In this document: piece after piece, positions 1 through 64,000 of the stretch | Layout of the letters: every line of letters starts with the position of its first letter | Position numbering within the stretch: the stretch's first letter is position 1 | DNA from: a virus | DNA length: 64,000 nt | IMG/VR virus record: IMGVR_UViG_3300040758_000214 | Location: 1 to 64,000 of that record | Reading direction: 5' to 3' (one strand) | Translations under genes and position numbers: made by a program | The notes under the pieces: generated by a model | The model's input: the letters and a program-made list of their open reading frames with translations, nothing else | Database searches by the model: none | Told to the model about the DNA's origin: nothing

Positions 1-2
1 AC

Positions 3-2213
3 CCTGGCGGGAATGACTACTGGAGCAATATGTGGTTGAAAACTATTGGAACTCAAACCCATGTGTTCGTAGGTTTTTCTATCAAAGTCGAACCGGGCTT
101 CTCTAAGCCTGCCGGGTGTTCTGCCGGTTACAAACTGATGGATAGGTTTTTCATGTCAAATGATGATGACACTATTTATTTAGAGGCCGAGAATGGCAAC
201 TGCCCCGGCGATATGCAGATATACAGCGAACCGTCTGGATGGTTCTATGTTGGCATCAACCAAGCGGATTACGTCGACGGGAACTGGCATTATATTGAGT
301 TGGAATTTAACTTGGCCGGGAATAAGTTTTCATCCTGGTTGGATGGAAACATAAAAGTAAATAATCAGACAACCACATGGGCGGCAGGTGTCGGGATGGT
401 AGGCGTATCCTTTGGGATTGGCAATACTACTTCTGCCACGAATTATCAGTCCACATGGAAGCGATTGTGGTACGACGATTTAATTTTTGCCACAACTCAA
501 GCTGAAGCTGGTTTGCCCTCAGATTGGGGGGGAGTGGTGAACGGTGTATGCGGATCGAATAATGGAGGTTCGTTCGCATCGCTTACCAGTGGCGACCCCG
601 CGAACTGTGCATCAGGGACCGTGGCGAGTTTCACCGGGACCGGACCGTGGACATGGGGCTGCAACGGTAGTGGTGGAGGCACAAGCACGGCGAGCAACGC
701 CTGCTCGGCCACTTTAAATAGCGGCTCGGTTCCGGTGGTCACATTCACATTGCCGTCTACCTATTCGAGTCTGACTGTGCCAATAACCACATTCACCGCG
801 ACAAACAGCCCCACTAATTACTGCATTACGACCGTCAACAGTTCGGCGGGGTGCTCTTGGACAGGGGGGGCTCCGACGACTGTCACGGGCGTTTCAGGGG
901 TAAATACTTTCTATGCGTGGGCTGAGAATGGGGCGGGGATATCGAGCGGAGTGAGCCAACCAACAACAATTACCTTGGGGACCACGCTTTTCAGCGAGAA
1001 TTTTGATGATACGAGCTTCACGGCAAGGGGATGGTATGACGCTATTCCTTCATCCATTGCTTCATCCGGTTGTTACTCTGGTGCGGGGTGCGCTCAATTT
1101 TCCTTCACGCAAGGGGGGACCAACCCGACACAACTACCTACGGGGGCGATGAGAAAAGAATTTACGGCCACGGATTCGCTGTATCTTTCCTTTTACATCA
1201 AATTTGCTACTGGTTGGGAAGGGTCCCAGAACACCGTTGGACCGCATATGATGTATATTTTGTCAGACCTTGACGACACCGCTAACCAATACAGCCCGTT
1301 GGCGAACTGTTACCTTAACACCTACATTGAATTTTTATCAGACATTGGCAGTCCCTATAACATCCATTCACAGATCGACGTGCAAGACGAAAAGAACTCC
1401 AATATGTCTTATTCGTGTTCGGCGGGAAGTAGTTATGTCACCCAATCGTCATGTACTGGGGCCGGTGGGACTTGGACGTTGCCAATAGATTTGCGGGGTG
1501 TCACAGAAAACAGAAGCGTTGGATGGTGCAATACCCCACTTTATAACGGGGCCGCAGGATCATGCTATGCTGATTACACATACTATTCCGCGGCTAATTG
1601 GGAAGCTCCACTCCCCCCGATTTCTACGAATACTTGGCATCATATAGAAGTCTATCTGAAGATGAATTCTATCGTTGGCGGCATCGGGCAAACAGACGGT
1701 ATCATGCAGGAGTGGATGGACGGGACGCAGGCGATTAACTACTTCAATATGATTTATAGGACCGGTCAACACCCGACAATGAAATGGGCTCAGTTTGCAA
1801 TATCACCCTTTTACGGTAATGGGATGCCAATCGCGCAGTCATTTTATATAGATGAATTAACGGTGGGAACTGCATCTCCATACAGTTCCGGAGATACGAC
1901 TCCTCCAACTGTAACATCTTTTACATTACCTTCAACATCATATAGTTTAATTATACCAATTAATACTTTTACTGCTACAGATGATGTTGGTGTAACAGGA
2001 TATTGTGTTACAACCACAAATAGTTCAAGTGGATGTACCTGGGTAGGTTCTGCTCCTACATCATTAACAGGAATTGTGGGATTAAATACATATTATGCCT
2101 GGGCTGAAGATGCAGCAAATAACATATCTTCTTCAGTTTCTGCTTCCACAACTATAACTTTACCCACAGTGGGAGGAAGTTTAATTTGTAAAGGATGTAT
2201 AATAAAACATTAA
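3..2213 (+). CDS. Adhesin/tail-fibre-like protein, 5' partial
   Basis: The reading frame is open to the window edge, so the N-terminus is missing; the first ATG is at 30. Numbered from that ATG, it shows a LamG/concanavalin-like beta-sandwich segment (about 1-165, with an LEFNLAG-type strand and WLDG), a Cys/Gly-rich linker (about 168-226, GPWTWGC), an Ig-like repeat (about 232-316), a second beta-sandwich domain (about 318-620, TWHHIEVYLKMN), then a second copy of the Ig-like repeat (about 625-715). This is the make-up of surface glycan-binding proteins, so a virion fibre or adhesin role is inferred. Bases up to about 1880 are clearly GC-richer than everything after, and the switch falls inside the gene. 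It precedes a protease gene on the same strand. Confidence 0.75.
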   Translation, partial: PGGNDYWSNMWLKTIGTQTHVFVGFSIKVEPGFSKPAGCSAGYKLMDRFFMSNDDDTIYLEAENGNCPGDMQIYSEPSGWFYVGINQADYVDGNWHYIELEFNLAGNKFSSWLDGNIKVNNQTTTWAAGVGMVGVSFGIGNTTSATNYQSTWKRLWYDDLIFATTQAEAGLPSDWGGVVNGVCGSNNGGSFASLTSGDPANCASGTVASFTGTGPWTWGCNGSGGGTSTASNACSATLNSGSVPVVTFTLPSTYSSLTVPITTFTATNSPTNYCITTVNSSAGCSWTGGAPTTVTGVSGVNTFYAWAENGAGISSGVSQPTTITLGTTLFSENFDDTSFTARGWYDAIPSSIASSGCYSGAGCAQFSFTQGGTNPTQLPTGAMRKEFTATDSLYLSFYIKFATGWEGSQNTVGPHMMYILSDLDDTANQYSPLANCYLNTYIEFLSDIGSPYNIHSQIDVQDEKNSNMSYSCSAGSSYVTQSSCTGAGGTWTLPIDLRGVTENRSVGWCNTPLYNGAAGSCYADYTYYSAANWEAPLPPISTNTWHHIEVYLKMNSIVGGIGQTDGIMQEWMDGTQAINYFNMIYRTGQHPTMKWAQFAISPFYGNGMPIAQSFYIDELTVGTASPYSSGDTTPPTVTSFTLPSTSYSLIIPINTFTATDDVGVTGYCVTTTNSSSGCTWVGSAPTSLTGIVGLNTYYAWAEDAANNISSSVSASTTITLPTVGGSLICKGCIIKH

Positions 2214-2233
2214 TTTAAAGAGGTAAAAAAATA

Positions 2234-2518
2234 ATGGATATAATTCAAGAATATTTGACTTATTTGAATGAAGGAATTAAGATTCCTTTAAAGGTTGGGG
2301 CTTTAGGTTTATCATTGGATGATTCTTTGGATAAATATAAAAATCAAATTTTATCAGGTAAAAAGAAATGGCTAAGAATGAGTAAAGAATTGAATACACT
2401 TTTTATATACAATAAAAATCACCATCCAGATATTGCAGCTAAAGCAAGAGGTAAGAGAATAGCTTTAGCAAAATGGGTTGAATCTAAACGAAAAAATAAT
2501 CCTGATTTTGGATTATAA
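2234..2518 (+). CDS. Hypothetical protein, 94 aa
   Basis: A small, basic, probably helical protein, rich in Lys in its second half. It follows the fibre gene by 20 nt and has a Shine-Dalgarno-like AGAGGT before its ATG. The intein-bearing protease starts 26 nt downstream, so the three genes probably share a transcript. No family was recognised. The AT-rich codon use matches the phage average, unlike most of the upstream gene. Confidence 0.7.
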   Translation: MDIIQEYLTYLNEGIKIPLKVGALGLSLDDSLDKYKNQILSGKKKWLRMSKELNTLFIYNKNHHPDIAAKARGKRIALAKWVESKRKNNPDFGL

Positions 2519-2544
2519 TTAATTTTAAAAGGAGAAATTACACA

Positions 2545-4452
2545 ATGACTGAATCTAAATATGTATATGGATGGAGACCTGATAAACCTGACTTTAGAGA
2601 CCACAAATTTTTTAATTTATTAGCACCAAATGTATTACCTGGTGGAATTGATCTTCGTCCTAAATGTCCTCCTATATATGATCAAGGTCAATTAGGATCA
2701 TGCTTTCATCCTGATACAAAAATATCATTATTGGACGGAACTGTTAAAACTTTAAAAGAATTATATGAATTAAAAGAATCTTTTTGGATTTATTCATGTG
2801 ATATAGATGGTAAAATAGTTCCAGGTAAAGCAATATGTAATTTAACTGGTAAAGATAAAGAATTAATTAAAATAACTTTAGATAATGGAAAAGAAGAAAT
2901 TTGTACACCAGATCACGAATTTATGCTTAGAAATGGAGAATATAAAAAAGCTAAAGATTTATTAACAAATGATTCTTTGATGCCTTTATATAAAAAAATA
3001 AATCGGTTTGGATATGAAGAAATTTTTGATAATTTACTATCAAAATATATATTTACTCATTGGATGACATGCGATGAAATTTATCCAATTGAAGTTAAAG
3101 AAAAGAATATTGCGAGACATCATAAAAATCAAAATCCTCTTGATAATAGACCAGAAAATTTACAAATATTAGATATGAAAGAACATTTTTTACACCACAG
3201 TAAATTATATAATGGAACAGAAGAACAAAGTATTAATTCAAAACGAACTATATTAAAACAATATGAAGATAATCCAAATTGGAATGAAGGAGCAGCAGAA
3301 AAAGGAGGGACTAAATCAATCCAGAATAGAAAAGAAAATGGTACATATGAAGAATTTGTATCTTATTTAGAATTAGGTCATTCTCCAGAATCTAGAGAAA
3401 AAGCAAGACTTTCTATAATTGAAACTTTAAGTTCTCCTGAAAAAAGAAAAGAATTATCAATTAGATCAAAAAAACAATCAGTAGAATATTTATCAAATCC
3501 CGAAAATGAAAAAAAATTAAAATCAGTTATGAAAGAAAATGGAAAAAAGTCTGGTAGATATAAAATAGTTTTATGGGCGAAAAATATATTAGATGAGTAT
3601 GGAGATTTAACAGAAAGAATTTGGAATGAATATAAGGAAAATTGTGGATTACATAATTTTTCTAAATATTCTACAATTTTTAAACATTTTAATTCGTTAG
3701 AAGATTTAAAACTAGCTGCTATTAATAGAAATCATAAAATTAAATCAATTGAATTTCTAAAAGAAACTTCAGATGTATATTGTTTAACTGTAGAAAAGTA
3801 TCATAATTTTGCATTAGAATCTGGCATATTTGTTCATAATTGTACGGCCAATGCTATTGCAGGAGCTGTGGATTTTGATTTAATGAAACAAGGACATGCT
3901 CCAATTTCACCATCAAGGCTTTTTATTTATTTTCATGAAAGAGTTCTTGAGAATACTGTGAACTCAGATGCAGGAGCAGAAATTAGAGACGGAATAAAGA
4001 CTATAAATACTAAAGGTGTATGTCATGAATCATTATGGCCTTATGATATTTCAAAATTTAAAATATGTCCTCCAAGTGAGGCATATGCAGACGCTACAAA
4101 TTTTACAGCTTTAGCTTATAAAAGTGTTGATAATACAAATATCAGTGCTTTGAAATCTGTATTGGCTCAAGGATTTCCAATTGTATGTGGAATATCTGTA
4201 TACGAAAGTTTTGAATCTGCTTATGTTGCTCAAACCGGAATTGTGCCAATGCCTGGCCCCAATGAAAATTTACTTGGTGGGCACTGTGTAGATATTGTTG
4301 GTTATTCAGATAATTCTAAAACTTTTATTATGAGGAACAGCTGGGGACTCGGCTGGGGGCTTAATGGTAGTGGATATTTTACAATTCCTTATGCATATTT
4401 AACAAATATTAATTTGGCATCAGATTTTTGGGTTGTTACCCAAGTAAAATAA
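2545..4452 (+). CDS. Papain-like (C1) cysteine peptidase precursor with intein
   Basis: The host protein is a C1-family cysteine peptidase. Gln47 of the DQGQLGS segment fits the oxyanion-hole Gln, Cys433 followed by TANA fits the nucleophile, His580 (GGHCVDIVGY) is the general base and Asn598 (MRNSWG) completes the site. A 380-residue intein occupies residues 53-432, directly before Cys433. Excising it gives a 255-aa mature enzyme with Gln and Cys six residues apart, as in papain. There is no signal peptide. An AAAGGAG site precedes the ATG. The enzyme should stay inactive until splicing places the catalytic Cys next to the DQG loop. Its position beside a fibre-like gene suggests virion processing or host interaction, but the substrate is unknown. 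Confidence 0.9.
   Translation: MTESKYVYGWRPDKPDFRDHKFFNLLAPNVLPGGIDLRPKCPPIYDQGQLGSCFHPDTKISLLDGTVKTLKELYELKESFWIYSCDIDGKIVPGKAICNLTGKDKELIKITLDNGKEEICTPDHEFMLRNGEYKKAKDLLTNDSLMPLYKKINRFGYEEIFDNLLSKYIFTHWMTCDEIYPIEVKEKNIARHHKNQNPLDNRPENLQILDMKEHFLHHSKLYNGTEEQSINSKRTILKQYEDNPNWNEGAAEKGGTKSIQNRKENGTYEEFVSYLELGHSPESREKARLSIIETLSSPEKRKELSIRSKKQSVEYLSNPENEKKLKSVMKENGKKSGRYKIVLWAKNILDEYGDLTERIWNEYKENCGLHNFSKYSTIFKHFNSLEDLKLAAINRNHKIKSIEFLKETSDVYCLTVEKYHNFALESGIFVHNCTANAIAGAVDFDLMKQGHAPISPSRLFIYFHERVLENTVNSDAGAEIRDGIKTINTKGVCHESLWPYDISKFKICPPSEAYADATNFTALAYKSVDNTNISALKSVLAQGFPIVCGISVYESFESAYVAQTGIVPMPGPNENLLGGHCVDIVGYSDNSKTFIMRNSWGLGWGLNGSGYFTIPYAYLTNINLASDFWVVTQVK
2701..3840 (+). other. Intein with Hint and HNH-type endonuclease region
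   Basis: The insert begins with Cys (CFHPDTKISLLDG, block A of Hint domains) and ends with FVHN before the +1 Cys at 3841, the standard splice junction signals. Block B is visible as CTPDHEF, about 77 residues in. The middle holds an HNH-like stretch (RHHKNQNPLDNRPENL, then HFLHHSKL) and Lys-rich helical repeats like those of NUMOD DNA-binding modules (SPEKRKEL). It is therefore probably a mobile intein carrying its own homing endonuclease. It interrupts the peptidase exactly at the active-site Cys, the most conserved point of the family. Confidence 0.88.
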
Positions 4453-4515
4453 AGAATATAAAAATTTTATTTTAATCTCTAGACCATATAGTTTTTAAAT
4501 AAGACATTCTAACAT

Positions 4516-4563
4516 GACTTTGGTAGTCTAGATATATCCTAATATTAATAGACTACCAAAGTC
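4516..4563. promoter_or_regulatory. 15-bp perfect hairpin in leader of 4593 gene
   Basis: GACTTTGGTAGTCTA (4516-4530) and its exact complement (4549-4563) flank an 18-nt AT-rich loop. There is no T-run after either arm, so a simple intrinsic terminator is not obvious. It could be an mRNA-stabilising or processing hairpin at the 5' end of the next message, or a factor-assisted terminator. Confidence 0.6.
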
Positions 4564-4592
4564 AATCCTCAAGTTAAATTTGGAGATGTAAC

Positions 4593-5240
4593 ATGGGTAA
4601 ATCATACTTGAAAGTTTTAACTGAGAACAGGACAAGTGTTCTAAGAATACCAAATATAATTACGGAACAAAGTGAAAATAGATTTAAGATGTATGATATA
4701 GGATCTGATCACCAATCATCTAGTTTATTAAATAATACTGATAAGGTTCATAGTTTTATACAAGGATTAGAGGTTGATGAAAAAGAACCATGGATGAATA
4801 CTAAAATGTTTCAAAGAATGGTTGATGAAGTTGAAGACTTTTTAAAAGCTAAAAAAAATTATGGTCAACATTTATATATTGTAACTGAAAAAGAAATATA
4901 TACATTTACATTGAATGGTTTTGATGTGCCGGATATTCAAATAACTAAAGCCGCAACTTTATTAAAAGAAAAATATGGTGATATACATGAATTTTGGTTA
5001 ACAACTTTATTAACTCAAGAAGATGAAAATAAGTCTGGATTTATGGCTATGGGTAGACATTTAGTATCTGGTGATCCTAAAGAAAATTGCTATTATGTGT
5101 GTGAATTAAAAACTAAAACAGGAATATTTGGTAAGATAAAAAATATAGATATTATAGAAGGAAAGATTTATTTATTCCATTCTTTTAAAGCTGAATTAGA
5201 TTCAATCATTAATGCTTTTGCTAAAGGTTTAGGATACTAA
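4593..5240 (+). CDS. Hypothetical protein, 215 aa
   Basis: A soluble-looking mixed alpha/beta protein with no signal peptide or membrane segment. It has an acidic first third and a motif FWLTTLLTQEDENKSG near the middle. The start has a GGAG site 7 nt upstream and follows a 15-bp hairpin leader. No family was recognised. It lies between the protease and a free HNH gene on the same strand. Confidence 0.7.
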   Translation: MGKSYLKVLTENRTSVLRIPNIITEQSENRFKMYDIGSDHQSSSLLNNTDKVHSFIQGLEVDEKEPWMNTKMFQRMVDEVEDFLKAKKNYGQHLYIVTEKEIYTFTLNGFDVPDIQITKAATLLKEKYGDIHEFWLTTLLTQEDENKSGFMAMGRHLVSGDPKENCYYVCELKTKTGIFGKIKNIDIIEGKIYLFHSFKAELDSIINAFAKGLGY

Positions 5241-5247
5241 AATAATA

Positions 5248-5505
5248 TTGAAAAGTTGTGAAATATGTAATAAAAATTATCACCACAAACATCATATTGA
5301 ATCTAAATCTTTTCAAGGATCAAATAAAAAATTCAATATAGCATATTTATGTGCATCATGCCATACAGAAGTTCATCTTGGAAATATCATTATTGAGGGA
5401 AGATTCTTAACAACAGAAGGTTACAAATTGATATTTCATTTAAAAGGTGAAAATTCAATAACTGGGCAGGAATCAGAAAAAGTATTTGTCATGAATAAAA
5501 AATAA
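5248..5505 (+). CDS. HNH endonuclease-like zinc protein, 85 aa
   Basis: The pattern CEIC-x5-HKHHIESKS-x-G followed by LCASCHTEVHLG is a compact HNH/treble-clef nuclease signature with two CxxC-type zinc ligand pairs. Stand-alone small HNH proteins in phages are either homing nucleases or packaging-associated nickases; nothing else here favours packaging. The only available start is TTG, 7 nt after the previous stop. The final codons run into the first copy of the 5497 repeat, so that repeat overlaps the stop codon. The HNH gene may therefore be a mobile gene that brought or invaded the repeat, but this is inference. Confidence 0.75.
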   Translation: MKSCEICNKNYHHKHHIESKSFQGSNKKFNIAYLCASCHTEVHLGNIIIEGRFLTTEGYKLIFHLKGENSITGQESEKVFVMNKK

Positions 5506-5545
5506 ATCATGCTGAGCCTAGGGAAAAACGTACGATTTTATAAAA
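5497..5545 (-). repeat. Repeat family R, copy A1 (truncated)
   Basis: This copy begins inside the stop region of the HNH gene. It shares with the copy at 55418-55464 (opposite strand) the AATAAATCA, CCTA-GG and AAAAACGTACGATTTTAT blocks. It lacks the tail block containing TTTAGTTTGTTGCTA that other copies have. Confidence 0.75.
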
Positions 5546-5589
5546 ATTCAATGTTAGGTTAAATTAGTACTTTATATTCTTTAAGTAAT

Positions 5590-5671
5590 TTTTAGTTTGT
5601 TGCTAATTTAAAATTATCTAAATTTTAAAAATAAATCATGAAACACCTATGGTAAATCGAATAAATTTTTT
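5590..5671 (-). repeat. Repeat family R, copy A2
   Basis: Read on the minus strand, this copy has the block TTATTCGATTTACCATAGG, then TTTCATGATTTATTTTTAA, then TAGCAACAAACTAAAAA. It matches the copy at 55290-55362 closely, 50 kb away and in the other orientation. Both arrays are followed by a plus-strand TTTTAGAGGTTAAAG leader and a tiny gene. Confidence 0.75.
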
Positions 5672-5701
5672 ACAAAAAAATTATTTTAGAGGTTAAAGTG
5701 T

Positions 5702-5824
5702 ATGTCGTGCCAATCATGTAAAAATAGTTCTGAACTAAAAAGATTAAAAAAACGAAGAGAAGAACTTGATAAGATTGTTCAAAATATAAAAGATAAATTA
5801 ATTGGAGTAATAAAAAATGACTAA
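5702..5824 (+). CDS. Small CxxC, coiled-coil protein, 40 aa
   Basis: ATG at 5702 opens a 40-codon frame beginning MSCQSCKNSSELKRLKK. It has one CxxC pair and a charged helix. AGAGGT lies upstream and the stop overlaps the start of the next gene, so translational coupling is likely. It is too short to classify; the CxxC near the N-terminus suggests metal binding. Confidence 0.6.
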   Translation: MSCQSCKNSSELKRLKKRREELDKIVQNIKDKLIGVIKND

Positions 5825-6146
5825 AAAAAATACTATTGTTAGGGATTATCTAAATAAATTATATGAGCAAGAAAAGAAAGAAATTGAATATAATACCGGG
5901 TATGATGAAGACGCTCCAGATGAATTTGGTGAAGAATATAATAGCGTTGAAGGTCAACCAGATGAAGATTTTGTAAAGGAATGTTCATGCGTTGAATGTA
6001 AAAAGTCTTGTCATGAATGTACATGTAATAAAGTAAAAGAACAAATGACTTCATCGGCTGCCGGAATAGGTGGATGGGAATCAATTGGAAATAATGAAAA
6101 GGAAAGATCTGGAATAAAAAAGTCGACTCCATTTGTAAAATATTGA
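5817..6146 (+). CDS. Hypothetical acidic Cys-rich protein, 109 aa
   Basis: The N-terminal half is charged and acidic. Residues about 56-72 hold a Cys cluster, CSCVECKKSCHECTC, that could bind zinc or an iron-sulfur cluster. The C-terminus is Gly/Ser-rich. It overlaps the preceding 40-aa CxxC gene and ends just before a strong terminator, so the two form the end of this rightward unit. No family was recognised. Confidence 0.65.
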   Translation: MTKKNTIVRDYLNKLYEQEKKEIEYNTGYDEDAPDEFGEEYNSVEGQPDEDFVKECSCVECKKSCHECTCNKVKEQMTSSAAGIGGWESIGNNEKERSGIKKSTPFVKY

Positions 6147-6149
6147 CAA

Positions 6150-6183
6150 AAAAATATGAGGGAAATTAATCCCTCATATTTTT
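6150..6183. terminator. Bidirectional intrinsic terminator
   Basis: A 14-bp perfect stem (AAAAATATGAGGGA and complement) with a 6-nt loop lies between two converging genes. The arms end in A and T runs, so it can work on both strands. Confidence 0.85.
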
Positions 6184-6196
6184 GAATTAATCTTTC

Positions 6197-6448
6197 TTAT
6201 ATCCTTTCATTGTTAAATATATTAGTTCCTTTAGGAAAATACATAGATTTAATTCTATAATCCATATCAGGTAAAATATATTGAACTTCAATAATATAAC
6301 CATCATGAATTAATTCTTCAATTACATTTATAAAATCAAAGTTAGTTTGTAATTTTTGTTCAGATACATAATTCATCATTTTAACTACTAATTCTGAAGC
6401 TTTAATACCTGGATTTTCTGAAATATTCTTTAAAATTATATCTTTCAT
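6197..6448 (-). CDS. Small winged-helix-like protein, 83 aa
   Basis: The sequence NPGIKASELVVKMM followed by VIEELIHDGYIIEVQY and a basic strand resembles a winged-helix module (helix-turn-helix, then two-strand wing). A DNA- or RNA-binding regulatory role is possible but rests only on pattern. It has a GGAGGAGA site and is separated from the upstream gene by a terminator. Confidence 0.6.
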   Translation of the reverse strand: MKDIILKNISENPGIKASELVVKMMNYVSEQKLQTNFDFINVIEELIHDGYIIEVQYILPDMDYRIKSMYFPKGTNIFNNERI

Positions 6449-6470
6449 AAATAAGATCTCCTCCTTAAAA

Positions 6471-6493
6471 TAAAAAAGGGGAAGTTTTCCCCT
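6471..6493 (-). terminator. Intrinsic terminator of the 6503-7196 operon
   Basis: On the minus strand AGGGGAA, a 3-nt loop and TTCCCCT are followed by a T-rich tail (TTTTTTATTTT). It lies after the stop of the 157-aa gene, so transcription of the 83-aa gene is read-through or separate. Confidence 0.75.
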
Positions 6494-6502
6494 AATTTTA
6501 GT

Positions 6503-6976
6503 TTATTTAAAATAAGATATTTTATTTAAATTTATGATTAGAACTGGGACCATACTATCTGCTACATAATAGATCTCAGCCCATAAAGCTCTTCCTCCCA
6601 TTTCAGAAGTTTTAATTTCTACAAATACTTCTAGTGGGCGCAATCCAAATTTCTCGCCATTAGTAGAAAATGCATCCACAATTTTTGTTTGTGTATTAAG
6701 TTCCAATAGATAAGGTAATTTTTTATAGTAATGTTGTTTTAGCATTGTGGGAGTATAATAGAATTTAATTTCAAGAGGATCTCTATCTTTAAATAATTCT
6801 TCTTTACCATAAATATTACAATTATATAATCTTAAGGTTTTTGAAAAGAGATCTATTAAACGAGGATCTCTTTCGAGCATGATTGGTTCGGGGTTCATTT
6901 CTGCTAATGACGATCTGAGTGTTGTATTAAAAATTACTTCCCCATACCCATTACACATATAAAAACTTGTAGTCAT
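6503..6976 (-). CDS. Hypothetical protein, 157 aa
   Basis: The start at 6976 is chosen because GGGAGGA lies just upstream; the longer frame to 7033 would overlap the previous gene and has no site. The protein looks soluble, with mixed helices and strands. It has a Pro/Arg stretch (LERDPRLIDLF) and no recognised domain. It is the second gene of a short leftward operon. Confidence 0.65.
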   Translation of the reverse strand: MTTSFYMCNGYGEVIFNTTLRSSLAEMNPEPIMLERDPRLIDLFSKTLRLYNCNIYGKEELFKDRDPLEIKFYYTPTMLKQHYYKKLPYLLELNTQTKIVDAFSTNGEKFGLRPLEVFVEIKTSEMGGRALWAEIYYVADSMVPVLIINLNKISYFK

Positions 6977-6998
6977 TTGGTCCTCCCTTTTGTAAGAT

Positions 6999-7196
6999 TT
7001 ATAATTTGATATTTCTTGGTGCCTCATTCTCAAATACTTCTTGGAGTTTATATGATGTAGTTATTAATTTTTTATCTTTATTTATATAGCTTATTATGGC
7101 ACTTTCTATTACATCTTTAAAAATTCTAAAACTTTGCCTTCCTTCAACATCATCATCAACTATAAATTCAAGAGATAATGTTCCTTTACATTTCAT
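6999..7196 (-). CDS. Hypothetical protein, 65 aa
   Basis: The start at 7196 follows GGAAGGAG; a longer frame adds five residues without a better site. It is a small, acidic then basic protein of unknown role, and the first gene after the leftward promoter-like element at 7227-7246. Confidence 0.6.
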   Translation of the reverse strand: MKCKGTLSLEFIVDDDVEGRQSFRIFKDVIESAIISYINKDKKLITTSYKLQEVFENEAPRNIKL

Positions 7197-7226
7197 AAAA
7201 ACTCCTTCCAAAATAAATTCAACTCA

Positions 7227-7246
7227 TTAGTAATTAATATATATAG
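7227..7246 (-). promoter_or_regulatory. Leftward promoter-like element P1, copy 1
   Basis: TTAGTAATTAATATATATAG is identical to the copy at 61499 and differs at two positions from those at 24286 and 45186. All four sit 30-40 nt before the first gene of a leftward operon. Confidence 0.65.
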
Positions 7247-7265
7247 TAATATCCAGAATAACTAA

Positions 7266-7289
7266 TTTTTAAGAACAAAAATATAAATA
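7266..7289 (+). promoter_or_regulatory. TTAGAACA-type promoter-like motif P2
   Basis: AAGAACAAAAATATAAATA lies 20 nt before the TTG start of the TnpB remnant. It is the weakest P2 match at its left end but also holds a TATAAATA box. Confidence 0.4.
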
Positions 7290-7308
7290 ACTAAAAAAGG
7301 AATTAAAA

Positions 7309-7791
7309 TTGTTAAGATCAAGCAAACATATATTAAAATATCAAACTGATTATAAGAATGAACAATTAGTTAAATTATTTGAAATATATGAATCTGAATT
7401 GAAGTTTTATATAGATCTTATTATATCTGGAAAATTACCATTGAAGTCTGTAATGTCTTCTAAATTAATTCCTAATAATTTAATAAGTCATAGTAATTGG
7501 AAACAAAATATTTATAAAATGGCATCACAAATTATTAGACTCAGTATTAAAAAATAAAAGATTTAAAAGATATCAGCTTATACACGCCAAAGTTATAGTT
7601 GTTGTGGATTTGTAAGCCCTTTAAATAGGTTAGGAAATTTATTTAAATGTTTACAATGTGGGACTGAAATAGATGCAGATTATAATGCATCTATTAATAT
7701 TTCACGTATGGGAGTATTTGGTCTCCATAATTCAAAAATTAATTTAAACCAAATTAATATGGAGGATCTCATTCATGAAAATTTTATATAG
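7309..7791 (+). pseudogene. Decayed TnpB (IS200/IS605 OrfB-like) with internal deletion
   Basis: An intact 82-codon frame (7309-7557, TTG start) looks like the N-terminus of a TnpB protein (ILKYQTDYKNEQ, SHSNWKQNIYKMASQIIR). After a stop, a second frame (about 7567-7791) reads as the TnpB C-terminus: SYSCCGFVSPLNR, then KCLQCGTEIDADYNASINI, which is the zinc ribbon (CxxC...CxxC) plus the last RuvC motif DADYNAS. The roughly 250 residues between them, including the other RuvC acidic motifs, are missing, so the gene cannot make a working nuclease. No TnpA gene is seen nearby. Confidence 0.82.
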
Positions 7792-8116
7792 GTATTTAGA
7801 ACAATTACAGAATGAGAAAACCCTATCCAATTTCTTATCTAATTTTAAAAGAGTTATAAAGTTTACATCTGAAAAGGATCATTCAATAGGATTATTAAGA
7901 TATAATAAAATTCCTAAAGATATAGCTTTTTTATTTGAATTCAATGATAATATTATAAGAACTTTCCATACGATTGGGATGAAGTTCAATATAGATATAC
8001 TATTTTTTGATAAAAATAAGAATTTAATTATTGAATATAATGATGTAACTCCTGGAATAAAAAATATAAGTAGTAAAAAAGAATGTAAATATGTAGTGGA
8101 AATATTGTCTGTCTAA
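7775..8116 (+). CDS. DUF192-family protein, 113 aa
   Basis: The C-terminal two-thirds match the DUF192 pattern: FHTIGMKFNIDILFFDKN, then VTPGIKN, then KYVVEI. Bacterial members are usually secreted; this one has no signal peptide. GGAGG precedes the ATG. It overlaps the tail of the TnpB remnant by 17 nt, so it was probably present before or has captured the remnant's end. The molecular function of the family is not established. Confidence 0.75.
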   Translation: MKILYRYLEQLQNEKTLSNFLSNFKRVIKFTSEKDHSIGLLRYNKIPKDIAFLFEFNDNIIRTFHTIGMKFNIDILFFDKNKNLIIEYNDVTPGIKNISSKKECKYVVEILSV

Positions 8117-8167
8117 GGAGAGTATATAAACTATGGGCTGATTTTAACAGTAAGGAGGATTTTTAAG

Positions 8168-8338
8168 ATGAGACTTTATTTTAGAATGTTAAAATGTATT
8201 TTAAAGAACTTTTTTCATCCAGAAATCCTTTATACTAAAAATAGTACTGAAAAAGGTTTTGTTTATTTAGGTTATCCAATAAAGTTATCTAAGGAAGAGT
8301 ATAAAACTATTAGACTGAAAGGTAAGTCAAATAAATGA
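8168..8338 (+). CDS. Small basic protein, 56 aa
   Basis: A strong AAGGAGG site precedes the ATG at 8168. The 56-codon frame starts MRLYFRMLKCILKNFF and ends in an ATGA overlap with the HD-domain gene, a sign of coupled translation. It is basic and has no recognised family. Confidence 0.6.
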   Translation: MRLYFRMLKCILKNFFHPEILYTKNSTEKGFVYLGYPIKLSKEEYKTIRLKGKSNK

Positions 8339-8907
8339 CAGATTATTTTAAATTGATGAATGATATATTAGAAATGAATATGACTGATAAAGGTTTTAGA
8401 TTTTGGAATGCTATTGAGAAAAAAATTATACCTTGCTGGGGAAAGCTTTCGAGTAGCACCGGAAAATATCACAAAAAGGCCGGAGGTTATGTTCCTAGTG
8501 TTGCAGAACATACACATGAAATGTTATATGCTGCAGTTCCATTATTATCTATGTTTAATATTAAAAGTAAAACTTTAGAAGCAGATACACTATTGTTGTC
8601 TATTGCACTCCACGATAGTTGTAAGTACGGAATTTCGTCTAATTCATTGTTTAATACATTTACCGACAATAGACATGATAAGAACACAGCGGACATAATT
8701 TTAGAAGGTAAAGAAACTTTTTTGAAATTATTTAATGAAGAACAATTCAATTTATTGGAAGAATCGGTTAGATTTCACTCAGGGAGATGGAGTACTGATG
8801 CAGATAAAGACTTTTCATTTTCTAAACTTAATCCTATAACAATGTTTGTGCATATGTTGGATATGTTAAGTTCTAGAAATTTAATTAAAATAAATGGAGA
8901 AAAATAA
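8335..8907 (+). CDS. HD-domain phosphohydrolase-like protein
   Basis: HD-superfamily metal ligands are visible in order: His in VAEHTHE (59-61), the His93-Asp94 pair in ALHDSCKYG, a His in RFHSGRW (about 143) and a C-terminal Asp in HMLDML. The family hydrolyses phosphate esters of nucleotides or nucleic acids; the substrate here is unknown. The gene is coupled to the 56-aa gene upstream and abuts the next gene with no gap. Confidence 0.82.
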   Translation: MTDYFKLMNDILEMNMTDKGFRFWNAIEKKIIPCWGKLSSSTGKYHKKAGGYVPSVAEHTHEMLYAAVPLLSMFNIKSKTLEADTLLLSIALHDSCKYGISSNSLFNTFTDNRHDKNTADIILEGKETFLKLFNEEQFNLLEESVRFHSGRWSTDADKDFSFSKLNPITMFVHMLDMLSSRNLIKINGEK

Positions 8908-9738
8908 ATGTTAGATGAGAGAGGTCATTTTTTATTAAATGATAATATTTCAGAGGATGGAAATGTTGTAAATTTTAATCTTTCTGATTCTGGATTCTTT
9001 ATCTTATATTATTCTCCATCAGGAATTCCTTTAAATGTTTTTACTATAACATCATCTGGAAAATTAATATTTTATAGTGAAAGTGAAATATATAGTTCAA
9101 TTATTCCTACATTAACCGGAAAAATTTTAATACCAGATTTACAATTTTATTTTAATCAAATATTAACAAATAGTATAATGAATAAATTTAGCATTGATAA
9201 ACCTTCATATTTCCCTATAGATTATTTAGAAAATAATAATTCTTTTATTAGATTATTATTTGATGATAATTGGGATACTTCTTTAAATAGTTATAATTAT
9301 TTATATCAAGAAGTTATTGATAGATCATCATGGCCAAGAATGATATTTTCTAGATTAATGATATATCCTAATTCTTCAAGATTTTTTGTTCCTGTTGATT
9401 ATGATCCAAATGATGATAATTTGAATATATTTAGTTTACAACAAGATGATTTAAATTTACTAGATATCCTTTTACAATATAGAACTAATAATTCAATTAT
9501 AAATTTTTCTAATATTAATTTTAATAATCTAAGTACTAATTTATCAAAGATGATTTATTTATATTTGAATTTAAAAATTAATAATGATTATAGTTTATAT
9601 AATAATAACACATTACAATCTAATCCAAATAATTTTTTAGAAACATCATATGAATCATATTTGGCAGAGATTATGTTTGAATATGTACAAAGTAAAGAAA
9701 TTATTTTAGCCAATTTACATAACGAAATTATTACCTAA
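8908..9738 (+). CDS. Probable virion/baseplate protein, 276 aa
   Basis: It starts immediately after the HD gene stop, with GGAG inside that gene. The sequence is Asn/Ser/Tyr-rich and beta-like in the first half, helical in the second, with no catalytic motif. It sits directly before a gpI-like baseplate gene, so a baseplate role is inferred from context. Confidence 0.6.
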   Translation: MLDERGHFLLNDNISEDGNVVNFNLSDSGFFILYYSPSGIPLNVFTITSSGKLIFYSESEIYSSIIPTLTGKILIPDLQFYFNQILTNSIMNKFSIDKPSYFPIDYLENNNSFIRLLFDDNWDTSLNSYNYLYQEVIDRSSWPRMIFSRLMIYPNSSRFFVPVDYDPNDDNLNIFSLQQDDLNLLDILLQYRTNNSIINFSNINFNNLSTNLSKMIYLYLNLKINNDYSLYNNNTLQSNPNNFLETSYESYLAEIMFEYVQSKEIILANLHNEIIT

Positions 9739-9751
9739 GGAGAGATATTGA

Positions 9752-11521
9752 ATGTTTAATATAAATGATGTATGGAATGTTTTAAATTCTCTTCAAGGTA
9801 AAACAGTCTCAGGTTTAGATCCATCATTACAAATTATATCTCAAGCAGAAAAAGTTAAAGCAACTTCTTTATTTACAAATACAATTGACCAAATAGCTTT
9901 TGATTCAAATGATTATCAAAGATTACGAAATATGTTAATTGACTGGTATTCAACATTTAGAACTTTCACTTCAATTCAACAACAAGTGTCTGATCCATAT
10001 GCTTTAACATCTAATCAATTAAATGAACTAATGCTGAGTTTTGGATATTCATATGGTTTAAATATTTTATCCAAAAAAAGTAGAATTAATTTCTTTTTAG
10101 ATTTAGTTAATCTATATAAAATTAAAGGAACTCCATTAAGTTTACAAAAAGCTTTAGGATATTATGGATTACATGACACTGATATTGCTGAATATTGGTT
10201 GTTAAAAAATTCAAATGGAGAATTAGTTTTTAGAGGAACTCCAATATTTCCAGGAGGATCTAATACTGGATGGGATGATCTTGATTTTGATTTAACAATT
10301 GCTAATGACCCACATTGGATTATGACTAAAGAACAAATTTTAGCAGCATCTGCTAATAATCCAATATCATTTCCATCTAGGTCTCCTTATTTTGGAATTC
10401 GTTCAGTATTTGATTTTGGAAAGATAGAAGTATTAATGGCTTGGTTTTATAAACTTTTATATAATCAATATATTCAATTTCAAACAAATCAAACTTTAAT
10501 ACAAGATATTGTATTATCAAATATTAATATTAAAGTATCATTATTAGAATGTTATTTAGCATGCGTTTATACTTTTAATTTAAATTTTAATCATATTGGT
10601 ACTTCTAATAATCCATCTATTTTATTATATAATGGAAATAGTACAACTTCAACATTAGCATTGAATGAATATAATAATATTATAAATCCTAGACCATTAA
10701 ATCAATTAGATAGAGATATAAAATTACAAGAATTATATAATCTTTTTACAAATAGTTCTTCTTATGATTTTATACCACAACAAATAAATGTAGCAAATTT
10801 ATTAGATAGTATAAATTTAATTACAAAAAATAATTTAAGAGCTAGTTTAGATACATGGTTATCATCAACTAAACAAGTTGATTTACTTTCATCTTTATTT
10901 CAAGACTTATCAGGTTGGACAACTTTAAATATTGATGATATTTTTCCAGATATATTTTCTAATATTATAGGAATTAGTTCATATATAAATATTGTTGAAA
11001 TTGTTAATATCTTTAAACCATATAGATCTAGAGTAATTGCTTCACAATATGCCTATATAATTAATAATCATGTATATGATATTTTCTTAGTTGAAGATGG
11101 TAATTTTTCATTAAAGCCTATAGAAATTCATATGGATTATGCAACTGCTGATAGTTTCCCTTGCCATGAACTTTTAGATAATTCAGATTCTAAATATTCT
11201 AGAGATACTTTCGATTGTGGATCTAATTTTGATATAGGAATATTTGATGACCAAAATGATTTTGCTAATATAGTTGAACAAGATTTTATATATGATAAAG
11301 TTAATTATCATACAAATGAAGATTTTATAGATACAGAATATACAGATTCAACAGGTATTATAGATTATATTATTTCTACTGGAGGAATGAATTGTTTTGA
11401 TTCAGGATTTGTTTTTGATGATCCATTCATTAGTGATATAGTTCAAATATATGTACTAGGGATAGGTGGAACTTATTTGGATATTAATGCTGTCTTAGAT
11501 TCTGGAGCTACCATACAATAA
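9752..11521 (+). CDS. Baseplate protein with tail protein I-like segment
   Basis: About residues 110-150 read INFFLDLVNLYKIKGTPLSL then QKALGYYGL and EYW, the pattern of P2 gpI-like baseplate proteins in which a KGT loop precedes a short helix and a Trp. At 589 residues it is much longer than gpI (about 180). The extra C-terminal half is rich in Asp/Asn repeats such as DSGFVFDD and may be a fibre-attachment or beta-rich extension. AAGGAGA precedes the start. Baseplate wedge-to-fibre connection is the likely role. Confidence 0.72.
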   Translation: MFNINDVWNVLNSLQGKTVSGLDPSLQIISQAEKVKATSLFTNTIDQIAFDSNDYQRLRNMLIDWYSTFRTFTSIQQQVSDPYALTSNQLNELMLSFGYSYGLNILSKKSRINFFLDLVNLYKIKGTPLSLQKALGYYGLHDTDIAEYWLLKNSNGELVFRGTPIFPGGSNTGWDDLDFDLTIANDPHWIMTKEQILAASANNPISFPSRSPYFGIRSVFDFGKIEVLMAWFYKLLYNQYIQFQTNQTLIQDIVLSNINIKVSLLECYLACVYTFNLNFNHIGTSNNPSILLYNGNSTTSTLALNEYNNIINPRPLNQLDRDIKLQELYNLFTNSSSYDFIPQQINVANLLDSINLITKNNLRASLDTWLSSTKQVDLLSSLFQDLSGWTTLNIDDIFPDIFSNIIGISSYINIVEIVNIFKPYRSRVIASQYAYIINNHVYDIFLVEDGNFSLKPIEIHMDYATADSFPCHELLDNSDSKYSRDTFDCGSNFDIGIFDDQNDFANIVEQDFIYDKVNYHTNEDFIDTEYTDSTGIIDYIISTGGMNCFDSGFVFDDPFISDIVQIYVLGIGGTYLDINAVLDSGATIQ

Positions 11522-11537
11522 ATTTAAACAAAAAAAA

Positions 11538-11897
11538 TTATAGTTTATTCTTTTTCTGTTCTTTCCATGTTGCCATAGATATTACATTAGATCCAACGAT
11601 TTTACTTTTTTTAGGAATTAGTTTTACTTTTTGATTTGAATTGTCTTGAGATATTAAAAATTCTACTTTTTCCAATTGATGATTTATTCCTTTAATTGTA
11701 AATTTATCTCCTCTAATTTGTTTTTCATCTAATACCCAAACTATATCTGTTAAAGGAACTGACGTTAAAGGGCTGAAATGGACTTTCCACCAACCATCTT
11801 TAACGTCAGATTCCACTTTATTTATTCTAATGTAACAATGACCATTGTCTGTTTTTAATAATATAACCTCTCCTTCTATTGTTAAAATATCAGACAT
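11538..11897 (-). CDS. Hypothetical protein, 119 aa
   Basis: A small beta-rich protein, probably an OB- or SH3-like barrel by its strand spacing (IEGEVILLKTDNGHCYIRI), with a basic tail. It is the last gene of the long leftward operon and converges with the gpI-like gene. No family was recognised. Confidence 0.6.
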   Translation of the reverse strand: MSDILTIEGEVILLKTDNGHCYIRINKVESDVKDGWWKVHFSPLTSVPLTDIVWVLDEKQIRGDKFTIKGINHQLEKVEFLISQDNSNQKVKLIPKKSKIVGSNVISMATWKEQKKNKL

Positions 11898-11976
11898 TTG
11901 ATTTAAAACTCCCTTGTACTAATCAATCATTACCTTTTGTTTTTGTTCACATTATTATCTTTAATCTTAGAAGAAA

Positions 11977-12360
11977 TTAAGAAACTAGCCAGGCAATTGA
12001 TTTAGTATAAGGAGATCTCTTTATTACTTCAATATTTTTTGGTTCTAATTTTACATCCTCCCTTGGTATTTCAAAGTTTTTTCTATATTCTTTATCAATT
12101 TGAAATTGATCAGAATCAGAAATTATATTGTGAACTTTTGGTTGAAACTCTTGAAAAAAGTTATCCTTTGGTCCATTTGTTTTACTAAGATAATATTTAT
12201 CAGGAGCTTTTTTTCTACAATTACCATGTGATGCTCTTTTTCTTATTCTTCTACATTCATCACAATATATCCTTTTATAGTTGACTACTTTATTACTACA
12301 GGTCTTTCCAAATTCTGGACCTTTACAAATTTTGTCTCCTACTATTTTCTTCTTAGTCAT
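11977..12360 (-). CDS. Zinc-ribbon-like protein, 127 aa
   Basis: The first 50 residues hold two Cys pairs, CKGPEFGKTC and YCDEC, and a basic RRIRKRASHGNCRKK patch, fitting a nucleic-acid-binding zinc ribbon. The C-terminal half is low in recognisable motifs. AAAGGA precedes the ATG. Confidence 0.6.
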   Translation of the reverse strand: MTKKKIVGDKICKGPEFGKTCSNKVVNYKRIYCDECRRIRKRASHGNCRKKAPDKYYLSKTNGPKDNFFQEFQPKVHNIISDSDQFQIDKEYRKNFEIPREDVKLEPKNIEVIKRSPYTKSIAWLVS

Positions 12361-12381
12361 AAGTTATCCTTTTTGTAAGAT

Positions 12382-12567
12382 TTATTCAACAACTACAACA
12401 TCTTTACTGTGTACAAAAGCCATTCCTGTTGATTTTTTCATTCGTTTTAATTCATGATGCCATTCATATCTAAAGGCATCTTCATGATGTTTTACTTTAC
12501 TTGGAGTTGGATTTAAAATCACAGCAACTGGTACATCATTTTTCATAATAACAGTGGCAATTTTCAT
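12382..12567 (-). CDS. Hypothetical protein, 61 aa
   Basis: It starts with beta-strand-like MKIATVIMKNDVPVAVIL followed by a His-rich helix. The start overlaps by 4 nt the stop of the 33-aa membrane peptide gene, so the two are probably co-translated. The function is unknown. Confidence 0.6.
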   Translation of the reverse strand: MKIATVIMKNDVPVAVILNPTPSKVKHHEDAFRYEWHHELKRMKKSTGMAFVHSKDVVVVE

Positions 12568-12665
12568 TTCTTTTTCCTCTTAGGTAATATTTCTTTAATT
12601 AGACATAGAACTAAAAATACTATTAATCCCCATAAAATTATTAAAGTTATATGATATGGATCCAA
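12564..12665 (-). CDS. Single-helix membrane micro-protein, 33 aa
   Basis: A TTG start 6 nt after AGGAGA opens a 33-codon frame that is mostly one hydrophobic helix (ITLIILWGLIVFLVLCLI) with a basic tail KRKKK. It ends in an ATGA overlap with the next gene. The inside-positive tail predicts an N-out, C-in inner-membrane helix. Confidence 0.5.
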   Translation of the reverse strand: MDPYHITLIILWGLIVFLVLCLIKEILPKRKKK

Positions 12666-12681
12666 TTTAATTCTCCTGTAA

Positions 12682-12939
12682 TTATTTATTTTTTCCAACT
12701 GGTTGAAACATATCAAATCCAAAAAAGTATATTGGTCCAACTATAGTTTCTATTAAAATAGATCCCCATATTATATTTCCCCAACAAGGCTCATATTTAA
12801 TATCATTAGATCTCACATCTTTTTCATTAATTAAACCATATGGTTCATATTTCTTACCATCAATAATCATATTTGATGAGCATGCAGTACAAATAGAAAT
12901 AGCTATAACTAAAGTTATCAATTTTATAGATCTTTTCAT
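12682..12939 (-). CDS. Small lipoprotein, 85 aa
   Basis: The N-terminus has two basic residues, a hydrophobic stretch and a lipobox ending CTAC (Cys20), so it should be lipidated and membrane-anchored. The remaining 65 residues include a hydrophobic segment (WGSILIETIVGPIYFFGF). Phage lipoproteins of this size often act in superinfection exclusion or lysis; neither is shown here. Confidence 0.7.
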   Translation of the reverse strand: MKRSIKLITLVIAISICTACSSNMIIDGKKYEPYGLINEKDVRSNDIKYEPCWGNIIWGSILIETIVGPIYFFGFDMFQPVGKNK

Positions 12940-12953
12940 TTTTAATTCTCCTT

Positions 12954-14252
12954 TTATTTATCTTTTAGATTATGAATTGGGATTATTTGATCAATAATTT
13001 TACATGTTGGTTTTATCAATTCTTTTATTAACTCTGTATTTTTGTACGCATCTGGAGCTTCATCAATTGTGGACTTTCCAACACTTGTTGAAAATATTCC
13101 ATCCATTTGCTTTTCAAATTTTTTAACATCTAATTTTTCTTTTGCTTTACCTCGACTTAAAACTCTTCCGGCACCATGTGGAGCAGAGTAATTCCATTCA
13201 GGATTTGAGAGACCAGAACATATAAGCATACCATCTCTCATATTAAATGGAATAATCATTCTTTCGCTTATGTATGATCTTATGGCTCCTTTCCTTATTA
13301 TAAAATCTTGAAAGTCAATATAATTATGAATTGATTCAATTTTATCGTATGCTTTCCAATCTAAATTTTTACATATAATTCTAATCATTTCATCTCTATT
13401 AACTTTAGCATAAATCTGGCAAAATATCATATCTGTTAAATAACCAACTGCATCGCTTGACTCAAGCCATTCTAAACCACTTGTTTTTATTCCGTAACCT
13501 AGGATATCCTTCTCTTGTTTAATACGAGTCTCAACCTCTCTACTTGAGTAATTTGCCTTAATTTCTTGTATCTTTTGTTGTAATTCTTCACCTTTTTGTT
13601 TAGCCATATTTTTAATTGCTATGTTTTGCCAATATTCACATATTTGTTTTCCAAATTGTCTTGATCCTGAATGAACTGTTAACCATTTATCTTTTGTTAT
13701 ATTAGATTTACCAATTTCTATGAAATGATTTCCACTCCCAAGCGACCCTAAACTATTGATAAACCTAGAGAAATTCATTCCAATCTGATTACATTTACTT
13801 TCAACCCAATCAGGTGAATATAATGGGTATTCAATTTTAACTTTTAAAACTTCTGAATATTTCATAAAGAATTGCCTGGCTATTTCATTAGTTTCTTTAT
13901 AAGGAAAGTCATTTAAACGATATGGATTTTTATGACGGACACTCGTTCCAAATGGAATACTTTCTCTTATAATTTCATCTGCTTCTTTATGATTGATTCC
14001 AATTCTTCCAATATTAATAGATGTCATCCCACAACCAATATCAACACCTACAACGTTGGCAATTATTTTATCAGTCATTAACATCGTAAATCCAATTACG
14101 CTTCCCTTTCCAGCATGAGTATCTGGCTGGATAACTATTGGATTTGTAAATGCTGGATGATTTAAAAAGTTGGTAATTTGTCCAATACATGATTCTTCAA
14201 CATCATCAATCATAATTTTAGCTTTTGTATATTTGCCACTCATTTCAAACAT
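12954..14252 (-). CDS. rtcB: RtcB-type RNA 3'-phosphate/5'-OH ligase
   Basis: The RtcB motifs are present in order: PDTHAGKG (about 43-50), VGVDIGCGM with metal ligands Asp71 and Cys74, SLGSGNHFIE, VHSGSRQFG and APHGAGRVLSR, where His359 should be the guanylylated residue. The length (432) is typical. RtcB joins RNA 2',3'-cyclic phosphate or 3'-phosphate ends to 5'-OH ends in a GTP- and Mn-dependent reaction. In the same operon as a Thg1-like polymerase it points to repair of cleaved tRNA, for example after host anticodon-nuclease attack. No archease gene was seen. Confidence 0.95.
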   Translation of the reverse strand: MFEMSGKYTKAKIMIDDVEESCIGQITNFLNHPAFTNPIVIQPDTHAGKGSVIGFTMLMTDKIIANVVGVDIGCGMTSINIGRIGINHKEADEIIRESIPFGTSVRHKNPYRLNDFPYKETNEIARQFFMKYSEVLKVKIEYPLYSPDWVESKCNQIGMNFSRFINSLGSLGSGNHFIEIGKSNITKDKWLTVHSGSRQFGKQICEYWQNIAIKNMAKQKGEELQQKIQEIKANYSSREVETRIKQEKDILGYGIKTSGLEWLESSDAVGYLTDMIFCQIYAKVNRDEMIRIICKNLDWKAYDKIESIHNYIDFQDFIIRKGAIRSYISERMIIPFNMRDGMLICSGLSNPEWNYSAPHGAGRVLSRGKAKEKLDVKKFEKQMDGIFSTSVGKSTIDEAPDAYKNTELIKELIKPTCKIIDQIIPIHNLKDK

Positions 14253-14273
14253 TAGAATTTTTACTCCTTACTT

Positions 14274-14498
14274 TTAATAATCATTTTTAAGAGTTATTTG
14301 ACCATCCCATAATGTAAAGTTTTCTTCATACCAATCAGTTCTATATTCTCCCATTCTTCTCCACATTAAATTTGGTCCAATTAAAGTTCCAGTTTGATAA
14401 CTAGTAAATAAAACTAAACATGCACCATTAGTTTTAATAATAGGATATGACATTTTTCGTTCTGGTGGGTTACATGATTCAACTAAAATTTTTATCAT
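14274..14498 (-). CDS. Hypothetical protein, 74 aa
   Basis: A short protein with a CNPPERK loop and several aromatic residues, lying between the Thg1-like and RtcB genes. Its start overlaps the Thg1 stop by 4 nt, so all three are co-translated. It is unclassified; the position makes a role in RNA repair possible. Confidence 0.6.
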   Translation of the reverse strand: MIKILVESCNPPERKMSYPIIKTNGACLVLFTSYQTGTLIGPNLMWRRMGEYRTDWYEENFTLWDGQITLKNDY

Positions 14499-15202
14499 AA
14501 TTCACTCTCTCTTGGATATAATACTAAGTTTATAAATTTATTTGTTATATCATCATCTGACATTAAATTGAAATCGTAATTAAAAGTGGAAAATATAGAT
14601 TCATTACAAATAAAAGTTCCATTTTTATAAACTGGAGATAAATCATTCCAATTAACACCTTTTTGAAAACACATTTCATGCATCATAGAATTATTCTTTT
14701 TTTGTAATTCTTTATGAGAAAACATAGACTGAGCTAACATTTGAATACTATTTCTTACCCAATCCATATATCTCCATCTAAAATTATTAATGACTTCTTC
14801 TTTTGGAATATTAAAAACTCTAGAATCAAACCATGATGTTTTTTCATATAAAGAAGAAAATGTTGTAGATGCAATTGCAGCTGAGATTGATGTCATTTTT
14901 TGTATATTATAATCAAACCATGCGTCAGTACTCAATTTATCAAAATCTGTAATTAAAATATTAATTTCATCAGATTGAACATATGCACATTTTGCGCCTT
15001 GTATTTCTATTAAAAGAGTTAAAGCTGTATTTTTCATACATTCAATTATTTCATCATCAAATGGTTTTATACAACCTCTGGTTAATGTATGAAATGCTTT
15101 TCCATCTAGTCTCATAATTACTGGAGTTCTTCTTGTTAAATAAAATCTACTTCTATCTTCATAATAATCTTTCATTCTATCGCCTAAACTATCTTTAGTC
15201 AT
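14495..15202 (-). CDS. thg1: Thg1-like tRNA 3'-5' polymerase
   Basis: The motif RLDGKAFH (Asp33) and the second acidic pair in QSDEINI (Asp78, Glu79) are the metal-binding site of the Thg1/TLP family, which adds nucleotides to tRNA 5' ends in the 3'-5' direction. KPFDDE lies between them, as in the family. At 235 residues it is close to the usual catalytic core. Without the extra His-tRNA recognition elements being testable here, a 5'-end-editing TLP is as likely as a G-1 adding enzyme. AGGAG precedes the ATG. Confidence 0.9.
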   Translation of the reverse strand: MTKDSLGDRMKDYYEDRSRFYLTRRTPVIMRLDGKAFHTLTRGCIKPFDDEIIECMKNTALTLLIEIQGAKCAYVQSDEINILITDFDKLSTDAWFDYNIQKMTSISAAIASTTFSSLYEKTSWFDSRVFNIPKEEVINNFRWRYMDWVRNSIQMLAQSMFSHKELQKKNNSMMHEMCFQKGVNWNDLSPVYKNGTFICNESIFSTFNYDFNLMSDDDITNKFINLVLYPRESEL

Positions 15203-15211
15203 TCAAGACTC

Positions 15212-15499
15212 CTAAAAAATTTTTTTATAATCTTTTGGATGAACACAGTACCAATCTTTGAATTGTTTATTATATTCTTTAATTTTAGTATAGTATCCAT
15301 TATCAAATTCTTTATCATTTAAGAAAAATATATAACTACAATTATCATTTACATTTTGAAAAATTCTATCTTCTCTTATGATAAATCCATCAACTTTTTC
15401 ATCATCTTCATTAAAAATAATATATCCTTTTTCTATAAAGTCATTAATTTTACTTGCAATTCTACATGCATTTTCCCATCTAGCAGTATAGATATCCAT
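15212..15499 (-). CDS. Hypothetical protein, 95 aa
   Basis: A small soluble protein with helices at the N-terminus (ARWENACRIASKINDFI) and an acidic middle. It has a GAGGA start site and lies just upstream of the Thg1-like gene in the operon. No family was recognised. Confidence 0.6.
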   Translation of the reverse strand: MDIYTARWENACRIASKINDFIEKGYIIFNEDDEKVDGFIIREDRIFQNVNDNCSYIFFLNDKEFDNGYYTKIKEYNKQFKDWYCVHPKDYKKIF

Positions 15500-15501
15500 A
15501 A

Positions 15502-15666
15502 TTATTCCTCAATTATTATAGTATATTCTTCTAACCATTCTTCATCGTAAGATGAAGTCATTCCATTTTCCCATTCTACACATATATCATCAGGTAATTT
15601 AAAATTAGGAATAATCTTACCTTTGATTCCTTGACAAATAATTTTAGTCCCAACTTTGTATTTCAT
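15502..15666 (-). CDS. Small KOW/SH3-like protein, 54 aa
   Basis: The frame begins MKYKVGTKIICQGIKGKI and ends in an acidic tail. The strand-turn-strand pattern around GTKI...GKII and W in VEWENG resembles a small SH3-like barrel of unknown role. It abuts the neighbouring genes with 2-5 nt gaps. Confidence 0.55.
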   Translation of the reverse strand: MKYKVGTKIICQGIKGKIIPNFKLPDDICVEWENGMTSSYDEEWLEEYTIIIEE

Positions 15667-15671
15667 ATATT

Positions 15672-16094
15672 CTACTCATAAACTTTCCAAAAAGATTTTG
15701 GTAAATAAATATTATCTGGTAAATCTTCTTTAAAGAATAATGGTGCAATATCTTTTACTTTATATCCTGCCAACGAGCATCCCAATTCAACAACCAAAAA
15801 TTTAAGATGTTGATTAGATTTAGCAAATTGAATAAAATCAACTACTTCTTTTTGTATATCTTTTAAAGGAATACTTCTTAAACCTTTAGATAAATCTTTA
15901 GTAACTATTGCATAAGATTTTCCTTGTAATCCTCTAGGTTGTCCGTAAATTGCACCAAATTTTTGTCTGGCTGTTAATGCTGCTCCTTTACCGTGTCGAC
16001 CTTCTGTATTAGATCCAAATACAAATATCTCATCATCTTTCAAAGAAGTAATCTTTTCTGGTGAAACATTAAACCATATTTTAATTCCTTTCAT
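15672..16094 (-). CDS. Macro-domain-like protein, 140 aa
   Basis: The start at 16094 is preferred because a GGAG site sits upstream. The core FVFGSNTEGRHGKGAA, followed by GQPRGLQGKSYAIVTKDL and LVVELGCSLAGYKV, resembles macro-domain-like proteins that bind ADP-ribose-type ligands, with a Gly-rich loop after the first strand. Overlap of 14 nt with the ATP-grasp gene suggests coupled synthesis. Possible roles are ADP-ribose removal or sensing of NAD-derived signals; which is unknown. Confidence 0.68.
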   Translation of the reverse strand: MKGIKIWFNVSPEKITSLKDDEIFVFGSNTEGRHGKGAALTARQKFGAIYGQPRGLQGKSYAIVTKDLSKGLRSIPLKDIQKEVVDFIQFAKSNQHLKFLVVELGCSLAGYKVKDIAPLFFKEDLPDNIYLPKSFWKVYE

Positions 16095-16866
16095 GATAAC
16101 TCCATAAAACATCGAATATATTTTTTATATTATGATGATAAAATCCACTTGAATTTATACAATTAAACTCAATAACTTTGAGATCATTTTCAATTAATGC
16201 TAAATCCATAACACAACAAGGATCAGGAAGCCATCCATCTGCAAATTCTTGAGCTTCATTTATAACATCTATATCTAATTCCTCTTTATTGAAAAGTTGT
16301 TTATTATATCTATAAACGCTCCCACTTATAATTTTTCTATCTACGATAAACCATCTCCATTCTGCAGATATATTTTTTGGTTTATCTAATACAATCATTG
16401 TATTAGGATCTAATTGATAGGATCCAGATGATGCACATAGCATTCTATCTTCCAACCATTCAATTATTTCTAATGTAGACATTATACATCCAGAAAATTG
16501 TTTTAAATCTTCTGAAGGTCTAATAAACCAATCTTTTTCTTTTTCAGTTTTTAAAAATTCTATAATTTCTTTTAGAGGCCATATAAGTCCATTATTCAAC
16601 ATGTCATTTCTATTCTTTACTGCTTCTTCATAATTGAAATATTTTAAATCAAAATGTAGTCCTTTCCATCCTTTGTCATATGCAATATTTGTTAATGATG
16701 TAGATCCATAAGGAATAAAATCTATTCCTATTAATTCTTCATTTGATGTAATTTCAGTTGTAAAAGGAATTAACCCAATAAATTCATGCGGATAATCAAT
16801 AATAGAATCTTTTATAATCTGAAGGTGATTTTGGTTTATTAGATTATGTTGAATTAAAAATTTCAT
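16081..16866 (-). CDS. ATP-grasp domain protein (DUF4343-like)
   Basis: The C-terminal half carries EWRWFIVDRKIISGSVYR, then DPCCVMDLAL and VIEFNCINSSGFY, matching the ATP-grasp nucleotide- and Mg-binding strands of DUF4343-type proteins. Such enzymes ligate a carboxylate to an amine via an acyl phosphate; the substrate is unknown. It shares a 14-nt overlap with the macro-like gene and lies in the accessory operon with the RNA-repair genes. Confidence 0.78.
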   Translation of the reverse strand: MKFLIQHNLINQNHLQIIKDSIIDYPHEFIGLIPFTTEITSNEELIGIDFIPYGSTSLTNIAYDKGWKGLHFDLKYFNYEEAVKNRNDMLNNGLIWPLKEIIEFLKTEKEKDWFIRPSEDLKQFSGCIMSTLEIIEWLEDRMLCASSGSYQLDPNTMIVLDKPKNISAEWRWFIVDRKIISGSVYRYNKQLFNKEELDIDVINEAQEFADGWLPDPCCVMDLALIENDLKVIEFNCINSSGFYHHNIKNIFDVLWSYHERN

Positions 16867-17052
16867 TTATTTACCTCTCTTTAATATATAAAGGCAATTA
16901 GTATGTTCTTTATTTACATCACAAACAACATGATAATGAAGTTCATCGTACATTATAAGATTTTTACATTTTTTACAATAGTTCAATCTATCAAAAAATT
17001 TATAATCTACTCTGAAAGTCACATCTGAATTTTGAAAATAAATAGTTCCCAT
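16867..17052 (-). CDS. Cys-knuckle family protein K1, 61 aa
   Basis: It has the signature CKKCKNLIMYDELHYHVVC: CxxC, six residues, DEL, five residues, C. Eight such proteins occur in this window. The metal-binding knuckle takes up about half of the protein and there is no other domain. Its stop abuts the ATP-grasp start. Confidence 0.7.
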   Translation of the reverse strand: MGTIYFQNSDVTFRVDYKFFDRLNYCKKCKNLIMYDELHYHVVCDVNKEHTNCLYILKRGK

Positions 17053-17053
17053 T

Positions 17054-17212
17054 TTATTTCCTTAAATTTCTTTCTTTAAATTCCTCAATTCCATCTTGTA
17101 TTTGCTTTTTAACATTATCTTTTTTCTTTTCGATAATTGTTTTAGATGGAGGAATTTTAATTTTTCTAGATTCACGTTTTATAATTTTGAGTATATCTAA
17201 CTTTTTTGCCAT
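17054..17212 (-). CDS. Small basic helical protein, 52 aa
   Basis: The ATG at 17212 lies inside the end of the upstream gene (16-nt overlap). The protein is almost entirely Lys/Arg/Glu/Ile helix (MAKKLDILKIIKRESRK) and could bind nucleic acid or a protein partner. No family was recognised. Confidence 0.55.
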   Translation of the reverse strand: MAKKLDILKIIKRESRKIKIPPSKTIIEKKKDNVKKQIQDGIEEFKERNLRK

Positions 17213-17601
17213 TTTAGTTGCGCATCCTTAACATATTCTTTTCCTTCTTGTAGAGCTTTGATTAAGTCATCAAGATGTTCTTCTGAATCAATAACTATAT
17301 CAGAGCTTATTTTAATATGGCCTATAAATAAAATTTTAAAGGCAGATGAAATTCTCCACCAAATTCCTTTCTGCCAATTTTTAATTTTTTCAAGTATTTC
17401 ATCTGTATATGTGGTGGGATAAAAGAAATAAAATTCTTTGAAGAAAGTTATACCAAGATTCCCATATTTTTTATCAAATTCCATATCTATTGTAGCACCA
17501 CAATCTTGATTCCCGCAATGGCATGATAAAGTATATGATATCCTATCTTCATATTGATGTAATTTTGAAATACCTGATGATATTTTACTTTCTTTATTCA
17601 T
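17197..17601 (-). CDS. Hypothetical protein with CHCGNQDCG motif, 134 aa
   Basis: The ATG at 17601 is chosen for its GGAG site; a TTG four codons earlier is possible. Residues around 25-40 read SCHCGNQDCGATIDME, a likely metal-binding loop, followed by aromatic-rich strands. The C-terminal helix is acidic. The function is unknown. Confidence 0.6.
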   Translation of the reverse strand: MNKESKISSGISKLHQYEDRISYTLSCHCGNQDCGATIDMEFDKKYGNLGITFFKEFYFFYPTTYTDEILEKIKNWQKGIWWRISSAFKILFIGHIKISSDIVIDSEEHLDDLIKALQEGKEYVKDAQLKWQKS

Positions 17602-17624
17602 TTGAATCTCCAATTTAATATAAA

Positions 17625-17855
17625 TTATTTTCGTCTTATATCTTTTCCATTGATTCCTGCTAAATAACTTTTATTTCCACATTTATAAAATGATAAAAAC
17701 TTTGTTTCTTTCCATGTTCCATCAGGCATTTTTTCTTTACCAAATTCAATTATATGTCTTTTTCCGCACATATTACAAAGTATAAAACTACCTAATGGAT
17801 TTGCTTTTTTAAGTTCATCATTTCCAATAGTAAACATATTCTTAGTTCCTTTCAT
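17625..17855 (-). CDS. Hypothetical zinc-ribbon-like protein, 76 aa
   Basis: A CNMCGKRHIIEFGKE segment and a later YKCGNKSY could make a small zinc ribbon. The stop of the phosphoesterase gene overlaps its first ATG (ATGA); a second ATG six codons in has a better AAAGGA site, so the true start may be at 17837. Confidence 0.6.
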   Translation of the reverse strand: MKGTKNMFTIGNDELKKANPLGSFILCNMCGKRHIIEFGKEKMPDGTWKETKFLSFYKCGNKSYLAGINGKDIRRK

Positions 17856-18550
17856 TCTAATTCAATCCACCATCTTGAACCTGACCAACAATGATTTAAA
17901 GCAGTCCATTTTGTATTTTCACATATTCCAGTTTTGAATTTATGAAAATGTCCAAAAAACCATAATGGAGGATTATACTTTTCTAAAACATATGATAAGG
18001 CTTTTCTTGATGCAGGTTCCAATGGATCTGTATCTCTTATTATATCAAATTCTATCGGACAAGTATGAGATATAATGATATCAATTTTTACATCTGGTAA
18101 ATTATAGATATCTTTTTGAGATATAGTTTCTTGAGGAAACCAATCGTATCCTGGAGTTCTTCCATCTTTATCAGTAGAATCAGCTCCTCCCATAAATAAA
18201 ACATTTCGACCATCCGGAAGAGTTAAATAAGAACCTCGTTTTTGAAAGAATACATTTTGAAGGGGAGTTTTATTATCTATTAATTCATTTAAAGAATCGT
18301 GGTCTTCGTGATTACCATCGCAGAAATAAATTTTAACATCATGTGGTTTAATTGAATAGAAGTTCCATCTCTTTTGTTTTAATGAGTTTCCACATTTTTG
18401 TCTACTAATTGCCGTTGTATTATGACATTTTGGCCAATACCCAAAGTCACCACATTGTAAAATTGTAGTTAAACCTTTATTTTGTTTTTTATTAATCAAT
18501 TTATTTAACTCAGAAAAATCTGCATGTATATCACCAACAATTAAAATCAT
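17852..18550 (-). CDS. Calcineurin-like metallophosphoesterase 1
   Basis: The metal-binding motifs are in order: GDIHADF (residues 6-12), CGDFGYW, CDGNHEDHDS, a His in IIISHTCP and GHFHKF. The length of 232 is normal for a single-domain enzyme. These enzymes hydrolyse phosphomono- or diesters; the substrate cannot be read from sequence. It lies in an operon with Cys-knuckle proteins on both sides. Confidence 0.88.
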   Translation of the reverse strand: MILIVGDIHADFSELNKLINKKQNKGLTTILQCGDFGYWPKCHNTTAISRQKCGNSLKQKRWNFYSIKPHDVKIYFCDGNHEDHDSLNELIDNKTPLQNVFFQKRGSYLTLPDGRNVLFMGGADSTDKDGRTPGYDWFPQETISQKDIYNLPDVKIDIIISHTCPIEFDIIRDTDPLEPASRKALSYVLEKYNPPLWFFGHFHKFKTGICENTKWTALNHCWSGSRWWIELE

Positions 18551-18555
18551 AACTA

Positions 18556-18789
18556 TTATTCCTTTAGAATTCTTGTCTTACATTCCCAGCCCTCTGTTTC
18601 ATGTTTCCAATAGGTAGTGTGTCGTCCATATATAATAGGAGCATTACATATAACATGATAAATTAATTCATCTACTAAAATATTATGTTTACATTTTTTA
18701 CAATTTATGAAAGCCTTATAATGATTTCCATAAGTATAAGTATAAGTACCAGTACCCTTAATAAATTCAAAAGTTATATTATCTCTCAA
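18556..18789 (-). CDS. Cys-knuckle family protein K2, 77 aa
   Basis: The TTG at 18789, just after GGAGGATAAG, is the best start; the longer frame to 18822 runs back into the upstream gene. The signature is CKKCKHNILVDELIYHVIC, followed by a final WECK that adds a fourth Cys. The repeat TYTYTYG precedes the knuckle. Confidence 0.68.
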   Translation of the reverse strand: MRDNITFEFIKGTGTYTYTYGNHYKAFINCKKCKHNILVDELIYHVICNAPIIYGRHTTYWKHETEGWECKTRILKE

Positions 18790-18790
18790 C

Positions 18791-18991
18791 TTATCCTCCA
18801 GATTTAATCTTTGGTAAAACAAATCTTATAAATATTCCATATTCTCCACTGCAATCATATCCTTGTTTTTTAAGTTCTTCTTTAGTCCAGGAACTTTGAC
18901 ATGCATCATCAGAGTATTCCCAAATTAATGTCAAAGCTTTTTGAATTTCTTCTGGTACTGGCATCTTTGGAAACATATTCTCTTTAGACAT
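18791..18991 (-). CDS. Hypothetical protein, 66 aa
   Basis: A short soluble protein with two Cys (DDACQSSW, GYDCSGEYG) and a hydrophobic C-terminal strand. AAAGGAG precedes the ATG and its stop lies 1 nt before the next start. It is unclassified. Confidence 0.6.
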   Translation of the reverse strand: MSKENMFPKMPVPEEIQKALTLIWEYSDDACQSSWTKEELKKQGYDCSGEYGIFIRFVLPKIKSGG

Positions 18992-19018
18992 AATTAGAAT
19001 CTCCTTTTATATATATAT

Positions 19019-19246
19019 TTAAAATTCTTTCTCTTTAAATTTAGTACATTCATATTTATATCCTACACCTTCAAACCAATGATCATAACTCAAACAATCA
19101 GGATTATTACAATATAAATGATTTATTAATTCATTAAAGAATACATAATATTCGCACTCTTTACAATTTAAAGGAAAATCTTTAAAAGCAAATTCAATAT
19201 TTTCTATTTTAGAATTATTTATATTTTCAATGCTTATATAATACAT
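19019..19246 (-). CDS. Cys-knuckle family protein K3, 75 aa
   Basis: The signature is CKECEYYVFFNELINHLYC, with Asn in place of the usual Asp before EL. It is followed by a second Cys pair (NPDC and YEC) that could complete another site. It sits in a run of three consecutive family members (19019-19757). Confidence 0.7.
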   Translation of the reverse strand: MYYISIENINNSKIENIEFAFKDFPLNCKECEYYVFFNELINHLYCNNPDCLSYDHWFEGVGYKYECTKFKEKEF

Positions 19247-19260
19247 AATTCACCTTAAAC

Positions 19261-19524
19261 TTATTTTTTTAAATTACAAAGAAATTGTTTTATATTATGA
19301 TCCCAATATAAGGACTTACTATATTTAATTGGATCATCGTATTTAGTCATAGTTCTAGGTATTATCTCAGTTGAATTACATATGATATAATTTTGCAATT
19401 CATCATATAAGATACAATTTTTACAAGTTTTACATCCATTATCACAAAAAGATAAAAAATCATGGTTAGGAAATGAGTACTTATCTACTATATTTTTTTG
19501 TCGATATTCTACATACAAATCCAT
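19261..19524 (-). CDS. Cys-knuckle family protein K4, 87 aa
   Basis: The signature is CKTCKNCILYDELQNYIIC after an FCDNG segment, ending with a lone Cys in FLCNLKK. It is a tandem neighbour of K3 and K5, with 11-14 nt gaps. Confidence 0.7.
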   Translation of the reverse strand: MDLYVEYRQKNIVDKYSFPNHDFLSFCDNGCKTCKNCILYDELQNYIICNSTEIIPRTMTKYDDPIKYSKSLYWDHNIKQFLCNLKK

Positions 19525-19535
19525 AATTCACTCTC

Positions 19536-19757
19536 TCATATATTATTAATCTTTCTTGCTTCACATTCAAAAATATTTAATTTAGAATTATAAATATAAT
19601 GACCGCAGGCTGCAGTTGAACTACAAATTATATATTGTAATAATTCATCATTTAAAATGCAATAAATACAATCTTTACAAATTTTAAATTTTTCATATTT
19701 AGTGGTTATTATAGGACTAGACTTCATATTTCTATATTCAATTAAAGGTCGATCCAT
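19536..19757 (-). CDS. Cys-knuckle family protein K5, 73 aa
   Basis: The signature is CKDCIYCILNDELLQYIIC and the end reads IFECEARKI, giving the same final Cys as K2 and K4. The gene follows the 397-aa phosphoesterase by 3 nt. Confidence 0.7.
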   Translation of the reverse strand: MDRPLIEYRNMKSSPIITTKYEKFKICKDCIYCILNDELLQYIICSSTAACGHYIYNSKLNIFECEARKINNI

Positions 19758-19760
19758 ATA

Positions 19761-20954
19761 TTACCTTTCAAATATTGGTTTAATTTGTTCTATCTTATCA
19801 TTAGATGTATGGGAATAGTTTTTCCAATCATCTATAATTTCAGGATATAAATGAAACTTAGCATCAAAGTCTAATATCCCGTTATTTTTAATCGTAGCTT
19901 TAACAATATATCCACCAATAGCAGGGACTAATCCTTTTCGTTTTAAATAATTTGTAATACCCTCAAATGCACCACATTGTGCACCAAAAATACTTCCAAA
20001 TAAAGCTTGAACTTGTATATGTAAATGTCCAGATAATACAAACTTAATTGTAGGTTTTTCTTTTATTCCTCTTGTAACTGCTAATAATTCAGAAAAAGCA
20101 ATTTGCTCAACACCTTTTTGTAATCTATAAGAAACAGAATAAGGAACACCACCTGAAGGATGCCACATTTGTAAATCAACACCATCTAATATTGGTACTA
20201 TACATTCATCATACCCTAATGAATGTAAATCTTTTCGTTTACTTGCCATTACATTTAAGGGATTAAATCCACCATTTTTTATATGAGAATAGTCATGATT
20301 TCCACCTAATAACCACCAATCAAATCCTTCTGGTAAATTAGATAATAACGACTCAGTTTGGTCTTGAGCTGATAATGCATATAAATCAAAATCTTGACCA
20401 GAATAAACATTTCTTCCTGCTGTTACATCTCCAGGTACAAATATATGTTTAGCATTTTGTTTTTTACATTCTTCTGAAAATTCATTTAAAGCTGTTATTT
20501 GACATGCTTTAGATCCAAAATGTAAATCTGATGCAACACCAAATACTATTTCTTTTGTTTCTAATTGTTGAACTTTTTCTACATTCCCATTATTTAAAAT
20601 TTTGTCTCCATAATATAATCTATCATTATCAATTAGGATATGATAACCTTGAGATTTAAAATCATTTATATGTTTTAGTATTTCTATTCCTGAACATTGT
20701 AATTGAACTGATAAATCAAAAAGCTTTATTACTTTTTCTCTTTGTATCTTTTCTAAAAATGTTTCTTTTAATGATTTAGTTTCAGTTTTTGTTATTTTAG
20801 TTTTTGATTTAATTCTACACACATATACTTTAAATGATGAATATGTTCCAGTATAAGAAAATTTTTCTCTAGCAATCTCAAACATTTCTTTTCTTGAAAT
20901 ACGTCTGAGATTTTCTACAATAAAATCTCTTAAATCTTGAGAATTACGAATCAT
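19761..20954 (-). CDS. Calcineurin-like metallophosphoesterase 2 with N-terminal HTH
   Basis: The phosphoesterase domain (about 135-340) has ASDLHFGS, PGDVTAG, GGNHDYSH and SGHLH. About 130 residues precede it, including a likely helix-turn-helix (RRISRKEMFEIAREKF and KTKITK) and a second helical hairpin. Phages use such enzymes as nucleases or phosphatases; fusion to a DNA-binding-like region suggests a nucleic acid substrate, by inference. It opens the long leftward operon. Confidence 0.85.
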   Translation of the reverse strand: MIRNSQDLRDFIVENLRRISRKEMFEIAREKFSYTGTYSSFKVYVCRIKSKTKITKTETKSLKETFLEKIQREKVIKLFDLSVQLQCSGIEILKHINDFKSQGYHILIDNDRLYYGDKILNNGNVEKVQQLETKEIVFGVASDLHFGSKACQITALNEFSEECKKQNAKHIFVPGDVTAGRNVYSGQDFDLYALSAQDQTESLLSNLPEGFDWWLLGGNHDYSHIKNGGFNPLNVMASKRKDLHSLGYDECIVPILDGVDLQMWHPSGGVPYSVSYRLQKGVEQIAFSELLAVTRGIKEKPTIKFVLSGHLHIQVQALFGSIFGAQCGAFEGITNYLKRKGLVPAIGGYIVKATIKNNGILDFDAKFHLYPEIIDDWKNYSHTSNDKIEQIKPIFER

Positions 20955-21071
20955 ATTAATATCCTCAACTATATTATGGATTTAAGTACCATCATTTATT
21001 TGTTCCATTTCATTACATAGATAAACCCTTATTTTTTAAAAGGTTTGTTGCTTAAATCTATTTGTATTGAA

Positions 21072-21089
21072 ATTTAGAACATATAAATA
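21072..21089 (+). promoter_or_regulatory. TTAGAACA-type motif P2 with TATAAATA
   Basis: ATTTAGAACATATAAATA lies about 70 nt before the ATG at 21158. It combines the recurring TTAGAACA motif with a T4-late-like TATAAATA box. Confidence 0.5.
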
Positions 21090-21105
21090 GAGCAGTTCAA
21101 ATCCA

Positions 21106-21150
21106 ATGGACTTTAAAAATCTAAGACTTTAGTCCATAGTCTTAAAGGAG
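21106..21150 (+). promoter_or_regulatory. Leader with two mutually exclusive hairpins
   Basis: ATGGACT (21106-21112) pairs with AGTCCAT (21131-21137), while TAAGACT (21122-21128) pairs with AGTCTTA (21138-21144). The arms interleave, so only one hairpin can form. The second abuts the AGGAG ribosome site (21146-21150), so a switch in translation of the 21158 gene is possible. Confidence 0.5.
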
Positions 21151-21157
21151 ATTGAAA

Positions 21158-21976
21158 ATGGTATACCAAGACAAGTTCGTTGTAGCAATTCGTTGTAATG
21201 GTAAAATCCTCAGAGAAGATCAAGATGTAGTAACCCTTCCATTTAGTTCAAGTTATGAAATTCTTCTAAAAAATCTTTCCACAAGAAAAGCTCAAGTTAA
21301 AATTTCCGTTGATGGGCAAGATGTTTTAGATGGACAAAGTTTAGTTGTATTTCCAAATTCAAATAGTGAATTGACTGGATTTTTAAAAAATTTAAATGTT
21401 ACAAATAAATTCAAATTTATTCAAAAGACAGAAGAAATAAGTGAATTTAGAGGAGATAAAATTGATGATGGAATGATAAGAGTAGAGTATGCATTTGAAA
21501 AAGAAATTGAAAAAACCATATTATATGAAACTCATATCTATCATGATGTACAACATCATTATCCTATGTATTATACTCAAAATCCTTTTTGGAGTAATTC
21601 GATAGGAGGGTCTTCAGTTTCAAGTTCTCCACCATCAAGTACTTTAACCAGATCATGTTCTAGTCATCAAGTTTTAAATTGTTCGATTAATAATAGTAAT
21701 ACACCAAATGATGGAATTAATGCTTTATTGGGTAATAATATAGATCAAGGAATAACTGTTAAAGGAGAAGAAACAATTCAACGATTTAATTCTACATCAA
21801 TTGGACAATTGGAAAATCCAAAAGTTCTTATTATTAGATTGAGAGGAATTAATAATAATGGAAATATTGTTGAACAACCAATAATGTCACAAGAAAAAAT
21901 TCAGTGTAATACTTGTGGTAGAAAAAATGAATCTTTATTTAAATTCTGTTCTAATTGTGGTACATCTTTAAGATAA
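21158..21976 (+). CDS. Probable virion protein with C-terminal zinc ribbon, 272 aa
   Basis: The ATG at 21158 has AAAGGAG upstream; a TTG two codons earlier is less likely. The N-terminal 110 residues are beta-rich (YEILLKNLSTRKAQVKISVDG); the middle is a Ser/Asn-rich linker, and the C-terminus has CNTCGRKN-x7-CSNCG, a classic zinc ribbon. It is a lone rightward gene with its own motif and terminator between leftward operons, which suggests a strongly expressed product. A structural role is inferred. Confidence 0.65.
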   Translation: MVYQDKFVVAIRCNGKILREDQDVVTLPFSSSYEILLKNLSTRKAQVKISVDGQDVLDGQSLVVFPNSNSELTGFLKNLNVTNKFKFIQKTEEISEFRGDKIDDGMIRVEYAFEKEIEKTILYETHIYHDVQHHYPMYYTQNPFWSNSIGGSSVSSSPPSSTLTRSCSSHQVLNCSINNSNTPNDGINALLGNNIDQGITVKGEETIQRFNSTSIGQLENPKVLIIRLRGINNNGNIVEQPIMSQEKIQCNTCGRKNESLFKFCSNCGTSLR

Positions 21977-21983
21977 TTTTATG

Positions 21984-22028
21984 ACAAGGCAGAGGTTGAA
22001 TGTTTCTTTAATTCTCCCTCTGCCTTGT
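21984..22028. terminator. 12-bp hairpin between convergent genes
   Basis: ACAAGGCAGAGG (21984-21995) and its complement (22017-22028) enclose a 21-nt loop between the stops of converging genes. The T-run is weak, so termination may be partial. Confidence 0.65.
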
Positions 22029-22042
22029 ATTCCACTGAAATA

Positions 22043-23011
22043 TTATTTACATGCTTCCTTTTTCTTATGGTGAACTTTCTTTTTTGCATGGTAAGGAATG
22101 GGAGTAATTACTGCCGACATAGAAGCAACCGGTTCGGCTTTAACTTCAGGCGCCGGTGGATATTTTACTTCCAACACTAAATGGACTTCTTGCGGTGTTG
22201 AAATATGTTGTGGAGCTGGAGTCGCAACAACTACAGGTTTCTCAGCCGGAATAATCCCTGGAATAACTTCATATACTGTAACGAAGAATTTGGGATTAAA
22301 TGTAGATGCATTATATCCTGGAATAATGGCAGCTCCGACTGAACCAAGTGCATTACCAGATCCTATAGCACCACTCGCACCGCCACCTATTCCTCCAGCA
22401 GTGGCCGCCTCATTGAACTTGACCGAGAATCTTATATTATTCTGCCCTGCATATTTCTTTGCAAGAACTAGAAGATCAGATTCAATGTCTTTATATCTTT
22501 CAGCGGTAATGATTCCTCCATCATAGACTTCGAGAATATCCACAATTACATCGTATTTGTTAATGGGCTGAAATCCCTTAATCAAATGGATTGTGTCTGT
22601 GATATCTCCGACCCGGCCATTCAAAATGGGATATGGTTGAGGAAGAATAGGCAATGCCTGCATTGGATTGACATAGGTGTTAGCACTGTTCCCAGACTTA
22701 TCGACCTCAGATTTGTTGTCATTAATGTTTTTATTGGTATTTTTGGTATTGATCTTGGGGTCAACTGTAATCTTTGGATCCACCGTAATTTTAGGGTCAA
22801 CTGTGATCTTGGGATCGACGGTGTTTTTTACATTGACCGTAGGGTTGCTGACTGCTATAGCGGTGGCATTTGCTGTATTTATAGTTGTAGGAGTAGGCGG
22901 ATTTATGATGCAGGTTGGATCCAATTTTTGGTTGGCATACGATGTGCAAGACAACACAGTTGAGATAAAGATTGCTACCACAGTGGACATAAGAACGTTA
23001 TTTGTTTTCAT
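22043..23011 (-). CDS. Secreted repeat-containing protein, 322 aa
   Basis: An N-terminal signal peptide (VVAIFISTVLSCTSYA) ends near residue 26. Next come a Thr/Asn/Val-rich linker with four VDPKIT-type repeats, a folded region (about 135-260, with GDITDTIHLIKGF and KYDVIVDILEVYDGGIIT), a Gly/Ala-rich loop and a Pro-rich, Lys/His-rich tail. The base composition is GC-richer than in neighbouring operons. It may be periplasmic or envelope-bound. No family was recognised. Confidence 0.72.
   Translation of the reverse strand: MKTNNVLMSTVVAIFISTVLSCTSYANQKLDPTCIINPPTPTTINTANATAIAVSNPTVNVKNTVDPKITVDPKITVDPKITVDPKINTKNTNKNINDNKSEVDKSGNSANTYVNPMQALPILPQPYPILNGRVGDITDTIHLIKGFQPINKYDVIVDILEVYDGGIITAERYKDIESDLLVLAKKYAGQNNIRFSVKFNEAATAGGIGGGASGAIGSGNALGSVGAAIIPGYNASTFNPKFFVTVYEVIPGIIPAEKPVVVATPAPQHISTPQEVHLVLEVKYPPAPEVKAEPVASMSAVITPIPYHAKKKVHHKKKEACK
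22748..22830 (-). repeat. Four tandem 18-nt coding repeats (VDPKIT)
   Basis: The coding sequence repeats about every 18 nt, with small differences between units, and encodes VDPKIT three times plus VDPKIN. The copy number may vary between relatives by slippage. Confidence 0.75.
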
Positions 23012-23062
23012 TTTAAATTTTCCCTCTTTCTATTATAGATTTATAAATCTCAACTTGTCTGA

Positions 23063-23494
23063 TCATTGACTTTTCTTCATAGTATCGGAGAACTTTATAA
23101 GGTTCTGGTTGATATCTACGGTCATATTAACAGCCGGCGCAAAAGGTGATGAATCGAATGACAATACTGCATTTGATGTAACCACTTGGTCATCACTCGC
23201 TGTTGAGCTCCAAGGATCCTCGGGCCCACAGTACATGAGATTTAAATATTTCTGGACAAATCTAGGATTGGTTTTATTAGTTCCAATCTCATATAACCAT
23301 GCTTTATTTACAGCGAGTGTATACTCTGATGCGCCACAACTTTTCAGATTTTGATAATGTACGACTGTTTCAGGGCGAGAACTTAAATCAAATAGAAACC
23401 ACCCTGCGTGTTGAGTAGAAGATGAATCTGAGGATGCTATATTGGCGCATAATGAAATTACCAATACAGCAAATAGTATGAAAATTTTTTTCAT
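23063..23494 (-). CDS. Secreted protein, 143 aa
   Basis: The ATG at 23494, after AAGGAGGAGG, gives a clean signal peptide (MKKIFILFAVLVISLCANIASS). The mature part has two Cys (SCGAS and MYCGPED) that could form a disulfide in the periplasm. It shares the GC-richer composition of the genes on both sides. The function is unknown. Confidence 0.7.
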   Translation of the reverse strand: MKKIFILFAVLVISLCANIASSDSSSTQHAGWFLFDLSSRPETVVHYQNLKSCGASEYTLAVNKAWLYEIGTNKTNPRFVQKYLNLMYCGPEDPWSSTASDDQVVTSNAVLSFDSSPFAPAVNMTVDINQNLIKFSDTMKKSQ

Positions 23495-23604
23495 TATATC
23501 CTCCTCCTTAGAATTTAACATAAATACTTCTTTTTGAAATTGATGAATTGATTATAAATCTTATAATACCCTCAACGGCATCACATCCTTTCAATTTTAT
23601 TTTA

Positions 23605-24066
23605 TCATTGATTTTCTATAATTCTCGGCTTTGAATCTTTGGCCTTAATTCTTTCCAGAATTTCATTTATGTCAATTTTTATATCGCTTAAAGTCAGAAG
23701 CAAATCATCTCCTCCGTTGATTTCTGCAGGTTTATCTAATTGTTCATTGACCATGGTTATCCGTTTTGAAATGTATCCAAGAATTGCCAAAACTTCAGCC
23801 TCGAGTTTTACCGGATTTTCAAGGCTTCTCTGGATTGCCATAAGTTTTTCTTGCACACTTATAAGTGCATATGGCGCTCCAGATAATTCACGAAGAATAT
23901 CTATCGTTTCATTAAACTCTTTTCTCGTTATTGTCTGATTCTGTTCATCACTCAATACATCTGAAAGTTTGGTGTTAAATTTTTTAACCTTTTCCTGCCC
24001 AAGAAGAAGTAACTTTTTCCCGATACTTGTGAAGATTCCATCAGTTTCATTTAATGTAATTTCCAT
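23605..24066 (-). CDS. Coiled-coil protein, 153 aa
   Basis: Almost entirely helical with heptad-like spacing of Leu/Ile and many Glu/Lys, and no Cys or signal peptide. Its composition matches the secreted-protein cassette rather than the AT-rich phage average. It may be a cytosolic or structural partner of the two secreted proteins, by proximity only. Confidence 0.65.
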   Translation of the reverse strand: MEITLNETDGIFTSIGKKLLLLGQEKVKKFNTKLSDVLSDEQNQTITRKEFNETIDILRELSGAPYALISVQEKLMAIQRSLENPVKLEAEVLAILGYISKRITMVNEQLDKPAEINGGDDLLLTLSDIKIDINEILERIKAKDSKPRIIENQ

Positions 24067-24077
24067 GACTGTCTCCT

Positions 24078-24245
24078 TTACTTTTTAGGTTGTGTTACTC
24101 CATAAAAGATTCCATCAACTTTACCCTTTAGATTAGCAATCATTCCCTTGGTACATAAACCTATTTCATTTGAATTTGTGATTTCTTCAATTTCATTTAA
24201 TATTGAGGTTACTTCATGTACTAAATTAATAATTTTATTTTCCAT
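24078..24245 (-). CDS. Small helical protein, 55 aa
   Basis: The ATG at 24245 starts a frame MENKIINLVHEVTSIL ending in TQPKK, in AT-rich phage codons. It is the first gene after the leftward P1 element and lies 11 nt before the GC-richer cassette. It is unclassified. Confidence 0.6.
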   Translation of the reverse strand: MENKIINLVHEVTSILNEIEEITNSNEIGLCTKGMIANLKGKVDGIFYGVTQPKK

Positions 24246-24285
24246 TATTTTTCACCTCTTTTTTAACACAAATACAAATCTTCTC

Positions 24286-24305
24286 TTGGTTATTAATATA
24301 TATAG
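24286..24305 (-). promoter_or_regulatory. Leftward promoter-like element P1, copy 2
   Basis: TTGGTTATTAATATATATAG is identical to the copy at 45186. It sits 40 nt before the start of the 55-aa gene. Confidence 0.65.
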
Positions 24306-24339
24306 TAATCTGATCTTAAAAATAACTAAAACTAATACT

Positions 24340-24360
24340 TATAAATAATTAGAACAAAAA
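24340..24360 (+). promoter_or_regulatory. TTAGAACA-type motif P2 with TATAAATA
   Basis: TATAAATA (24340-24347) is followed by AATTAGAACAAAAATAAAGG, about 35 nt before the ATG at 24395. Confidence 0.45.
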
Positions 24361-24394
24361 TAAAGGATAGTACTTTTTAAAGAGAGGACTAAAA

Positions 24395-25057
24395 ATGGAA
24401 GAAAAAAATACAGTGATTGAAATAGAAGATAGATATGGTGATATATGTTTTGGAGACTCTTCAAAATTTTCACCAAGTGAAAGACGACCTCAAGGTTTTG
24501 TTAATATATTTGAAGTTGATAAAAATGGAAATAAAGAATTAGTAGGAAAAAGTAATCTTGTATTATATCAAGGTAGAGAAATAGTTGCATCTAGAATGTT
24601 TGATCTTCAAAATCCAAATATTTCTGCATCTCCAAATGAGTTTATTGGATGGTTTGGTTTAGGATCAGGAGGTGCACCTGTAGGAAATCCATTTATTCCT
24701 AATCCTCCAAATAGTACTGATACAGATTTAACAACTCCAATAATGATAAATCCTACAGATGCAACATGTGGAGATTTTAATATAACTCTAGAAGGTTATA
24801 CGAAACATCCATTTGATTCAGTAAATTTTCAACAAGATTCAAATAATAGTAATAAATATTTAGTAATACAAGTTTTAACAACTATGGGATTAGATGATGG
24901 TGTTGGTCAATTAATGAATGAAGCAGGATTATTTACTGCAGCAAGTTCAGCTCCTGGATATTCTGGAACATTTCATTTATTTGCCAAAGTTACATTTCCT
25001 ACAATTTATAAATCAGATACTAGAGAATTACTTTTCGTTTGGTATCTATACGTTTAA
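24395..25057 (+). CDS. Probable virion protein, 220 aa
   Basis: A beta-rich soluble protein with a Gly/Pro-rich central loop (GLGSGGAPVGNPF) and no enzyme motif. It sits directly upstream of the tail sheath gene on the same strand, in a separate two-gene unit with its own promoter-like motif. This is the kind of position held by tail or decoration proteins. The role is inferred from context only. Confidence 0.6.
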   Translation: MEEKNTVIEIEDRYGDICFGDSSKFSPSERRPQGFVNIFEVDKNGNKELVGKSNLVLYQGREIVASRMFDLQNPNISASPNEFIGWFGLGSGGAPVGNPFIPNPPNSTDTDLTTPIMINPTDATCGDFNITLEGYTKHPFDSVNFQQDSNNSNKYLVIQVLTTMGLDDGVGQLMNEAGLFTAASSAPGYSGTFHLFAKVTFPTIYKSDTRELLFVWYLYV

Positions 25058-25165
25058 AAATAAATTCTGGATTTTTAGATCACTCCAGATTAATAAAAGG
25101 AATTAAAAAAATTTTAAATTCTAATAAACTATCTAGAGAAAACTAAAAATCGGAGGTAACCTAAA

Positions 25166-27133
25166 ATGGGCACACCAATATCACCAGGTGTATATTCAAC
25201 CATCATTGATTTAAGTAATTATGTAGGAGCAGTCCCAGGAACAATTGGATTCGTTGCAGGTCTTACAAAACAAGGAGAAGATAATAAATTCAAATTCTTT
25301 GGATCAAGAACTGATTTTATTAGAGAAAATGGATCTCCAAATATTAATACCTATGGTAAAAATTACGGACAAGGTCCATATATAGCCTATAATTATTTAG
25401 GTGAATCTGGTTCGTTGTTTTGGATGAGATGTTTACCTAATGATGCAGCATATTCAAATTTACAAATAAATGGAGCAGTAAATCAGTCTGGGGTTGCATC
25501 AATTCAATTAGCATATAATACAGCTTTAAATAATAAAGATGAAATAAATACTGCTCTCGTAGGAGATAGTACTTCTGTATTTCCAATTTGTATTTTATAT
25601 CCAATTGGAAGAGGCGACTATTATAATGGACTCAGTGTGAGATTTACCAAATATTCAAATCCCTTAGCCGTAGGGATATATGTACTTGATATTTACGAAG
25701 TACAAACTTCGAGTGGAGTTGAGTCAATTATTGAAAGTTTTGAAGTTTCTTTTGATCCTTCTGCTACGGATAATTCTGGAGATTCCATTTGGATAAGTTA
25801 TGTATTAAATACTTATTCTTCAGTACTAAGAGCTCAAATGACTCTTCCTAATCCTGAAAATGACACAGATCCAAATGATATAACTTATACTCCGGGATTC
25901 AATTTAATTAAAAACTATGATACAAATGTTGGAACCGTTAGTGTAGTTAAAACTGCTTCTGCAACAATTACAGATAATAAACAAGATTTCTCTCAATGGG
26001 AAGGTACTGGTGGTATAGCCAATTATATGGTTATTGCTCAAGATAATAGAGGAAATACTATATATGGTTATATTGGAGAAGTTACTCCTGATAATGAAAC
26101 TGCAGTAGTATATCAAAATCTTAGTTTAACAACTCAAGGCTGGATTAATGATACAACTTTATTTAATATTAATTCTACAATTACTTATCAAGTCAAAAAG
26201 TATAATTTAGATATTTCCACAGTTTTTTCTTCTTCTATTCCAGTTCCTTTAAAAAAAGGAAGCGATGGAAGCTTAGTCGATAGTACCGGAAAATTAGTAC
26301 CGAGCATTGCAACTCAAGTACTCGCAGATGCATATGCCGGAACCATAGATGATGCAGTTTTAGATACCGAAAATCAATATTTCTCTATGGTCTTTGATGC
26401 AGGATATCCATCTTCTGTAAAAACTCAAATTTCAAATTTAGCAGTTACAAGAGCAGATTGTTGTGCGATAATGGATAATTCTGATAATAATTCTGTGTCA
26501 GCAGCATTAACTACCAGAGAAAATACTAATGCTTTTAATAATTTTTATACTGCTCTTTATGAACCATTTAATAATGTATATGATATATTTACTGGATCTA
26601 ATATATGGGTAAGTCCTGTATTTCACATGAGTTATTTACTACCAAGCAATGACAAAATAGCAGAATTATGGTTCGCAGCGGCGGGATTTAATAGAGGTGC
26701 TATTTCATCTATCACCCAGATGAGATTTAATGCCAAACAAGGTGAGAGAGATGCATTATATTTAGCTCGGCTTAATCCTATTGTAAAATTCAATGAAGGA
26801 TATACTGTTTTTGGGAATTTAACAACTCAATATAAAGACTCTAAGATGGAAAACCTTAGCGTAGTAAGGTGTGTTCTTTATATTAAAAGAGCAATTGAAA
26901 GATATTGTAGATTCTTTATTTTTGAACAAAATGATGCTATTACTTGGAGTAAAATTAGTAATGAAATAACTCCATTTTTAGACGATGTAAAATGTCGAAG
27001 AGGATTAAATAGCTATTCAGTATCGGTTGGTGCAACCGATTACGAGCTAAAGACAAAGCGTTGCCATGTTTCGTGTACCCTAAATCCGGAAACCCCACTT
27101 GAAATTATATTGCCTCAATTTTTTATTGTTTAA
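25166..27133 (+). CDS. Contractile tail sheath protein
   Basis: The N-terminal ISPGVYSTIIDLS and VGAVPGTIGFVAG pattern and the C-terminal block (RCVLYIKRAIERYCRFFIFEQN, then PFLDDVKCRRGLNSYSV) are characteristic of myophage sheath proteins such as T4 gp18. The length of 655 fits T4-like sheaths. It forms the outer contractile tube that drives the inner tube through the envelope. GGAGG precedes the ATG and a 17-bp terminator follows the stop. Confidence 0.92.
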   Translation: MGTPISPGVYSTIIDLSNYVGAVPGTIGFVAGLTKQGEDNKFKFFGSRTDFIRENGSPNINTYGKNYGQGPYIAYNYLGESGSLFWMRCLPNDAAYSNLQINGAVNQSGVASIQLAYNTALNNKDEINTALVGDSTSVFPICILYPIGRGDYYNGLSVRFTKYSNPLAVGIYVLDIYEVQTSSGVESIIESFEVSFDPSATDNSGDSIWISYVLNTYSSVLRAQMTLPNPENDTDPNDITYTPGFNLIKNYDTNVGTVSVVKTASATITDNKQDFSQWEGTGGIANYMVIAQDNRGNTIYGYIGEVTPDNETAVVYQNLSLTTQGWINDTTLFNINSTITYQVKKYNLDISTVFSSSIPVPLKKGSDGSLVDSTGKLVPSIATQVLADAYAGTIDDAVLDTENQYFSMVFDAGYPSSVKTQISNLAVTRADCCAIMDNSDNNSVSAALTTRENTNAFNNFYTALYEPFNNVYDIFTGSNIWVSPVFHMSYLLPSNDKIAELWFAAAGFNRGAISSITQMRFNAKQGERDALYLARLNPIVKFNEGYTVFGNLTTQYKDSKMENLSVVRCVLYIKRAIERYCRFFIFEQNDAITWSKISNEITPFLDDVKCRRGLNSYSVSVGATDYELKTKRCHVSCTLNPETPLEIILPQFFIV

Positions 27134-27143
27134 AATATTACAA

Positions 27144-27186
27144 AAAATTTACTCCTTATCATATGTTGAGATAAGGAGTAAATTTT
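27144..27186. terminator. 17-bp bidirectional terminator after sheath gene
   Basis: AAAATTTACTCCTTATC and its perfect complement flank a 9-nt loop, with A and T tracts at both ends. It separates the sheath gene from the converging leftward block. Confidence 0.88.
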
Positions 27187-27198
27187 CCGTTGTTGAAA

Positions 27199-27354
27199 TT
27201 ACTTCCATAATAGTTCATTTGTAAACTGTGCAGGATTAGTTACAACTTGAGTCCAATCAGATTCTGGAATCATTCGTAATTTAATTGTTGTTAAATTCCT
27301 TTCACATTGTATTAATTCTTTTGTTCCATCCTTTCTATACTTTATCATTTTCAT
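27199..27354 (-). CDS. Small protein, 51 aa
   Basis: The frame MKMIKYRKDGTKELIQ to NELLWK lies between the next gene and the sheath terminator. Its ribosome site is weak. It is basic, with an alternating strand pattern, and is unclassified. Confidence 0.5.
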   Translation of the reverse strand: MKMIKYRKDGTKELIQCERNLTTIKLRMIPESDWTQVVTNPAQFTNELLWK

Positions 27355-27360
27355 TATGAT

Positions 27361-27591
27361 TTAAGTACTCCTATTTTTATTTTTTCTTGTTCTTCTTTTA
27401 ATTGGTTGTCGTTTTGCCATTGTATTATTATTAGGAACTTGCCCTATCCATTCAATTGGTACTTCGACTAATTTTCCTCTTCTCATACGAAAAAATTGTC
27501 CATCTTTATTAATAAGTTTTTTAGTTTTAGGTATCCAGTTTGGAGATGGACCAGAAATTAACTTTAGTTTAATTTTTTGATATCTATTCAT
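27361..27591 (-). CDS. Small very basic protein, 76 aa
   Basis: Rich in Lys/Arg along its length, with a basic tail QPIKRRTRKNKNRST that is likely disordered. It probably binds nucleic acid. Its start overlaps the preceding stop by 4 nt. Confidence 0.6.
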   Translation of the reverse strand: MNRYQKIKLKLISGPSPNWIPKTKKLINKDGQFFRMRRGKLVEVPIEWIGQVPNNNTMAKRQPIKRRTRKNKNRST

Positions 27592-27851
27592 TTATCTTTT
27601 ATCCTTGGTTTAAGTACTAAAGTTCTTGGATTTATTCCAGTATATCTTTCATATCCTGCAGCTTCTAATGCCTGGTAAAATTCTTCATCAGTTGCATTTT
27701 CAAAAAATTTTTTCATCTTCTTTTTTACATCTTCAAGAAAATCGTATTTTAAACATATACTTTGCATATCTAAATGAAATCCACATTTTTCGCAATACTG
27801 ATTTTTAAGAAGTTTTATATCATGTAAATCACAATAAGCTGTATATTTCAT
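27588..27851 (-). CDS. Zinc-knuckle protein, 87 aa
   Basis: The N-terminus has CDLHDIKLLKNQYCEKCGFHLD, with Cys/His spacing fitting one zinc site, followed by a helical region with an acidic ATDEEFYQALEAAG helix. The knuckle differs from the K family (no DEL). The function is unknown. Confidence 0.62.
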   Translation of the reverse strand: MKYTAYCDLHDIKLLKNQYCEKCGFHLDMQSICLKYDFLEDVKKKMKKFFENATDEEFYQALEAAGYERYTGINPRTLVLKPRIKDK

Positions 27852-27854
27852 AAT

Positions 27855-28178
27855 TCACTCCAATTTAAAATTAAAGAATCCACATAGATAAAAAGATAAA
27901 AATGATAATCCAACTGTTAATAATGTTATTGGACCTAACATGATAACCATAATTGATCCAATAATATTATCATTGAACTTTTTTAATTTAATCAAAATTA
28001 ATAGTACAATAAAGCCACAAATGTACCATATAGTTTTGAATACATTATTGTAATAAGTTCCTGGTGGAAATCTCCCATCTGGTGTAAATTGCCACATTAT
28101 CGGTATCATAATTAACATTGCAATAATTAAACATAATGTAAAAACCATATTTTTTTTAGTAGGTTGTTGGAATTCCAT
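27855..28178 (-). CDS. Three-helix membrane protein, 107 aa
   Basis: Three hydrophobic segments are visible (about 10-28, 48-62 and 72-100), separated by short polar loops. There is no signal peptide or Cys motif. It probably sits in the host inner membrane. AGGAGA precedes the ATG. Confidence 0.65.
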   Translation of the reverse strand: MEFQQPTKKNMVFTLCLIIAMLIMIPIMWQFTPDGRFPPGTYYNNVFKTIWYICGFIVLLILIKLKKFNDNIIGSIMVIMLGPITLLTVGLSFLSFYLCGFFNFKLE

Positions 28179-28186
28179 ATATTCTC

Positions 28187-28321
28187 CTATTCTTGTAGAA
28201 TTGTAAATTTACATTCATAACTCCCACCACAAGTTGATTCATTTAAATTTTCTGAAACTGAGCATTTACCATTTTTGAATTTTTTACAACTTGAACAATC
28301 TTTGGTTAACGGGCATGTCAT
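28187..28321 (-). CDS. Cys-rich micro-protein, 44 aa
   Basis: Six Cys in 44 residues: MTCPLTKDCSSCKKFKNGKC, then STCGGSYEC. A strong AAAGGAG precedes the ATG. It could bind two metals or an iron-sulfur cluster. It is not a K-family member because the DEL element is absent. Confidence 0.6.
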   Translation of the reverse strand: MTCPLTKDCSSCKKFKNGKCSVSENLNESTCGGSYECKFTILQE

Positions 28322-28327
28322 TTTAGT

Positions 28328-28651
28328 TTAAGTCTCCTTTACCCACTTATTAATATCGAATGTTCCACCATTATCATGATCATAGTTTATATGTTCTTCT
28401 GGGATACCTATTTTAATTAAAAATTCTCTGAAGTCGAAATTATCCATCGTCGTATATCCTGAAATTGAATTTCCATCATCATTAATCCACCAACCTTCTG
28501 CTTCTTCAGGATAATCAAAATCAGGAAAACTAGTCATACATACTTCTTTCGCATTAAATATTTGATGAATTTGTAATATTGTAAGATGTTCTTTTTGAAT
28601 TATAAAACTTGCAGAACTTGAATTTGTTACGAAACTATGTCTTCTTTTCAT
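28328..28651 (-). CDS. Protein with N-terminal SFVTNSSSASF motif, 107 aa
   Basis: The first residues KRRHSFVTNSSSASFII resemble an N-terminal NSSSSSF-type signature seen at the start of otherwise unrelated uncharacterised phage and bacterial proteins. The rest is acidic and aromatic (EEAEGWWINDDG). The meaning of the motif is unknown; a recognition or processing tag is possible. Confidence 0.62.
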   Translation of the reverse strand: MKRRHSFVTNSSSASFIIQKEHLTILQIHQIFNAKEVCMTSFPDFDYPEEAEGWWINDDGNSISGYTTMDNFDFREFLIKIGIPEEHINYDHDNGGTFDINKWVKET

Positions 28652-28832
28652 AATATATTACCTCTTTTATTTTATAATCATCACATAACATTATATAAGT
28701 ATTATCTTGATAATATGGCCTTTTATCAATTTTACAAATATCATATCTTAATAATTGATCATATAAAACATGTATACAACTACAACATTTTATTGGGTAT
28801 GGAACATCTAAAGCTACATATTGTTTAATCAT
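28635..28832 (-). CDS. Cys-knuckle family protein K6, 65 aa
   Basis: The ATG at 28832 follows AAAGGAAT; the longer frame runs 50 nt into the upstream gene. The signature is CCSCIHVLYDQLLRYDIC, with Gln for Glu and one fewer residue before the D than in K1-K5. KRPYY follows, as in K7. Confidence 0.66.
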   Translation of the reverse strand: MIKQYVALDVPYPIKCCSCIHVLYDQLLRYDICKIDKRPYYQDNTYIMLCDDYKIKEVIYYEKKT

Positions 28833-29091
28833 TTGTATTATTCCTTTTATAAAATCCTTTACATCCAAATCCATTTGTTGTTATAGTACCAAATCCTTTA
28901 TTAACATTATAATCTTTATAATCTTTAGCAATATAATAAGGTCTTTTACCAACTTTACATATACAATATTCAATTAATTCATCATATAATCTATTATCAC
29001 ATTTAGAGCAAATCCAAGGATAAGAATTTCTTTCAGAAATATATATTATATCTTCTTCATTCAAATTATTTATCTCTTCCTCCTCAATCAT
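28825..29091 (-). CDS. Cys-knuckle family protein K7, 88 aa
   Basis: The signature is CSKCDNRLYDELIEYCIC, followed by KRPYY and a late GFGCKGF Cys. K6 and K7 share the KRPYY segment and are adjacent, so they look like a tandem duplication. No clear ribosome site precedes the first ATG. Confidence 0.66.
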   Translation of the reverse strand: MIEEEEINNLNEEDIIYISERNSYPWICSKCDNRLYDELIEYCICKVGKRPYYIAKDYKDYNVNKGFGTITTNGFGCKGFYKRNNTND

Positions 29092-29094
29092 TAT

Positions 29095-29352
29095 TTATAA
29101 TAGTCCAGCTATATAACATAACATCATATCCATATCATGTTCTTTACAAAAATCCCCATTCATTCTTGCTCTTGATTTAATTTTAAACTCTGATGATCTT
29201 TTTGTATATATTATTGGATCATCTGGAAATATATAATTTTCTAATCTTAACGGCTTTACTTTAATATATCCTTCTTGATATGGTCTTGCTGCTAAATATA
29301 CATCTACAAATTGATATTCTTCACCTGTAGATATTTCAGTTAAAATAATCAT
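29095..29352 (-). CDS. Hypothetical protein, 85 aa
   Basis: A small beta-rich protein (MIILTEISTGEEYQFVDVYL) with a basic loop and two Cys near the C-terminus (DFCKEHD, MMLCY). It lies between knuckle proteins K7 and K8. It is unclassified. Confidence 0.58.
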   Translation of the reverse strand: MIILTEISTGEEYQFVDVYLAARPYQEGYIKVKPLRLENYIFPDDPIIYTKRSSEFKIKSRARMNGDFCKEHDMDMMLCYIAGLL

Positions 29353-29353
29353 A

Positions 29354-29602
29354 TTATTTCCTTTTTACAGTATGAACTAAACTAGGCCAAGGTTCGTATT
29401 TATAACATGTTCCACCATTAGGCCATGAACTTTCAAATGGAGTAACTCCATTTTTACATAAAGTAAATCTAATCAACTCATCGAAGAATGAATGTTTACA
29501 TCTCAAACATATTTCAGCGTAATAAGATGAGTGTTTGTAATAAAACTCCACAACATTAGGAATATATGGATTACAAATTATAGGGGCAGGAACATCTATC
29601 AT
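29354..29602 (-). CDS. Cys-knuckle family protein K8, 82 aa
   Basis: The signature is CLRCKHSFFDELIRFTLC, followed by a Gly-rich loop with one more Cys (GGTCYKYE). Its start lies 32 nt inside the end of the radical SAM gene, so translation of the two is likely linked. Confidence 0.66.
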   Translation of the reverse strand: MIDVPAPIICNPYIPNVVEFYYKHSSYYAEICLRCKHSFFDELIRFTLCKNGVTPFESSWPNGGTCYKYEPWPSLVHTVKRK

Positions 29603-30590
29603 TTAATAACCTTTCTCTGAATTTTTGAAATAACTCAGTATTCCATGCATTTTTAATTGATGTATTGAGTAAAGAAATACCTTCAGAATGATTACCAAAA
29701 GAACATGGAACTAATTTTAAATCATTAGTTATATATACAGACATTCTTCCACCTTCACAAGTATCTATAGATTCAATTTGTTCTTGTGTTAATTCAGTCC
29801 CAGATTTCATAACTTTATTTATTAAACATGAATCTGCACCTAATGAATAATTTACACCTCTACATTGTCTTAGAGCTTGAAATCTTTCACTTGTTAAAAT
29901 ACGAGAGAAAATATTTAGGTTAATATCTCTCATTTGCCAATCTAAATCTTTTCCTTTCCCTTGAGGTTTAAATAAAAGAAAAATCACAGCATTTAATTTA
30001 GTAATATCAAATTTATCTTCAAATCTTTCACTTCCATTTAAAATTTTAAGAGATGGAATAAAAGATTTATTAGATAAAATATAATGAATATTTGTTCTAA
30101 CTCCAGCATCTATAAATCTTTTAAGGGCATCTAATGTATACTCTGGATATTTCTTTTCATCATTAAGATTGCAGCTTACAGCAACTGCCCCTACATATTC
30201 TTTTGATATTTTAATTTGTTCATCTGTTAAACAATTTCCACTTGTTGTATAATTTGGAACTATATTATTATCTCTGCAATACTTTAGTATATCTTCAAAA
30301 TTTTCATGTTGATTAGGATCTCCTTTACCTCCTAACGCAACTTGATTAACATATGGTTTAGCTTCATCAATTAATTTAGTAAAATTTGAAAATGTCATAT
30401 TTGGTTCGTTCTTTTCACCTTGATAACAAAACTGACAATCATTTGAACAATGCCCCATAATGCCTACATCCATTAATATAGGAAAATCTAAAACAAATGG
30501 GTCTTCATGACCATTAATTCCTTCAAGAGTTTCTTCTCCAGTTTCTGTATTAAATTCAATTTTATATCTATCAGTTTGTACGGTTTTCAT
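29571..30590 (-). CDS. Radical SAM enzyme with C-terminal Cys-rich (SPASM-like) region
   Basis: Counting from the ATG at 30590, Cys48, Cys52 and Cys55 (CSNDCQFC) form the CX3CX2C [4Fe-4S] site. ALGGKGDPN fits the Gly-rich SAM-binding region, and later motifs fit the TIM-barrel core. The last 80 residues hold five more Cys (DTCEGG, VPCSFG, DRCSCP), suggesting an auxiliary cluster as in SPASM-type peptide- or protein-modifying enzymes. The natural substrate is unknown; the K8 protein encoded in overlap is a candidate. Confidence 0.88.
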   Translation of the reverse strand: MKTVQTDRYKIEFNTETGEETLEGINGHEDPFVLDFPILMDVGIMGHCSNDCQFCYQGEKNEPNMTFSNFTKLIDEAKPYVNQVALGGKGDPNQHENFEDILKYCRDNNIVPNYTTSGNCLTDEQIKISKEYVGAVAVSCNLNDEKKYPEYTLDALKRFIDAGVRTNIHYILSNKSFIPSLKILNGSERFEDKFDITKLNAVIFLLFKPQGKGKDLDWQMRDINLNIFSRILTSERFQALRQCRGVNYSLGADSCLINKVMKSGTELTQEQIESIDTCEGGRMSVYITNDLKLVPCSFGNHSEGISLLNTSIKNAWNTELFQKFRERLLNDRCSCPYNL

Positions 30591-30603
30591 TATATTCACC
30601 TTT

Positions 30604-30951
30604 TCATTTATTTATTGGAAGACTTAAAAAATTATTTACAATTTTAATAATTTCAACTGCTAAATTTCCTTCTTCATCATAAAATTCACATTCTCCATCA
30701 TCAACATCCCAAATATATGCTTGAATGTCATATACTACTTGTGCATCTAAATCATCACCGGCAACTGTTAAAAATTTCACTTTACCAAGATATAAAATAT
30801 GTTTTTCATCTTTAGCAACTAATCTTCCAGTACATAAAAATTCTAAAGCTTTTTTATTCTTTCCATTTTTAAAAAATTTTGATGTATCATCATAAGGAGA
30901 TTCAGATTTAATTAAATTATTTTTTGGTAAATATTCAATTCTTGAAAACAT
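30604..30951 (-). CDS. Hypothetical protein, 115 aa
   Basis: A basic N-terminal third is followed by beta-strand-rich, acidic sequence (AYIWDVDDGECEFYDEEGN). It is encoded 13 nt upstream of the radical SAM gene and in the same operon. No family was recognised. Confidence 0.6.
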   Translation of the reverse strand: MFSRIEYLPKNNLIKSESPYDDTSKFFKNGKNKKALEFLCTGRLVAKDEKHILYLGKVKFLTVAGDDLDAQVVYDIQAYIWDVDDGECEFYDEEGNLAVEIIKIVNNFLSLPINK

Positions 30952-30966
30952 AAAATTCTCCTAACT

Positions 30967-31458
30967 TTATTTACAATTCTCACATGTATAATTTTTATCA
31001 TTATAGAAAAAATCTAGTTTAGAAATATTAAATTCCTTTTTTATTTGTTTCTTTATATTAATATCATCTAAACATTTATCCATTAAACATTCAAATTTTC
31101 CATCTGTGATATTATACATAATCCTTCCTCTTGGAGATTGTTTCCAATCTTTAATCTGAGGATAAAGTCTTTTTATTAAATCTTTAAACATATCAATATG
31201 AAGAGCTTTATATCCAATATAAGTTTTATAATCATCATTTATAACATACATTCCCAGATGAGTCAATACTGATTTTATTTCATCATTATCTTTATCTTTA
31301 ATTTTTCCTAATGGAAGATTTATTTGTTGACTTTCAACAATTCCATCTATATAATAAAAGATCCCTACAGCAGGCAAAATTGATTCTTGTAAAAGTTCTA
31401 TTTCATTTTGAATAGTATTTAAATATTCTATAATATTTTTAAACTTTTTTTGTTTCAT
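30967..31458 (-). CDS. Hypothetical protein, 163 aa
   Basis: A soluble mixed alpha/beta protein with a late Cys pair (YTCENCK at the extreme C-terminus). AAGGAG precedes the ATG. It lies between a DUF5662-like gene and the radical SAM neighbourhood. It is unclassified. Confidence 0.6.
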   Translation of the reverse strand: MKQKKFKNIIEYLNTIQNEIELLQESILPAVGIFYYIDGIVESQQINLPLGKIKDKDNDEIKSVLTHLGMYVINDDYKTYIGYKALHIDMFKDLIKRLYPQIKDWKQSPRGRIMYNITDGKFECLMDKCLDDINIKKQIKKEFNISKLDFFYNDKNYTCENCK

Positions 31459-31472
31459 ACTAAACTCCTTTA

Positions 31473-31934
31473 TTAAATTAATTCAAATAACTCCATGGTA
31501 TTCTTTATTATATGATACAATTGATCTGATAATTCAAATCTTTCTTTATTCTTAGACATTTGAGTTAAAACATTTCCATCATTTTGCCTAAGACTTGTAG
31601 CTTTCCAATCGCAGACCAATTCAATTAAATCTACTAAATTCATATCTTGTATGCCATTTTCGAAGTGTTCTGGATGATGTCTATTATGGGCATAATGATG
31701 TTTAAGTGCAACATTCATTTCTTTTAAATGTTGTTTATATTCATCTGAATTATATTCTAAATCTATAAGAACAGGTGTATGTTTTGCAAAAACTTCTAAT
31801 TCTGGACTCATAAGTTTAGTAGAGTCATGATACTTAGATCTATCATCAATTAAATTTTGAAGTTTATTCATGAATTGTTTAACAGTTTCTTGATGCGACC
31901 TAGTCTCAATTTTTGATTTTTCAAGATTGTCCAA
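31473..31934 (-). CDS. DUF5662-like protein, 153 aa
   Basis: The His/Asp-rich patterns DDRSKYHDSTKL, ALKHHYAHNRHHPEHFENG and LIELVCDWKAT match DUF5662-type proteins, which look like small HD-like metal proteins. A TTG start with GGAGGTG 7 nt upstream is used. The metal and substrate are unknown. Confidence 0.75.
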   Translation of the reverse strand: MDNLEKSKIETRSHQETVKQFMNKLQNLIDDRSKYHDSTKLMSPELEVFAKHTPVLIDLEYNSDEYKQHLKEMNVALKHHYAHNRHHPEHFENGIQDMNLVDLIELVCDWKATSLRQNDGNVLTQMSKNKERFELSDQLYHIIKNTMELFELI

Positions 31935-31949
31935 TGATTAACACCTCCA

Positions 31950-32183
31950 TTATTTTCCTTCATATTGCCTTTTGATTTGCTTAATTCTATTTCTTTTAAT
32001 AAGTGCTTCCCCATCTCCTCTTATAATTTCTTTAAACACTTCTTTAATTCCATCATCTGTCTCATCAAATATAATTTTTAAATCTTCAACAAATGTTGGT
32101 CTTAAGGATGTCAAGAAATTAGTAAATTTATCTATAGATAATTTTTCTGAATGATGTTTCTCAAAATCAATAACTTTTCCCAT
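31950..32183 (-). CDS. Hypothetical helical protein, 77 aa
   Basis: A short, helical, charged protein (DDGIKEVFKEIIRGDGEALI) with a basic C-terminus. It lies between HAD and DUF5662-like genes with 2-15 nt gaps. It is unclassified. Confidence 0.6.
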   Translation of the reverse strand: MGKVIDFEKHHSEKLSIDKFTNFLTSLRPTFVEDLKIIFDETDDGIKEVFKEIIRGDGEALIKRNRIKQIKRQYEGK

Positions 32184-32185
32184 AA

Positions 32186-32764
32186 TTAATCCCTATTATA
32201 AGCTTCTAATAATTTTTTATCAACTTCCTCTAAATTCATTCCATTATATTTAATGACATTTGGATGATTAAAAGATATATTTCTTTTATTTACAGGCATT
32301 ATTACTAAACCTCTTGGTCTATACTCCAACCAATTCAAAATATATTCTGGAAAATCATCTACTAAAACTCTCCCGTATACTAATCCTTTATTATGAGTTA
32401 TCGTCACTCCATCAATATAATCTTTTAAATGTGTATTACACCAATCTATTTTTTCAGACCATGCATGACTTTTACTTGAAGGACCTTTTGTTAAAATTGA
32501 AATATTAAAACCAATAATTTTACATGCATCTAAAATATCCCAGCCAAGTCTTAATCTATTTAATTTTGACCACCATCCAACTTGTTTAGTTATCATTTGT
32601 CTTCTAGCTTCTAAATATGAAGGCATATGCATATAATTAAATACTTCTTCAACCTCAGGTTCCCAATATGAATGTAATTTTTTTAAGTCTAATAATAATT
32701 GTCCATCATAATCTGCTAAAGTTCCGTCTAAATCAAATAATGCTATTTGTGGATGTGGATTCAT
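32186..32764 (-). CDS. HAD-superfamily phosphatase
   Basis: The N-terminal FDLDGTLADYD is HAD motif I (nucleophile in DLDGT); SILTKG fits motif II, and the VLVDDFPEYI segment fits motif IV with its acidic pair. At 192 residues, with a cap-like helical insert after motif I, it resembles 5'-nucleotidase-type phage HADs. Nucleotide dephosphorylation is plausible but not proven. Confidence 0.82.
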   Translation of the reverse strand: MNPHPQIALFDLDGTLADYDGQLLLDLKKLHSYWEPEVEEVFNYMHMPSYLEARRQMITKQVGWWSKLNRLRLGWDILDACKIIGFNISILTKGPSSKSHAWSEKIDWCNTHLKDYIDGVTITHNKGLVYGRVLVDDFPEYILNWLEYRPRGLVIMPVNKRNISFNHPNVIKYNGMNLEEVDKKLLEAYNRD

Positions 32765-32779
32765 TTTATATCCTTTCTT

Positions 32780-33847
32780 CTAAATTTCTGGAATTGGTCT
32801 ACTGAAAAATTTAATATCATTAAATTGTGATAAATCACTACTTGCAATAAGACTTCCATGCCCTTTTAAATTAATATGAAATCCATATATATTTTCATAA
32901 GGAAACATATTTATAATTTCAGTTGCTTCTTCTAATGCACCACATGGAATCTTAGAATGAGTAAATGGTGCATTTTTAATATAAACATGACTATGAATCA
33001 TATAATTTATATTTTTATAAAAGTTATATAATGATAATTGAATAGGTGAATCTACAGATGGTTTATGTTCCCCATAATATTCAACTATTGCTGAATTAAG
33101 ATTACATGCGATAAATCCTTTTGTTGATAAATCTCTTTTATCTATATTTCTTTTAGATACAAAGACTTTATCTTTTACTTTCATAGATGGGAATCCTCTT
33201 TCACATCTATAAGATGCATTACCTAAAAATCTAGATGTGTTTAATCCATGAATTAATTCATGAAATTCATTTGCATATTCATTAATTATTTCAATAAATT
33301 TTGCATTTTCGGGGCTTGGTATTTTAAATGAATCTCCAACTTTTATACTGGGAATCCTATGAAAACTGAGTAATTCAACAATTCTATTAAATAATGAATA
33401 AACTACTTTTTCTATATTAACTTCATTGATTATAAAACAATTTCCCAATGGATCTAATATTGTAACATTTATCATATTAGTTGTACTTTGCCAAAACTCT
33501 ATTATCAAATTAGATTTGGTTTGTAATGCTCTACTAATAATATCCATACAATTATATTTATTATCTCTATTATTTTTAGAAGTAACTAAAATACAAGTTG
33601 GATTCTTTTCTTTAATTTTATTTACAATTTTTTCTTCTTCATTTGGAACATTAGGAAACCATAAAATTACGTCATAAAGTACAAAGTTATTTGAATTTAT
33701 AATAGATTCTAAATTAAAGAAAAATCCTCCATTAAAATAATCAAACCAATTAAATTTTAGAGATATTGAATCAATAACTTTTTCAATATAATGTGATGTT
33801 TTTCCTCCTTTTCTATCAAAAGTACCTCCAATTAATAATATTCTCAT
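32780..33847 (-). CDS. Two-domain protein with class II aldolase/adducin-like C-terminus
   Basis: The first 160 residues start with LLIGGTFDRKGGK and look Rossmann-like, with a predicted VILWFPNVPN strand-loop. From about 240 the sequence has VDSPIQLSLY, MIHSHVYIKNA (an HxH metal pair) and NLKGHGSL, the pattern of class II aldolase/adducin folds that act on sugar phosphates or similar. The fusion is unusual. A sugar- or nucleotide-related role is inferred. Confidence 0.65.
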   Translation of the reverse strand: MRILLIGGTFDRKGGKTSHYIEKVIDSISLKFNWFDYFNGGFFFNLESIINSNNFVLYDVILWFPNVPNEEEKIVNKIKEKNPTCILVTSKNNRDNKYNCMDIISRALQTKSNLIIEFWQSTTNMINVTILDPLGNCFIINEVNIEKVVYSLFNRIVELLSFHRIPSIKVGDSFKIPSPENAKFIEIINEYANEFHELIHGLNTSRFLGNASYRCERGFPSMKVKDKVFVSKRNIDKRDLSTKGFIACNLNSAIVEYYGEHKPSVDSPIQLSLYNFYKNINYMIHSHVYIKNAPFTHSKIPCGALEEATEIINMFPYENIYGFHINLKGHGSLIASSDLSQFNDIKFFSRPIPEI

Positions 33848-33860
33848 GCTTACCTCTAAT

Positions 33861-34433
33861 TCATAGTAATTTTAAATGCCCCGTTATTTTATCTATTTCT
33901 TCAGAATTAGCCGGACCAATTGTTATACAAGTATTAGTAGGAACACCATGGAACTCTGTAGTTCCATTATCGGTTATAAGAATACAAGGAAGATCAGCTA
34001 GTTTTGCTAAACTATATAATTTTAATAATTCAACTTCACTATCACATTGCAGGCATACTTTAGCAAAAGATTCTTCAAGCCATTCGACCATTTCTTTAGT
34101 TAACCTAAAAGTTACATCCACTTCTTTATAATCATTTTCGTCTATACTATTAATATATATTCTTTTTTTATCAATTATTCTCCGTGTAAAAATACCTAAA
34201 GCTGCATGTTGCCCTTGTGAATTTTCCTTCCCACGTCTCATTTTAAGATCTTTGCGGATTACAGTTACCATCTTAATATCATAATGATTTTTATTAACTA
34301 ATTCACATTTAGCATCTTTATCCATTGGACATTTATTACATTCTCCATCCTGAAAAAGATGAGGCTTAGATCCTCCACAATTAATTGCTTCATCACATTT
34401 CAATCGTTTGTTACATTGATATAAATCAGTCAT
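33861..34433 (-). CDS. pth2: PTH2-type peptidyl-tRNA hydrolase with Cys-rich N-terminus
   Basis: The core (about 55-190) has VIRKDLKMRRGK, SQGQHAALG, then ITDNGTTEFHGVPT and ITIGP, the layout of Pth2/Bit1 enzymes common in archaea and eukaryotes and unlike bacterial Pth. Such enzymes free tRNA from peptidyl-tRNA released by stalled ribosomes. About 50 extra N-terminal residues hold six Cys (CNKRLKC, NCGG, CNKCP, KCEL), perhaps a zinc or iron-sulfur module. It is found with CCA-adding, RtcB and Thg1 genes in the same genome. Confidence 0.85.
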   Translation of the reverse strand: MTDLYQCNKRLKCDEAINCGGSKPHLFQDGECNKCPMDKDAKCELVNKNHYDIKMVTVIRKDLKMRRGKENSQGQHAALGIFTRRIIDKKRIYINSIDENDYKEVDVTFRLTKEMVEWLEESFAKVCLQCDSEVELLKLYSLAKLADLPCILITDNGTTEFHGVPTNTCITIGPANSEEIDKITGHLKLL

Positions 34434-34435
34434 AA

Positions 34436-34588
34436 TTAATTATCCTTTACTAAATTTTTATTTAAAGTCTTACGATACATTCCTTTAATTTTATGACTGG
34501 AATTCATCCATATTCTTTTTCCTTGTTTAAAATTTATTGTAGTTCCACCCCATATTTTTCTAATTAATTTAACAGATCTTCCTCTCAT
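34436..34588 (-). CDS. Small basic protein, 50 aa
   Basis: The ATG at 34588 after AAGGAGA opens MRGRSVKLIRKIWGG to VKDN. It is highly basic, so RNA or DNA binding is possible. It lies upstream of the PTH2 gene with a 2-nt gap. Confidence 0.58.
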   Translation of the reverse strand: MRGRSVKLIRKIWGGTTINFKQGKRIWMNSSHKIKGMYRKTLNKNLVKDN

Positions 34589-34606
34589 GGTATTCTCCTT
34601 TTCAGT

Positions 34607-34831
34607 TTAATAAATGTGTTCACCATCATTTAACTCATCACATGGCAATTCTTCTTGAAATGTATCTAATTTTTTAGTTGATATAAAAGCAGAACCATGA
34701 CTATGATTAAAACAATGTAAATGAGCTTTTAATTTAGCAATTAAATAAAAGTGACTTTGTCCTACTAACCGAGTATGATCTTTTCCCCACCTGTCATAAA
34801 AAGGAGTTAAATCTCCATATACATAATACAT
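34607..34831 (-). CDS. Hypothetical protein, 74 aa
   Basis: A short aromatic- and His-rich protein (HLHCFNHSHGSAF) with possible metal ligands. AGGAGA precedes the ATG. It is unclassified. Confidence 0.6.
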   Translation of the reverse strand: MYYVYGDLTPFYDRWGKDHTRLVGQSHFYLIAKLKAHLHCFNHSHGSAFISTKKLDTFQEELPCDELNDGEHIY

Positions 34832-34833
34832 AT

Positions 34834-35160
34834 TTAATCTCCTAATAGATAGATTTCTAAATCATAATCATCTACAAAACCACTTTCCCAATCTCTAGAT
34901 ATGTTTACCATACGAACTGAATAAAGTTTCTCATTTTCTATTTCTGGAAATATAACATTTCCACATGCAATACTTTCATTTATATCATCCATTAACCACA
35001 TACAATTAGAACATCCAGGACAAGATTGTCTTTTTAATAATCTTATCCCTTGTCTTAATTCCACTCTATTTTTAACTTTGAATAAACTTTTATAACCTTT
35101 GAAAACTAATCCAATACATGAATTAGAAACTACAGTTACATCAAATATTAAATTATCCAT
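34834..35160 (-). CDS. Divergent Cys-knuckle-like protein, 108 aa
   Basis: The ATG at 35160 with AGGAT upstream avoids a long overlap with the next gene. CPGCSNCMWLMDDINESIAC has the CxxC...C frame of the K family, with DD-I in place of DEL. It is longer than K1-K8, with an N-terminal beta-rich part (FDVTVVSNSCIGLVFKGYK). Confidence 0.58.
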   Translation of the reverse strand: MDNLIFDVTVVSNSCIGLVFKGYKSLFKVKNRVELRQGIRLLKRQSCPGCSNCMWLMDDINESIACGNVIFPEIENEKLYSVRMVNISRDWESGFVDDYDLEIYLLGD

Positions 35161-35164
35161 AAAT

Positions 35165-35320
35165 TTATCCTGTAATAAATAGTGATTTAACTTGACTTTG
35201 ATGTAATTGAATAGTTTCATCTACATCTAATCTCAAATCATAGCTCATTAATATTTCTTCTTCTGTTTCTAAAAATTCAGGAATTATTAAATAAATAAGA
35301 GATTCATTATTCTTGTTCAT
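35165..35320 (-). CDS. Small acidic protein, 51 aa
   Basis: The ATG at 35320 after AAGGAGAA opens MNKNNESLIYLIIPEF, then an acidic stretch ETEEEILMSYD. Its stop lies 4 nt before the next start. It is unclassified. Confidence 0.55.
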   Translation of the reverse strand: MNKNNESLIYLIIPEFLETEEEILMSYDLRLDVDETIQLHQSQVKSLFITG

Positions 35321-35340
35321 GTTATATTCTCCTTATAGGT

Positions 35341-35586
35341 TTAATCCCAACCTCTTTCTTTGGGAATTAATTTAACTATTTCTTTTAAGTTTATAGCAAA
35401 TGACCCTTCAATAGTTAAGGTATATTTGTCATCATTTAAATTAGTCCATGAAAAGTTAACATTTCCTTCACTTATTAATTCATTTACTAAATTTATTAAT
35501 CTCTTATGATCTTTTATTTTAATTTCAAGTTTAAAATCAAGAGGCGAATCTGTTACACTCTTATCCGTAGATTTAGATTTTGACAT
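35341..35586 (-). CDS. Hypothetical protein, 81 aa
   Basis: The N-terminal 20 residues are Ser/Lys-rich and likely disordered. The rest has strand-helix patterning (LDFKLEIKIKDHKRLINLVNEL). Its start overlaps the stop of the YkgJ-like gene. It is unclassified. Confidence 0.58.
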   Translation of the reverse strand: MSKSKSTDKSVTDSPLDFKLEIKIKDHKRLINLVNELISEGNVNFSWTNLNDDKYTLTIEGSFAINLKEIVKLIPKERGWD

Positions 35587-35863
35587 TATTATTTTCCTTT
35601 TTTAAAATGTATTCACCCATTCTACAATTAGTATTTTTACTTTGTTCAATTTGGCCATGAGAATAACACGGAGTTTTCTTATACCATTTATAATCATGGA
35701 TTCTACATGAATAATTCCCAGGTTTATCTCCTATTAAATGTTTACATGCAACTCTTTCACCTGAATGAAATGTAATATTATCTTTCTTAAGTCCTTTTTC
35801 TGGATCATTAACTATCATTACACATAAATTTATACAACAATATCCACATCTTAGACATATCAT
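35573..35863 (-). CDS. YkgJ-like Cys-cluster protein, 96 aa
   Basis: The start at 35863 after GGAGGATATA is used; a frame four codons longer is possible. The N-terminal CLRCGYCCINLC and later ACKHL, CRIHDYKWYKKTPC and CRMG match the YkgJ-type pattern thought to bind an iron-sulfur or zinc cluster. The function of the family is not established. Confidence 0.75.
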   Translation of the reverse strand: MICLRCGYCCINLCVMIVNDPEKGLKKDNITFHSGERVACKHLIGDKPGNYSCRIHDYKWYKKTPCYSHGQIEQSKNTNCRMGEYILKKENNNVKI

Positions 35864-35917
35864 TATATCCTCCATGCTTTATATTTTTCATCTAGTTCTT
35901 TGAATGATTGATAATCA

Positions 35918-36160
35918 CTATGGATTTGATAAGTTAATGCTCTGAGATATATAATTAATGACTTTTTCACAACATTTTTCATGAATGATACAATTTGGAA
36001 ACATAACATAATTATTAAATACTAAATAAATTGTTTCTCCTTCTTTAATAATATTATTACATAAAGGACAATAATATTTCGCATTATAAGGAACTTTACA
36101 TGAAACCATTTTTTTATACATACAAAATGATCCATCTTCAAATTTAACAGTTTCTGTCAT
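35918..36160 (-). CDS. Zinc-ribbon-like protein, 80 aa
   Basis: YCPLCNNIIKEG and a later IIHEKCCEKV give a C-x2-C...H-x2-C type metal site with a short loop. The site holds most of the protein, with hydrophobic strands between. It is unclassified. Confidence 0.62.
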   Translation of the reverse strand: MTETVKFEDGSFCMYKKMVSCKVPYNAKYYCPLCNNIIKEGETIYLVFNNYVMFPNCIIHEKCCEKVINYISQSINLSNP

Positions 36161-36175
36161 AAATTGGTCCTTTTT

Positions 36176-36262
36176 TTATAAATAGAGTATCACAATTACT
36201 ATAAGTGTTTGTATAATCATAAATGATAAACCAAGTCCTTGAATTCCAATATTTTCAAACAT
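36176..36262 (-). CDS. Single-helix membrane micro-protein, 28 aa
   Basis: AAGGAGA precedes the ATG at 36262. The 28 residues are mostly one hydrophobic helix (SFMIIQTLIVIVILYL). It is one of several such micro-proteins in this operon. Confidence 0.48.
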   Translation of the reverse strand: MFENIGIQGLGLSFMIIQTLIVIVILYL

Positions 36263-36273
36263 TATTTCTCTCC

Positions 36274-36660
36274 TTATTTAAAAAATCTCCAAAATTCTTC
36301 TGGTTCGAATTTTTCAGCCATTCTCACTTGTTCTTTAGCTTCTTTAATTTGTTTATTCATTACCTTTTTATCACCTTCTAAAATATCTTTTCTTACATCT
36401 TCTATTGTGGATCCAACAAAAGCTCCAGTTTCACTTTCTGCAACATAAGTTTTTCCTTTAGGTGATATAATCAAGTAACCTTTCTTTCCTTTTCCTAAAT
36501 CAAAGATTTGATTGTCATTAATTTCTATTTCAGTTTTAATTGGTCGATGAACTTTTCCGCCCATAGTAAAAGGAAAATAACCAATTGACCAGATTGTAAT
36601 TTTCTTTTTTTCATTACCATGCATTGGTTCGAAACATGTTCCAGAATAATCTACACTCAT
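36274..36660 (-). CDS. Hypothetical protein, 128 aa
   Basis: The ATG at 36660 has AAAGGAT upstream. A beta-rich first part (YLIISPKGKTYVAESETG) is followed by a charged helical C-terminus (MNKQIKEAKEQVRMAEKF). It looks soluble; no family was recognised. Confidence 0.6.
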   Translation of the reverse strand: MSVDYSGTCFEPMHGNEKKKITIWSIGYFPFTMGGKVHRPIKTEIEINDNQIFDLGKGKKGYLIISPKGKTYVAESETGAFVGSTIEDVRKDILEGDKKVMNKQIKEAKEQVRMAEKFEPEEFWRFFK

Positions 36661-36677
36661 AATTAATCCTTTCAATT

Positions 36678-36977
36678 TTAAAATGGTAATTCTTTAATAA
36701 ATAAAATACTCACCTTGTCAGAATTTGTATCTTTAGCAATTTTATTTCTCATCCATTCAAAATCTTCATAATTTTTAATTAATATATCTTTTTCTTTACC
36801 TGTTCTTGATATAATAACATTATGGTATTTAAATTTAGTACTTCCATTATTTTGTGAAATATAAGTAATCAAATATTTTTTAGTTACTTCTTGATTCGAT
36901 GAATAAATTGCTAAACTTAAAAATAAAAATATTAGTAAGAATACACAACATATTGCTATTAACTCTATTTTTTTCAT
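36678..36977 (-). CDS. Membrane-anchored protein, 99 aa
   Basis: One hydrophobic helix near the N-terminus (IELIAICCVFLLIFLFLSLAI) with a positive MKK start suggests an N-in anchor. The remaining 75 residues are polar and probably periplasmic. It is unclassified. Confidence 0.6.
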   Translation of the reverse strand: MKKIELIAICCVFLLIFLFLSLAIYSSNQEVTKKYLITYISQNNGSTKFKYHNVIISRTGKEKDILIKNYEDFEWMRNKIAKDTNSDKVSILFIKELPF

Positions 36978-36995
36978 ATATTCCTTTCTTTATTC

Positions 36996-37826
36996 CTATT
37001 CCATAATCACATAAGGTTTGGATTGTTCAAGAAATCTTAGAACTTTTATTAAATCAAATTTTTCATTACTATGTGATCTTACTAAGGTTTCTACATCAAT
37101 CCACATTTTCAAATCTTTTATAACAGACCAATTAATATCTTGACTTTTAAGCTTAGCCATTTTTTCTAGTAAACTATAAAAATTATTTACAACCTTTGAT
37201 ATTTTTTCTAATTCACCATTTACATTATCAGGAGATAATCCACCTGCAAATCCTATTGGCATTGTTGTTGAAATTAAGTTACCATTTGAATCCATTGGTA
37301 ACTTCCATTCAACAGGAAGTATTCCTGCTCCATGAGATAAATCATACAAAGCTGAAACATTTAGATTTTTATTTAATGCTGCAATCAATGGTTCATTATT
37401 AGCTTCATCAAATTGAAATATTATTTGTTGACTAATTGTATTAACTGCTTTTATAATTTGTGAAAATCTATCAATATTACAATTATGTTTCACTCCATGT
37501 GTGTTTAATTGCCATCTATTTGCAATAAGACTAAAATTTCTTGGAACATCTAAGCTGATCCATCTTCCTAAGAATATTTGTTCAACCCATTCTCCGCATA
37601 AATGACCTGACACATTAATTGCTTTTTCAGATTCTAAACATAACTCAGAAAACTCTTCTATCCATTTTGTTGAGGGGAATCTTCTTCTATATCTGGTTGA
37701 ATTTTTTGATTGTAAGATTCCCCATTCAACATATGGAAATTCTCCAGAAATTTGTATTAAATCTTTTGGATTTATAGAGTCATCAGCTCCTGTGATTGTA
37801 ACCTTATTTAAAAATTGTTTATTCAT
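36996..37826 (-). CDS. TIM-barrel protein resembling PRAI-like enzymes
   Basis: Motifs VTITGADDSI, FPYVEWGIL, INVSGHLCGEWV and GFAGGLSPDNV fit the beta-alpha barrel of phosphoribosylanthranilate isomerase-like proteins, with the phosphate-binding GGLSPDNV near the C-terminal face. No other tryptophan or purine genes are nearby, so a generic sugar-phosphate isomerase role is inferred. The length of 276 is normal for one barrel. Confidence 0.7.
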   Translation of the reverse strand: MNKQFLNKVTITGADDSINPKDLIQISGEFPYVEWGILQSKNSTRYRRRFPSTKWIEEFSELCLESEKAINVSGHLCGEWVEQIFLGRWISLDVPRNFSLIANRWQLNTHGVKHNCNIDRFSQIIKAVNTISQQIIFQFDEANNEPLIAALNKNLNVSALYDLSHGAGILPVEWKLPMDSNGNLISTTMPIGFAGGLSPDNVNGELEKISKVVNNFYSLLEKMAKLKSQDINWSVIKDLKMWIDVETLVRSHSNEKFDLIKVLRFLEQSKPYVIME

Positions 37827-37839
37827 TTATTTATCCTTT

Positions 37840-37938
37840 TCAAAAATATTTACAAAATAAATATCCACAAATACATATACCAATACATACACTTATACAC
37901 TCTAATAAATGTTGTAAATTAGGCCCTATTTCTATCAT
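37840..37938 (-). CDS. Cys-rich membrane micro-protein, 32 aa
   Basis: GGGAGA precedes the ATG at 37938, which overlaps the previous stop (ATGA). The peptide is hydrophobic with five Cys in about 17 residues (ECISVCIGICICGYLFC). Such a Cys-rich transmembrane helix is unusual. Confidence 0.5.
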   Translation of the reverse strand: MIEIGPNLQHLLECISVCIGICICGYLFCKYF

Positions 37939-38204
37939 CTTTTATTCTCCCTTTCAGTAAATAATTCACATCCTCCATGATGATGAGAAATCATTCCGTT
38001 ATTATTCAATTCTATATTATGCTCTACAATACAACAATATATTCTGGTTGTGTGAGTACATCTATTATTATCAATCCAAGGATGAGAAAATAACTCAATA
38101 AGACTTGAGCATATACAACAACATTCTTCTCCCATACTTGTATTTTTTAATTCATTTAATCCAATATGGCATACAGAATTATCTTCTACTCTATAATCAA
38201 TCAT
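37935..38204 (-). CDS. Cys-rich protein, 89 aa
   Basis: Seven or more Cys, including GEECCCICSS and IYCCIVEHN, and several His in the second half (SHHHGGCELF). It probably binds two metals. It resembles but does not match the K family. It lies next to the inserted GIY-YIG gene. Confidence 0.6.
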   Translation of the reverse strand: MIDYRVEDNSVCHIGLNELKNTSMGEECCCICSSLIELFSHPWIDNNRCTHTTRIYCCIVEHNIELNNNGMISHHHGGCELFTERENKR

Positions 38205-38230
38205 TAGATTTCCTTTCTCGATACTTTTTA

Positions 38231-38240
38231 TTTAGAACAA
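38231..38240 (+). promoter_or_regulatory. TTAGAACA-type motif P2
   Basis: TTTAGAACAA is followed by ATATTAAAGGAG, 28 nt before the ATG of the homing endonuclease gene. Confidence 0.45.
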
Positions 38241-38259
38241 ATATTAAAGGAGACTTAGA

Positions 38260-39051
38260 ATGAAACATACAATATATCAAGTAACAAATTTAATTGATAA
38301 TAAAATTTATATAGGTAAACATAGTACTAATAATATTAATGATTCTTACTTAGGATCAGGTGAATATTTGAATCGAGCAATTAAAAAATATGGCAAAGAA
38401 AATTTTAAAAAAGAAATTCTTTATATTTTTGATACAGAAGAAGAATCATTATTAAAAGAAATGGAAATAGTCAATAAAGAATTTGTATCTAGAAAAGATA
38501 CCTATAATGTAACATTAGGTGGTCGGGGTTCATTTTTTCATTTAAAAGGAATTCCAAAATCAGAAGAAACTAGAAAGAAAATAGGTGATTCATTCCGAGG
38601 AATTCCTAGACCTAAGGAAATTGGTGATAAAATAAAAGCTTCATTAACTGGTAGAAAAAGATCAGAAGAAACCAAAGAAAAACTTAGAAAACCTAAATCA
38701 GAAGAACATAAATTAAAAATGTCAATTAATAGAAAGAATATGAATTTAACTGGAGAAAGAAATCCATTTTTTAATAAACAACATTCTGAAGAATCTAAAA
38801 TTAAAATTGGGAATAGAGATTATTCCAAACAAAGTGGTAAAACCCATTATTTATCTAAAACTTATTTATTAATTTCTCCAAAGAATGAAGAATTTATTTT
38901 ATATGGAGGAGAAGTATCTAAATTCTGTAAATCAAATAAGTTGAGTGAGTCATTGCTTAGAAAGAATATAAATAAATCAGTTAAAATTAAAAATATCCAT
39001 AATTGTAAATATCCAAATACAGAAGGATATTCTTTAAATGTGATGGTCTAA
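38260..39051 (+). CDS. GIY-YIG homing endonuclease with NUMOD-like repeats
   Basis: The N-terminus reads IYQVTNLIDNKIYIGKHS, a GIY-YIG pattern with the second half YIG intact. Gly/Leu GSGEYLNRAIKKYG follows, then Lys/Arg-rich GIPKSEETRKKIG-type repeats like NUMOD3 DNA-binding elements. It is the only rightward gene in a 17-kb leftward block and overlaps the end of the phosphoesterase gene by 18 nt. A mobile insertion between genes is likely. It has its own promoter-like motif. Confidence 0.88.
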   Translation: MKHTIYQVTNLIDNKIYIGKHSTNNINDSYLGSGEYLNRAIKKYGKENFKKEILYIFDTEEESLLKEMEIVNKEFVSRKDTYNVTLGGRGSFFHLKGIPKSEETRKKIGDSFRGIPRPKEIGDKIKASLTGRKRSEETKEKLRKPKSEEHKLKMSINRKNMNLTGERNPFFNKQHSEESKIKIGNRDYSKQSGKTHYLSKTYLLISPKNEEFILYGGEVSKFCKSNKLSESLLRKNINKSVKIKNIHNCKYPNTEGYSLNVMV

Positions 39052-39546
39052 AATAGGTTTATCTTTTAATTTAGCTATAATTTGTTCAAAAGAAAAAGGA
39101 TAATAATTATTACAATCTACACCAACATCCATTGATTTACCAATTCCCTCCAATTGACCATGACTATGACCATAGGTATGAATTGATCCATAGTGTGATC
39201 TATTCCAAACTCTATGCGCATAGTGAGACATATAAATATATTGATCATTAATTTTTGTAAAATAAGTATCTTTTACGAATTGAAATCCTGCAGTATAAAC
39301 ATCTTTGGAATCATGATTTCCTAATATGAGGATCCAACATCCCGACAATCTTTGTAAATATTTTTTAGGATCTTTCCATGCAAAATCCCCAAGACAATAT
39401 ACTATATCGTTAGATTTAATCATTGAATTATAGTTTTGTATAAGTGTTTCATCATGTTCTTCTATTGTATCAAATGGGCGACAATGATGCTTAATTATTA
39501 AGTTAGAGTGTCCCATGTGACAATCTGATGTGAACCATGTATTCAT
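39034..39546 (-). CDS. Calcineurin-like metallophosphoesterase 3
   Basis: The motifs SDCHMGHSN, CLGDFAW, LGNHDSKD and SHYAHRVW, then HTYGHSHGQ, complete the metal centre in a compact 170-residue domain. It is like small phage and bacterial phosphoesterases often called YmdB/YfcE-type. The substrate is unknown. The C-terminal end overlaps the GIY-YIG gene on the other strand. Confidence 0.85.
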   Translation of the reverse strand: MNTWFTSDCHMGHSNLIIKHHCRPFDTIEEHDETLIQNYNSMIKSNDIVYCLGDFAWKDPKKYLQRLSGCWILILGNHDSKDVYTAGFQFVKDTYFTKINDQYIYMSHYAHRVWNRSHYGSIHTYGHSHGQLEGIGKSMDVGVDCNNYYPFSFEQIIAKLKDKPILDHHI

Positions 39547-39713
39547 AAAATTGTTTTAACTCCTATTTCTAAACCACAATCTGGATTAGGACATTTATAG
39601 ACATTACATTTTAATTCTGGCTTATAATCTTTCTTTATCATCAAATGATGACATTTAGTGCAATCAGGATGTCCTTCTATCCATCGTATATCTTTCTTTT
39701 CAAATACTTTCAT
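39543..39713 (-). CDS. Zinc-ribbon protein, 56 aa
   Basis: Two Cys pairs, CTKCHH and CPNPDCG, plus KCNVYKC give a four-ligand zinc ribbon across almost the whole protein. It overlaps the phosphoesterase start by 4 nt (ATGA). Confidence 0.6.
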   Translation of the reverse strand: MKVFEKKDIRWIEGHPDCTKCHHLMIKKDYKPELKCNVYKCPNPDCGLEIGVKTIL

Positions 39714-40025
39714 TTATACATCCTCTGTAAAAAAGGTATTAATCCAACAAATTTTTCTTTGCATCATTCCTACTTGTGTTGGTAAATCTTGATCTCCCCA
39801 ATTATATAATGATTCCATAATGGAATCAAATGTTTCTACATCATCTACACTGTATTCAAAGTCTAATGCAATAATCTCTAAATCATTATCCCTTTCCTTT
39901 TCAAAGAAACTTGATTCTTTAATAACTTTAGCAATTCTTTTTCCAGCTTCTTTTACATCTATTTCATCACTTTCTAATTTTTTCCAAATATCTTTTATAT
40001 TTAATTCATATCGCCAATTTGCCAT
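39714..40025 (-). CDS. Hypothetical protein, 103 aa
   Basis: The ATG at 40025 follows AAAGGAAT. An acidic, helical protein with EVDVKEAGKRIAKV-like and FEYSVDDVETFDS segments. It has no Cys cluster or membrane helix and is unclassified. Confidence 0.6.
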   Translation of the reverse strand: MANWRYELNIKDIWKKLESDEIDVKEAGKRIAKVIKESSFFEKERDNDLEIIALDFEYSVDDVETFDSIMESLYNWGDQDLPTQVGMMQRKICWINTFFTEDV

Positions 40026-40086
40026 AATCATTCCTTTCTAAAATAAAGCAATTATTGAAATATACACTTTTCATTATTTTTATCAA

Positions 40087-40299
40087 TCATCTACATAACT
40101 TTTCTAATTCAAGTCTCATTTGTTGCCTGATTCGATTTCCATCTTTGCTATTGAATTTGAGATATTCTCTTACAAATTCTTTAAGGTTTGAAAGTTCTAA
40201 TTCTTTCTTTATTAGATCATCATAATCTTTTTGAGGGAGTATAATAAGATATTCTTTATTACTTACTCCTAGATCTTTACCTAAAATAGCTCCAATCAT
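40087..40299 (-). CDS. Hypothetical protein, 70 aa
   Basis: The ATG at 40299 overlaps the previous stop by 4 nt. A strand-like start (MIGAILGKDLG) and charged helical end (QQMRLELEKL). It is unclassified. Confidence 0.58.
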   Translation of the reverse strand: MIGAILGKDLGVSNKEYLIILPQKDYDDLIKKELELSNLKEFVREYLKFNSKDGNRIRQQMRLELEKLCR

Positions 40300-41012
40300 T
40301 TTATATTCCTCTCTATACATATTTGAGTTATAAATTCATCTTTATCTAAATTATAAGCAACCAAACATCCACACCCAACTTGAGATTTATAATTATTCAA
40401 GGCAGTAAAACATCCATTATCCAATCTTATATAATATTTTTCATGATTGATAATCTGATTAATAGGAGTTATTGTATGACCAACGATTAAAATTTTACCA
40501 CATAATTTAGATTCATCAATATTATTATTAGACATCCATAGATGATTACATTTCAAAAATCCTAGATTTGAATCTTCTATTATTCTTTTAATAGGATCAG
40601 TATATATAAAAGCTAATCCTCCATGAACTAAAATAATATCTTCTGCGATTAAATATAAAGGAAGATTTTTAATCCAAGAAATATAAAAATCAGGAATTTC
40701 TCCGCTAAAACTTTGTATTGTATTATATCCACCATTATCAATCCACCAACCTAATTCTTGAGTGTCCTTAGATTGATCATAATCACATACCTCTAATAGC
40801 ATTGATTCGTGATTACCCATAATAGATAGCCAATCATATCCTTCTAATTGTTTATTAATAATAAAGTCAAGGACGGCTTTACTATTAGGACCTCTATCAA
40901 TTAAGTCTCCAACAAATCTTACTGTATCTTCTTTAGACGGATTTATCTTTTCAATTAAGGCTTTAAGAGTTTCGATACATCCATGAACATCACCAATAAA
41001 AATACGATTCAT
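40296..41012 (-). CDS. PPP-family serine/threonine phosphatase-like enzyme
   Basis: Canonical PPP motifs are GDVHG (8-12), GDLIDRG, GNHES and HGGLAF, with a late GHTITP. This is the layout of bacteriophage lambda-type protein phosphatases. It could dephosphorylate host proteins or nucleotides (diadenosine polyphosphates); the substrate cannot be told from sequence. The length of 238 is close to lambda phosphatase (221). Confidence 0.88.
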   Translation of the reverse strand: MNRIFIGDVHGCIETLKALIEKINPSKEDTVRFVGDLIDRGPNSKAVLDFIINKQLEGYDWLSIMGNHESMLLEVCDYDQSKDTQELGWWIDNGGYNTIQSFSGEIPDFYISWIKNLPLYLIAEDIILVHGGLAFIYTDPIKRIIEDSNLGFLKCNHLWMSNNNIDESKLCGKILIVGHTITPINQIINHEKYYIRLDNGCFTALNNYKSQVGCGCLVAYNLDKDEFITQICIERNIK

Positions 41013-41014
41013 AT

Positions 41015-41176
41015 TTATCCTTTATAAAATTTAATAAGATGAACTAAAAATGTAACACCATAAAAAATTGAGGCAAATAAAATAGTATCTTTATAACGTC
41101 TTAGAACATTTAATTCCCACCATAAAAGAAAAAATATAGTTCCCCAAATAACAGAAATTGGTATATCAATTGACAT
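41015..41176 (-). CDS. Two-helix membrane protein, 53 aa
   Basis: The ATG at 41176 overlaps the end of the CCA-type gene. Two hydrophobic helices (ISVIWGTIFFLLWW and ILFASIFYGVTFLVHLI) are separated by a basic RRYKD loop, predicting both ends outside. Confidence 0.55.
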   Translation of the reverse strand: MSIDIPISVIWGTIFFLLWWELNVLRRYKDTILFASIFYGVTFLVHLIKFYKG

Positions 41177-42530
41177 TGGATTTCTCCTCATAAAACTCTT
41201 TAATGATTTTTGTTAAATCTTCTTTATTATTCAATTCTGGATTTTCTAAAACTTGGTCCATCAAATAGTTTAAAATTTCACCTATTATTTTACTGGGTTT
41301 AATATTTAGAATTTCTTGAATATCATTGCCGTCTAATTCTAAATCATTAAAACATCCAACTTGATTAGGTCTATTAACTTCAATTTTGAACATTCTATTT
41401 AATTTCTTAGTTTTATAAAATCTTTTTTTCTTATCAAGATTATATCTTCCAGATGTATCACAAAAATTTACTCTTAATAAATCTTTATAATGTAATGACC
41501 TTTCATTTAATATTCTTAGAATTCTTCTTATACATTTTTGAGTTAATTCATCTGGAGGCATAACTCTCATATGTAAATCTGTTAATCCGGTAATAAAATT
41601 AATCTCTTTAGAACTAAATGTTAATTTTAATAATTCTTCTTTTAATTGTTTAGCCCCTATATGAGCATGATCTAAAAAGAAATAATCATTAGTTCTTGGA
41701 TTTATTTTACATACTAAAGGTTTTCCTACATCATGTAAATAAGCAGATAATTTAACTAATTTATTTTTTATTGGAGCACTATCTCCACTTAACATTAAAT
41801 GTGTAAAAATATCTTCTACATGATGTGGGCCATGAGGATGATTATAACATGAAGTCATTGATGGAAATATATGTTCCAATCCCCCTATTGAATGTAATGA
41901 TTCAAAAAATATTGATGCTTTTTTTATTTCCATTGCCTTAAGAATTTCAAGTCTAATTCTTTCAGGATTAACATGAGATTCAATAGTACTTGAATATTCC
42001 TTTAAAGCTTTAAATGTTTCAGATTCAAATTCTCCATCAATTTTTGCTTTAAATCTACATGCTCTAATAATCCTATTTGGGTCTTCAAATATTCTTTTAT
42101 GAGGATCTCCAATAAATCTTATAATCTTTTTTTCTAAATCTTCTCTACCATTATGATAGTCAATTATTTTATCTTTAATTGGATCATATGCGATAGAATT
42201 TATGGTTAGATCTCTCCTTGCCAAATCTTCTTGTAAGGATGGAGTAAAATTAATTTGAACTGATTTATCATCTAATCCATTATATTCATCTGTTCGATAT
42301 GTAGCAACTTCAATATCATTAATTAATAAAACTCCAAAACTTTTTCCCACTTCTTTTATACTACATTTATAATTTTTGAAAATTGAAGATATTTCATCTG
42401 GAGTTGCATTTGTAACTATATCATAGTCCTTAGATTTTAAACCTAAAATCATATCCCTAACACAGCCTCCTACGAAATAAACTTCAAATTTATTAGTATG
42501 TAAAATTTTAATTATTTCAATTGCTGTCAT
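41166..42530 (-). CDS. cca: CCA-adding / poly(A) polymerase family nucleotidyltransferase
   Basis: The class II nucleotidyltransferase head is clear: GGCVRD (21-26), DYDIVT with Asp37 and Asp39, ARRDLTINSIAYD, and a later FEDPNRIIRACRF. An HD domain follows (YLHDVGKPLV), as in bacterial CCA enzymes with added phosphatase activity. At 454 residues it is within the usual range. It builds or repairs tRNA 3' CCA ends, complementing RtcB and Thg1 in tRNA repair. Confidence 0.9.
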   Translation of the reverse strand: MTAIEIIKILHTNKFEVYFVGGCVRDMILGLKSKDYDIVTNATPDEISSIFKNYKCSIKEVGKSFGVLLINDIEVATYRTDEYNGLDDKSVQINFTPSLQEDLARRDLTINSIAYDPIKDKIIDYHNGREDLEKKIIRFIGDPHKRIFEDPNRIIRACRFKAKIDGEFESETFKALKEYSSTIESHVNPERIRLEILKAMEIKKASIFFESLHSIGGLEHIFPSMTSCYNHPHGPHHVEDIFTHLMLSGDSAPIKNKLVKLSAYLHDVGKPLVCKINPRTNDYFFLDHAHIGAKQLKEELLKLTFSSKEINFITGLTDLHMRVMPPDELTQKCIRRILRILNERSLHYKDLLRVNFCDTSGRYNLDKKKRFYKTKKLNRMFKIEVNRPNQVGCFNDLELDGNDIQEILNIKPSKIIGEILNYLMDQVLENPELNNKEDLTKIIKEFYEEKSNVN

Positions 42531-42542
42531 TTTATTATCCTA

Positions 42543-42677
42543 TTAAATATTATATGCTATCAAAAATCCACCAATAAAACATCCTAAATTATTTCCAAAA
42601 ATTGCATTCTCTCCATTTTTAAAATCATCTATTATTAGAAGAATTCCTATTAATATACAAATTGTTCTGATGATCAT
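42543..42677 (-). CDS. Membrane micro-protein, 44 aa
   Basis: The ATG at 42677 overlaps the previous stop (ATGA). Two short hydrophobic stretches (ICILIGILLII and GCFIGGFLIAYNI) flank a DDFKNGENA loop. It is probably a small hairpin membrane protein. Confidence 0.5.
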   Translation of the reverse strand: MIIRTICILIGILLIIDDFKNGENAIFGNNLGCFIGGFLIAYNI

Positions 42678-43021
42678 ATATACTCCTTTAATAATATTAA
42701 TGTTAAAAATAAAGTTGACATATGTAACATTTGGTCAAATCCTATAACTACAAAGAACCAATGTCTTTCTTCTTTTTGCCAAAGATAAGATGTAATTCGA
42801 CTTGTAATAGCATCAATTATAAAATGACATATTCCATTAATTAATGCATAAAGAGGATTGATAAAAATAAATAATACAGTATAAACGACAGAATGAATAC
42901 CAAGCCATTTCCAACTTTTACTTTTATTCAACGCCATCTTATCATTTTGAAATAGAAAATCTGAAATAAAATGAAGAATAACAATTGTTAAAATTATATT
43001 CAAATTTATAGATTGTGTCAT
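42674..43021 (-). CDS. DUF3307-family membrane protein, 115 aa
   Basis: The pattern HFISDFLFQNDKMA, then NGICHFIIDAITS and GFDQMLHMST is the DUF3307 signature, with His/Asp residues at helix ends within a four-helix membrane protein. Some bacterial members are near stress genes. A P2 motif and AGGAG lie just upstream. Confidence 0.8.
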   Translation of the reverse strand: MTQSINLNIILTIVILHFISDFLFQNDKMALNKSKSWKWLGIHSVVYTVLFIFINPLYALINGICHFIIDAITSRITSYLWQKEERHWFFVVIGFDQMLHMSTLFLTLILLKEYI

Positions 43022-43040
43022 ATTAAAGTCTCCTGGTTTA

Positions 43041-43051
43041 TTTTGTTCTAA
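43041..43051 (-). promoter_or_regulatory. TTAGAACA-type motif P2, leftward
   Basis: On the minus strand TTAGAACAAAA followed by TAAACCAGGAG lies about 30 nt before the DUF3307 start, just after the upstream operon's terminator. Confidence 0.5.
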
Positions 43052-43073
43052 TTTTAATAAAAAATTGCTATAA

Positions 43074-43114
43074 AAATTGGGGCATTAATATATAAAATAC
43101 CAATGCCCCAATTT
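43074..43114 (-). terminator. Intrinsic terminator of the 43123-45149 operon
   Basis: A 13-bp perfect stem (AAATTGGGGCATT and complement) with a 15-nt loop lies 9 nt after the stop at 43123. Reading leftward it is followed by T-rich TTTATAG. Confidence 0.82.
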
Positions 43115-43122
43115 CTATTAAA

Positions 43123-43551
43123 TTATTTATTTTCTTTTTGAATTGGTGGATCCATTTCAGAAATCCATTGATCAAGTTTTAATCGAATAATTTTAGCTGC
43201 ATCATTCGGAATTTTTTGGATATCTTGATTATTGCTTATTTTGGGGATTAAATAAATTGCAGCCGCTTCATTTTCATTTGGTATTATAATACAAAGAAAG
43301 ATTGTTACTATTGCAAAAGGTATAAACCTTTTAGTTAATTTTGCCCATAAATTAAGCCAACCTTGCCATTCTTTTCTATTATATAAATTAGTACTTTCAG
43401 ACATATTAGGATCATCCTGAAATTTTACATATGCTATTAACCATGCGATTGAAAAGACAATAACAGTAATAATTCCAATTACCATAAAGAAAATTGATAT
43501 ATTATTTATTGTATCTAATCTTGTAAACAAATAAATTTGCATTGTAGTCAT
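43123..43551 (-). CDS. Two-helix membrane protein, 142 aa
   Basis: Two transmembrane helices (about 17-42 and 75-92) are separated by a basic cytosolic loop. The C-terminal 50 residues are polar and acidic. There is no signal peptide. It could be a holin-like or membrane-remodelling protein; nothing decides. Confidence 0.6.
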   Translation of the reverse strand: MTTMQIYLFTRLDTINNISIFFMVIGIITVIVFSIAWLIAYVKFQDDPNMSESTNLYNRKEWQGWLNLWAKLTKRFIPFAIVTIFLCIIIPNENEAAAIYLIPKISNNQDIQKIPNDAAKIIRLKLDQWISEMDPPIQKENK

Positions 43552-43578
43552 AACTTTTTCTCCTTAGTTAAATTGATT

Positions 43579-43890
43579 TTAAAATTTTTGAATTGGTCCA
43601 AATCTATATTCCAACCACGGTTGAATTGCAAGTAATGGTTTATCTCCATAGCGATATCTTAATTCTAAGGTATCACATAATACTGGTTCCTCCCCAAAAT
43701 GTACAACATTTCCTTTACGAATTAAAGAAGCCCACCAGTTATTTCCTGTATCCAATGTCCAGAAATCTTCAGTCTTTTTAAAAGGTATTTCTTTGGTATA
43801 TCGAGACCCTTGAATGATTTCTGTGATTGCTTTCATTAGATCTCCTTCAACCCAATCATTCTGTAATTGAATTCTGACTGTATCACTCAT
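43579..43890 (-). CDS. Hypothetical protein, 103 aa
   Basis: A soluble, Trp-rich protein (DFWTLDTGNNWWASL, QPWLEYRFG) with beta-strand patterning. AAAGGAGA precedes the ATG. No family was recognised. Confidence 0.6.
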   Translation of the reverse strand: MSDTVRIQLQNDWVEGDLMKAITEIIQGSRYTKEIPFKKTEDFWTLDTGNNWWASLIRKGNVVHFGEEPVLCDTLELRYRYGDKPLLAIQPWLEYRFGPIQKF

Positions 43891-43894
43891 ATGA

Positions 43895-44029
43895 TTATTT
43901 CTCCTTTTTTATTATTATACTATACATCATATTTTTATTATATTTAAAATTTTTAGTATATGGTTGGTAATGACTCCCATTAAATACATAAAGTATATCC
44001 TTTAAAATTTTAGGTTTTTTCTTTATCAT
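43895..44029 (-). CDS. Small basic protein, 44 aa
   Basis: The ATG at 44029 after GAGGAG opens MIKKKPKILKDILYVF, ending KKEK. It is basic with several Tyr and Asn. It is unclassified. Confidence 0.52.
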   Translation of the reverse strand: MIKKKPKILKDILYVFNGSHYQPYTKNFKYNKNMMYSIIIKKEK

Positions 44030-44033
44030 TTCT

Positions 44034-44435
44034 TTACTCCTCAATTATTATATTTGGTACACCACCAGGAAATACACTCCAAAATTGTCTCGGAACTTCA
44101 AATTTAACTTTACCAATTGCAATTCCTAAACAAACTAGTTCATCACAACTTCTGTGATAATCTGTCCAAGGCATTGTATTTTTATCATAAGCCATATTTA
44201 AAAATGACCATCCAGTTTTACTAAAAAACATTGGATGTAATTCTTTTAAGAAAGTTATGATTTGATCTCTGAATTTTTCAATTCTTTCACTACAAAATTT
44301 TGTCTTAATTACTACACCTTCAACTTCAATGAAATTTTTTGTTATTGGTTGTAATGCCAAATCCAATTCTACATTTTTAAATAAACAACTCATAAAAATT
44401 GTATGAACTGCTATTTCTGTAAGGATAGTTTTCAT
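44034..44435 (-). CDS. Conserved-looking hypothetical protein, 133 aa
   Basis: The GWSFLNMAYDKNTMPWTDYH, then RSCDELVCLGIAIGK and FPGGVPNI patterns look like a widely shared uncharacterised phage and bacterial family. AAGGAGA precedes the ATG. The role is unknown. Confidence 0.62.
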   Translation of the reverse strand: MKTILTEIAVHTIFMSCLFKNVELDLALQPITKNFIEVEGVVIKTKFCSERIEKFRDQIITFLKELHPMFFSKTGWSFLNMAYDKNTMPWTDYHRSCDELVCLGIAIGKVKFEVPRQFWSVFPGGVPNIIIEE

Positions 44436-44450
44436 GATATTCTCCTTAAA

Positions 44451-44549
44451 TTATGTTAGTACTAAATATAGAAAAACAATGATAACTAACCATATTAATA
44501 ATTCATGATCTCTGTAATATTGAAGACAAAGATTACTAAATTCTCTCAT
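44451..44549 (-). CDS. Single-helix membrane micro-protein, 32 aa
   Basis: The ATG at 44549 overlaps the preceding stop (ATGA). A hydrophobic helix (LLIWLVIIVFLYLVL) makes up the second half. Confidence 0.5.
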   Translation of the reverse strand: MREFSNLCLQYYRDHELLIWLVIIVFLYLVLT

Positions 44550-44791
44550 TTCCATTCACCAGAACTTATTAAACGTTCTTGATCTACTTGATAATGGTAA
44601 TTTGCAAGGAAACTAAATTTTGGAGTTTCATCATCAATCCATTCAACTGTAGCAAAAGGTTCATTGAATAATGTAATTCTCCCATCATCGTGAAATATAC
44701 ATCTATCAGAGTTTAGTATATGAAGTTTGTCATATAAAAAATGCATCATTCTTCCAATATTTTTTCCTTTATATTGACTATAAAATCCCAT
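44546..44791 (-). CDS. Hypothetical protein, 81 aa
   Basis: A short, aromatic-rich soluble protein (NRCIFHDDGRITLF-like and PKFSFLANYHY). AAAGGAA precedes the ATG. It is unclassified. Confidence 0.6.
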   Translation of the reverse strand: MGFYSQYKGKNIGRMMHFLYDKLHILNSDRCIFHDDGRITLFNEPFATVEWIDDETPKFSFLANYHYQVDQERLISSGEWK

Positions 44792-44828
44792 GATATATTC
44801 CTTTCTTTTATTTAATAAATTCCCTTAG

Positions 44829-45149
44829 TTATTTATCATTGATTAACCATTGTTCAATCATTTCGATTCTTTTTAATGCGAATTCTGGGTAGTTTTGTGG
44901 AAATTTTTGAACTGTCAAAAAAGCTCTTGTAACTCCAAAATATTTATTTCTCCAATTAATACAAGGAGTTCTGTTATAATTTCTTATAAATCCTTCCTTT
45001 GTCCATTGACATTCTTCACAATTTCTAACATTATTTTTTATTCCTACGACTTCACATAAAGGACAGTCATTATTATGATCATTAGGTTCTCTGCCTTCTT
45101 TATAATAATGTAATAACTCTTCAAGAGCTTCCTTCATTTTATTTGTCAT
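44829..45149 (-). CDS. Cys-rich hypothetical protein, 106 aa
   Basis: Residues about 22-50 contain CPLCEVVGIKNNVRNCEECQW, two CxxC pairs fitting a zinc site, followed by a third Cys at PCINW and an Arg/Trp-rich part. It is the first gene after the P1 element at 45186. Confidence 0.62.
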   Translation of the reverse strand: MTNKMKEALEELLHYYKEGREPNDHNNDCPLCEVVGIKNNVRNCEECQWTKEGFIRNYNRTPCINWRNKYFGVTRAFLTVQKFPQNYPEFALKRIEMIEQWLINDK

Positions 45150-45185
45150 TTTTAATGTCCTTTCTTTTAAAATAAATTCCTCACC

Positions 45186-45205
45186 TTGGTTATTAATATA
45201 TATAG
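45186..45205 (-). promoter_or_regulatory. Leftward promoter-like element P1, copy 3
   Basis: TTGGTTATTAATATATATAG is identical to the copy at 24286. It sits 36 nt before the start at 45149. Confidence 0.65.
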
Positions 45206-45230
45206 CATTTCTTTTCTAACTTAATTAATT

Positions 45231-45241
45231 TTTTAGAACAA
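45231..45241 (+). promoter_or_regulatory. TTAGAACA-type motif P2
   Basis: TTTTAGAACAA followed by ATTAAAAAGGG lies in the 238-nt intergenic region, about 150 nt before the tube-like gene. The rest of that region holds only a leader hairpin. Confidence 0.45.
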
Positions 45242-45349
45242 ATTAAAAAGGGTTATACTTTCTAATTTTTAGAGAATTTTAAAAAGTATCTGAATTAAAA
45301 GGGATTATGGAACATATTAATAGTATATGGATCGTGGAAATTTAAAGTT

Positions 45350-45370
45350 TAAGATGGTAAATCCATCTTA
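45350..45370 (+). promoter_or_regulatory. Leader hairpin before tube-like gene
   Basis: TAAGATGG and CCATCTTA pair around a 5-nt loop, directly before the GAGGAGG ribosome site (45371-45377). Confidence 0.55.
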
Positions 45371-45387
45371 GAGGAGGCTTACATATT

Positions 45388-46104
45388 ATGAAGTATTCAT
45401 TTGCTGCATTAGGAGAAAATATATTAACTCGTAAATTCGGAGGATCAGCTTCTACGGGTGCTGCGGAGCCATATATTTCTGGCTATTTTTTCGTCTGGTT
45501 TGACAGACTACCTAATAACCTTATTAACTATACTCAATTAGGAAATAGTGGTCTTTCCTCTCTTAGTGATTGCCAAAATATTTTAAGTGCAAGTTGTACA
45601 GGTTGTACGCCCCCAGGCGGCACTTTAAACAAGGTTGAATATACCGGACTAGGTGGTGTTAAGTGGGCAGTTCCTGGTCATATTGATTATCAAAATTCGG
45701 TATCCTTAAAATTCATTGAATTTTATAGAACTCCAATTCTTGATATTATGCATGGGTGGGTAAAAATGATTAGAGATTATAGAACTGGTACTACAGATCT
45801 TCAAGCTGATGATTCTGGTCAGGGATATACGAAAAATGATTACTCTGGGACGATATACTATTGGACTACAACTCCTGACGCAAAAAATGTTGAGTATTTT
45901 GCATGTTATGATGGATGTTTCCCTGCAAAAGATCCACAAGATTTATATCATGGTGATGTTGAAACTGTAGGAAGATTAGATGTTGAAATTGAATTTAACG
46001 TAGATTATATTTGGCATGAACCTTGGGTTAGAGAAAAATGTCAGAGTTTAGTTTCTGTATTCCAAGCAGCAAAGCAGACTGTTCAAAATTATCAGGAACC
46101 TTAA
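45388..46104 (+). CDS. Tail tube-like protein, 238 aa
   Basis: The stretch SVSLKFIEFYRTPILDIMHGWV and MIRDYRTGTT resembles T4 gp19-type tube proteins, in which a beta-barrel strand pair precedes a helix packing in the ring. A Cys-rich loop (SASCTGCTPPGG) is unusual. It begins a 14-kb rightward tail block. The assignment is by pattern and context, with moderate certainty. Confidence 0.68.
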   Translation: MKYSFAALGENILTRKFGGSASTGAAEPYISGYFFVWFDRLPNNLINYTQLGNSGLSSLSDCQNILSASCTGCTPPGGTLNKVEYTGLGGVKWAVPGHIDYQNSVSLKFIEFYRTPILDIMHGWVKMIRDYRTGTTDLQADDSGQGYTKNDYSGTIYYWTTTPDAKNVEYFACYDGCFPAKDPQDLYHGDVETVGRLDVEIEFNVDYIWHEPWVREKCQSLVSVFQAAKQTVQNYQEP

Positions 46105-46145
46105 TATTTACAATGTCAATATTTGGCATTAGGAGGAATTTATAA

Positions 46146-46838
46146 ATGGAACTAACTGGCATGAAAATAAATGAACAAGATATGGAATGGGCGTGCAAGC
46201 AATATTTACTTGATCAAATTCCTTCTAGTAAATATATTCAATAAAATTCAACAGTAGATCAAAGACAACAATTTAAAGAATGGATTAAAAAAGCATCTTT
46301 AAAAGAAATTTTAGTTATTATAGAACAAGATAGTAAAAATAATATGTATTTAAATAAGGGATGGAAATATATTTATGGAGTAGGTTTAGCTGCGGCATTA
46401 GGTGGAATGGTTGGGGCCGCATCTTCTTATACTAGGAAAGGAGATGCTCTAGCCGTAGGTTCTATGTTGGCTAGCGCATCTACATTATTATATTATTTTT
46501 ATAAACGAAAAAAAGATCCATGTCATCAAAAATGCAAAGATGCATCGACTACACATAAATTTGGGGAATTAGAAAGATCTTTAAGGTATCAAATATGTAG
46601 AACAGAGTGTTCTATAGTTGCTGCAAAAGATGTATTAAGGCAAGTAACAAGTCAAAAAGGAAAATGCAGTAGTACAGAAAAACCAGAAAAATGTTTAAAA
46701 TCTTTATCTAAATTAGAATTAAAATGGAGACGTAAAATAGAAAACTTAGAAGATATATTACGTGATCTTAAACATAGATTTTCTACAGGAAAAACTAAAA
46801 CATCACCTATTAAATTACAACCTGCTTTTAAAAGTTAA
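46146..46838 (+). pseudogene. Family A membrane Cys protein, interrupted by in-frame TAA
   Basis: An ATG at 46146 with AGGAGG upstream opens a frame whose first 32 residues (DMEWACKQYLLDQ and SSKYI) match the N-terminus of family A paralogs at 49401 and 52055. TAA at 46242-46244 ends it. The same frame then continues to 46838 with a helix (about 65-120), DPCHQKCK, YQICRTEC and GKCSSTEKPEKCL. A single base change from GAA, AAA or CAA would explain the stop. Internal re-initiation at 46344 could still make the C-terminal part. Confidence 0.78.
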
Positions 46839-46854
46839 TGGAGATTAAACCCAA

Positions 46855-47610
46855 ATGAGTGCTATATCTGATTCCCTATTATTTCTTATCACATTACGCA
46901 AGACAATGTGTGAATTTATAGACAATTCTAAAATAAGTGATATTGATAAAGCTAAGGGTAAAAATTTTATAATGAATGAAGGTAGTGATTATGAGATTTT
47001 AACTTTAGCAGTAAGAGGACAAAGACCAACAGAAAAATATAATATAGTTGAAGAAAAGAAATTATTTGAAGATATTAAAAATTGTGTATCTAAGAATAGT
47101 GAAACTTTTAATAAACTATTATCTGAAAAAGTTGCAAAGGATTTTGCTAAAGATTTAACTCCATTATCTGAATATGGATTAACTTCTTGTGTTCCTATTA
47201 TGAATTTTATAATAGAACAACAAGTTTGGGGAAATGTTCAAAAAGCTGCAAGGGCTGAAAGATGGAAGGGAGTTGATGCAGGTATTGCAAAATTGAGGGC
47301 TACAAATGATATGTATGCTAAGAATAAAAAATTTAGCAAACAAGTTGGTGGAGCTTTATTAGCTGCTATGATTGCCTATGCGGCTTATAAAATATACAAG
47401 AATAAATTCAGTGCAGCAGCTAAAGCATGTAAAGGAAAGACTGGTCCTGAAAAAACTTTATGTATGAATAACTTTAAGGTTGCTGCAATTAAAGCACAAA
47501 TTGCTCAATTGAAGTCCGGTTCGTCTGGATGTAATTCATCTAAAGATCCTGTAAAATGTAAAGCTGTTATATTGGCTAAAATTAAGAAACTTGAAGGGAA
47601 ACTTAAGTAA
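46855..47610 (+). CDS. Family B membrane Cys protein 1, 251 aa
   Basis: The N-terminal domain has SLLFLITLRKTMCEFI and NFIMNEGSDYEIL, followed by a charged helical part. A hydrophobic helix (about 165-183, GGALLAAMIAYAAYKIY) leads into the terminal four-Cys helical hairpin: CKGKTGPEKTLC, QIAQLKSG, then GCNSSKDPVKC. The domain order is shared by three tandem genes. A membrane-anchored protein with a disulfide-like hairpin outside the reducing cytosol is plausible. GGAG precedes the ATG. Confidence 0.72.
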   Translation: MSAISDSLLFLITLRKTMCEFIDNSKISDIDKAKGKNFIMNEGSDYEILTLAVRGQRPTEKYNIVEEKKLFEDIKNCVSKNSETFNKLLSEKVAKDFAKDLTPLSEYGLTSCVPIMNFIIEQQVWGNVQKAARAERWKGVDAGIAKLRATNDMYAKNKKFSKQVGGALLAAMIAYAAYKIYKNKFSAAAKACKGKTGPEKTLCMNNFKVAAIKAQIAQLKSGSSGCNSSKDPVKCKAVILAKIKKLEGKLK

Positions 47611-47640
47611 TTTCAATGTAGGGCGGGGGTTATACTTTAG

Positions 47641-48465
47641 ATGAATAATTCATTACTTTTTACATTAGCCATTAGGAGAACTTTGTGTGAGTTCCTCAGC
47701 TATAGTCAGTTAGACTTAAAGGCTAAGAAATATTCTAAACATTTTGTTATGTATGAAGCAACTGATTATGAAATTATGTCGTTATTAATGACCGGAGATT
47801 ATCCTGTTAAGAAGTATAACCCTCTCAAAGAAGAAAAGTTATATAATCAATGTAAAAATATTATCTTAGAAAACATATCTGAAATCTCACCTTATATAGA
47901 AAAATCAATTTTAAAAAATATTATCACTGAATTAGCTCCTATTAAAGGTTCGTCTAATGTTTTATTAAAAGAATATATTAATGAGCAAATACAAGTCAAA
48001 CATCAAATAGATCCCCAAGGAAGACCAAATTGGAAAGCAATTGCTGGTGCTGCGTTTACTGCGGGAATGGCTGCAAATGTGGGAAATCCTTTAGGTAAAG
48101 ATTTATATGAATATGGTAAGAAAAATGCTAGGCAGGGATTAGCATCTCTTATGTCATATTTAAAATCTACAAATGGCAAAATGGTTGGATCTGTAATGGC
48201 TGCATCTTTGATTGTATATGCTTCTATAATTATATATCATAAATATTTTTCAAATGCAGCAGTTACATGTAAAAATTTAAAAGGAAATGAGAAAGATCAT
48301 TGTGTTAAAAAAATAAAAATGAATGCTTTAAAAAATCAAATTAATACATTAAAACAAGGAAGTTCTGCATGTTATAGTAAAGAGAATCAAGACAAATGCC
48401 AAAGAGTTATTAAAATGAAAATTCTAAAACTCCAACTTAGATTACAAAAATTGGAGCGGAGTTAA
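47641..48465 (+). CDS. Family B membrane Cys protein 2, 274 aa
   Basis: It has the same layout as the gene before: SLLFTLAIRRTLCEFL, FVMYEATDYEIMSLL, a hydrophobic stretch (about 180-200) and the terminal CKNLKGNEKDHC, INTLKQG and ACYSKENQDKC. It is the product of tandem duplication by pattern. The linker between the N-terminal domain and the membrane helix is longer and Gly-rich. Confidence 0.72.
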   Translation: MNNSLLFTLAIRRTLCEFLSYSQLDLKAKKYSKHFVMYEATDYEIMSLLMTGDYPVKKYNPLKEEKLYNQCKNIILENISEISPYIEKSILKNIITELAPIKGSSNVLLKEYINEQIQVKHQIDPQGRPNWKAIAGAAFTAGMAANVGNPLGKDLYEYGKKNARQGLASLMSYLKSTNGKMVGSVMAASLIVYASIIIYHKYFSNAAVTCKNLKGNEKDHCVKKIKMNALKNQINTLKQGSSACYSKENQDKCQRVIKMKILKLQLRLQKLERS

Positions 48466-48472
48466 ACATATA

Positions 48473-49390
48473 ATGAAAAATATTAAAGATTCAATGTTAT
48501 TTTTATTAATCACTAGAAAAACCATAAGTGATTTAATTGTTAGTGAATCTAATTTAAATCCTTCAGATAAAGTTTTAGCAAAAAATTTTATTATGAATGA
48601 AGCTACTGATTATGAAATTATGTCTGTATTAATGGAAAGTCAATTACCTAATGAACAATATAATGATATTAAAGAAGATAAATTATTTGAATCTTTAAAA
48701 AAATGTATATTAATAAATGAAAAAGTATTATCTAAATATATACCTAAAGAAACAATTCAATGTGTTTTAGAAATTGATTCAGTTTCTCAATATGGATTTT
48801 CTTCATCTATTCCTATAATGGAATATATGATTGAACAATATCAAGCTGATATGAGTGATGATGATTATCGTCATAGTGGTGGAAGTAATGTTGTAGGAAA
48901 AGCGGGCGAGGCAGGAATGACTGCTTTAATAATGAGGCCAAGAGGTGGATATAAACGAGCATTTACAAGATATAAAAATAGAAAATTACCAAAACAAATT
49001 GCAGCTGCAAAAGCATTACCGGCTAAAACAATGAATTTTTTAAGAACTGGAAGACAAGCTGCAATGAATGGAATTTCATCTGTTGTTAATTTTGCTAAAT
49101 CTGGTCCTGGAAAAGTATTAGGAATAGTTGCAATTGTTGCTTTAGTTGCTTTAGCTGCAAATAAAATTTATAGAGAAAAATTAAGTCAAGCAGCAAAAGC
49201 GTGTTCTAAATATACTGGCCCTGAAAAACAAAATTGTATGAGAGGATTTAAAAGAACAGCTCTTTCTGCTCAAATTGCTCAATTAAAAGCTGGATTAGCT
49301 GCATGTAAAGGAACAAATAATCCAGAAGGTTGCCAAAATAAAATTGCTAAAAAAGTAGCATCATTACAAAGGAAAATATCTAAAATATAA
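48473..49390 (+). CDS. Family B membrane Cys protein 3, 305 aa
   Basis: The longest family B copy: SMLFLLITRKTISDLI, FIMNEATDYEIMSVL, an extended basic linker (RGGYKRAFTRYKNRKLPK), a helix (VLGIVAIVALVALAANKIY) and the terminal CSKYTGPEKQNC, QIAQLKAG and ACKGTNNPEGC. The N-terminal Cys of the other two copies is absent. Confidence 0.72.
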   Translation: MKNIKDSMLFLLITRKTISDLIVSESNLNPSDKVLAKNFIMNEATDYEIMSVLMESQLPNEQYNDIKEDKLFESLKKCILINEKVLSKYIPKETIQCVLEIDSVSQYGFSSSIPIMEYMIEQYQADMSDDDYRHSGGSNVVGKAGEAGMTALIMRPRGGYKRAFTRYKNRKLPKQIAAAKALPAKTMNFLRTGRQAAMNGISSVVNFAKSGPGKVLGIVAIVALVALAANKIYREKLSQAAKACSKYTGPEKQNCMRGFKRTALSAQIAQLKAGLAACKGTNNPEGCQNKIAKKVASLQRKISKI

Positions 49391-49400
49391 AGAGGATAAT

Positions 49401-50102
49401 ATGGAACCTAAACTTGATAAGAAAGCTCTTGAATGGGCTTGTAAACAATTAATATTAACTTCTGCAAAAAATAGTAAATATTTAAAAGAAAATTCTGAAA
49501 GTAAAGAAAGAATATTATTTGCTAAATGGGTTAAGGGATTAACATATAATCAAACATTAGGAATTTTATTTGAGCAAAATTATAAACCAAATACTCAAAA
49601 AATTAGAGATATTGAAGACGCCTATGCTATATTATCATTATTAGGATTTGCTTCATATCTAGGAACAGGAGCTGCAACATTAAAAAATATATTTCAAGAT
49701 AGAACGGGTAGAGCTGGAATATATTTTGCATCACATATATTAACTACAGCTTCTATGATTTTATATTATAAATATAAACAATATAAAGATCCTTGTTATC
49801 AAAAATGTAAGAATGTTTTACCTGCGCATATTAGAAATAGATATGAAGAACGTCACAGTTTAGAGGATCTACCTGAATATAATGTTTGTACTACTAAATG
49901 CGCATTAGACGCTGCTATTAATATATTAAGACAAATTAAAGGAGAAAAAGGAAAATGTTCTAGAACAGAAAAACCAGAAAAATGTATAGAACGATTAAAT
50001 AAATTAGAAATAAAATGGACTGAAAAAGTTAAAGATTTAAAAGATAGTTTGATAAAATATGAAAAAGAAGCTAGAGAGGAAAGAGAAACTCGTAAATATT
50101 AA
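49401..50102 (+). CDS. Family A membrane Cys protein, 233 aa
   Basis: Starts LDKKALEWACKQLILTSAKN and continues with KWVKGLTYNQTLGILFE. Hydrophobic stretches lie about 78-128. The C-terminal region has twin CX3C pairs (CYQKC and CTTKC) and GKCSRTEKPEKC, followed by KLEIKWTEKV. It is the intact paralog of the broken gene at 46146. It lies between family B copies and the gp26-like gene. Confidence 0.74.
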   Translation: MEPKLDKKALEWACKQLILTSAKNSKYLKENSESKERILFAKWVKGLTYNQTLGILFEQNYKPNTQKIRDIEDAYAILSLLGFASYLGTGAATLKNIFQDRTGRAGIYFASHILTTASMILYYKYKQYKDPCYQKCKNVLPAHIRNRYEERHSLEDLPEYNVCTTKCALDAAINILRQIKGEKGKCSRTEKPEKCIERLNKLEIKWTEKVKDLKDSLIKYEKEAREERETRKY

Positions 50103-50128
50103 ATCAACCAACGAAAGGAAATCAAAAA

Positions 50129-50917
50129 ATGTTTAGAGGATTCAATTTAAAGTATCCGGAATACGAAGTAATCACACCTCAGACTAAAAGATCATTTACT
50201 TTGAGGTCATTGAATGTCAGTGAAGAAGAGAATATGAAAGGGAGTATGATGACTCCATTGAAAATTACGGAGCATCTTAATTCATGTATTTATGAAGTCT
50301 TAATTAAAAAGCCAGATGATATTACTGACTTTAAATCTTTTTTAACTAAGACTACAATTAAAGATAGAGAAGCTTTATTGTATGGTCTTTATCATATTAC
50401 ATATGAAGAGATTAGAAATTATGAAATAAAATGTGCAGCATGTAAAAAGGATTATCCTGTTACAGCTAAAGCATCTGATATGTTTGGATTCAATATTTAT
50501 CCTAGTGATGATAATATATTAGACATACGTATTAGAGTTGATCTTCCTATATCTAAAGGTATTTCAGTTTATATTAAACAACCATCTTTAGAAGATGAAG
50601 TTTCATCTTTAAAAAATTATGCAACTTTAGCTGGAACTAATATGGATATTATCACTCAAACATTAATAATTGATAGATTTGAACAAAGTACTGATTCACC
50701 TGACCCAATTATTTATGATCAACGTGGTGATATTATAGATGCATATAGAAGTTTACCTTCTAAAGACAGAAAAGAAATCAATGCTAAATATACTGAAAAT
50801 TTTGGTAAATATGGTATTGAATTAAAAATGAGAACTTTCTGTCCATCATGTTCCAATGAGGAGGTAATCAATATCGACCTTGTCGAAAACTTTTTTCGTA
50901 TGGTGTACACGGTATGA
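50129..50917 (+). CDS. T4 gp26-like baseplate hub protein, 262 aa
   Basis: The order CAACKKDYPV and later TFCPSCSNEEV (two CxxC pairs), together with REALLYGLYHITYEEI, resembles T4 gp26-type baseplate hub assembly proteins. It is followed by a small gp51-like overlap gene and then gp25, as expected for a baseplate locus. The Cys pairs may form a zinc site. Assignment by motif and gene order. Confidence 0.68.
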   Translation: MFRGFNLKYPEYEVITPQTKRSFTLRSLNVSEEENMKGSMMTPLKITEHLNSCIYEVLIKKPDDITDFKSFLTKTTIKDREALLYGLYHITYEEIRNYEIKCAACKKDYPVTAKASDMFGFNIYPSDDNILDIRIRVDLPISKGISVYIKQPSLEDEVSSLKNYATLAGTNMDIITQTLIIDRFEQSTDSPDPIIYDQRGDIIDAYRSLPSKDRKEINAKYTENFGKYGIELKMRTFCPSCSNEEVINIDLVENFFRMVYTV

Positions 50918-51098
50918 TAATATAAGTGAGTTTAAGAAAAATTTACAAGAAAATATTTTTGCATGTAAAGAATTAACTGGAGAAGGATATATAGACATAA
51001 TGTCCTTACCTGTTGAAAGATTCTATGGTCTTATAAAATGGAAAACAGACTTAGAAAAAGATAAGCAAAAGATGATGAACGAAAAAATACAAAAATAG
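50880..51098 (+). CDS. Small baseplate-associated protein, 72 aa
   Basis: It overlaps the gp26-like gene by 38 nt in another frame. The only usual start codon in the open frame is TTG at 50880, 14 nt after GAGGAGGT, a long spacing; the product could otherwise arise by frameshifting. It contains NIFACKELTGEGYIDIMSLP and a charged helix. T4 gp51, a hub assembly protein, is the best positional match. Confidence 0.55.
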   Translation: MSKTFFVWCTRYDNISEFKKNLQENIFACKELTGEGYIDIMSLPVERFYGLIKWKTDLEKDKQKMMNEKIQK

Positions 51099-51108
51099 GA
51101 TATAATAA

Positions 51109-51543
51109 ATGGCCTCAATTCTAGACAAATTTATTAATAACTCTATAGGTGCACGTGGTAGGATTACAGATTATACATCTACTATTACACCATCTGGAGA
51201 CTTTGATAGAATTTATGAATTAAATGCTATTTTAATGTCATGGAATACTATATTAATTACTCCATTAAGAAGTTATACATATGATCCTGATTTTGGTTCT
51301 GAGTTATATAAATATGTATTTGAACCGTGTGATGATTTTACAAAAGATGAAATTCAAAATGAGATTAAATTAAGATTAACAACATATGATGATAGAGCTT
51401 CTATTGAATCAATTGATATTTCATATTTTCCTAATAAAAAAGGATTCACTGTAAATATAATAGCAAATTATCAAGGAACTACTGGGAGTTTAAATACTCC
51501 TATAGATCAATCTACATATTACAATTTCTTGAGATCTCAATGA
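51109..51543 (+). CDS. GPW/gp25-type baseplate wedge protein
   Basis: LNAILMSWNTILITPLRSYTYDPDFGSELYKY is the GPW/gp25 core, a lysozyme-like fold without lytic residues that sits at the wedge-sheath interface. At 144 residues it matches the family. It is followed by a 4-nt overlap with the next gene. Confidence 0.9.
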   Translation: MASILDKFINNSIGARGRITDYTSTITPSGDFDRIYELNAILMSWNTILITPLRSYTYDPDFGSELYKYVFEPCDDFTKDEIQNEIKLRLTTYDDRASIESIDISYFPNKKGFTVNIIANYQGTTGSLNTPIDQSTYYNFLRSQ

Positions 51544-52040
51544 AAATATTCTATTATTTTGTATTAAAGAATTATCGTGGATTATTTCGTAAAAAGTTTG
51601 TTGGGAATACCCACTTATTCTTAATTCCTAGAGCTGGTGATGATTATCTATATTTAGCCCTTTTAGGAAATATTGTAGATGAAGATAATTCATATGCTTG
51701 CGTATTAATATCAAGAATTCCTGATGATTTATTAGATGAAATAATTAATGGTGAACATAAACATTTTGGTGAAAGATTTGAATTAATTGATGAAATAAAA
51801 GTGAACACTATTAATGAGAATAAAGGTGAATATGAAATAAAAGTATTAAGTAAAAGTCAGCATATTCTTTCCGATTTAGAAATGATATATAATGAAGACT
51901 TAAGTTCAAATTCAAAAAGGATTTATATTATTAAAGGTAAATTAAATTTATCAACAGAAGATGTTGGATTAGATTCAACACTTAGAATTGATGCTTATAA
52001 AAAGTTAGCATTAGTTTCTAATAAAAATAGGAAAGTCTGA
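51540..52040 (+). CDS. Hypothetical baseplate-locus protein, 166 aa
   Basis: A soluble protein with a basic first third (NYRGLFRKKFVG) and an acidic middle (ISRIPDDLLDEI). Four-base overlap with gp25 indicates coupled translation, so a virion assembly role is likely. No family was recognised. Confidence 0.6.
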   Translation: MKIFYYFVLKNYRGLFRKKFVGNTHLFLIPRAGDDYLYLALLGNIVDEDNSYACVLISRIPDDLLDEIINGEHKHFGERFELIDEIKVNTINENKGEYEIKVLSKSQHILSDLEMIYNEDLSSNSKRIYIIKGKLNLSTEDVGLDSTLRIDAYKKLALVSNKNRKV

Positions 52041-52054
52041 TCGGGGAGGATATG

Positions 52055-52630
52055 ATGACTAAAGAAATTAAACTTGATAAAAAAGCTCTTGAATGGGCTT
52101 GTAAACAATTAATGATAAACTCAGCTAAAAATGATAAAGTAATTAAAGAAAGTACTTCATTATCGGAACATGTAAAATTCATTAGTTGGATTAATGAATT
52201 ATCTTATATTCAAACCTTAATGTTATTCTTTGATAATAAATATATTAAAGTTAATGAACAACATGTAGCTGAGCCTCAGATTAGACAAAAAGAGTCTAAA
52301 ATTAAAACTGCTCTAAAATATGGATTGGCTGGTGTTGCTGGAGGTATGGTTAATAATGGAACAGGATTAGCTGCAATGTTAGTTTATTATTTTTATAGAA
52401 GATCAAATGATGTTTGTCACAATCAATGTAAAACATCAGCTGATAGTAAGAAATGCCAATATATTTGCAGAGTTACTGCAGCTAATCAAGTTTTAAATAA
52501 TATTAAATCTGAAATAGGTAAATGTAATAAAATGTCTAAACCTGATAAATGTAGAAATAATTTACAAAAGATGGCTAATAAATGGAACAAAATATTGATG
52601 CATAATAAGGCTAAGTTGGATCAATTATAA
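52055..52630 (+). CDS. Family A membrane Cys protein, 191 aa
   Basis: Begins LDKKALEWACKQLMINSAKN and has the GLAGVAGGMVNNGTGLAAML hydrophobic part. It ends with CHNQC, CQYIC and GKCNKMSKPDKC, then KWNKIL. The second ATG (52055) is the better start because the first is only 2 nt from GGAGG. It is the shortest full-length copy. Confidence 0.73.
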   Translation: MTKEIKLDKKALEWACKQLMINSAKNDKVIKESTSLSEHVKFISWINELSYIQTLMLFFDNKYIKVNEQHVAEPQIRQKESKIKTALKYGLAGVAGGMVNNGTGLAAMLVYYFYRRSNDVCHNQCKTSADSKKCQYICRVTAANQVLNNIKSEIGKCNKMSKPDKCRNNLQKMANKWNKILMHNKAKLDQL

Positions 52631-52651
52631 ATAATGGAGGATAGAAAACAA

Positions 52652-53362
52652 ATGGAAAAGAAAGTGGTAAAAAAGGAAGTTAAGAAAGAAGTAAAGAAAC
52701 CTGTTCAAGAATCAAAAGAAATAGTTCTTGATAAAAAGGCTTTAGAATATGCTATTAGAAAAATGTTATTCTCCTCTATTTCTGAGAGTAAAATTCTAAG
52801 AGAAAAATTATCTTTTGATGACCATATTAAACTTTGCGAATGGACTACTAAACTTACTTATGAAAATTTAATCCTTGTTTATTTAGGTGAGAATCCTAAG
52901 TCTAAATTAAATGAACAAGATGCAGGTAAAATTAGAGATTTTGAAGGAAGAGCTAAAACCGCTATGAAATATGGCTTTGCTGGTCTTGCCGGTGGATATG
53001 GTATTAAAAAGGCTGCTGGTAAAATAGGTGTTGCATCTAAACTTCCTGGTGCAACTAAAACTATTGGCGCAGCAATGTTGGCATTTTATATATTTAGAAA
53101 ATTTACAGATCCATGTTTTAGAAAATGTTTAGGTACAGGCACTTTAGGTGTAATGGGCAAGAAACATAAACTTTGTAAATATGAATGCCAAATTAATGCA
53201 ATAAAAACTGTATTAGGGCAGCTCAGAAGTCAAAAGAGTGTATGTGCTAAAACTCATAATCCAGAAAAGTGCCTAAGGCAATTATCTAAGCTCGAAATTA
53301 AATGGGCTAAAAAATTACAAGAAACTTTAGCTAAATTTAATGAAACCCGTGCAAAGATATAA
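52652..53362 (+). CDS. Family A membrane Cys protein, 236 aa
   Basis: A Lys/Val/Glu-rich start (VVKKEVKKEVKK) precedes the usual LDKKALEYAIRKML domain. It ends with CFRKC, CKYEC and VCAKTHNPEKC, then KWAKKL. An ATG at 52634 also opens the frame, but GGAGG overlaps it, so 52652 is preferred. Confidence 0.72.
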   Translation: MEKKVVKKEVKKEVKKPVQESKEIVLDKKALEYAIRKMLFSSISESKILREKLSFDDHIKLCEWTTKLTYENLILVYLGENPKSKLNEQDAGKIRDFEGRAKTAMKYGFAGLAGGYGIKKAAGKIGVASKLPGATKTIGAAMLAFYIFRKFTDPCFRKCLGTGTLGVMGKKHKLCKYECQINAIKTVLGQLRSQKSVCAKTHNPEKCLRQLSKLEIKWAKKLQETLAKFNETRAKI

Positions 53363-53897
53363 ATCAATAAAGTCATTTATATTAGAGACAATTTCTAAGA
53401 GTAAAATATTACGAAAGAAATTGTCTCTATCAGAACATCTAAAATTGTATAAATGGGCTACACAATTAAATGAAGATCAACTATGTGATTATTTATTTGA
53501 ATCTAATCATATTCCTAATTACACAGTTCAAAAAATTTTAGATGTAGGATTGGCTGCTGCAGTAATAGCACCTATTCCTGGGAGTGAATGGTTATTTTTA
53601 GCTGTAAGATATTTAGAAGAAAATTTTAGTAAACAGTGTTTGAAAAAATGTGAATCAAGAAAACATGAAAAGCAAATTTGCTATTGGAGCTGTCATCTGG
53701 ATTCAATAATTAAAGTTAGAACAATTATAGAACAAGAATATAATAAATGTCGTTATGAACCATTAGAAAAATCAAAAAATAAATGTTTTAAAAAACTAGG
53801 ATATTTATTAGGTAGATGGAAAGATAGAGAATTAAAAATTAAAAATAAAGTAGATATAATGCAAAGAATGAAAGTCATTAATAGACTACGGAGATAA
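53340..53897 (+). CDS. Truncated family A Cys protein, 185 aa
   Basis: It overlaps the previous gene by 23 nt and lacks the LDKKALE start. SEHLKLYKWATQLNEDQL matches the paralogs' middle, and CLKKC, CYWSC and KCRYEPLEKSKNKC form the terminal Cys hairpin. The hydrophobic region is shorter. This looks like an N-terminally shortened duplicate. Confidence 0.68.
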   Translation: MKPVQRYKSIKSFILETISKSKILRKKLSLSEHLKLYKWATQLNEDQLCDYLFESNHIPNYTVQKILDVGLAAAVIAPIPGSEWLFLAVRYLEENFSKQCLKKCESRKHEKQICYWSCHLDSIIKVRTIIEQEYNKCRYEPLEKSKNKCFKKLGYLLGRWKDRELKIKNKVDIMQRMKVINRLRR

Positions 53898-53902
53898 TCA
53901 TA

Positions 53903-54544
53903 ATGCAATTGTATAACAGAATATATGATTACATTAAAGACTATCAAAGTTTAGTATATGACACATATAGCAAACATGTAGTTGCATATCCTATTACATA
54001 TTATCATTTAGATATAACTACAGTTGTATGGGATGATAAGAACCTCATGGGCGGATACTATGAAAGGATTGGTGAATTATCAGGATTGAAATGGGATAAA
54101 ATATTATTGCTTCCTGTTTATTATACTGAAGAAATGATTGCTCAATGGAATGCTGAAGATATAGGTTATGTATCATTTACTGAAACTTATGCCATTATTC
54201 CTGAGACTTATGGATTTATACCTTATCCAAATGATGTAATAAAAATAGATCAATTGTATCAACCACAACCTGATAATAAATATACTATTTATACATGTAC
54301 TGGAGTTTCAAAAAGTACAACAGATAAAGTTTTTTATAAATTACATTTTGAGGTTGAACAATCTAGAACTCCAGCTGATATGGATTTACAATTATCAAAT
54401 ACTTATACATGGTTAGATTATACTAAAAAGATTCATACTTTAAATGATGCAACATTCTTAACAAATATGTTATCTAAAAATCAACAATTGAAGGAAAATT
54501 CAAAAATAAAGTATGATAAGAATGTAGGATATTATTTTTTATAA
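53903..54544 (+). CDS. Probable virion protein, 213 aa
   Basis: A soluble protein with no signal or Cys motif, rich in Tyr and Asp (YLDYTKKIHT, LPVYYTEEMI). It lies in the tail block between the Cys paralogs and a small secreted protein. No family was recognised. Confidence 0.6.
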   Translation: MQLYNRIYDYIKDYQSLVYDTYSKHVVAYPITYYHLDITTVVWDDKNLMGGYYERIGELSGLKWDKILLLPVYYTEEMIAQWNAEDIGYVSFTETYAIIPETYGFIPYPNDVIKIDQLYQPQPDNKYTIYTCTGVSKSTTDKVFYKLHFEVEQSRTPADMDLQLSNTYTWLDYTKKIHTLNDATFLTNMLSKNQQLKENSKIKYDKNVGYYFL

Positions 54545-54557
54545 GAAAGGAAAAGTG

Positions 54558-54929
54558 ATGAACAAATTAATTTCATTATTTATTCTATTATTTATAATGG
54601 GATCTTATAATTTAGTTTATGCAATAGATGGATTTATATCTGCAGAAATTGATTCAGATGTTTATGGTAAACATTTAGCTCCAGATTTTCAAGGGCAATT
54701 AGGACAAGTGTTTGGTGATTATAGAATTTATGGAGCTTTTGAAAGATGTAATGAAACTCCAATATTTACTAATAGTGATGAACATTACAGACTTGGAATT
54801 GAATATAATCATTTTGATAACTTAAAATTAGAAGCTGGGCCTGGATTATATCACGGACGAGCTTTTTTATTTGGGAAAATTACATACTCATTTGATACAT
54901 CGAGGAAAGGAGATGCCAAAACTAAATAA
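54558..54929 (+). CDS. Small secreted or outer-membrane-like protein, 123 aa
   Basis: The ATG at 54558 gives a signal peptide (LISLFILLFIMGSYNLVYA). The rest has alternating strands such as YRLGIEYNHFDNLKLEAGP and ends with FGKITYSF, the aromatic C-terminus pattern of small outer-membrane barrels, then a short polar tail. A phage protein that changes the outer membrane is possible. An upstream GTG is an alternative start. Confidence 0.62.
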   Translation: MNKLISLFILLFIMGSYNLVYAIDGFISAEIDSDVYGKHLAPDFQGQLGQVFGDYRIYGAFERCNETPIFTNSDEHYRLGIEYNHFDNLKLEAGPGLYHGRAFLFGKITYSFDTSRKGDAKTK

Positions 54930-55263
54930 TTGGATTGATAAAATTTGTATTACTATATCTGATTTATTAGGAACTAATTTTTGTATATTTATATTTATAC
55001 TTATAGCATTTGTTCCTTTATATTATCAAACACCAAAAACAATATCAGAATGGCAAAATTGGTTAAGCCAAACATGTATTCAATTAGTCGCTCTTGCAGT
55101 ATTACAAAAAGGAACTAAAATTGAAGGTAATCGTACATATAATATGCAAAAAGAAACTCATGATACAGTAATGAATGAATTTGCTGAAGTTAAAGAAATG
55201 CATGAGTTCTTACTGAAAGAGATAAAAGAAACTAAAATATATTGTAAAGGATGCAAGAATTAG
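54913..55263 (+). CDS. Membrane protein with C-terminal helix, 116 aa
   Basis: The ATG at 54913, after AGGAAAGG, starts inside the end of the previous gene. Residues about 22-40 form a hydrophobic helix (FCIFIFILIAFVPLY) and a second weak one follows. The C-terminus is a charged helix ending IYCKGCKN. It is unclassified. Confidence 0.6.
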   Translation: MPKLNNWIDKICITISDLLGTNFCIFIFILIAFVPLYYQTPKTISEWQNWLSQTCIQLVALAVLQKGTKIEGNRTYNMQKETHDTVMNEFAEVKEMHEFLLKEIKETKIYCKGCKN

Positions 55264-55289
55264 CAACAAACTATCCTTAGTATTTTTAT

Positions 55290-55362
55290 AAAATTTATTC
55301 GATTTGCTATAGGTATTTCTTGATGTATTTTTAACATTTTAGTTATAGCAACAAACTAAAAT
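55290..55362 (+). repeat. Repeat family R, copy B1
   Basis: Contains CGATTTGCTATAGGTATTTC, TTGATGTATTTTTAACATTT and TAGCAACAAACTAAAA blocks, matching copy A2 (5590-5671) read on the other strand. A partial TAGCAACAAACTA block also lies at 55261, just before. Confidence 0.75.
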
Positions 55363-55417
55363 AGAATAAAGAAGTAACATATCATTAAATGTTTGTTGTT
55401 CAAAAATATGTACTAAA

Positions 55418-55490
55418 ATATAAAATCGTACGTTTTTCCATAGGCGTTTCTTGATTTATTTTTAACATTTTGAATTTAGCACACAACTAA
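55418..55490 (+). repeat. Repeat family R, copy B2
   Basis: Has the TAAAATCGTACGTTTTTCCA, TAGGCGTTTCTTGATTTATT and TTTAGCACACAACTAAAAA blocks. The first is the exact partner of copy A1 at 5497. Followed by the TTTTTAGAGGTTAAAG leader. Confidence 0.75.
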
Positions 55491-55517
55491 AAATATTTTT
55501 AGAGGTTAAAGACCAAA

Positions 55518-55694
55518 ATGAGTAAATTTAAAACAATTGTTGAGGCTTTAATTGCATCATCAAATTATATACTAAGAGACATAGAAATTACTGATGATAA
55601 GATAGTTGCCGATTCTGGTAAAAAAGTTATTGCTAAAATTGAACTTGCAGTTGACACTCTTTTAAAAATAAGAAAAGAAGATAAGGATAAATAA
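55518..55694 (+). CDS. Small protein, 58 aa
   Basis: The ATG at 55518 opens MSKFKTIVEALIASSNYIL, ending KEDKDK. It follows the repeat array with AGAGGT upstream, just as the 40-aa gene at 5702 does. A helix-rich, weakly acidic protein of unknown role, 3 nt before the gp6-like gene. Confidence 0.62.
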   Translation: MSKFKTIVEALIASSNYILRDIEITDDKIVADSGKKVIAKIELAVDTLLKIRKEDKDK

Positions 55695-55697
55695 ATA

Positions 55698-58205
55698 ATG
55701 GCAAGTACTCCTACGACTGACACACAGACCAGTATTTCTAATCAAGTATATTTATCCCGTGATAATATCCGTAATCAAATAATTGAATTAGCTCAAACTT
55801 ATCTAGATTTAAAAGATGTTGATTTAACAAAGTCTTCTTTCTTATCTTTTATAATTAATGTAATGTCTACATTAACATCCAATCTTTTATTTTATGAAGC
55901 AAGTGTATTTAGAGAATTCTTTTTAACGCAAGCACAGCTTCCCTCATCGGTATTAAATTTATCGACCTTTATAGGATATACACCAAAACTTGCATCGTAC
56001 TCAGTGGCAGAATTATTGGTTACAGTACCATTAACTTTTGATAGTTCTAATATAACTTTTGATATTCCATCTCAATTTAATTTTTATGCAAATGATTTAA
56101 CCTTTCAAACATATTTTGATTCTTTAGTTACTGTAACCAATAATAATTCTGCAACTATACTTTGCACTGAGAATAATAAAATATTTAATTTACCAGTATA
56201 TATAGATACAACATCTACAAATACTCTTTCATTTATATTACCTGTAAATCAATATCAAACTGTAGTTCAAGAATTTCAATTAGATTCTGACATACAGACT
56301 TATCAATTTGTCTCATTGGATGTTCCATTTTCAGGACAAATTGCAGATATTTTAGTTGAAGTAAATTATCCAAATAGTTTAGCATGGATTACATATACAC
56401 AATTTAATAGTTTATATTTAATGGCTGCTACAGATTTAGGATATACAATAAAAAGGACAACCTCTGGTGTAACATTGAATTTTGGAAATGGTTTAATTGG
56501 ATTCCAACCTATTCCCGGTTCTTCAGTAAGAGTTACTATTGAATTAACAGAAGGTGAAAATGGAAATGTAATTGCTGGTTCTATATCTCAAGGGGATAGA
56601 TTATATACTCAAAGTGATAATGTTACAGAATTGGTTAGTTATACAGTTTCTAATCCAACTTCATCTAGTGGCGGAGCAGATGAGGAATCTTCTGATCAAA
56701 TTAAATCAAATGCAATTAAAAATTTAGTATCTATGAATAGATTAGTTTCAGAAACTGACTATTTGTATGCAGATGTAGTATTACAAACTTCACCAATAAC
56801 TACACCATTTCCTGTATTAAAAAGATCAGATGTTAAAATTAATGAGATTCAATTATATAGTGCTATTAATTATTTAAGTGGAATAGTTCCTACAAGAAAT
56901 TTAGTTTATAATACAAATACTGGAAATTTAAATATTCCAAGAGGAACTATTATAAACGATAATGGAACTAATTTTTATACTTTATTTGATTTAAATGTAG
57001 ATTTAATAAATAGTTGTACTTATTATAATTATACAGTTTATCAAATTACTCAGGTTGTTTCATTATTATCAAGTTATGGATCTACATATAATTTAGTTGC
57101 AAATGCTTTAACGATTACTAAAAATTTAGATTCTTCTGTTACATTAGATTTAGGTTATCAATCTACAGAATCTGATTATCAAACTGCATCATGTACGATG
57201 ACTATTCAACAAGGAAATCTTAGTTATAGTTTTTCCAATGATTATAATAATAGCCAATTCACTTATACATTTCCATCTTATTTAAATGTACCTGATGGTA
57301 GCTTAACTTTTATTTTTACAATATCTCATAATAATACTACAATATCTCAGTATTCTGTTAATTCAATTATTAGACAAGATTTAAGTCAATTTATGTTATC
57401 CAATACTTTAATAGATGGAACAAGTGTTATTATATATGATATTCCTGGAATTGAACAAGATTATTATGATGACTTATCTACAGTTTCATCTAAAAGAGAT
57501 TTTGAATTAAATGTATTACAATCAATGTTAACTTCATTTAATTTCTCTAATTATAGAATGATGACAGATTTTACAAATATTAAATTTACAAATACATCTG
57601 GTTTAATGATGAATATGCAATTAAATACTACAACACAAAAAGATGTAAAAGATATTTATTTGACTGCAGTTCCTTCTAATCCAACTCTTGGTGATAGATA
57701 TATTGTAACAGGAGCAGAAGGTGGAGCATGGTCTGGACAAAATTGGACTATTGCTCAATGTATTCATACAAGCCCAACATCATGGTCATTCCAAACATGT
57801 TCTACAGATGATATAGTCTATGTTACAAATAAAGGATTAAAATATATTTTTAGTGAAGGAACTTGGGTTCTTCCAAATTATCAAATACCATTACAAATTT
57901 CATTAGAAGTATTTAGATCTCCAATTTATTTTGGTGGAGATAATGATTTAGCTAATGCAATCACAACTGCATTATTAACTGCATTTAGTTCTAGATTTGG
58001 ATCCAATATTGAATTATATAGATCCGAAATAATTTCAATTGTTCAATCCATAGATGGTGTAAACCATTGTAGATTAATTACTCCAGCTTCTAATATTTTC
58101 TTTAATTTTAGTATAGATAATTTTACTCAAGACCAATTATTAAATTATGGACCTGAATATGTATTCTTTACAGCAGATGATATTACAGTAAAGGTCATAC
58201 AATAA
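55698..58205 (+). CDS. gp6/baseplate J-like wedge protein with inserted beta domain
   Basis: The N-terminal region (LTKSSFLSFIINVMSTLTSN and EASVFREFFLTQAQ) and the mid segment FGNGLIGFQPIPGSSVRVT, followed by GENGNV, match baseplate J/gp6 wedge proteins. At about 655-730 there is an insert (NPTLGDRYIVTGAEGGAWSG, SWSFQTCSTDDIVYV, EGTWVL) resembling the small beta domain of DUF2793-type tail proteins. It forms the inner baseplate dimer. Confidence 0.82.
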   Translation: MASTPTTDTQTSISNQVYLSRDNIRNQIIELAQTYLDLKDVDLTKSSFLSFIINVMSTLTSNLLFYEASVFREFFLTQAQLPSSVLNLSTFIGYTPKLASYSVAELLVTVPLTFDSSNITFDIPSQFNFYANDLTFQTYFDSLVTVTNNNSATILCTENNKIFNLPVYIDTTSTNTLSFILPVNQYQTVVQEFQLDSDIQTYQFVSLDVPFSGQIADILVEVNYPNSLAWITYTQFNSLYLMAATDLGYTIKRTTSGVTLNFGNGLIGFQPIPGSSVRVTIELTEGENGNVIAGSISQGDRLYTQSDNVTELVSYTVSNPTSSSGGADEESSDQIKSNAIKNLVSMNRLVSETDYLYADVVLQTSPITTPFPVLKRSDVKINEIQLYSAINYLSGIVPTRNLVYNTNTGNLNIPRGTIINDNGTNFYTLFDLNVDLINSCTYYNYTVYQITQVVSLLSSYGSTYNLVANALTITKNLDSSVTLDLGYQSTESDYQTASCTMTIQQGNLSYSFSNDYNNSQFTYTFPSYLNVPDGSLTFIFTISHNNTTISQYSVNSIIRQDLSQFMLSNTLIDGTSVIIYDIPGIEQDYYDDLSTVSSKRDFELNVLQSMLTSFNFSNYRMMTDFTNIKFTNTSGLMMNMQLNTTTQKDVKDIYLTAVPSNPTLGDRYIVTGAEGGAWSGQNWTIAQCIHTSPTSWSFQTCSTDDIVYVTNKGLKYIFSEGTWVLPNYQIPLQISLEVFRSPIYFGGDNDLANAITTALLTAFSSRFGSNIELYRSEIISIVQSIDGVNHCRLITPASNIFFNFSIDNFTQDQLLNYGPEYVFFTADDITVKVIQ

Positions 58206-59314
58206 TGAATATATTACTTCAAAATGCTAATATTGATGATAGAAAATTAAAGTCATATCTCATTAATGTTGTAGCCAATGAATTGACTAATCTTTCTGAG
58301 CCATGTTATTTTCCGAAGTTAAAAGTCCATTATTTTCAAATTTTACATCTTTGTAATTTAACTGAAAATGAAGTAAAAGATTCAGTTCAAAGATTCTATA
58401 AAGACACCCCTATTATAGAAAAAGAGTGGAAACTCGAACAGAATGTTTATTCTACTTTATTAATTGCCTTAATGAGTTATTATCTAAATAAAAAAGATAT
58501 ACAAACATACAATTCTTTAATGTTATATTTTGTTGTAATGATGTATACTAATCTTATGTTAAGTCATATAAGATATTGTAATCCAGATATATTTAGATAT
58601 ACTTTAGAGCATTTAAATAAAACTCATTTATTTAGTAGAGAAAAAACTATATCAGGCGCATTATTTTTTATTGGTAGAGAAATGTCTAGAAGATATCCAA
58701 ATACATTTCAAGAGTTAAATGATCCAATGTTGGTTAGTAAATTCATAAGAGAGTGTAGACATAGAATTTCTCAAAGTGTTAAAAGTTTTAGAGAATTATA
58801 CTATAGAACTAAAGAAGAAGGAGTTGGATTTAAAAATCCAATGGAAGATGAAGAAGGAACTGAAATTAGTCCCATTGATAGAAAAGGTGAAGTTATAGAA
58901 AAAGTAGTAAAAAAAATAACCATGTATAAAGAAGTAGATAGGAAAGCCCTTGAAGATGCAAGAAAGATAACAAAAATACGAGAATCTTTAGCTACAATGA
59001 TAGTTCATGAATTATCCGATATAAAGTATTCCGATGATGTTAAGATGATCCTAGAACTATTTGTGAAGGATTTAAAGGATGTTAAATCTGTATGTGATAA
59101 AGAATTTTATAAGTATGTCCGGTCTCTAATGGCAATTAAAAAGACTCTACAAAAAGTATTTTTTAAACAACAAGTCGTTGTCTTACTTGAAAAAATATTT
59201 ACAAGATTAGATTATATGCAAGCCTTTCATAATTTTACTACACAAACTCAGTTCTTTATTTTATCCTTCCTTGCTTTTTATATCACCATAGTATTTAGAA
59301 ATTTTGTTTGTTAA
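58205..59314 (+). CDS. Probable virion/baseplate helical protein, 369 aa
   Basis: It starts at the last base of the gp6-like gene. Mostly helical, with a charged linker about 200-235 (FKNPMEDEEGTEIS) and a hydrophobic C-terminal stretch (FFILSFLAFYITIVF). Its stop overlaps the converging 59311 gene. A structural role is inferred from its place in the baseplate locus. Confidence 0.62.
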   Translation: MNILLQNANIDDRKLKSYLINVVANELTNLSEPCYFPKLKVHYFQILHLCNLTENEVKDSVQRFYKDTPIIEKEWKLEQNVYSTLLIALMSYYLNKKDIQTYNSLMLYFVVMMYTNLMLSHIRYCNPDIFRYTLEHLNKTHLFSREKTISGALFFIGREMSRRYPNTFQELNDPMLVSKFIRECRHRISQSVKSFRELYYRTKEEGVGFKNPMEDEEGTEISPIDRKGEVIEKVVKKITMYKEVDRKALEDARKITKIRESLATMIVHELSDIKYSDDVKMILELFVKDLKDVKSVCDKEFYKYVRSLMAIKKTLQKVFFKQQVVVLLEKIFTRLDYMQAFHNFTTQTQFFILSFLAFYITIVFRNFVC

Positions 59315-60852
59315 AATCTTGGTATATAATTCTGTACCTTGGTAATAGCTTTAGCAGAACTTACTACAGAATTTGCAGTTGATGTTGCTTCATTCACTAT
59401 TCCTTTTGCAGTATTCTCCGCTTCTTTAGCCACGCCTAATGCTGTTTTTTCCAATTCCCCGGGTATTGCAGTTACCTCATTTATTATTCCTTTAGCCTCC
59501 GCTATAGCACCTTGAACTGTTCCTTTAATTTCATTAATATTACTTTGAACTTCTGCAACAACTCCGGTTACTGTAGACCTTATATTTGCAATAGTTTGGT
59601 GCACATTAGAAATTACAGATCCTAAACTCACAGGTTGTTCTTGTTGCAATGTAGTAAAAGTACTCATATCAGAATTATTAATCCTAGAAGCTGAAGAAGT
59701 TTCTGTAGGAATAGTTGTAGGAGTATTTGATGGAGTTGTAGGTGTTGTATCAGTGGAATTAGTTATTATAGAATTAGTTTCGGAACTAAATTGAACATCC
59801 GGACTTTCTGCTCGAACTGTTCTTTTTTCTCTTAACACAGTTAAATATTGCCCTATGGAAGGTCTGTCTGGACTTTTACCTGTAATTAAACTTGTATATA
59901 ATGATTGGAATTCAATTCTTACATCTATCATTGTGGGTCTTTGATTATATGCAATCATATTTTCCATACCCAATTGCACCGATATTCCTGATATTGCAGC
60001 AGGATTCATAATAAATAAACCTTTACATTTAATATTACATAAAAATGGAAAACCATAAACATTATCCTCTTTTGCCATTTGAATTGGTGTGCCCAAAGTA
60101 AGAAGAGCTGCTAATGGTGCCAATAAATAATTTTCATGCATTTTATCATTTGCAGGAACTGGATTATGTAATCTTACAGTTATAGAAAATGTAGGTACAA
60201 AACTACTTCCCTTCCATACATGAGGGAAATCAATTCTATTTCCTGCCATTACTTCATCCATTAATGTTGTTACTCTTTCTGCTACTCCTTTATTTCCTAA
60301 TTGAGTTCCTAATTTTCCAATAAAATCGGTTGCCGATTGTTTAGCTCCTAATATTCCAGCCCCCAATGTTTTTGCAATTTCACCTTGTGACCCAGCCAAA
60401 GCCCCAGCTATTTTACTAACACCTTCAGATGCAGTTCTAGTTCCTGTCATAAAAGCTATTTCACTTGCTCCTTGTGATGCAACATCTGTAGACTTTTGTA
60501 AAAAACTTTCACCCCATTCATTATTTACAGATAATGAAGGAAAATTATCTGCTATAAATGCAATTTGAATTGGAAAATTAATTGAATATCCAACTTTTTC
60601 TAATTCCGCTTTATATTGTTCTTTAGCATCTTTTAAAGTAAATAAAGTTAAACCTTGCTGAAAGTTTGGAATACTTGGTATAATTTTTAATATTGGCATA
60701 GAATTCAAAATCATATTACTAGACATTTCATCTTGAGGGGGTAATCCAATAATTAATGGAACTTCAGCTCTTATAGTTTCTTTATTTGAAGATGTAGGAG
60801 CTTGACTTTTATTATTCTTAATTACTTTTGTACCTTGACTTGGTGTTGCCAT
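59311..60852 (-). CDS. Tail structural protein with Ala-rich coiled-coil C-terminus
   Basis: The middle (about 210-330) has FVPTFSITVRLHNP, LLAPLAALLTLGTP and GISVQLGMENMIAYNQRP, a beta-rich part similar in feel to tail tube/baseplate junction proteins. The C-terminal 130 residues are Ala/Ser/Thr/Glu coiled-coil repeats ending YIPRF. It could be a tube-baseplate connector like T4 gp48 or gp54, a speculative reading. It converges on the 58205 gene with a 4-nt overlap. Confidence 0.6.
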   Translation of the reverse strand: MATPSQGTKVIKNNKSQAPTSSNKETIRAEVPLIIGLPPQDEMSSNMILNSMPILKIIPSIPNFQQGLTLFTLKDAKEQYKAELEKVGYSINFPIQIAFIADNFPSLSVNNEWGESFLQKSTDVASQGASEIAFMTGTRTASEGVSKIAGALAGSQGEIAKTLGAGILGAKQSATDFIGKLGTQLGNKGVAERVTTLMDEVMAGNRIDFPHVWKGSSFVPTFSITVRLHNPVPANDKMHENYLLAPLAALLTLGTPIQMAKEDNVYGFPFLCNIKCKGLFIMNPAAISGISVQLGMENMIAYNQRPTMIDVRIEFQSLYTSLITGKSPDRPSIGQYLTVLREKRTVRAESPDVQFSSETNSIITNSTDTTPTTPSNTPTTIPTETSSASRINNSDMSTFTTLQQEQPVSLGSVISNVHQTIANIRSTVTGVVAEVQSNINEIKGTVQGAIAEAKGIINEVTAIPGELEKTALGVAKEAENTAKGIVNEATSTANSVVSSAKAITKVQNYIPRF

Positions 60853-60881
60853 TAATTTAATCTCCCATTTTTAAACATTTT

Positions 60882-60917
60882 CAAAAAAAAAATAAACCCG
60901 GTGAATTGGATTTATTT
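60882..60917 (-). terminator. Terminator after the lipoprotein gene
   Basis: Reading leftward, AAATAAATCC pairs (one U-G wobble) with GGGTTTATTT and is followed by a run of eight T. It separates the 60938 and 59311 genes. Confidence 0.78.
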
Positions 60918-60937
60918 TTGAATATTATATTTTTTTG

Positions 60938-61462
60938 TCATTTGTGGTTGATTTCTTCTTTTTTTAATTCATCTATTACTTTATCTGCCAGTTGTGAAGT
61001 CCATTCTGCTAAATCTTTTTCAGATTCTTGAACCCAAGCTAATTCAGAATTGTATTTTTTAAAATTTTCTTTGGCTTGCATATATTCATTGCAATCATCT
61101 TTATATCCATACCATCCTTCTTTACATGCAACCCATCCTTCTAAATAATGTCTCTTCTGTATATATTCATTTAATTCATTAATCATATTAATATCTTCAT
61201 TTTCTTTTTCAACCAAAAGATCCATTAAAAATTTCTGAACTGCTATGTAATTATCGCCATATTGTTTTATATCTACTTGTGATTTAGGAGTTAATTCAAT
61301 GGAAAATCCTTTAGACATTGCATTACCTTTAATTATATCTTTCATAGTCGAAATATAAAGTTGACATTTTTCATGTTCTATTTTTGCTTTTTCTTCTTTA
61401 CTTTGCCCACATCCACATACTAAACATATTGTAATTATTCCAAATATTAATTTTCGTAACAT
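60938..61462 (-). CDS. Lipoprotein, 174 aa
   Basis: The N-terminus MLRKLIFGIITICLVCGCG has a lipobox with Cys18 as the lipidation site. The mature part is mostly helical, charged and has two Cys near GWVACKEGWYGYKDDC. Its own P1 element lies upstream and a terminator downstream, so it is a single-gene unit. A role in superinfection exclusion or lysis is possible; not shown. Confidence 0.72.
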   Translation of the reverse strand: MLRKLIFGIITICLVCGCGQSKEEKAKIEHEKCQLYISTMKDIIKGNAMSKGFSIELTPKSQVDIKQYGDNYIAVQKFLMDLLVEKENEDINMINELNEYIQKRHYLEGWVACKEGWYGYKDDCNEYMQAKENFKKYNSELAWVQESEKDLAEWTSQLADKVIDELKKEEINHK

Positions 61463-61498
61463 AATATATCTCCTTTATTATAAATTAATTTTAAATTC

Positions 61499-61518
61499 TT
61501 AGTAATTAATATATATAG
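61499..61518 (-). promoter_or_regulatory. Leftward promoter-like element P1, copy 4
   Basis: TTAGTAATTAATATATATAG is identical to the copy at 7227. It sits 36 nt before the lipoprotein start. Confidence 0.65.
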
Positions 61519-61537
61519 AAGATATAGATATAATGAT

Positions 61538-64000
61538 TTAAAATAGATTACCATGAGCAACATTATGTAATTCTGCATCAAATGGATTTTGATGTTGCCC
61601 ACTATTATTTGTAGTATTTATATTTTTTATAGATGATGCAACATTATTTGTGCTTACCACTAAATTATTTCCAAGTGTTGTTAAATTTCCCATTGCTGCA
61701 GCTTGAAATTTTTCATTTGAATTTTTCATAGCGTCTATCTGCAACGATTCTTTAGCAACATGCATATCTACTAATTCTTTTTTAGAGAATGCATTATAAT
61801 ATTTTTTAACTTTTTCTATATATTGGCGTGTTTCTTTTACTGGATGAGAAGCTCCTCTTCCCCCACCATTATAATAGCCTAAAGCTTTATCTAAATTACC
61901 ATGATATTTGTTTAATAAATATAATAAAAATTTAGTTCCCCCCCTTACATTTTGTACCGGATCATATGCATTTGTGACGCCCAGTTGCCTTGCAGTAGGA
62001 GGCATTAATTGCATTAATCCCTGGGCTCCTCTACTAGATGTAGCATTTGGGTTTCCCCCACTCTCCGCTTGAATGACGGCTTTTACTAAATCACTACCAT
62101 TAACTCCCCAATTTTTAAAGTCAAATGTTTTACCAAATCCTAGATCATCAATACTCCATCCTTTTTTTCCAGTCCTAGCAGCTGGATTTTTAGAAGCAGG
62201 TGCATTTGGAGCAGGTCTCATATTATTAGGAACTGCACCATTTCCAATATTAACTTCAGGAAATAATTTAGAAAATTGAGATAACCATTCACCACCTTTC
62301 CATCCAATTATTGCTCCTCCTAATATACCCATTGGATTCCCACCAGTGGCAACAGCTCCCAAAGATGCACCAATTACAGCCCCTTCTATTTTCATAGATC
62401 GTTTACTTAAAAAACTAAAAGTAGATTGAACAACATCTTCAATTGTATCAACCGGATGTTGAATAACTTTCATAGCTCTCATTGCAATACTTTCTATTCC
62501 TTCCCACATTCCATTCAATGATTTAGCAATTCTTTCAGGTCCAATATATCCAAATATTCCACCTATTAAAGCTCCAACAGGAGGCCCAAATGGGGGAGCC
62601 AACATTCCAATGACCATACCTCTCATTGCACCAAAGAATGCACCTTCCATTTTTCCTAAGAATCCATGGAATCCTCCTTTAGATTGACCATAATCTCCAC
62701 CACCTAAATATCCACCTAAAGTAGAGAAACTTTTTTGAGCACCAGTTGCTTTACCACCAAACCATTCATTAGACTTTCCCTCGCCAGCAAAGGCATTCAT
62801 TAGGGAATCTACAATTCCTAATATTCCAGCTCCTTTTAAACCACCTCTAGCAATTGCACCTTTATTATTCCATAGACCTTTTGCTCCACCCCATAATCCT
62901 TTACCTAAAAATTTTGCTCCGGACCATGCCATTTTACCCATAGCTAAAGGTATAGTCCACTTAAAGAATTTTAAAAGTTTAAATATTTTTTCTCCGCCCC
63001 AAAATCCAGCCTTGAATATAGGACCTAAAAATGGTATTCCTCCTAAGAAACCTTTTACTCCTGAATATAATGCCATTATCATTAAACCTAGATCACTAAA
63101 GAAACCTTTACCTTTTTTATACATAGTATGAACACCTTCTTTAGTTCCTTCGGTTGCATCTTGAATTTTCTTTAATCGTTTATCCATTGTACTATTTTTG
63201 GCAACATCTATATATTCCGCATCAATATATCCGGCTCCACCTGTCAATAATTTTTGACCGCCACCAATTTGACCATATTTTCCTCTTCTAAATTTATTTG
63301 CTATCCAACCAAACATTCCGCCTAAACCTATTGCTGAGGCTACGGCTCTAATTCTTTGATAATTTGTATATGTTTGATTCCCAGGAGGTGCAACATCTTC
63401 ACCTGTAATTTTTTCACTTAATCTTCTTAAGTAGAAAATCATTTGGTCATATCTTTCCATACTTCTTACATAAGTTATAGCTAAAATATTGGCCATATTT
63501 TCTTGAACATTTGTGGAATGTGGTAATTCTCTTTCATACCTATTTCTAACTTTGAATAAGAATTTTGGTATTTTATTAAATACTGAATCTAAGACATGTA
63601 ATCCTGTTGCTACTTTTCTAAAGAATGGATTTTGCATTACATATTTAATTAAGTGAGATTTAAGATCAAGTCCCATTCCAGTCATTGCTAATTTTAAACT
63701 AAATAATGTATTATAAATTTTAGATAACCAACCACCTTTATCTAAGCTAACTTTACTATTCAATAATTGTTCTGTTGAATATTTTCCTTTTTTAAATAAT
63801 TTACTTATTGGAGAAACTACTTCACCAGCATGAACGTATACAACTCCACCTTTAGATATTAATCCTCCGGATTGTAATTTTGGAATATTTTTTGCTCTAA
63901 TACTTGCATTGGAAGGTGAATCAAAATAATCATCGGATTCATTTAATCCTTGTTTTTTTCTACGTCTTCTTGCTCTAAATTCTTCAAATGTAATTGCGGA
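61538..64000 (-). CDS. Tape-measure protein with lytic transglycosylase domain, 5' partial
   Basis: The frame is open past the window edge, so the N-terminus is missing; about 820 residues are visible. Near the visible start, [28 protein letters not shown] resembles the tape-measure/tail-tip family. The middle is Gly-rich with several hydrophobic helices ([16 protein letters not shown]). About 180-280 residues from the C-terminus lies an SLT domain: [28 protein letters not shown] and ALGYYNGGG, with Glu as the catalytic acid. It should set tail length and open the cell wall on injection. Confidence 0.88.

Follow-up and report, generated by a model that had tools for sequence, protein, structure and literature searches.

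The analyzed stretch of DNA (hereinafter, the window) comprises bases 1–64,000 of the 143,060 bp record of an uncultivated virus with a G+C content of 28%, and carries a baseplate locus transcribed from the plus strand. The locus is anchored by a tail-tube-like virion gene (45388–46104; 59–76% identity across relatives), a second tube paralogue that matched the PHROG profiles of virion structural proteins (4.6e-10) and tail tubes (0.0016), and whose product is probably the tube initiator. It is followed by A-type copy 1 (46146–46838), broken by an in-frame TAA, by three B-type copies, namely, 46855–47610 (251 aa), 47641–48465 (274 aa) and 48473–49390 (305 aa; hydrophobic helix at about residues 215–233), and by A-type copy 2 (49401–50102, 233 aa). 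Downstream are a gp26-like baseplate gene (50129–50917; T4_baseplate, Pfam PF12322, 8.9e-12; PHROG 150, 5.8e-13), a small gene in the gp51 position (50880–51098) and a gp25-like baseplate wedge or sheath initiator gene (51109–51543; PHROG 261, 1.1e-18; PHROG 43, 9.4e-14). A-type copies 3 (52052–52630, 192 aa), 4 (52634–53362, 242 aa) and 5 (53340–53897, 185 aa) come next, and a conserved gene of unknown function (53903–54544; 48–60% identity in relatives) closes the locus. Thus, the eight homologous genes claimed in the preliminary description are borne out by the alignments between the tube-like gene and the 53903 gene; of the neighbors named there, the gp26-like and gp25-like genes have profile matches, whereas the gp51-like gene is assigned by position and conservation only.

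The frame starting at 46146 meets the TAA at codon 33 (46242–46244), where paralogue 49401 has Glu. Downstream, copy 1 is otherwise intact and conserved, with the remainder open from 46344; a strong Shine–Dalgarno sequence precedes 46146, and none was found before the ATG at 46344. TAA is the commonest stop codon of the genome (47 of the 67 genes of at least 100 aa), which rules out genome-wide TAA recoding; since TAA is a normal stop here, copy 1 would be a nonsense mutant or contain a sequence error, and the codon may reflect either of these or an unusual decoding. Contig L029, which belongs to an identical phage, ends short of this TAA.

Shared genes place the phage among the relatives of AR9 and phiR1-37: the sheath, tube-like, gp26-like and gp6-like genes are homologous, and multisubunit RNA polymerase genes occur as two sets. 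The beta/beta-prime genes of these sets were located at L032:1268–7480 (84.8–91.0 kb of the genome) and L034:11279–18438 (133.8–140.9 kb), an arrangement comparable to the virion and non-virion polymerases of AR9 and phiKZ. Several other genes should be mentioned. The 674 aa product of L034:5006–7030 (minus strand) matched PHROG 1735, of unknown function, over its full length (1.8e-277) and is conserved far beyond the remainder of this divergent phage. The window also encodes an RtcB-type RNA ligase and a tRNA nucleotidyltransferase (12954–14252 and 41166–42530), representing tRNA repair or maintenance, an Fe-S oxidoreductase or radical-SAM-like protein kept in many relatives (29571–30599), and a small acidic protein in which cysteines are densely clustered (5817–6146; CSCVECKKSCHECTC). 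Two small genes without counterparts in relatives (54555–55263) separate the 53903 gene from the gp6-like gene; the product of one has a signal peptide and looks beta-rich and outer-membrane-like, and that of the other has a membrane helix and bears CKGC at its C terminus.

Shared C-terminal module and its cysteines

Profiles seeded from the A-type or the B-type copies converged on the same 57 genes, and the set was enlarged to 161 distinct members of 81–501 aa, some of these being fragments. In hhalign comparisons, homology was evident between the A and B tails (94.8%, E = 5e-8) and between the B heads and those of a third type, MDxNK (95.8%, E = 7e-9), whereas no relation was detectable between the A and B heads (2.2%). 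Consequently, the two groups described previously were recovered in the alignments, but not as separate families: according to these comparisons, A and B are one C-terminal module carried on at least two different heads. The module consists of a Gly/Ala-rich hydrophobic helix and basic Cys hairpins, and the linker joining it to the head is very variable in length and often Ala/Lys-rich. An A-type head is joined to a B-type tail in L008:10886–11563 and L041:5256–6128, two heads stand in tandem in L026:9776, and L030:895 and L087:10711 are A–A fusions. In L098:8607–9941, the Cys module is followed by an additional C-terminal domain of about 200 aa.

Four Cys columns were 98–99% conserved in 132 non-redundant C-terminal domains, whereas no other column exceeded 89%, so the layout is not due to chance. 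The pattern C-x10-C-x22-C-x8-C was found in all three B copies, and the twin CX3C ascribed to the A copies is likewise present; their terminal C-x8-C holds in four, the 53340 copy having C-x11-C (C5-x11-C6), and the reported KGxC occurs in only some of them. Most tails (108 of 132) had only C2, C3, C5 and C6, 17 had all six cysteines, with the two CX3C motifs forming an inner and an outer pair in the helical hairpin, and seven had other states. The spacing C3-x22-C5 was kept in 124 of 127 tails. Significant covariation was limited to C1–C4, C2–C3 (the twin CX3C) and C5–C6, the remaining pairings being non-significant at 0.05, which agrees with the disulfide-type pairing proposed earlier. For C1–C4, both residues were present in 20 tails and both absent in 111, the one discordant case being a truncated ORF (Fisher p = 9e-23, relatedness ignored); in L105:10782, exactly C2 and C3 were lost, with C1 and C4 kept. 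In a tree built without the Cys columns, C1 changed four times and C4 five times, and the changes occurred together; only two fell on well-supported branches, too few to give a sign test for C1–C4 any power.

The AlphaFold2 models of a B protein (48473; mean pLDDT 80, pTM 0.76) and an A protein (mean pLDDT 76.8) placed the cysteines at two helix turns, with the pairs 244/255 and 278/287 in B (Cys 244, 255, 278 and 287 of 48473) and 161/185, 165/181 and 204/213 in A (Cys 161, 165, 181, 185, 204 and 213 in the 52634 copy), these pairs being deduced solely from helix borders. Taken with these predicted models, the covariation supports disulfides stapling a helical hairpin and a third helix. Members free of Cys also exist (e.g., L106:7983, L099:7983 and L096:3523), each followed by a Cys-bearing copy.

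The hydrophobic stretch noted in the preliminary description is real, but only moderate (KD19 of 0.97–2.19 in the window copies, with 46855, 52052 and 52634 below 1.3 over 19 residues). A KD19 of at least 1.6 was reached by 35% of the family vs. 9% of other genes. The most hydrophobic 17-residue stretch, composed of Gly/Ala/Ser by 47%, ended no more than 30 residues before C2 in 87% of 126 members (median 14), and the 17 residues preceding the Cys module had a median KD of 1.67, with at least 1.5 in 68% (KD scale only). The tail is basic, its median net charge being +12 in the 132 non-redundant domains. Thus, the layout of conserved cysteines and hydrophobic helix is kept in relatives, although a few members lack Cys.

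Distribution, rate of change and likeness to known proteins

To describe the placement of the family, slot 1 was defined as the interval from the tube-like gene to gp26, and slot 2 as that from gp25 to the 53903 homologue. In 83 distinct complete loci, collected through the tube-like or gp26 genes and not through the family, members occupied slot 1 in 66, slot 2 in 42 and either slot in 75 (90%), which upholds the earlier link to the baseplate genes. Among contigs found through the family itself, and hence subject to ascertainment bias, members followed the tube-like gene in 54 of 54 and preceded gp26 in 55 of 55; in the tube-ascertained set, either slot was occupied in 53 of 53. Universal presence, suggested by these two sets, was ruled out by the 8 of 83 loci with empty slots in the gp26-ascertained set. 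In seven of the eight, the tube-like gene lies almost adjacent to gp26; in the remaining one, a homing-endonuclease-like gene (L255:4136–4963) separates the two in the family's place. One of the eight loci has three copies elsewhere. As far as these loci indicate, the family, common among uncultivated relatives of the AR9/phiR1-37 jumbo phages, is near-universal in the clade, is dispensable at the baseplate site and tends to lie near tail genes. At second sites, members are found next to a gene for a virion structural protein or to a PAAR spike gene: in three relatives, they lie directly upstream of homologues of window genes 8335/8908/9752, and in the 97-kb relative G010, four members surround the PAAR spike gene (L042:5425–10727). 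It should be noted that contig L047, labeled Woesearchaeota in a hot-spring genome bin, has the same baseplate operon and clearly comes from a phage of this clade, so the label is probably due to mis-binning.

The family was absent from AR9, phiR1-37, phiKZ and RHph_Y65, with one borderline match in S6 (E = 0.0096); in AR9 and phiR1-37, the gp6-like gene directly follows the tube-like gene. When five members were used as tblastn queries, none of the 50,697 records of isolate phages gave a match.

One-to-one orthologues of copies 46855 (L008:8130–9152, 58% identical), 47641 (L008:9076–9993), 48473, 52634 (L008:13528–14334) and 53340 (L008:14327–14878) were identified in contig L008, the nearest relative; therefore, those duplications are not recent. 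The window copies shared 45–58% identity with their orthologues in L008, compared with 58–76% for most neighbors and 43% for gene 59311. The rapid adaptation to host surfaces inferred previously from the expansion is weakly supported, since five copies have orthologues, their identity is only somewhat below that of the neighbors and the family is near-universal. The family appears to evolve somewhat fast, which is no proof of such adaptation. An expansion of adhesins is disfavored by the near-universality, the orthologous copies and the all-helical models.

No significant profile match to the family was found in Pfam, PHROGs and NCBIfam, where only marginal and inconsistent matches appeared, or in the PDB, and Foldseek gave no match at E ≤ 0.001 for the B model (viral structures and PDB) or the A model (viral structures). 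The earlier statement that no known family could be recognized thus holds for these libraries, predicted viral structures and isolate phages, and the profile and fold searches yielded no functionally defined family. A literature search on paired-Cys proteins of this kind in phage baseplates found nothing relevant. The only PDB matches of the A-tail profile were Ole e 6 (E = 0.013) and Tim10B (E = 0.27), neither of which is significant. The small Tims (Tim9/Tim10) have a twin CX3C helical hairpin with C1–C4 and C2–C3 pairing [PMC3759932], and the A tails share this hairpin and pairing logic; however, small Tims are mitochondrial chaperones without the head, the membrane helix or the C5–C6 staple, and have no significant sequence relation to the family. 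Plant alpha-hairpinins are two antiparallel helices, often basic, with Cys1–Cys4 and Cys2–Cys3 bonds between two CX3C motifs [PMC7191063]. The staple logic of these and of Ole e 6-type hairpins is the same, whereas they are small secreted plant peptides and the family adds one more staple. The likeness to small Tims and alpha-hairpinins is one of form, not of membership.

Possible role in the tail and envelope

The reading that we favor, tentatively and as a possibility that falls short of probable, is that the family comprises tail-hub proteins that dock at the hub, are ejected on firing and insert into the envelope as delivery helpers. For the family, we infer from sequences and models mature disulfides, virion carriage, membrane insertion and a delivery role. 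Each protein would consist of a helical head, a variable linker, the Gly/Ala-rich hydrophobic helix and a basic tail of three helices, two of them forming a hairpin, in which C1–C4 and/or C2–C3 disulfides would staple one turn and C5–C6 the next. The proteins would be made with the baseplate, and their heads would dock at the tail hub, in the tube-initiator/gp26/gp25 region. Firing of the tail would expose or release them; the hydrophobic helix would then enter the host envelope, braced by the oxidized basic hairpin, and the inserted module would help the tape measure protein open a passage for DNA.

This account agrees with the covariation of paired cysteines and their position at helix turns in the models, with the small-residue-rich helix that immediately precedes the Cys module in most members, with the strongly basic tail, with the placement of the independently chosen loci beside the tube-like, gp26 and gp25 genes and with the second sites near virion and PAAR genes. 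If inserted at synthesis, the basic tail would be cytosolic under the positive-inside rule, where disulfides do not normally form; post-assembly insertion therefore fits better than insertion at synthesis, and carriage in the particle with later insertion or oxidation would reconcile the basic tail with disulfides. Against hub docking and envelope insertion are the only moderate hydrophobicity of the helix, the eight loci with empty slots, the Cys-free members, the lack of a homologue in an isolated phage and the fact that AR9 and phiR1-37 work without the family.

The moderate hydrophobicity would also suit plain baseplate parts, in which the small-residue-rich helix is packed within the hub or tube and the cysteines oxidize after lysis, toughening the particle without any membrane step. 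The location among virion genes is consistent with this alternative, which we consider somewhat unlikely, as paralogue number and linker length vary widely and the slot is empty in some loci. In T4, gp26 and gp51 are hub assembly genes, and the constant vicinity of the family to gp26-like and gp51-position genes, along with its hydrophobic helix, could point to assembly factors that nucleate or hold the baseplate hub in the producer's inner membrane during building and are not part of the virion. Such a role is unlikely, given that the basic tail predicts a cytosolic placement, where disulfides would not form, and that one to four copies with divergent heads would be unusual for a scaffold. 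The membrane-type helix, the paired cysteines and the copies at several sites might likewise indicate host-envelope proteins made during infection (for superinfection exclusion, envelope change or as a lysis aid) and merely encoded in the late operon; this is improbable considering that no signal peptide was seen, that the position inside the baseplate operon is near-fixed and that a positive tail speaks against a periplasmic C terminus.

Zinc binding instead of disulfides is suggested by the twin CX3C of the A tails and cytosolic synthesis, and small Tims can bind Zn through their twin CX3C in its reduced form [PMC3759932]. In the predominant C2, C3, C5, C6 state, however, 22 helix residues separate the pairs, and pairs are lost independently; four cysteines thus cannot meet within one chain, which makes this explanation very improbable. 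Their position after the tube-like gene and their hydrophobic helix might imply that the B proteins represent the tape measure protein or pieces of it; this is scarcely credible for side-by-side paralogues of such different lengths in a slot that may be empty, and was rejected in view of a separate tape-measure-like gene on the minus strand (61538 to about 64543, i.e., to window position 64000 and then L031:1–543), whose product of about 1,000 aa has hydrophobic segments rich in Gly and carries an SLT transglycosylase domain at its C terminus.

Tape measure and pilot or ejection proteins of tailed phages are linked to the tail and contain hydrophobic segments for which entry into the host membrane has been proposed [PMC5099701]. 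The family shares with them the tail linkage and the hydrophobic segment, but no paired-Cys module has been reported there and no sequence match to the family was found. The family is new and unnamed, and probably belongs to the already known kind of tail-associated proteins that interact with membranes. A bolder and rather doubtful extension of the favored hub-docked reading is that the tail-tip proteins become disulfide-locked in the host envelope: on firing, their Gly/Ala-rich helices would oligomerize in the inner membrane and the oxidized basic hairpins would brace the ring, so that they, and not the tape measure protein, would form the conduit or the neck of an early infection vesicle. 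The phiKZ inner tube has been seen attached to early vesicles derived from the inner membrane [PMC13282480]; a link between this attachment and the family is speculation.

None of the annotation libraries tested contained the family, whose probable disulfide fold would be uncommon for a phage tail module. Owing to its clade-wide range, baseplate linkage, membrane-type helix and strictly paired cysteines, it is a concrete candidate for the inner-membrane passage of DNA and large proteins by contractile-tailed giant phages.
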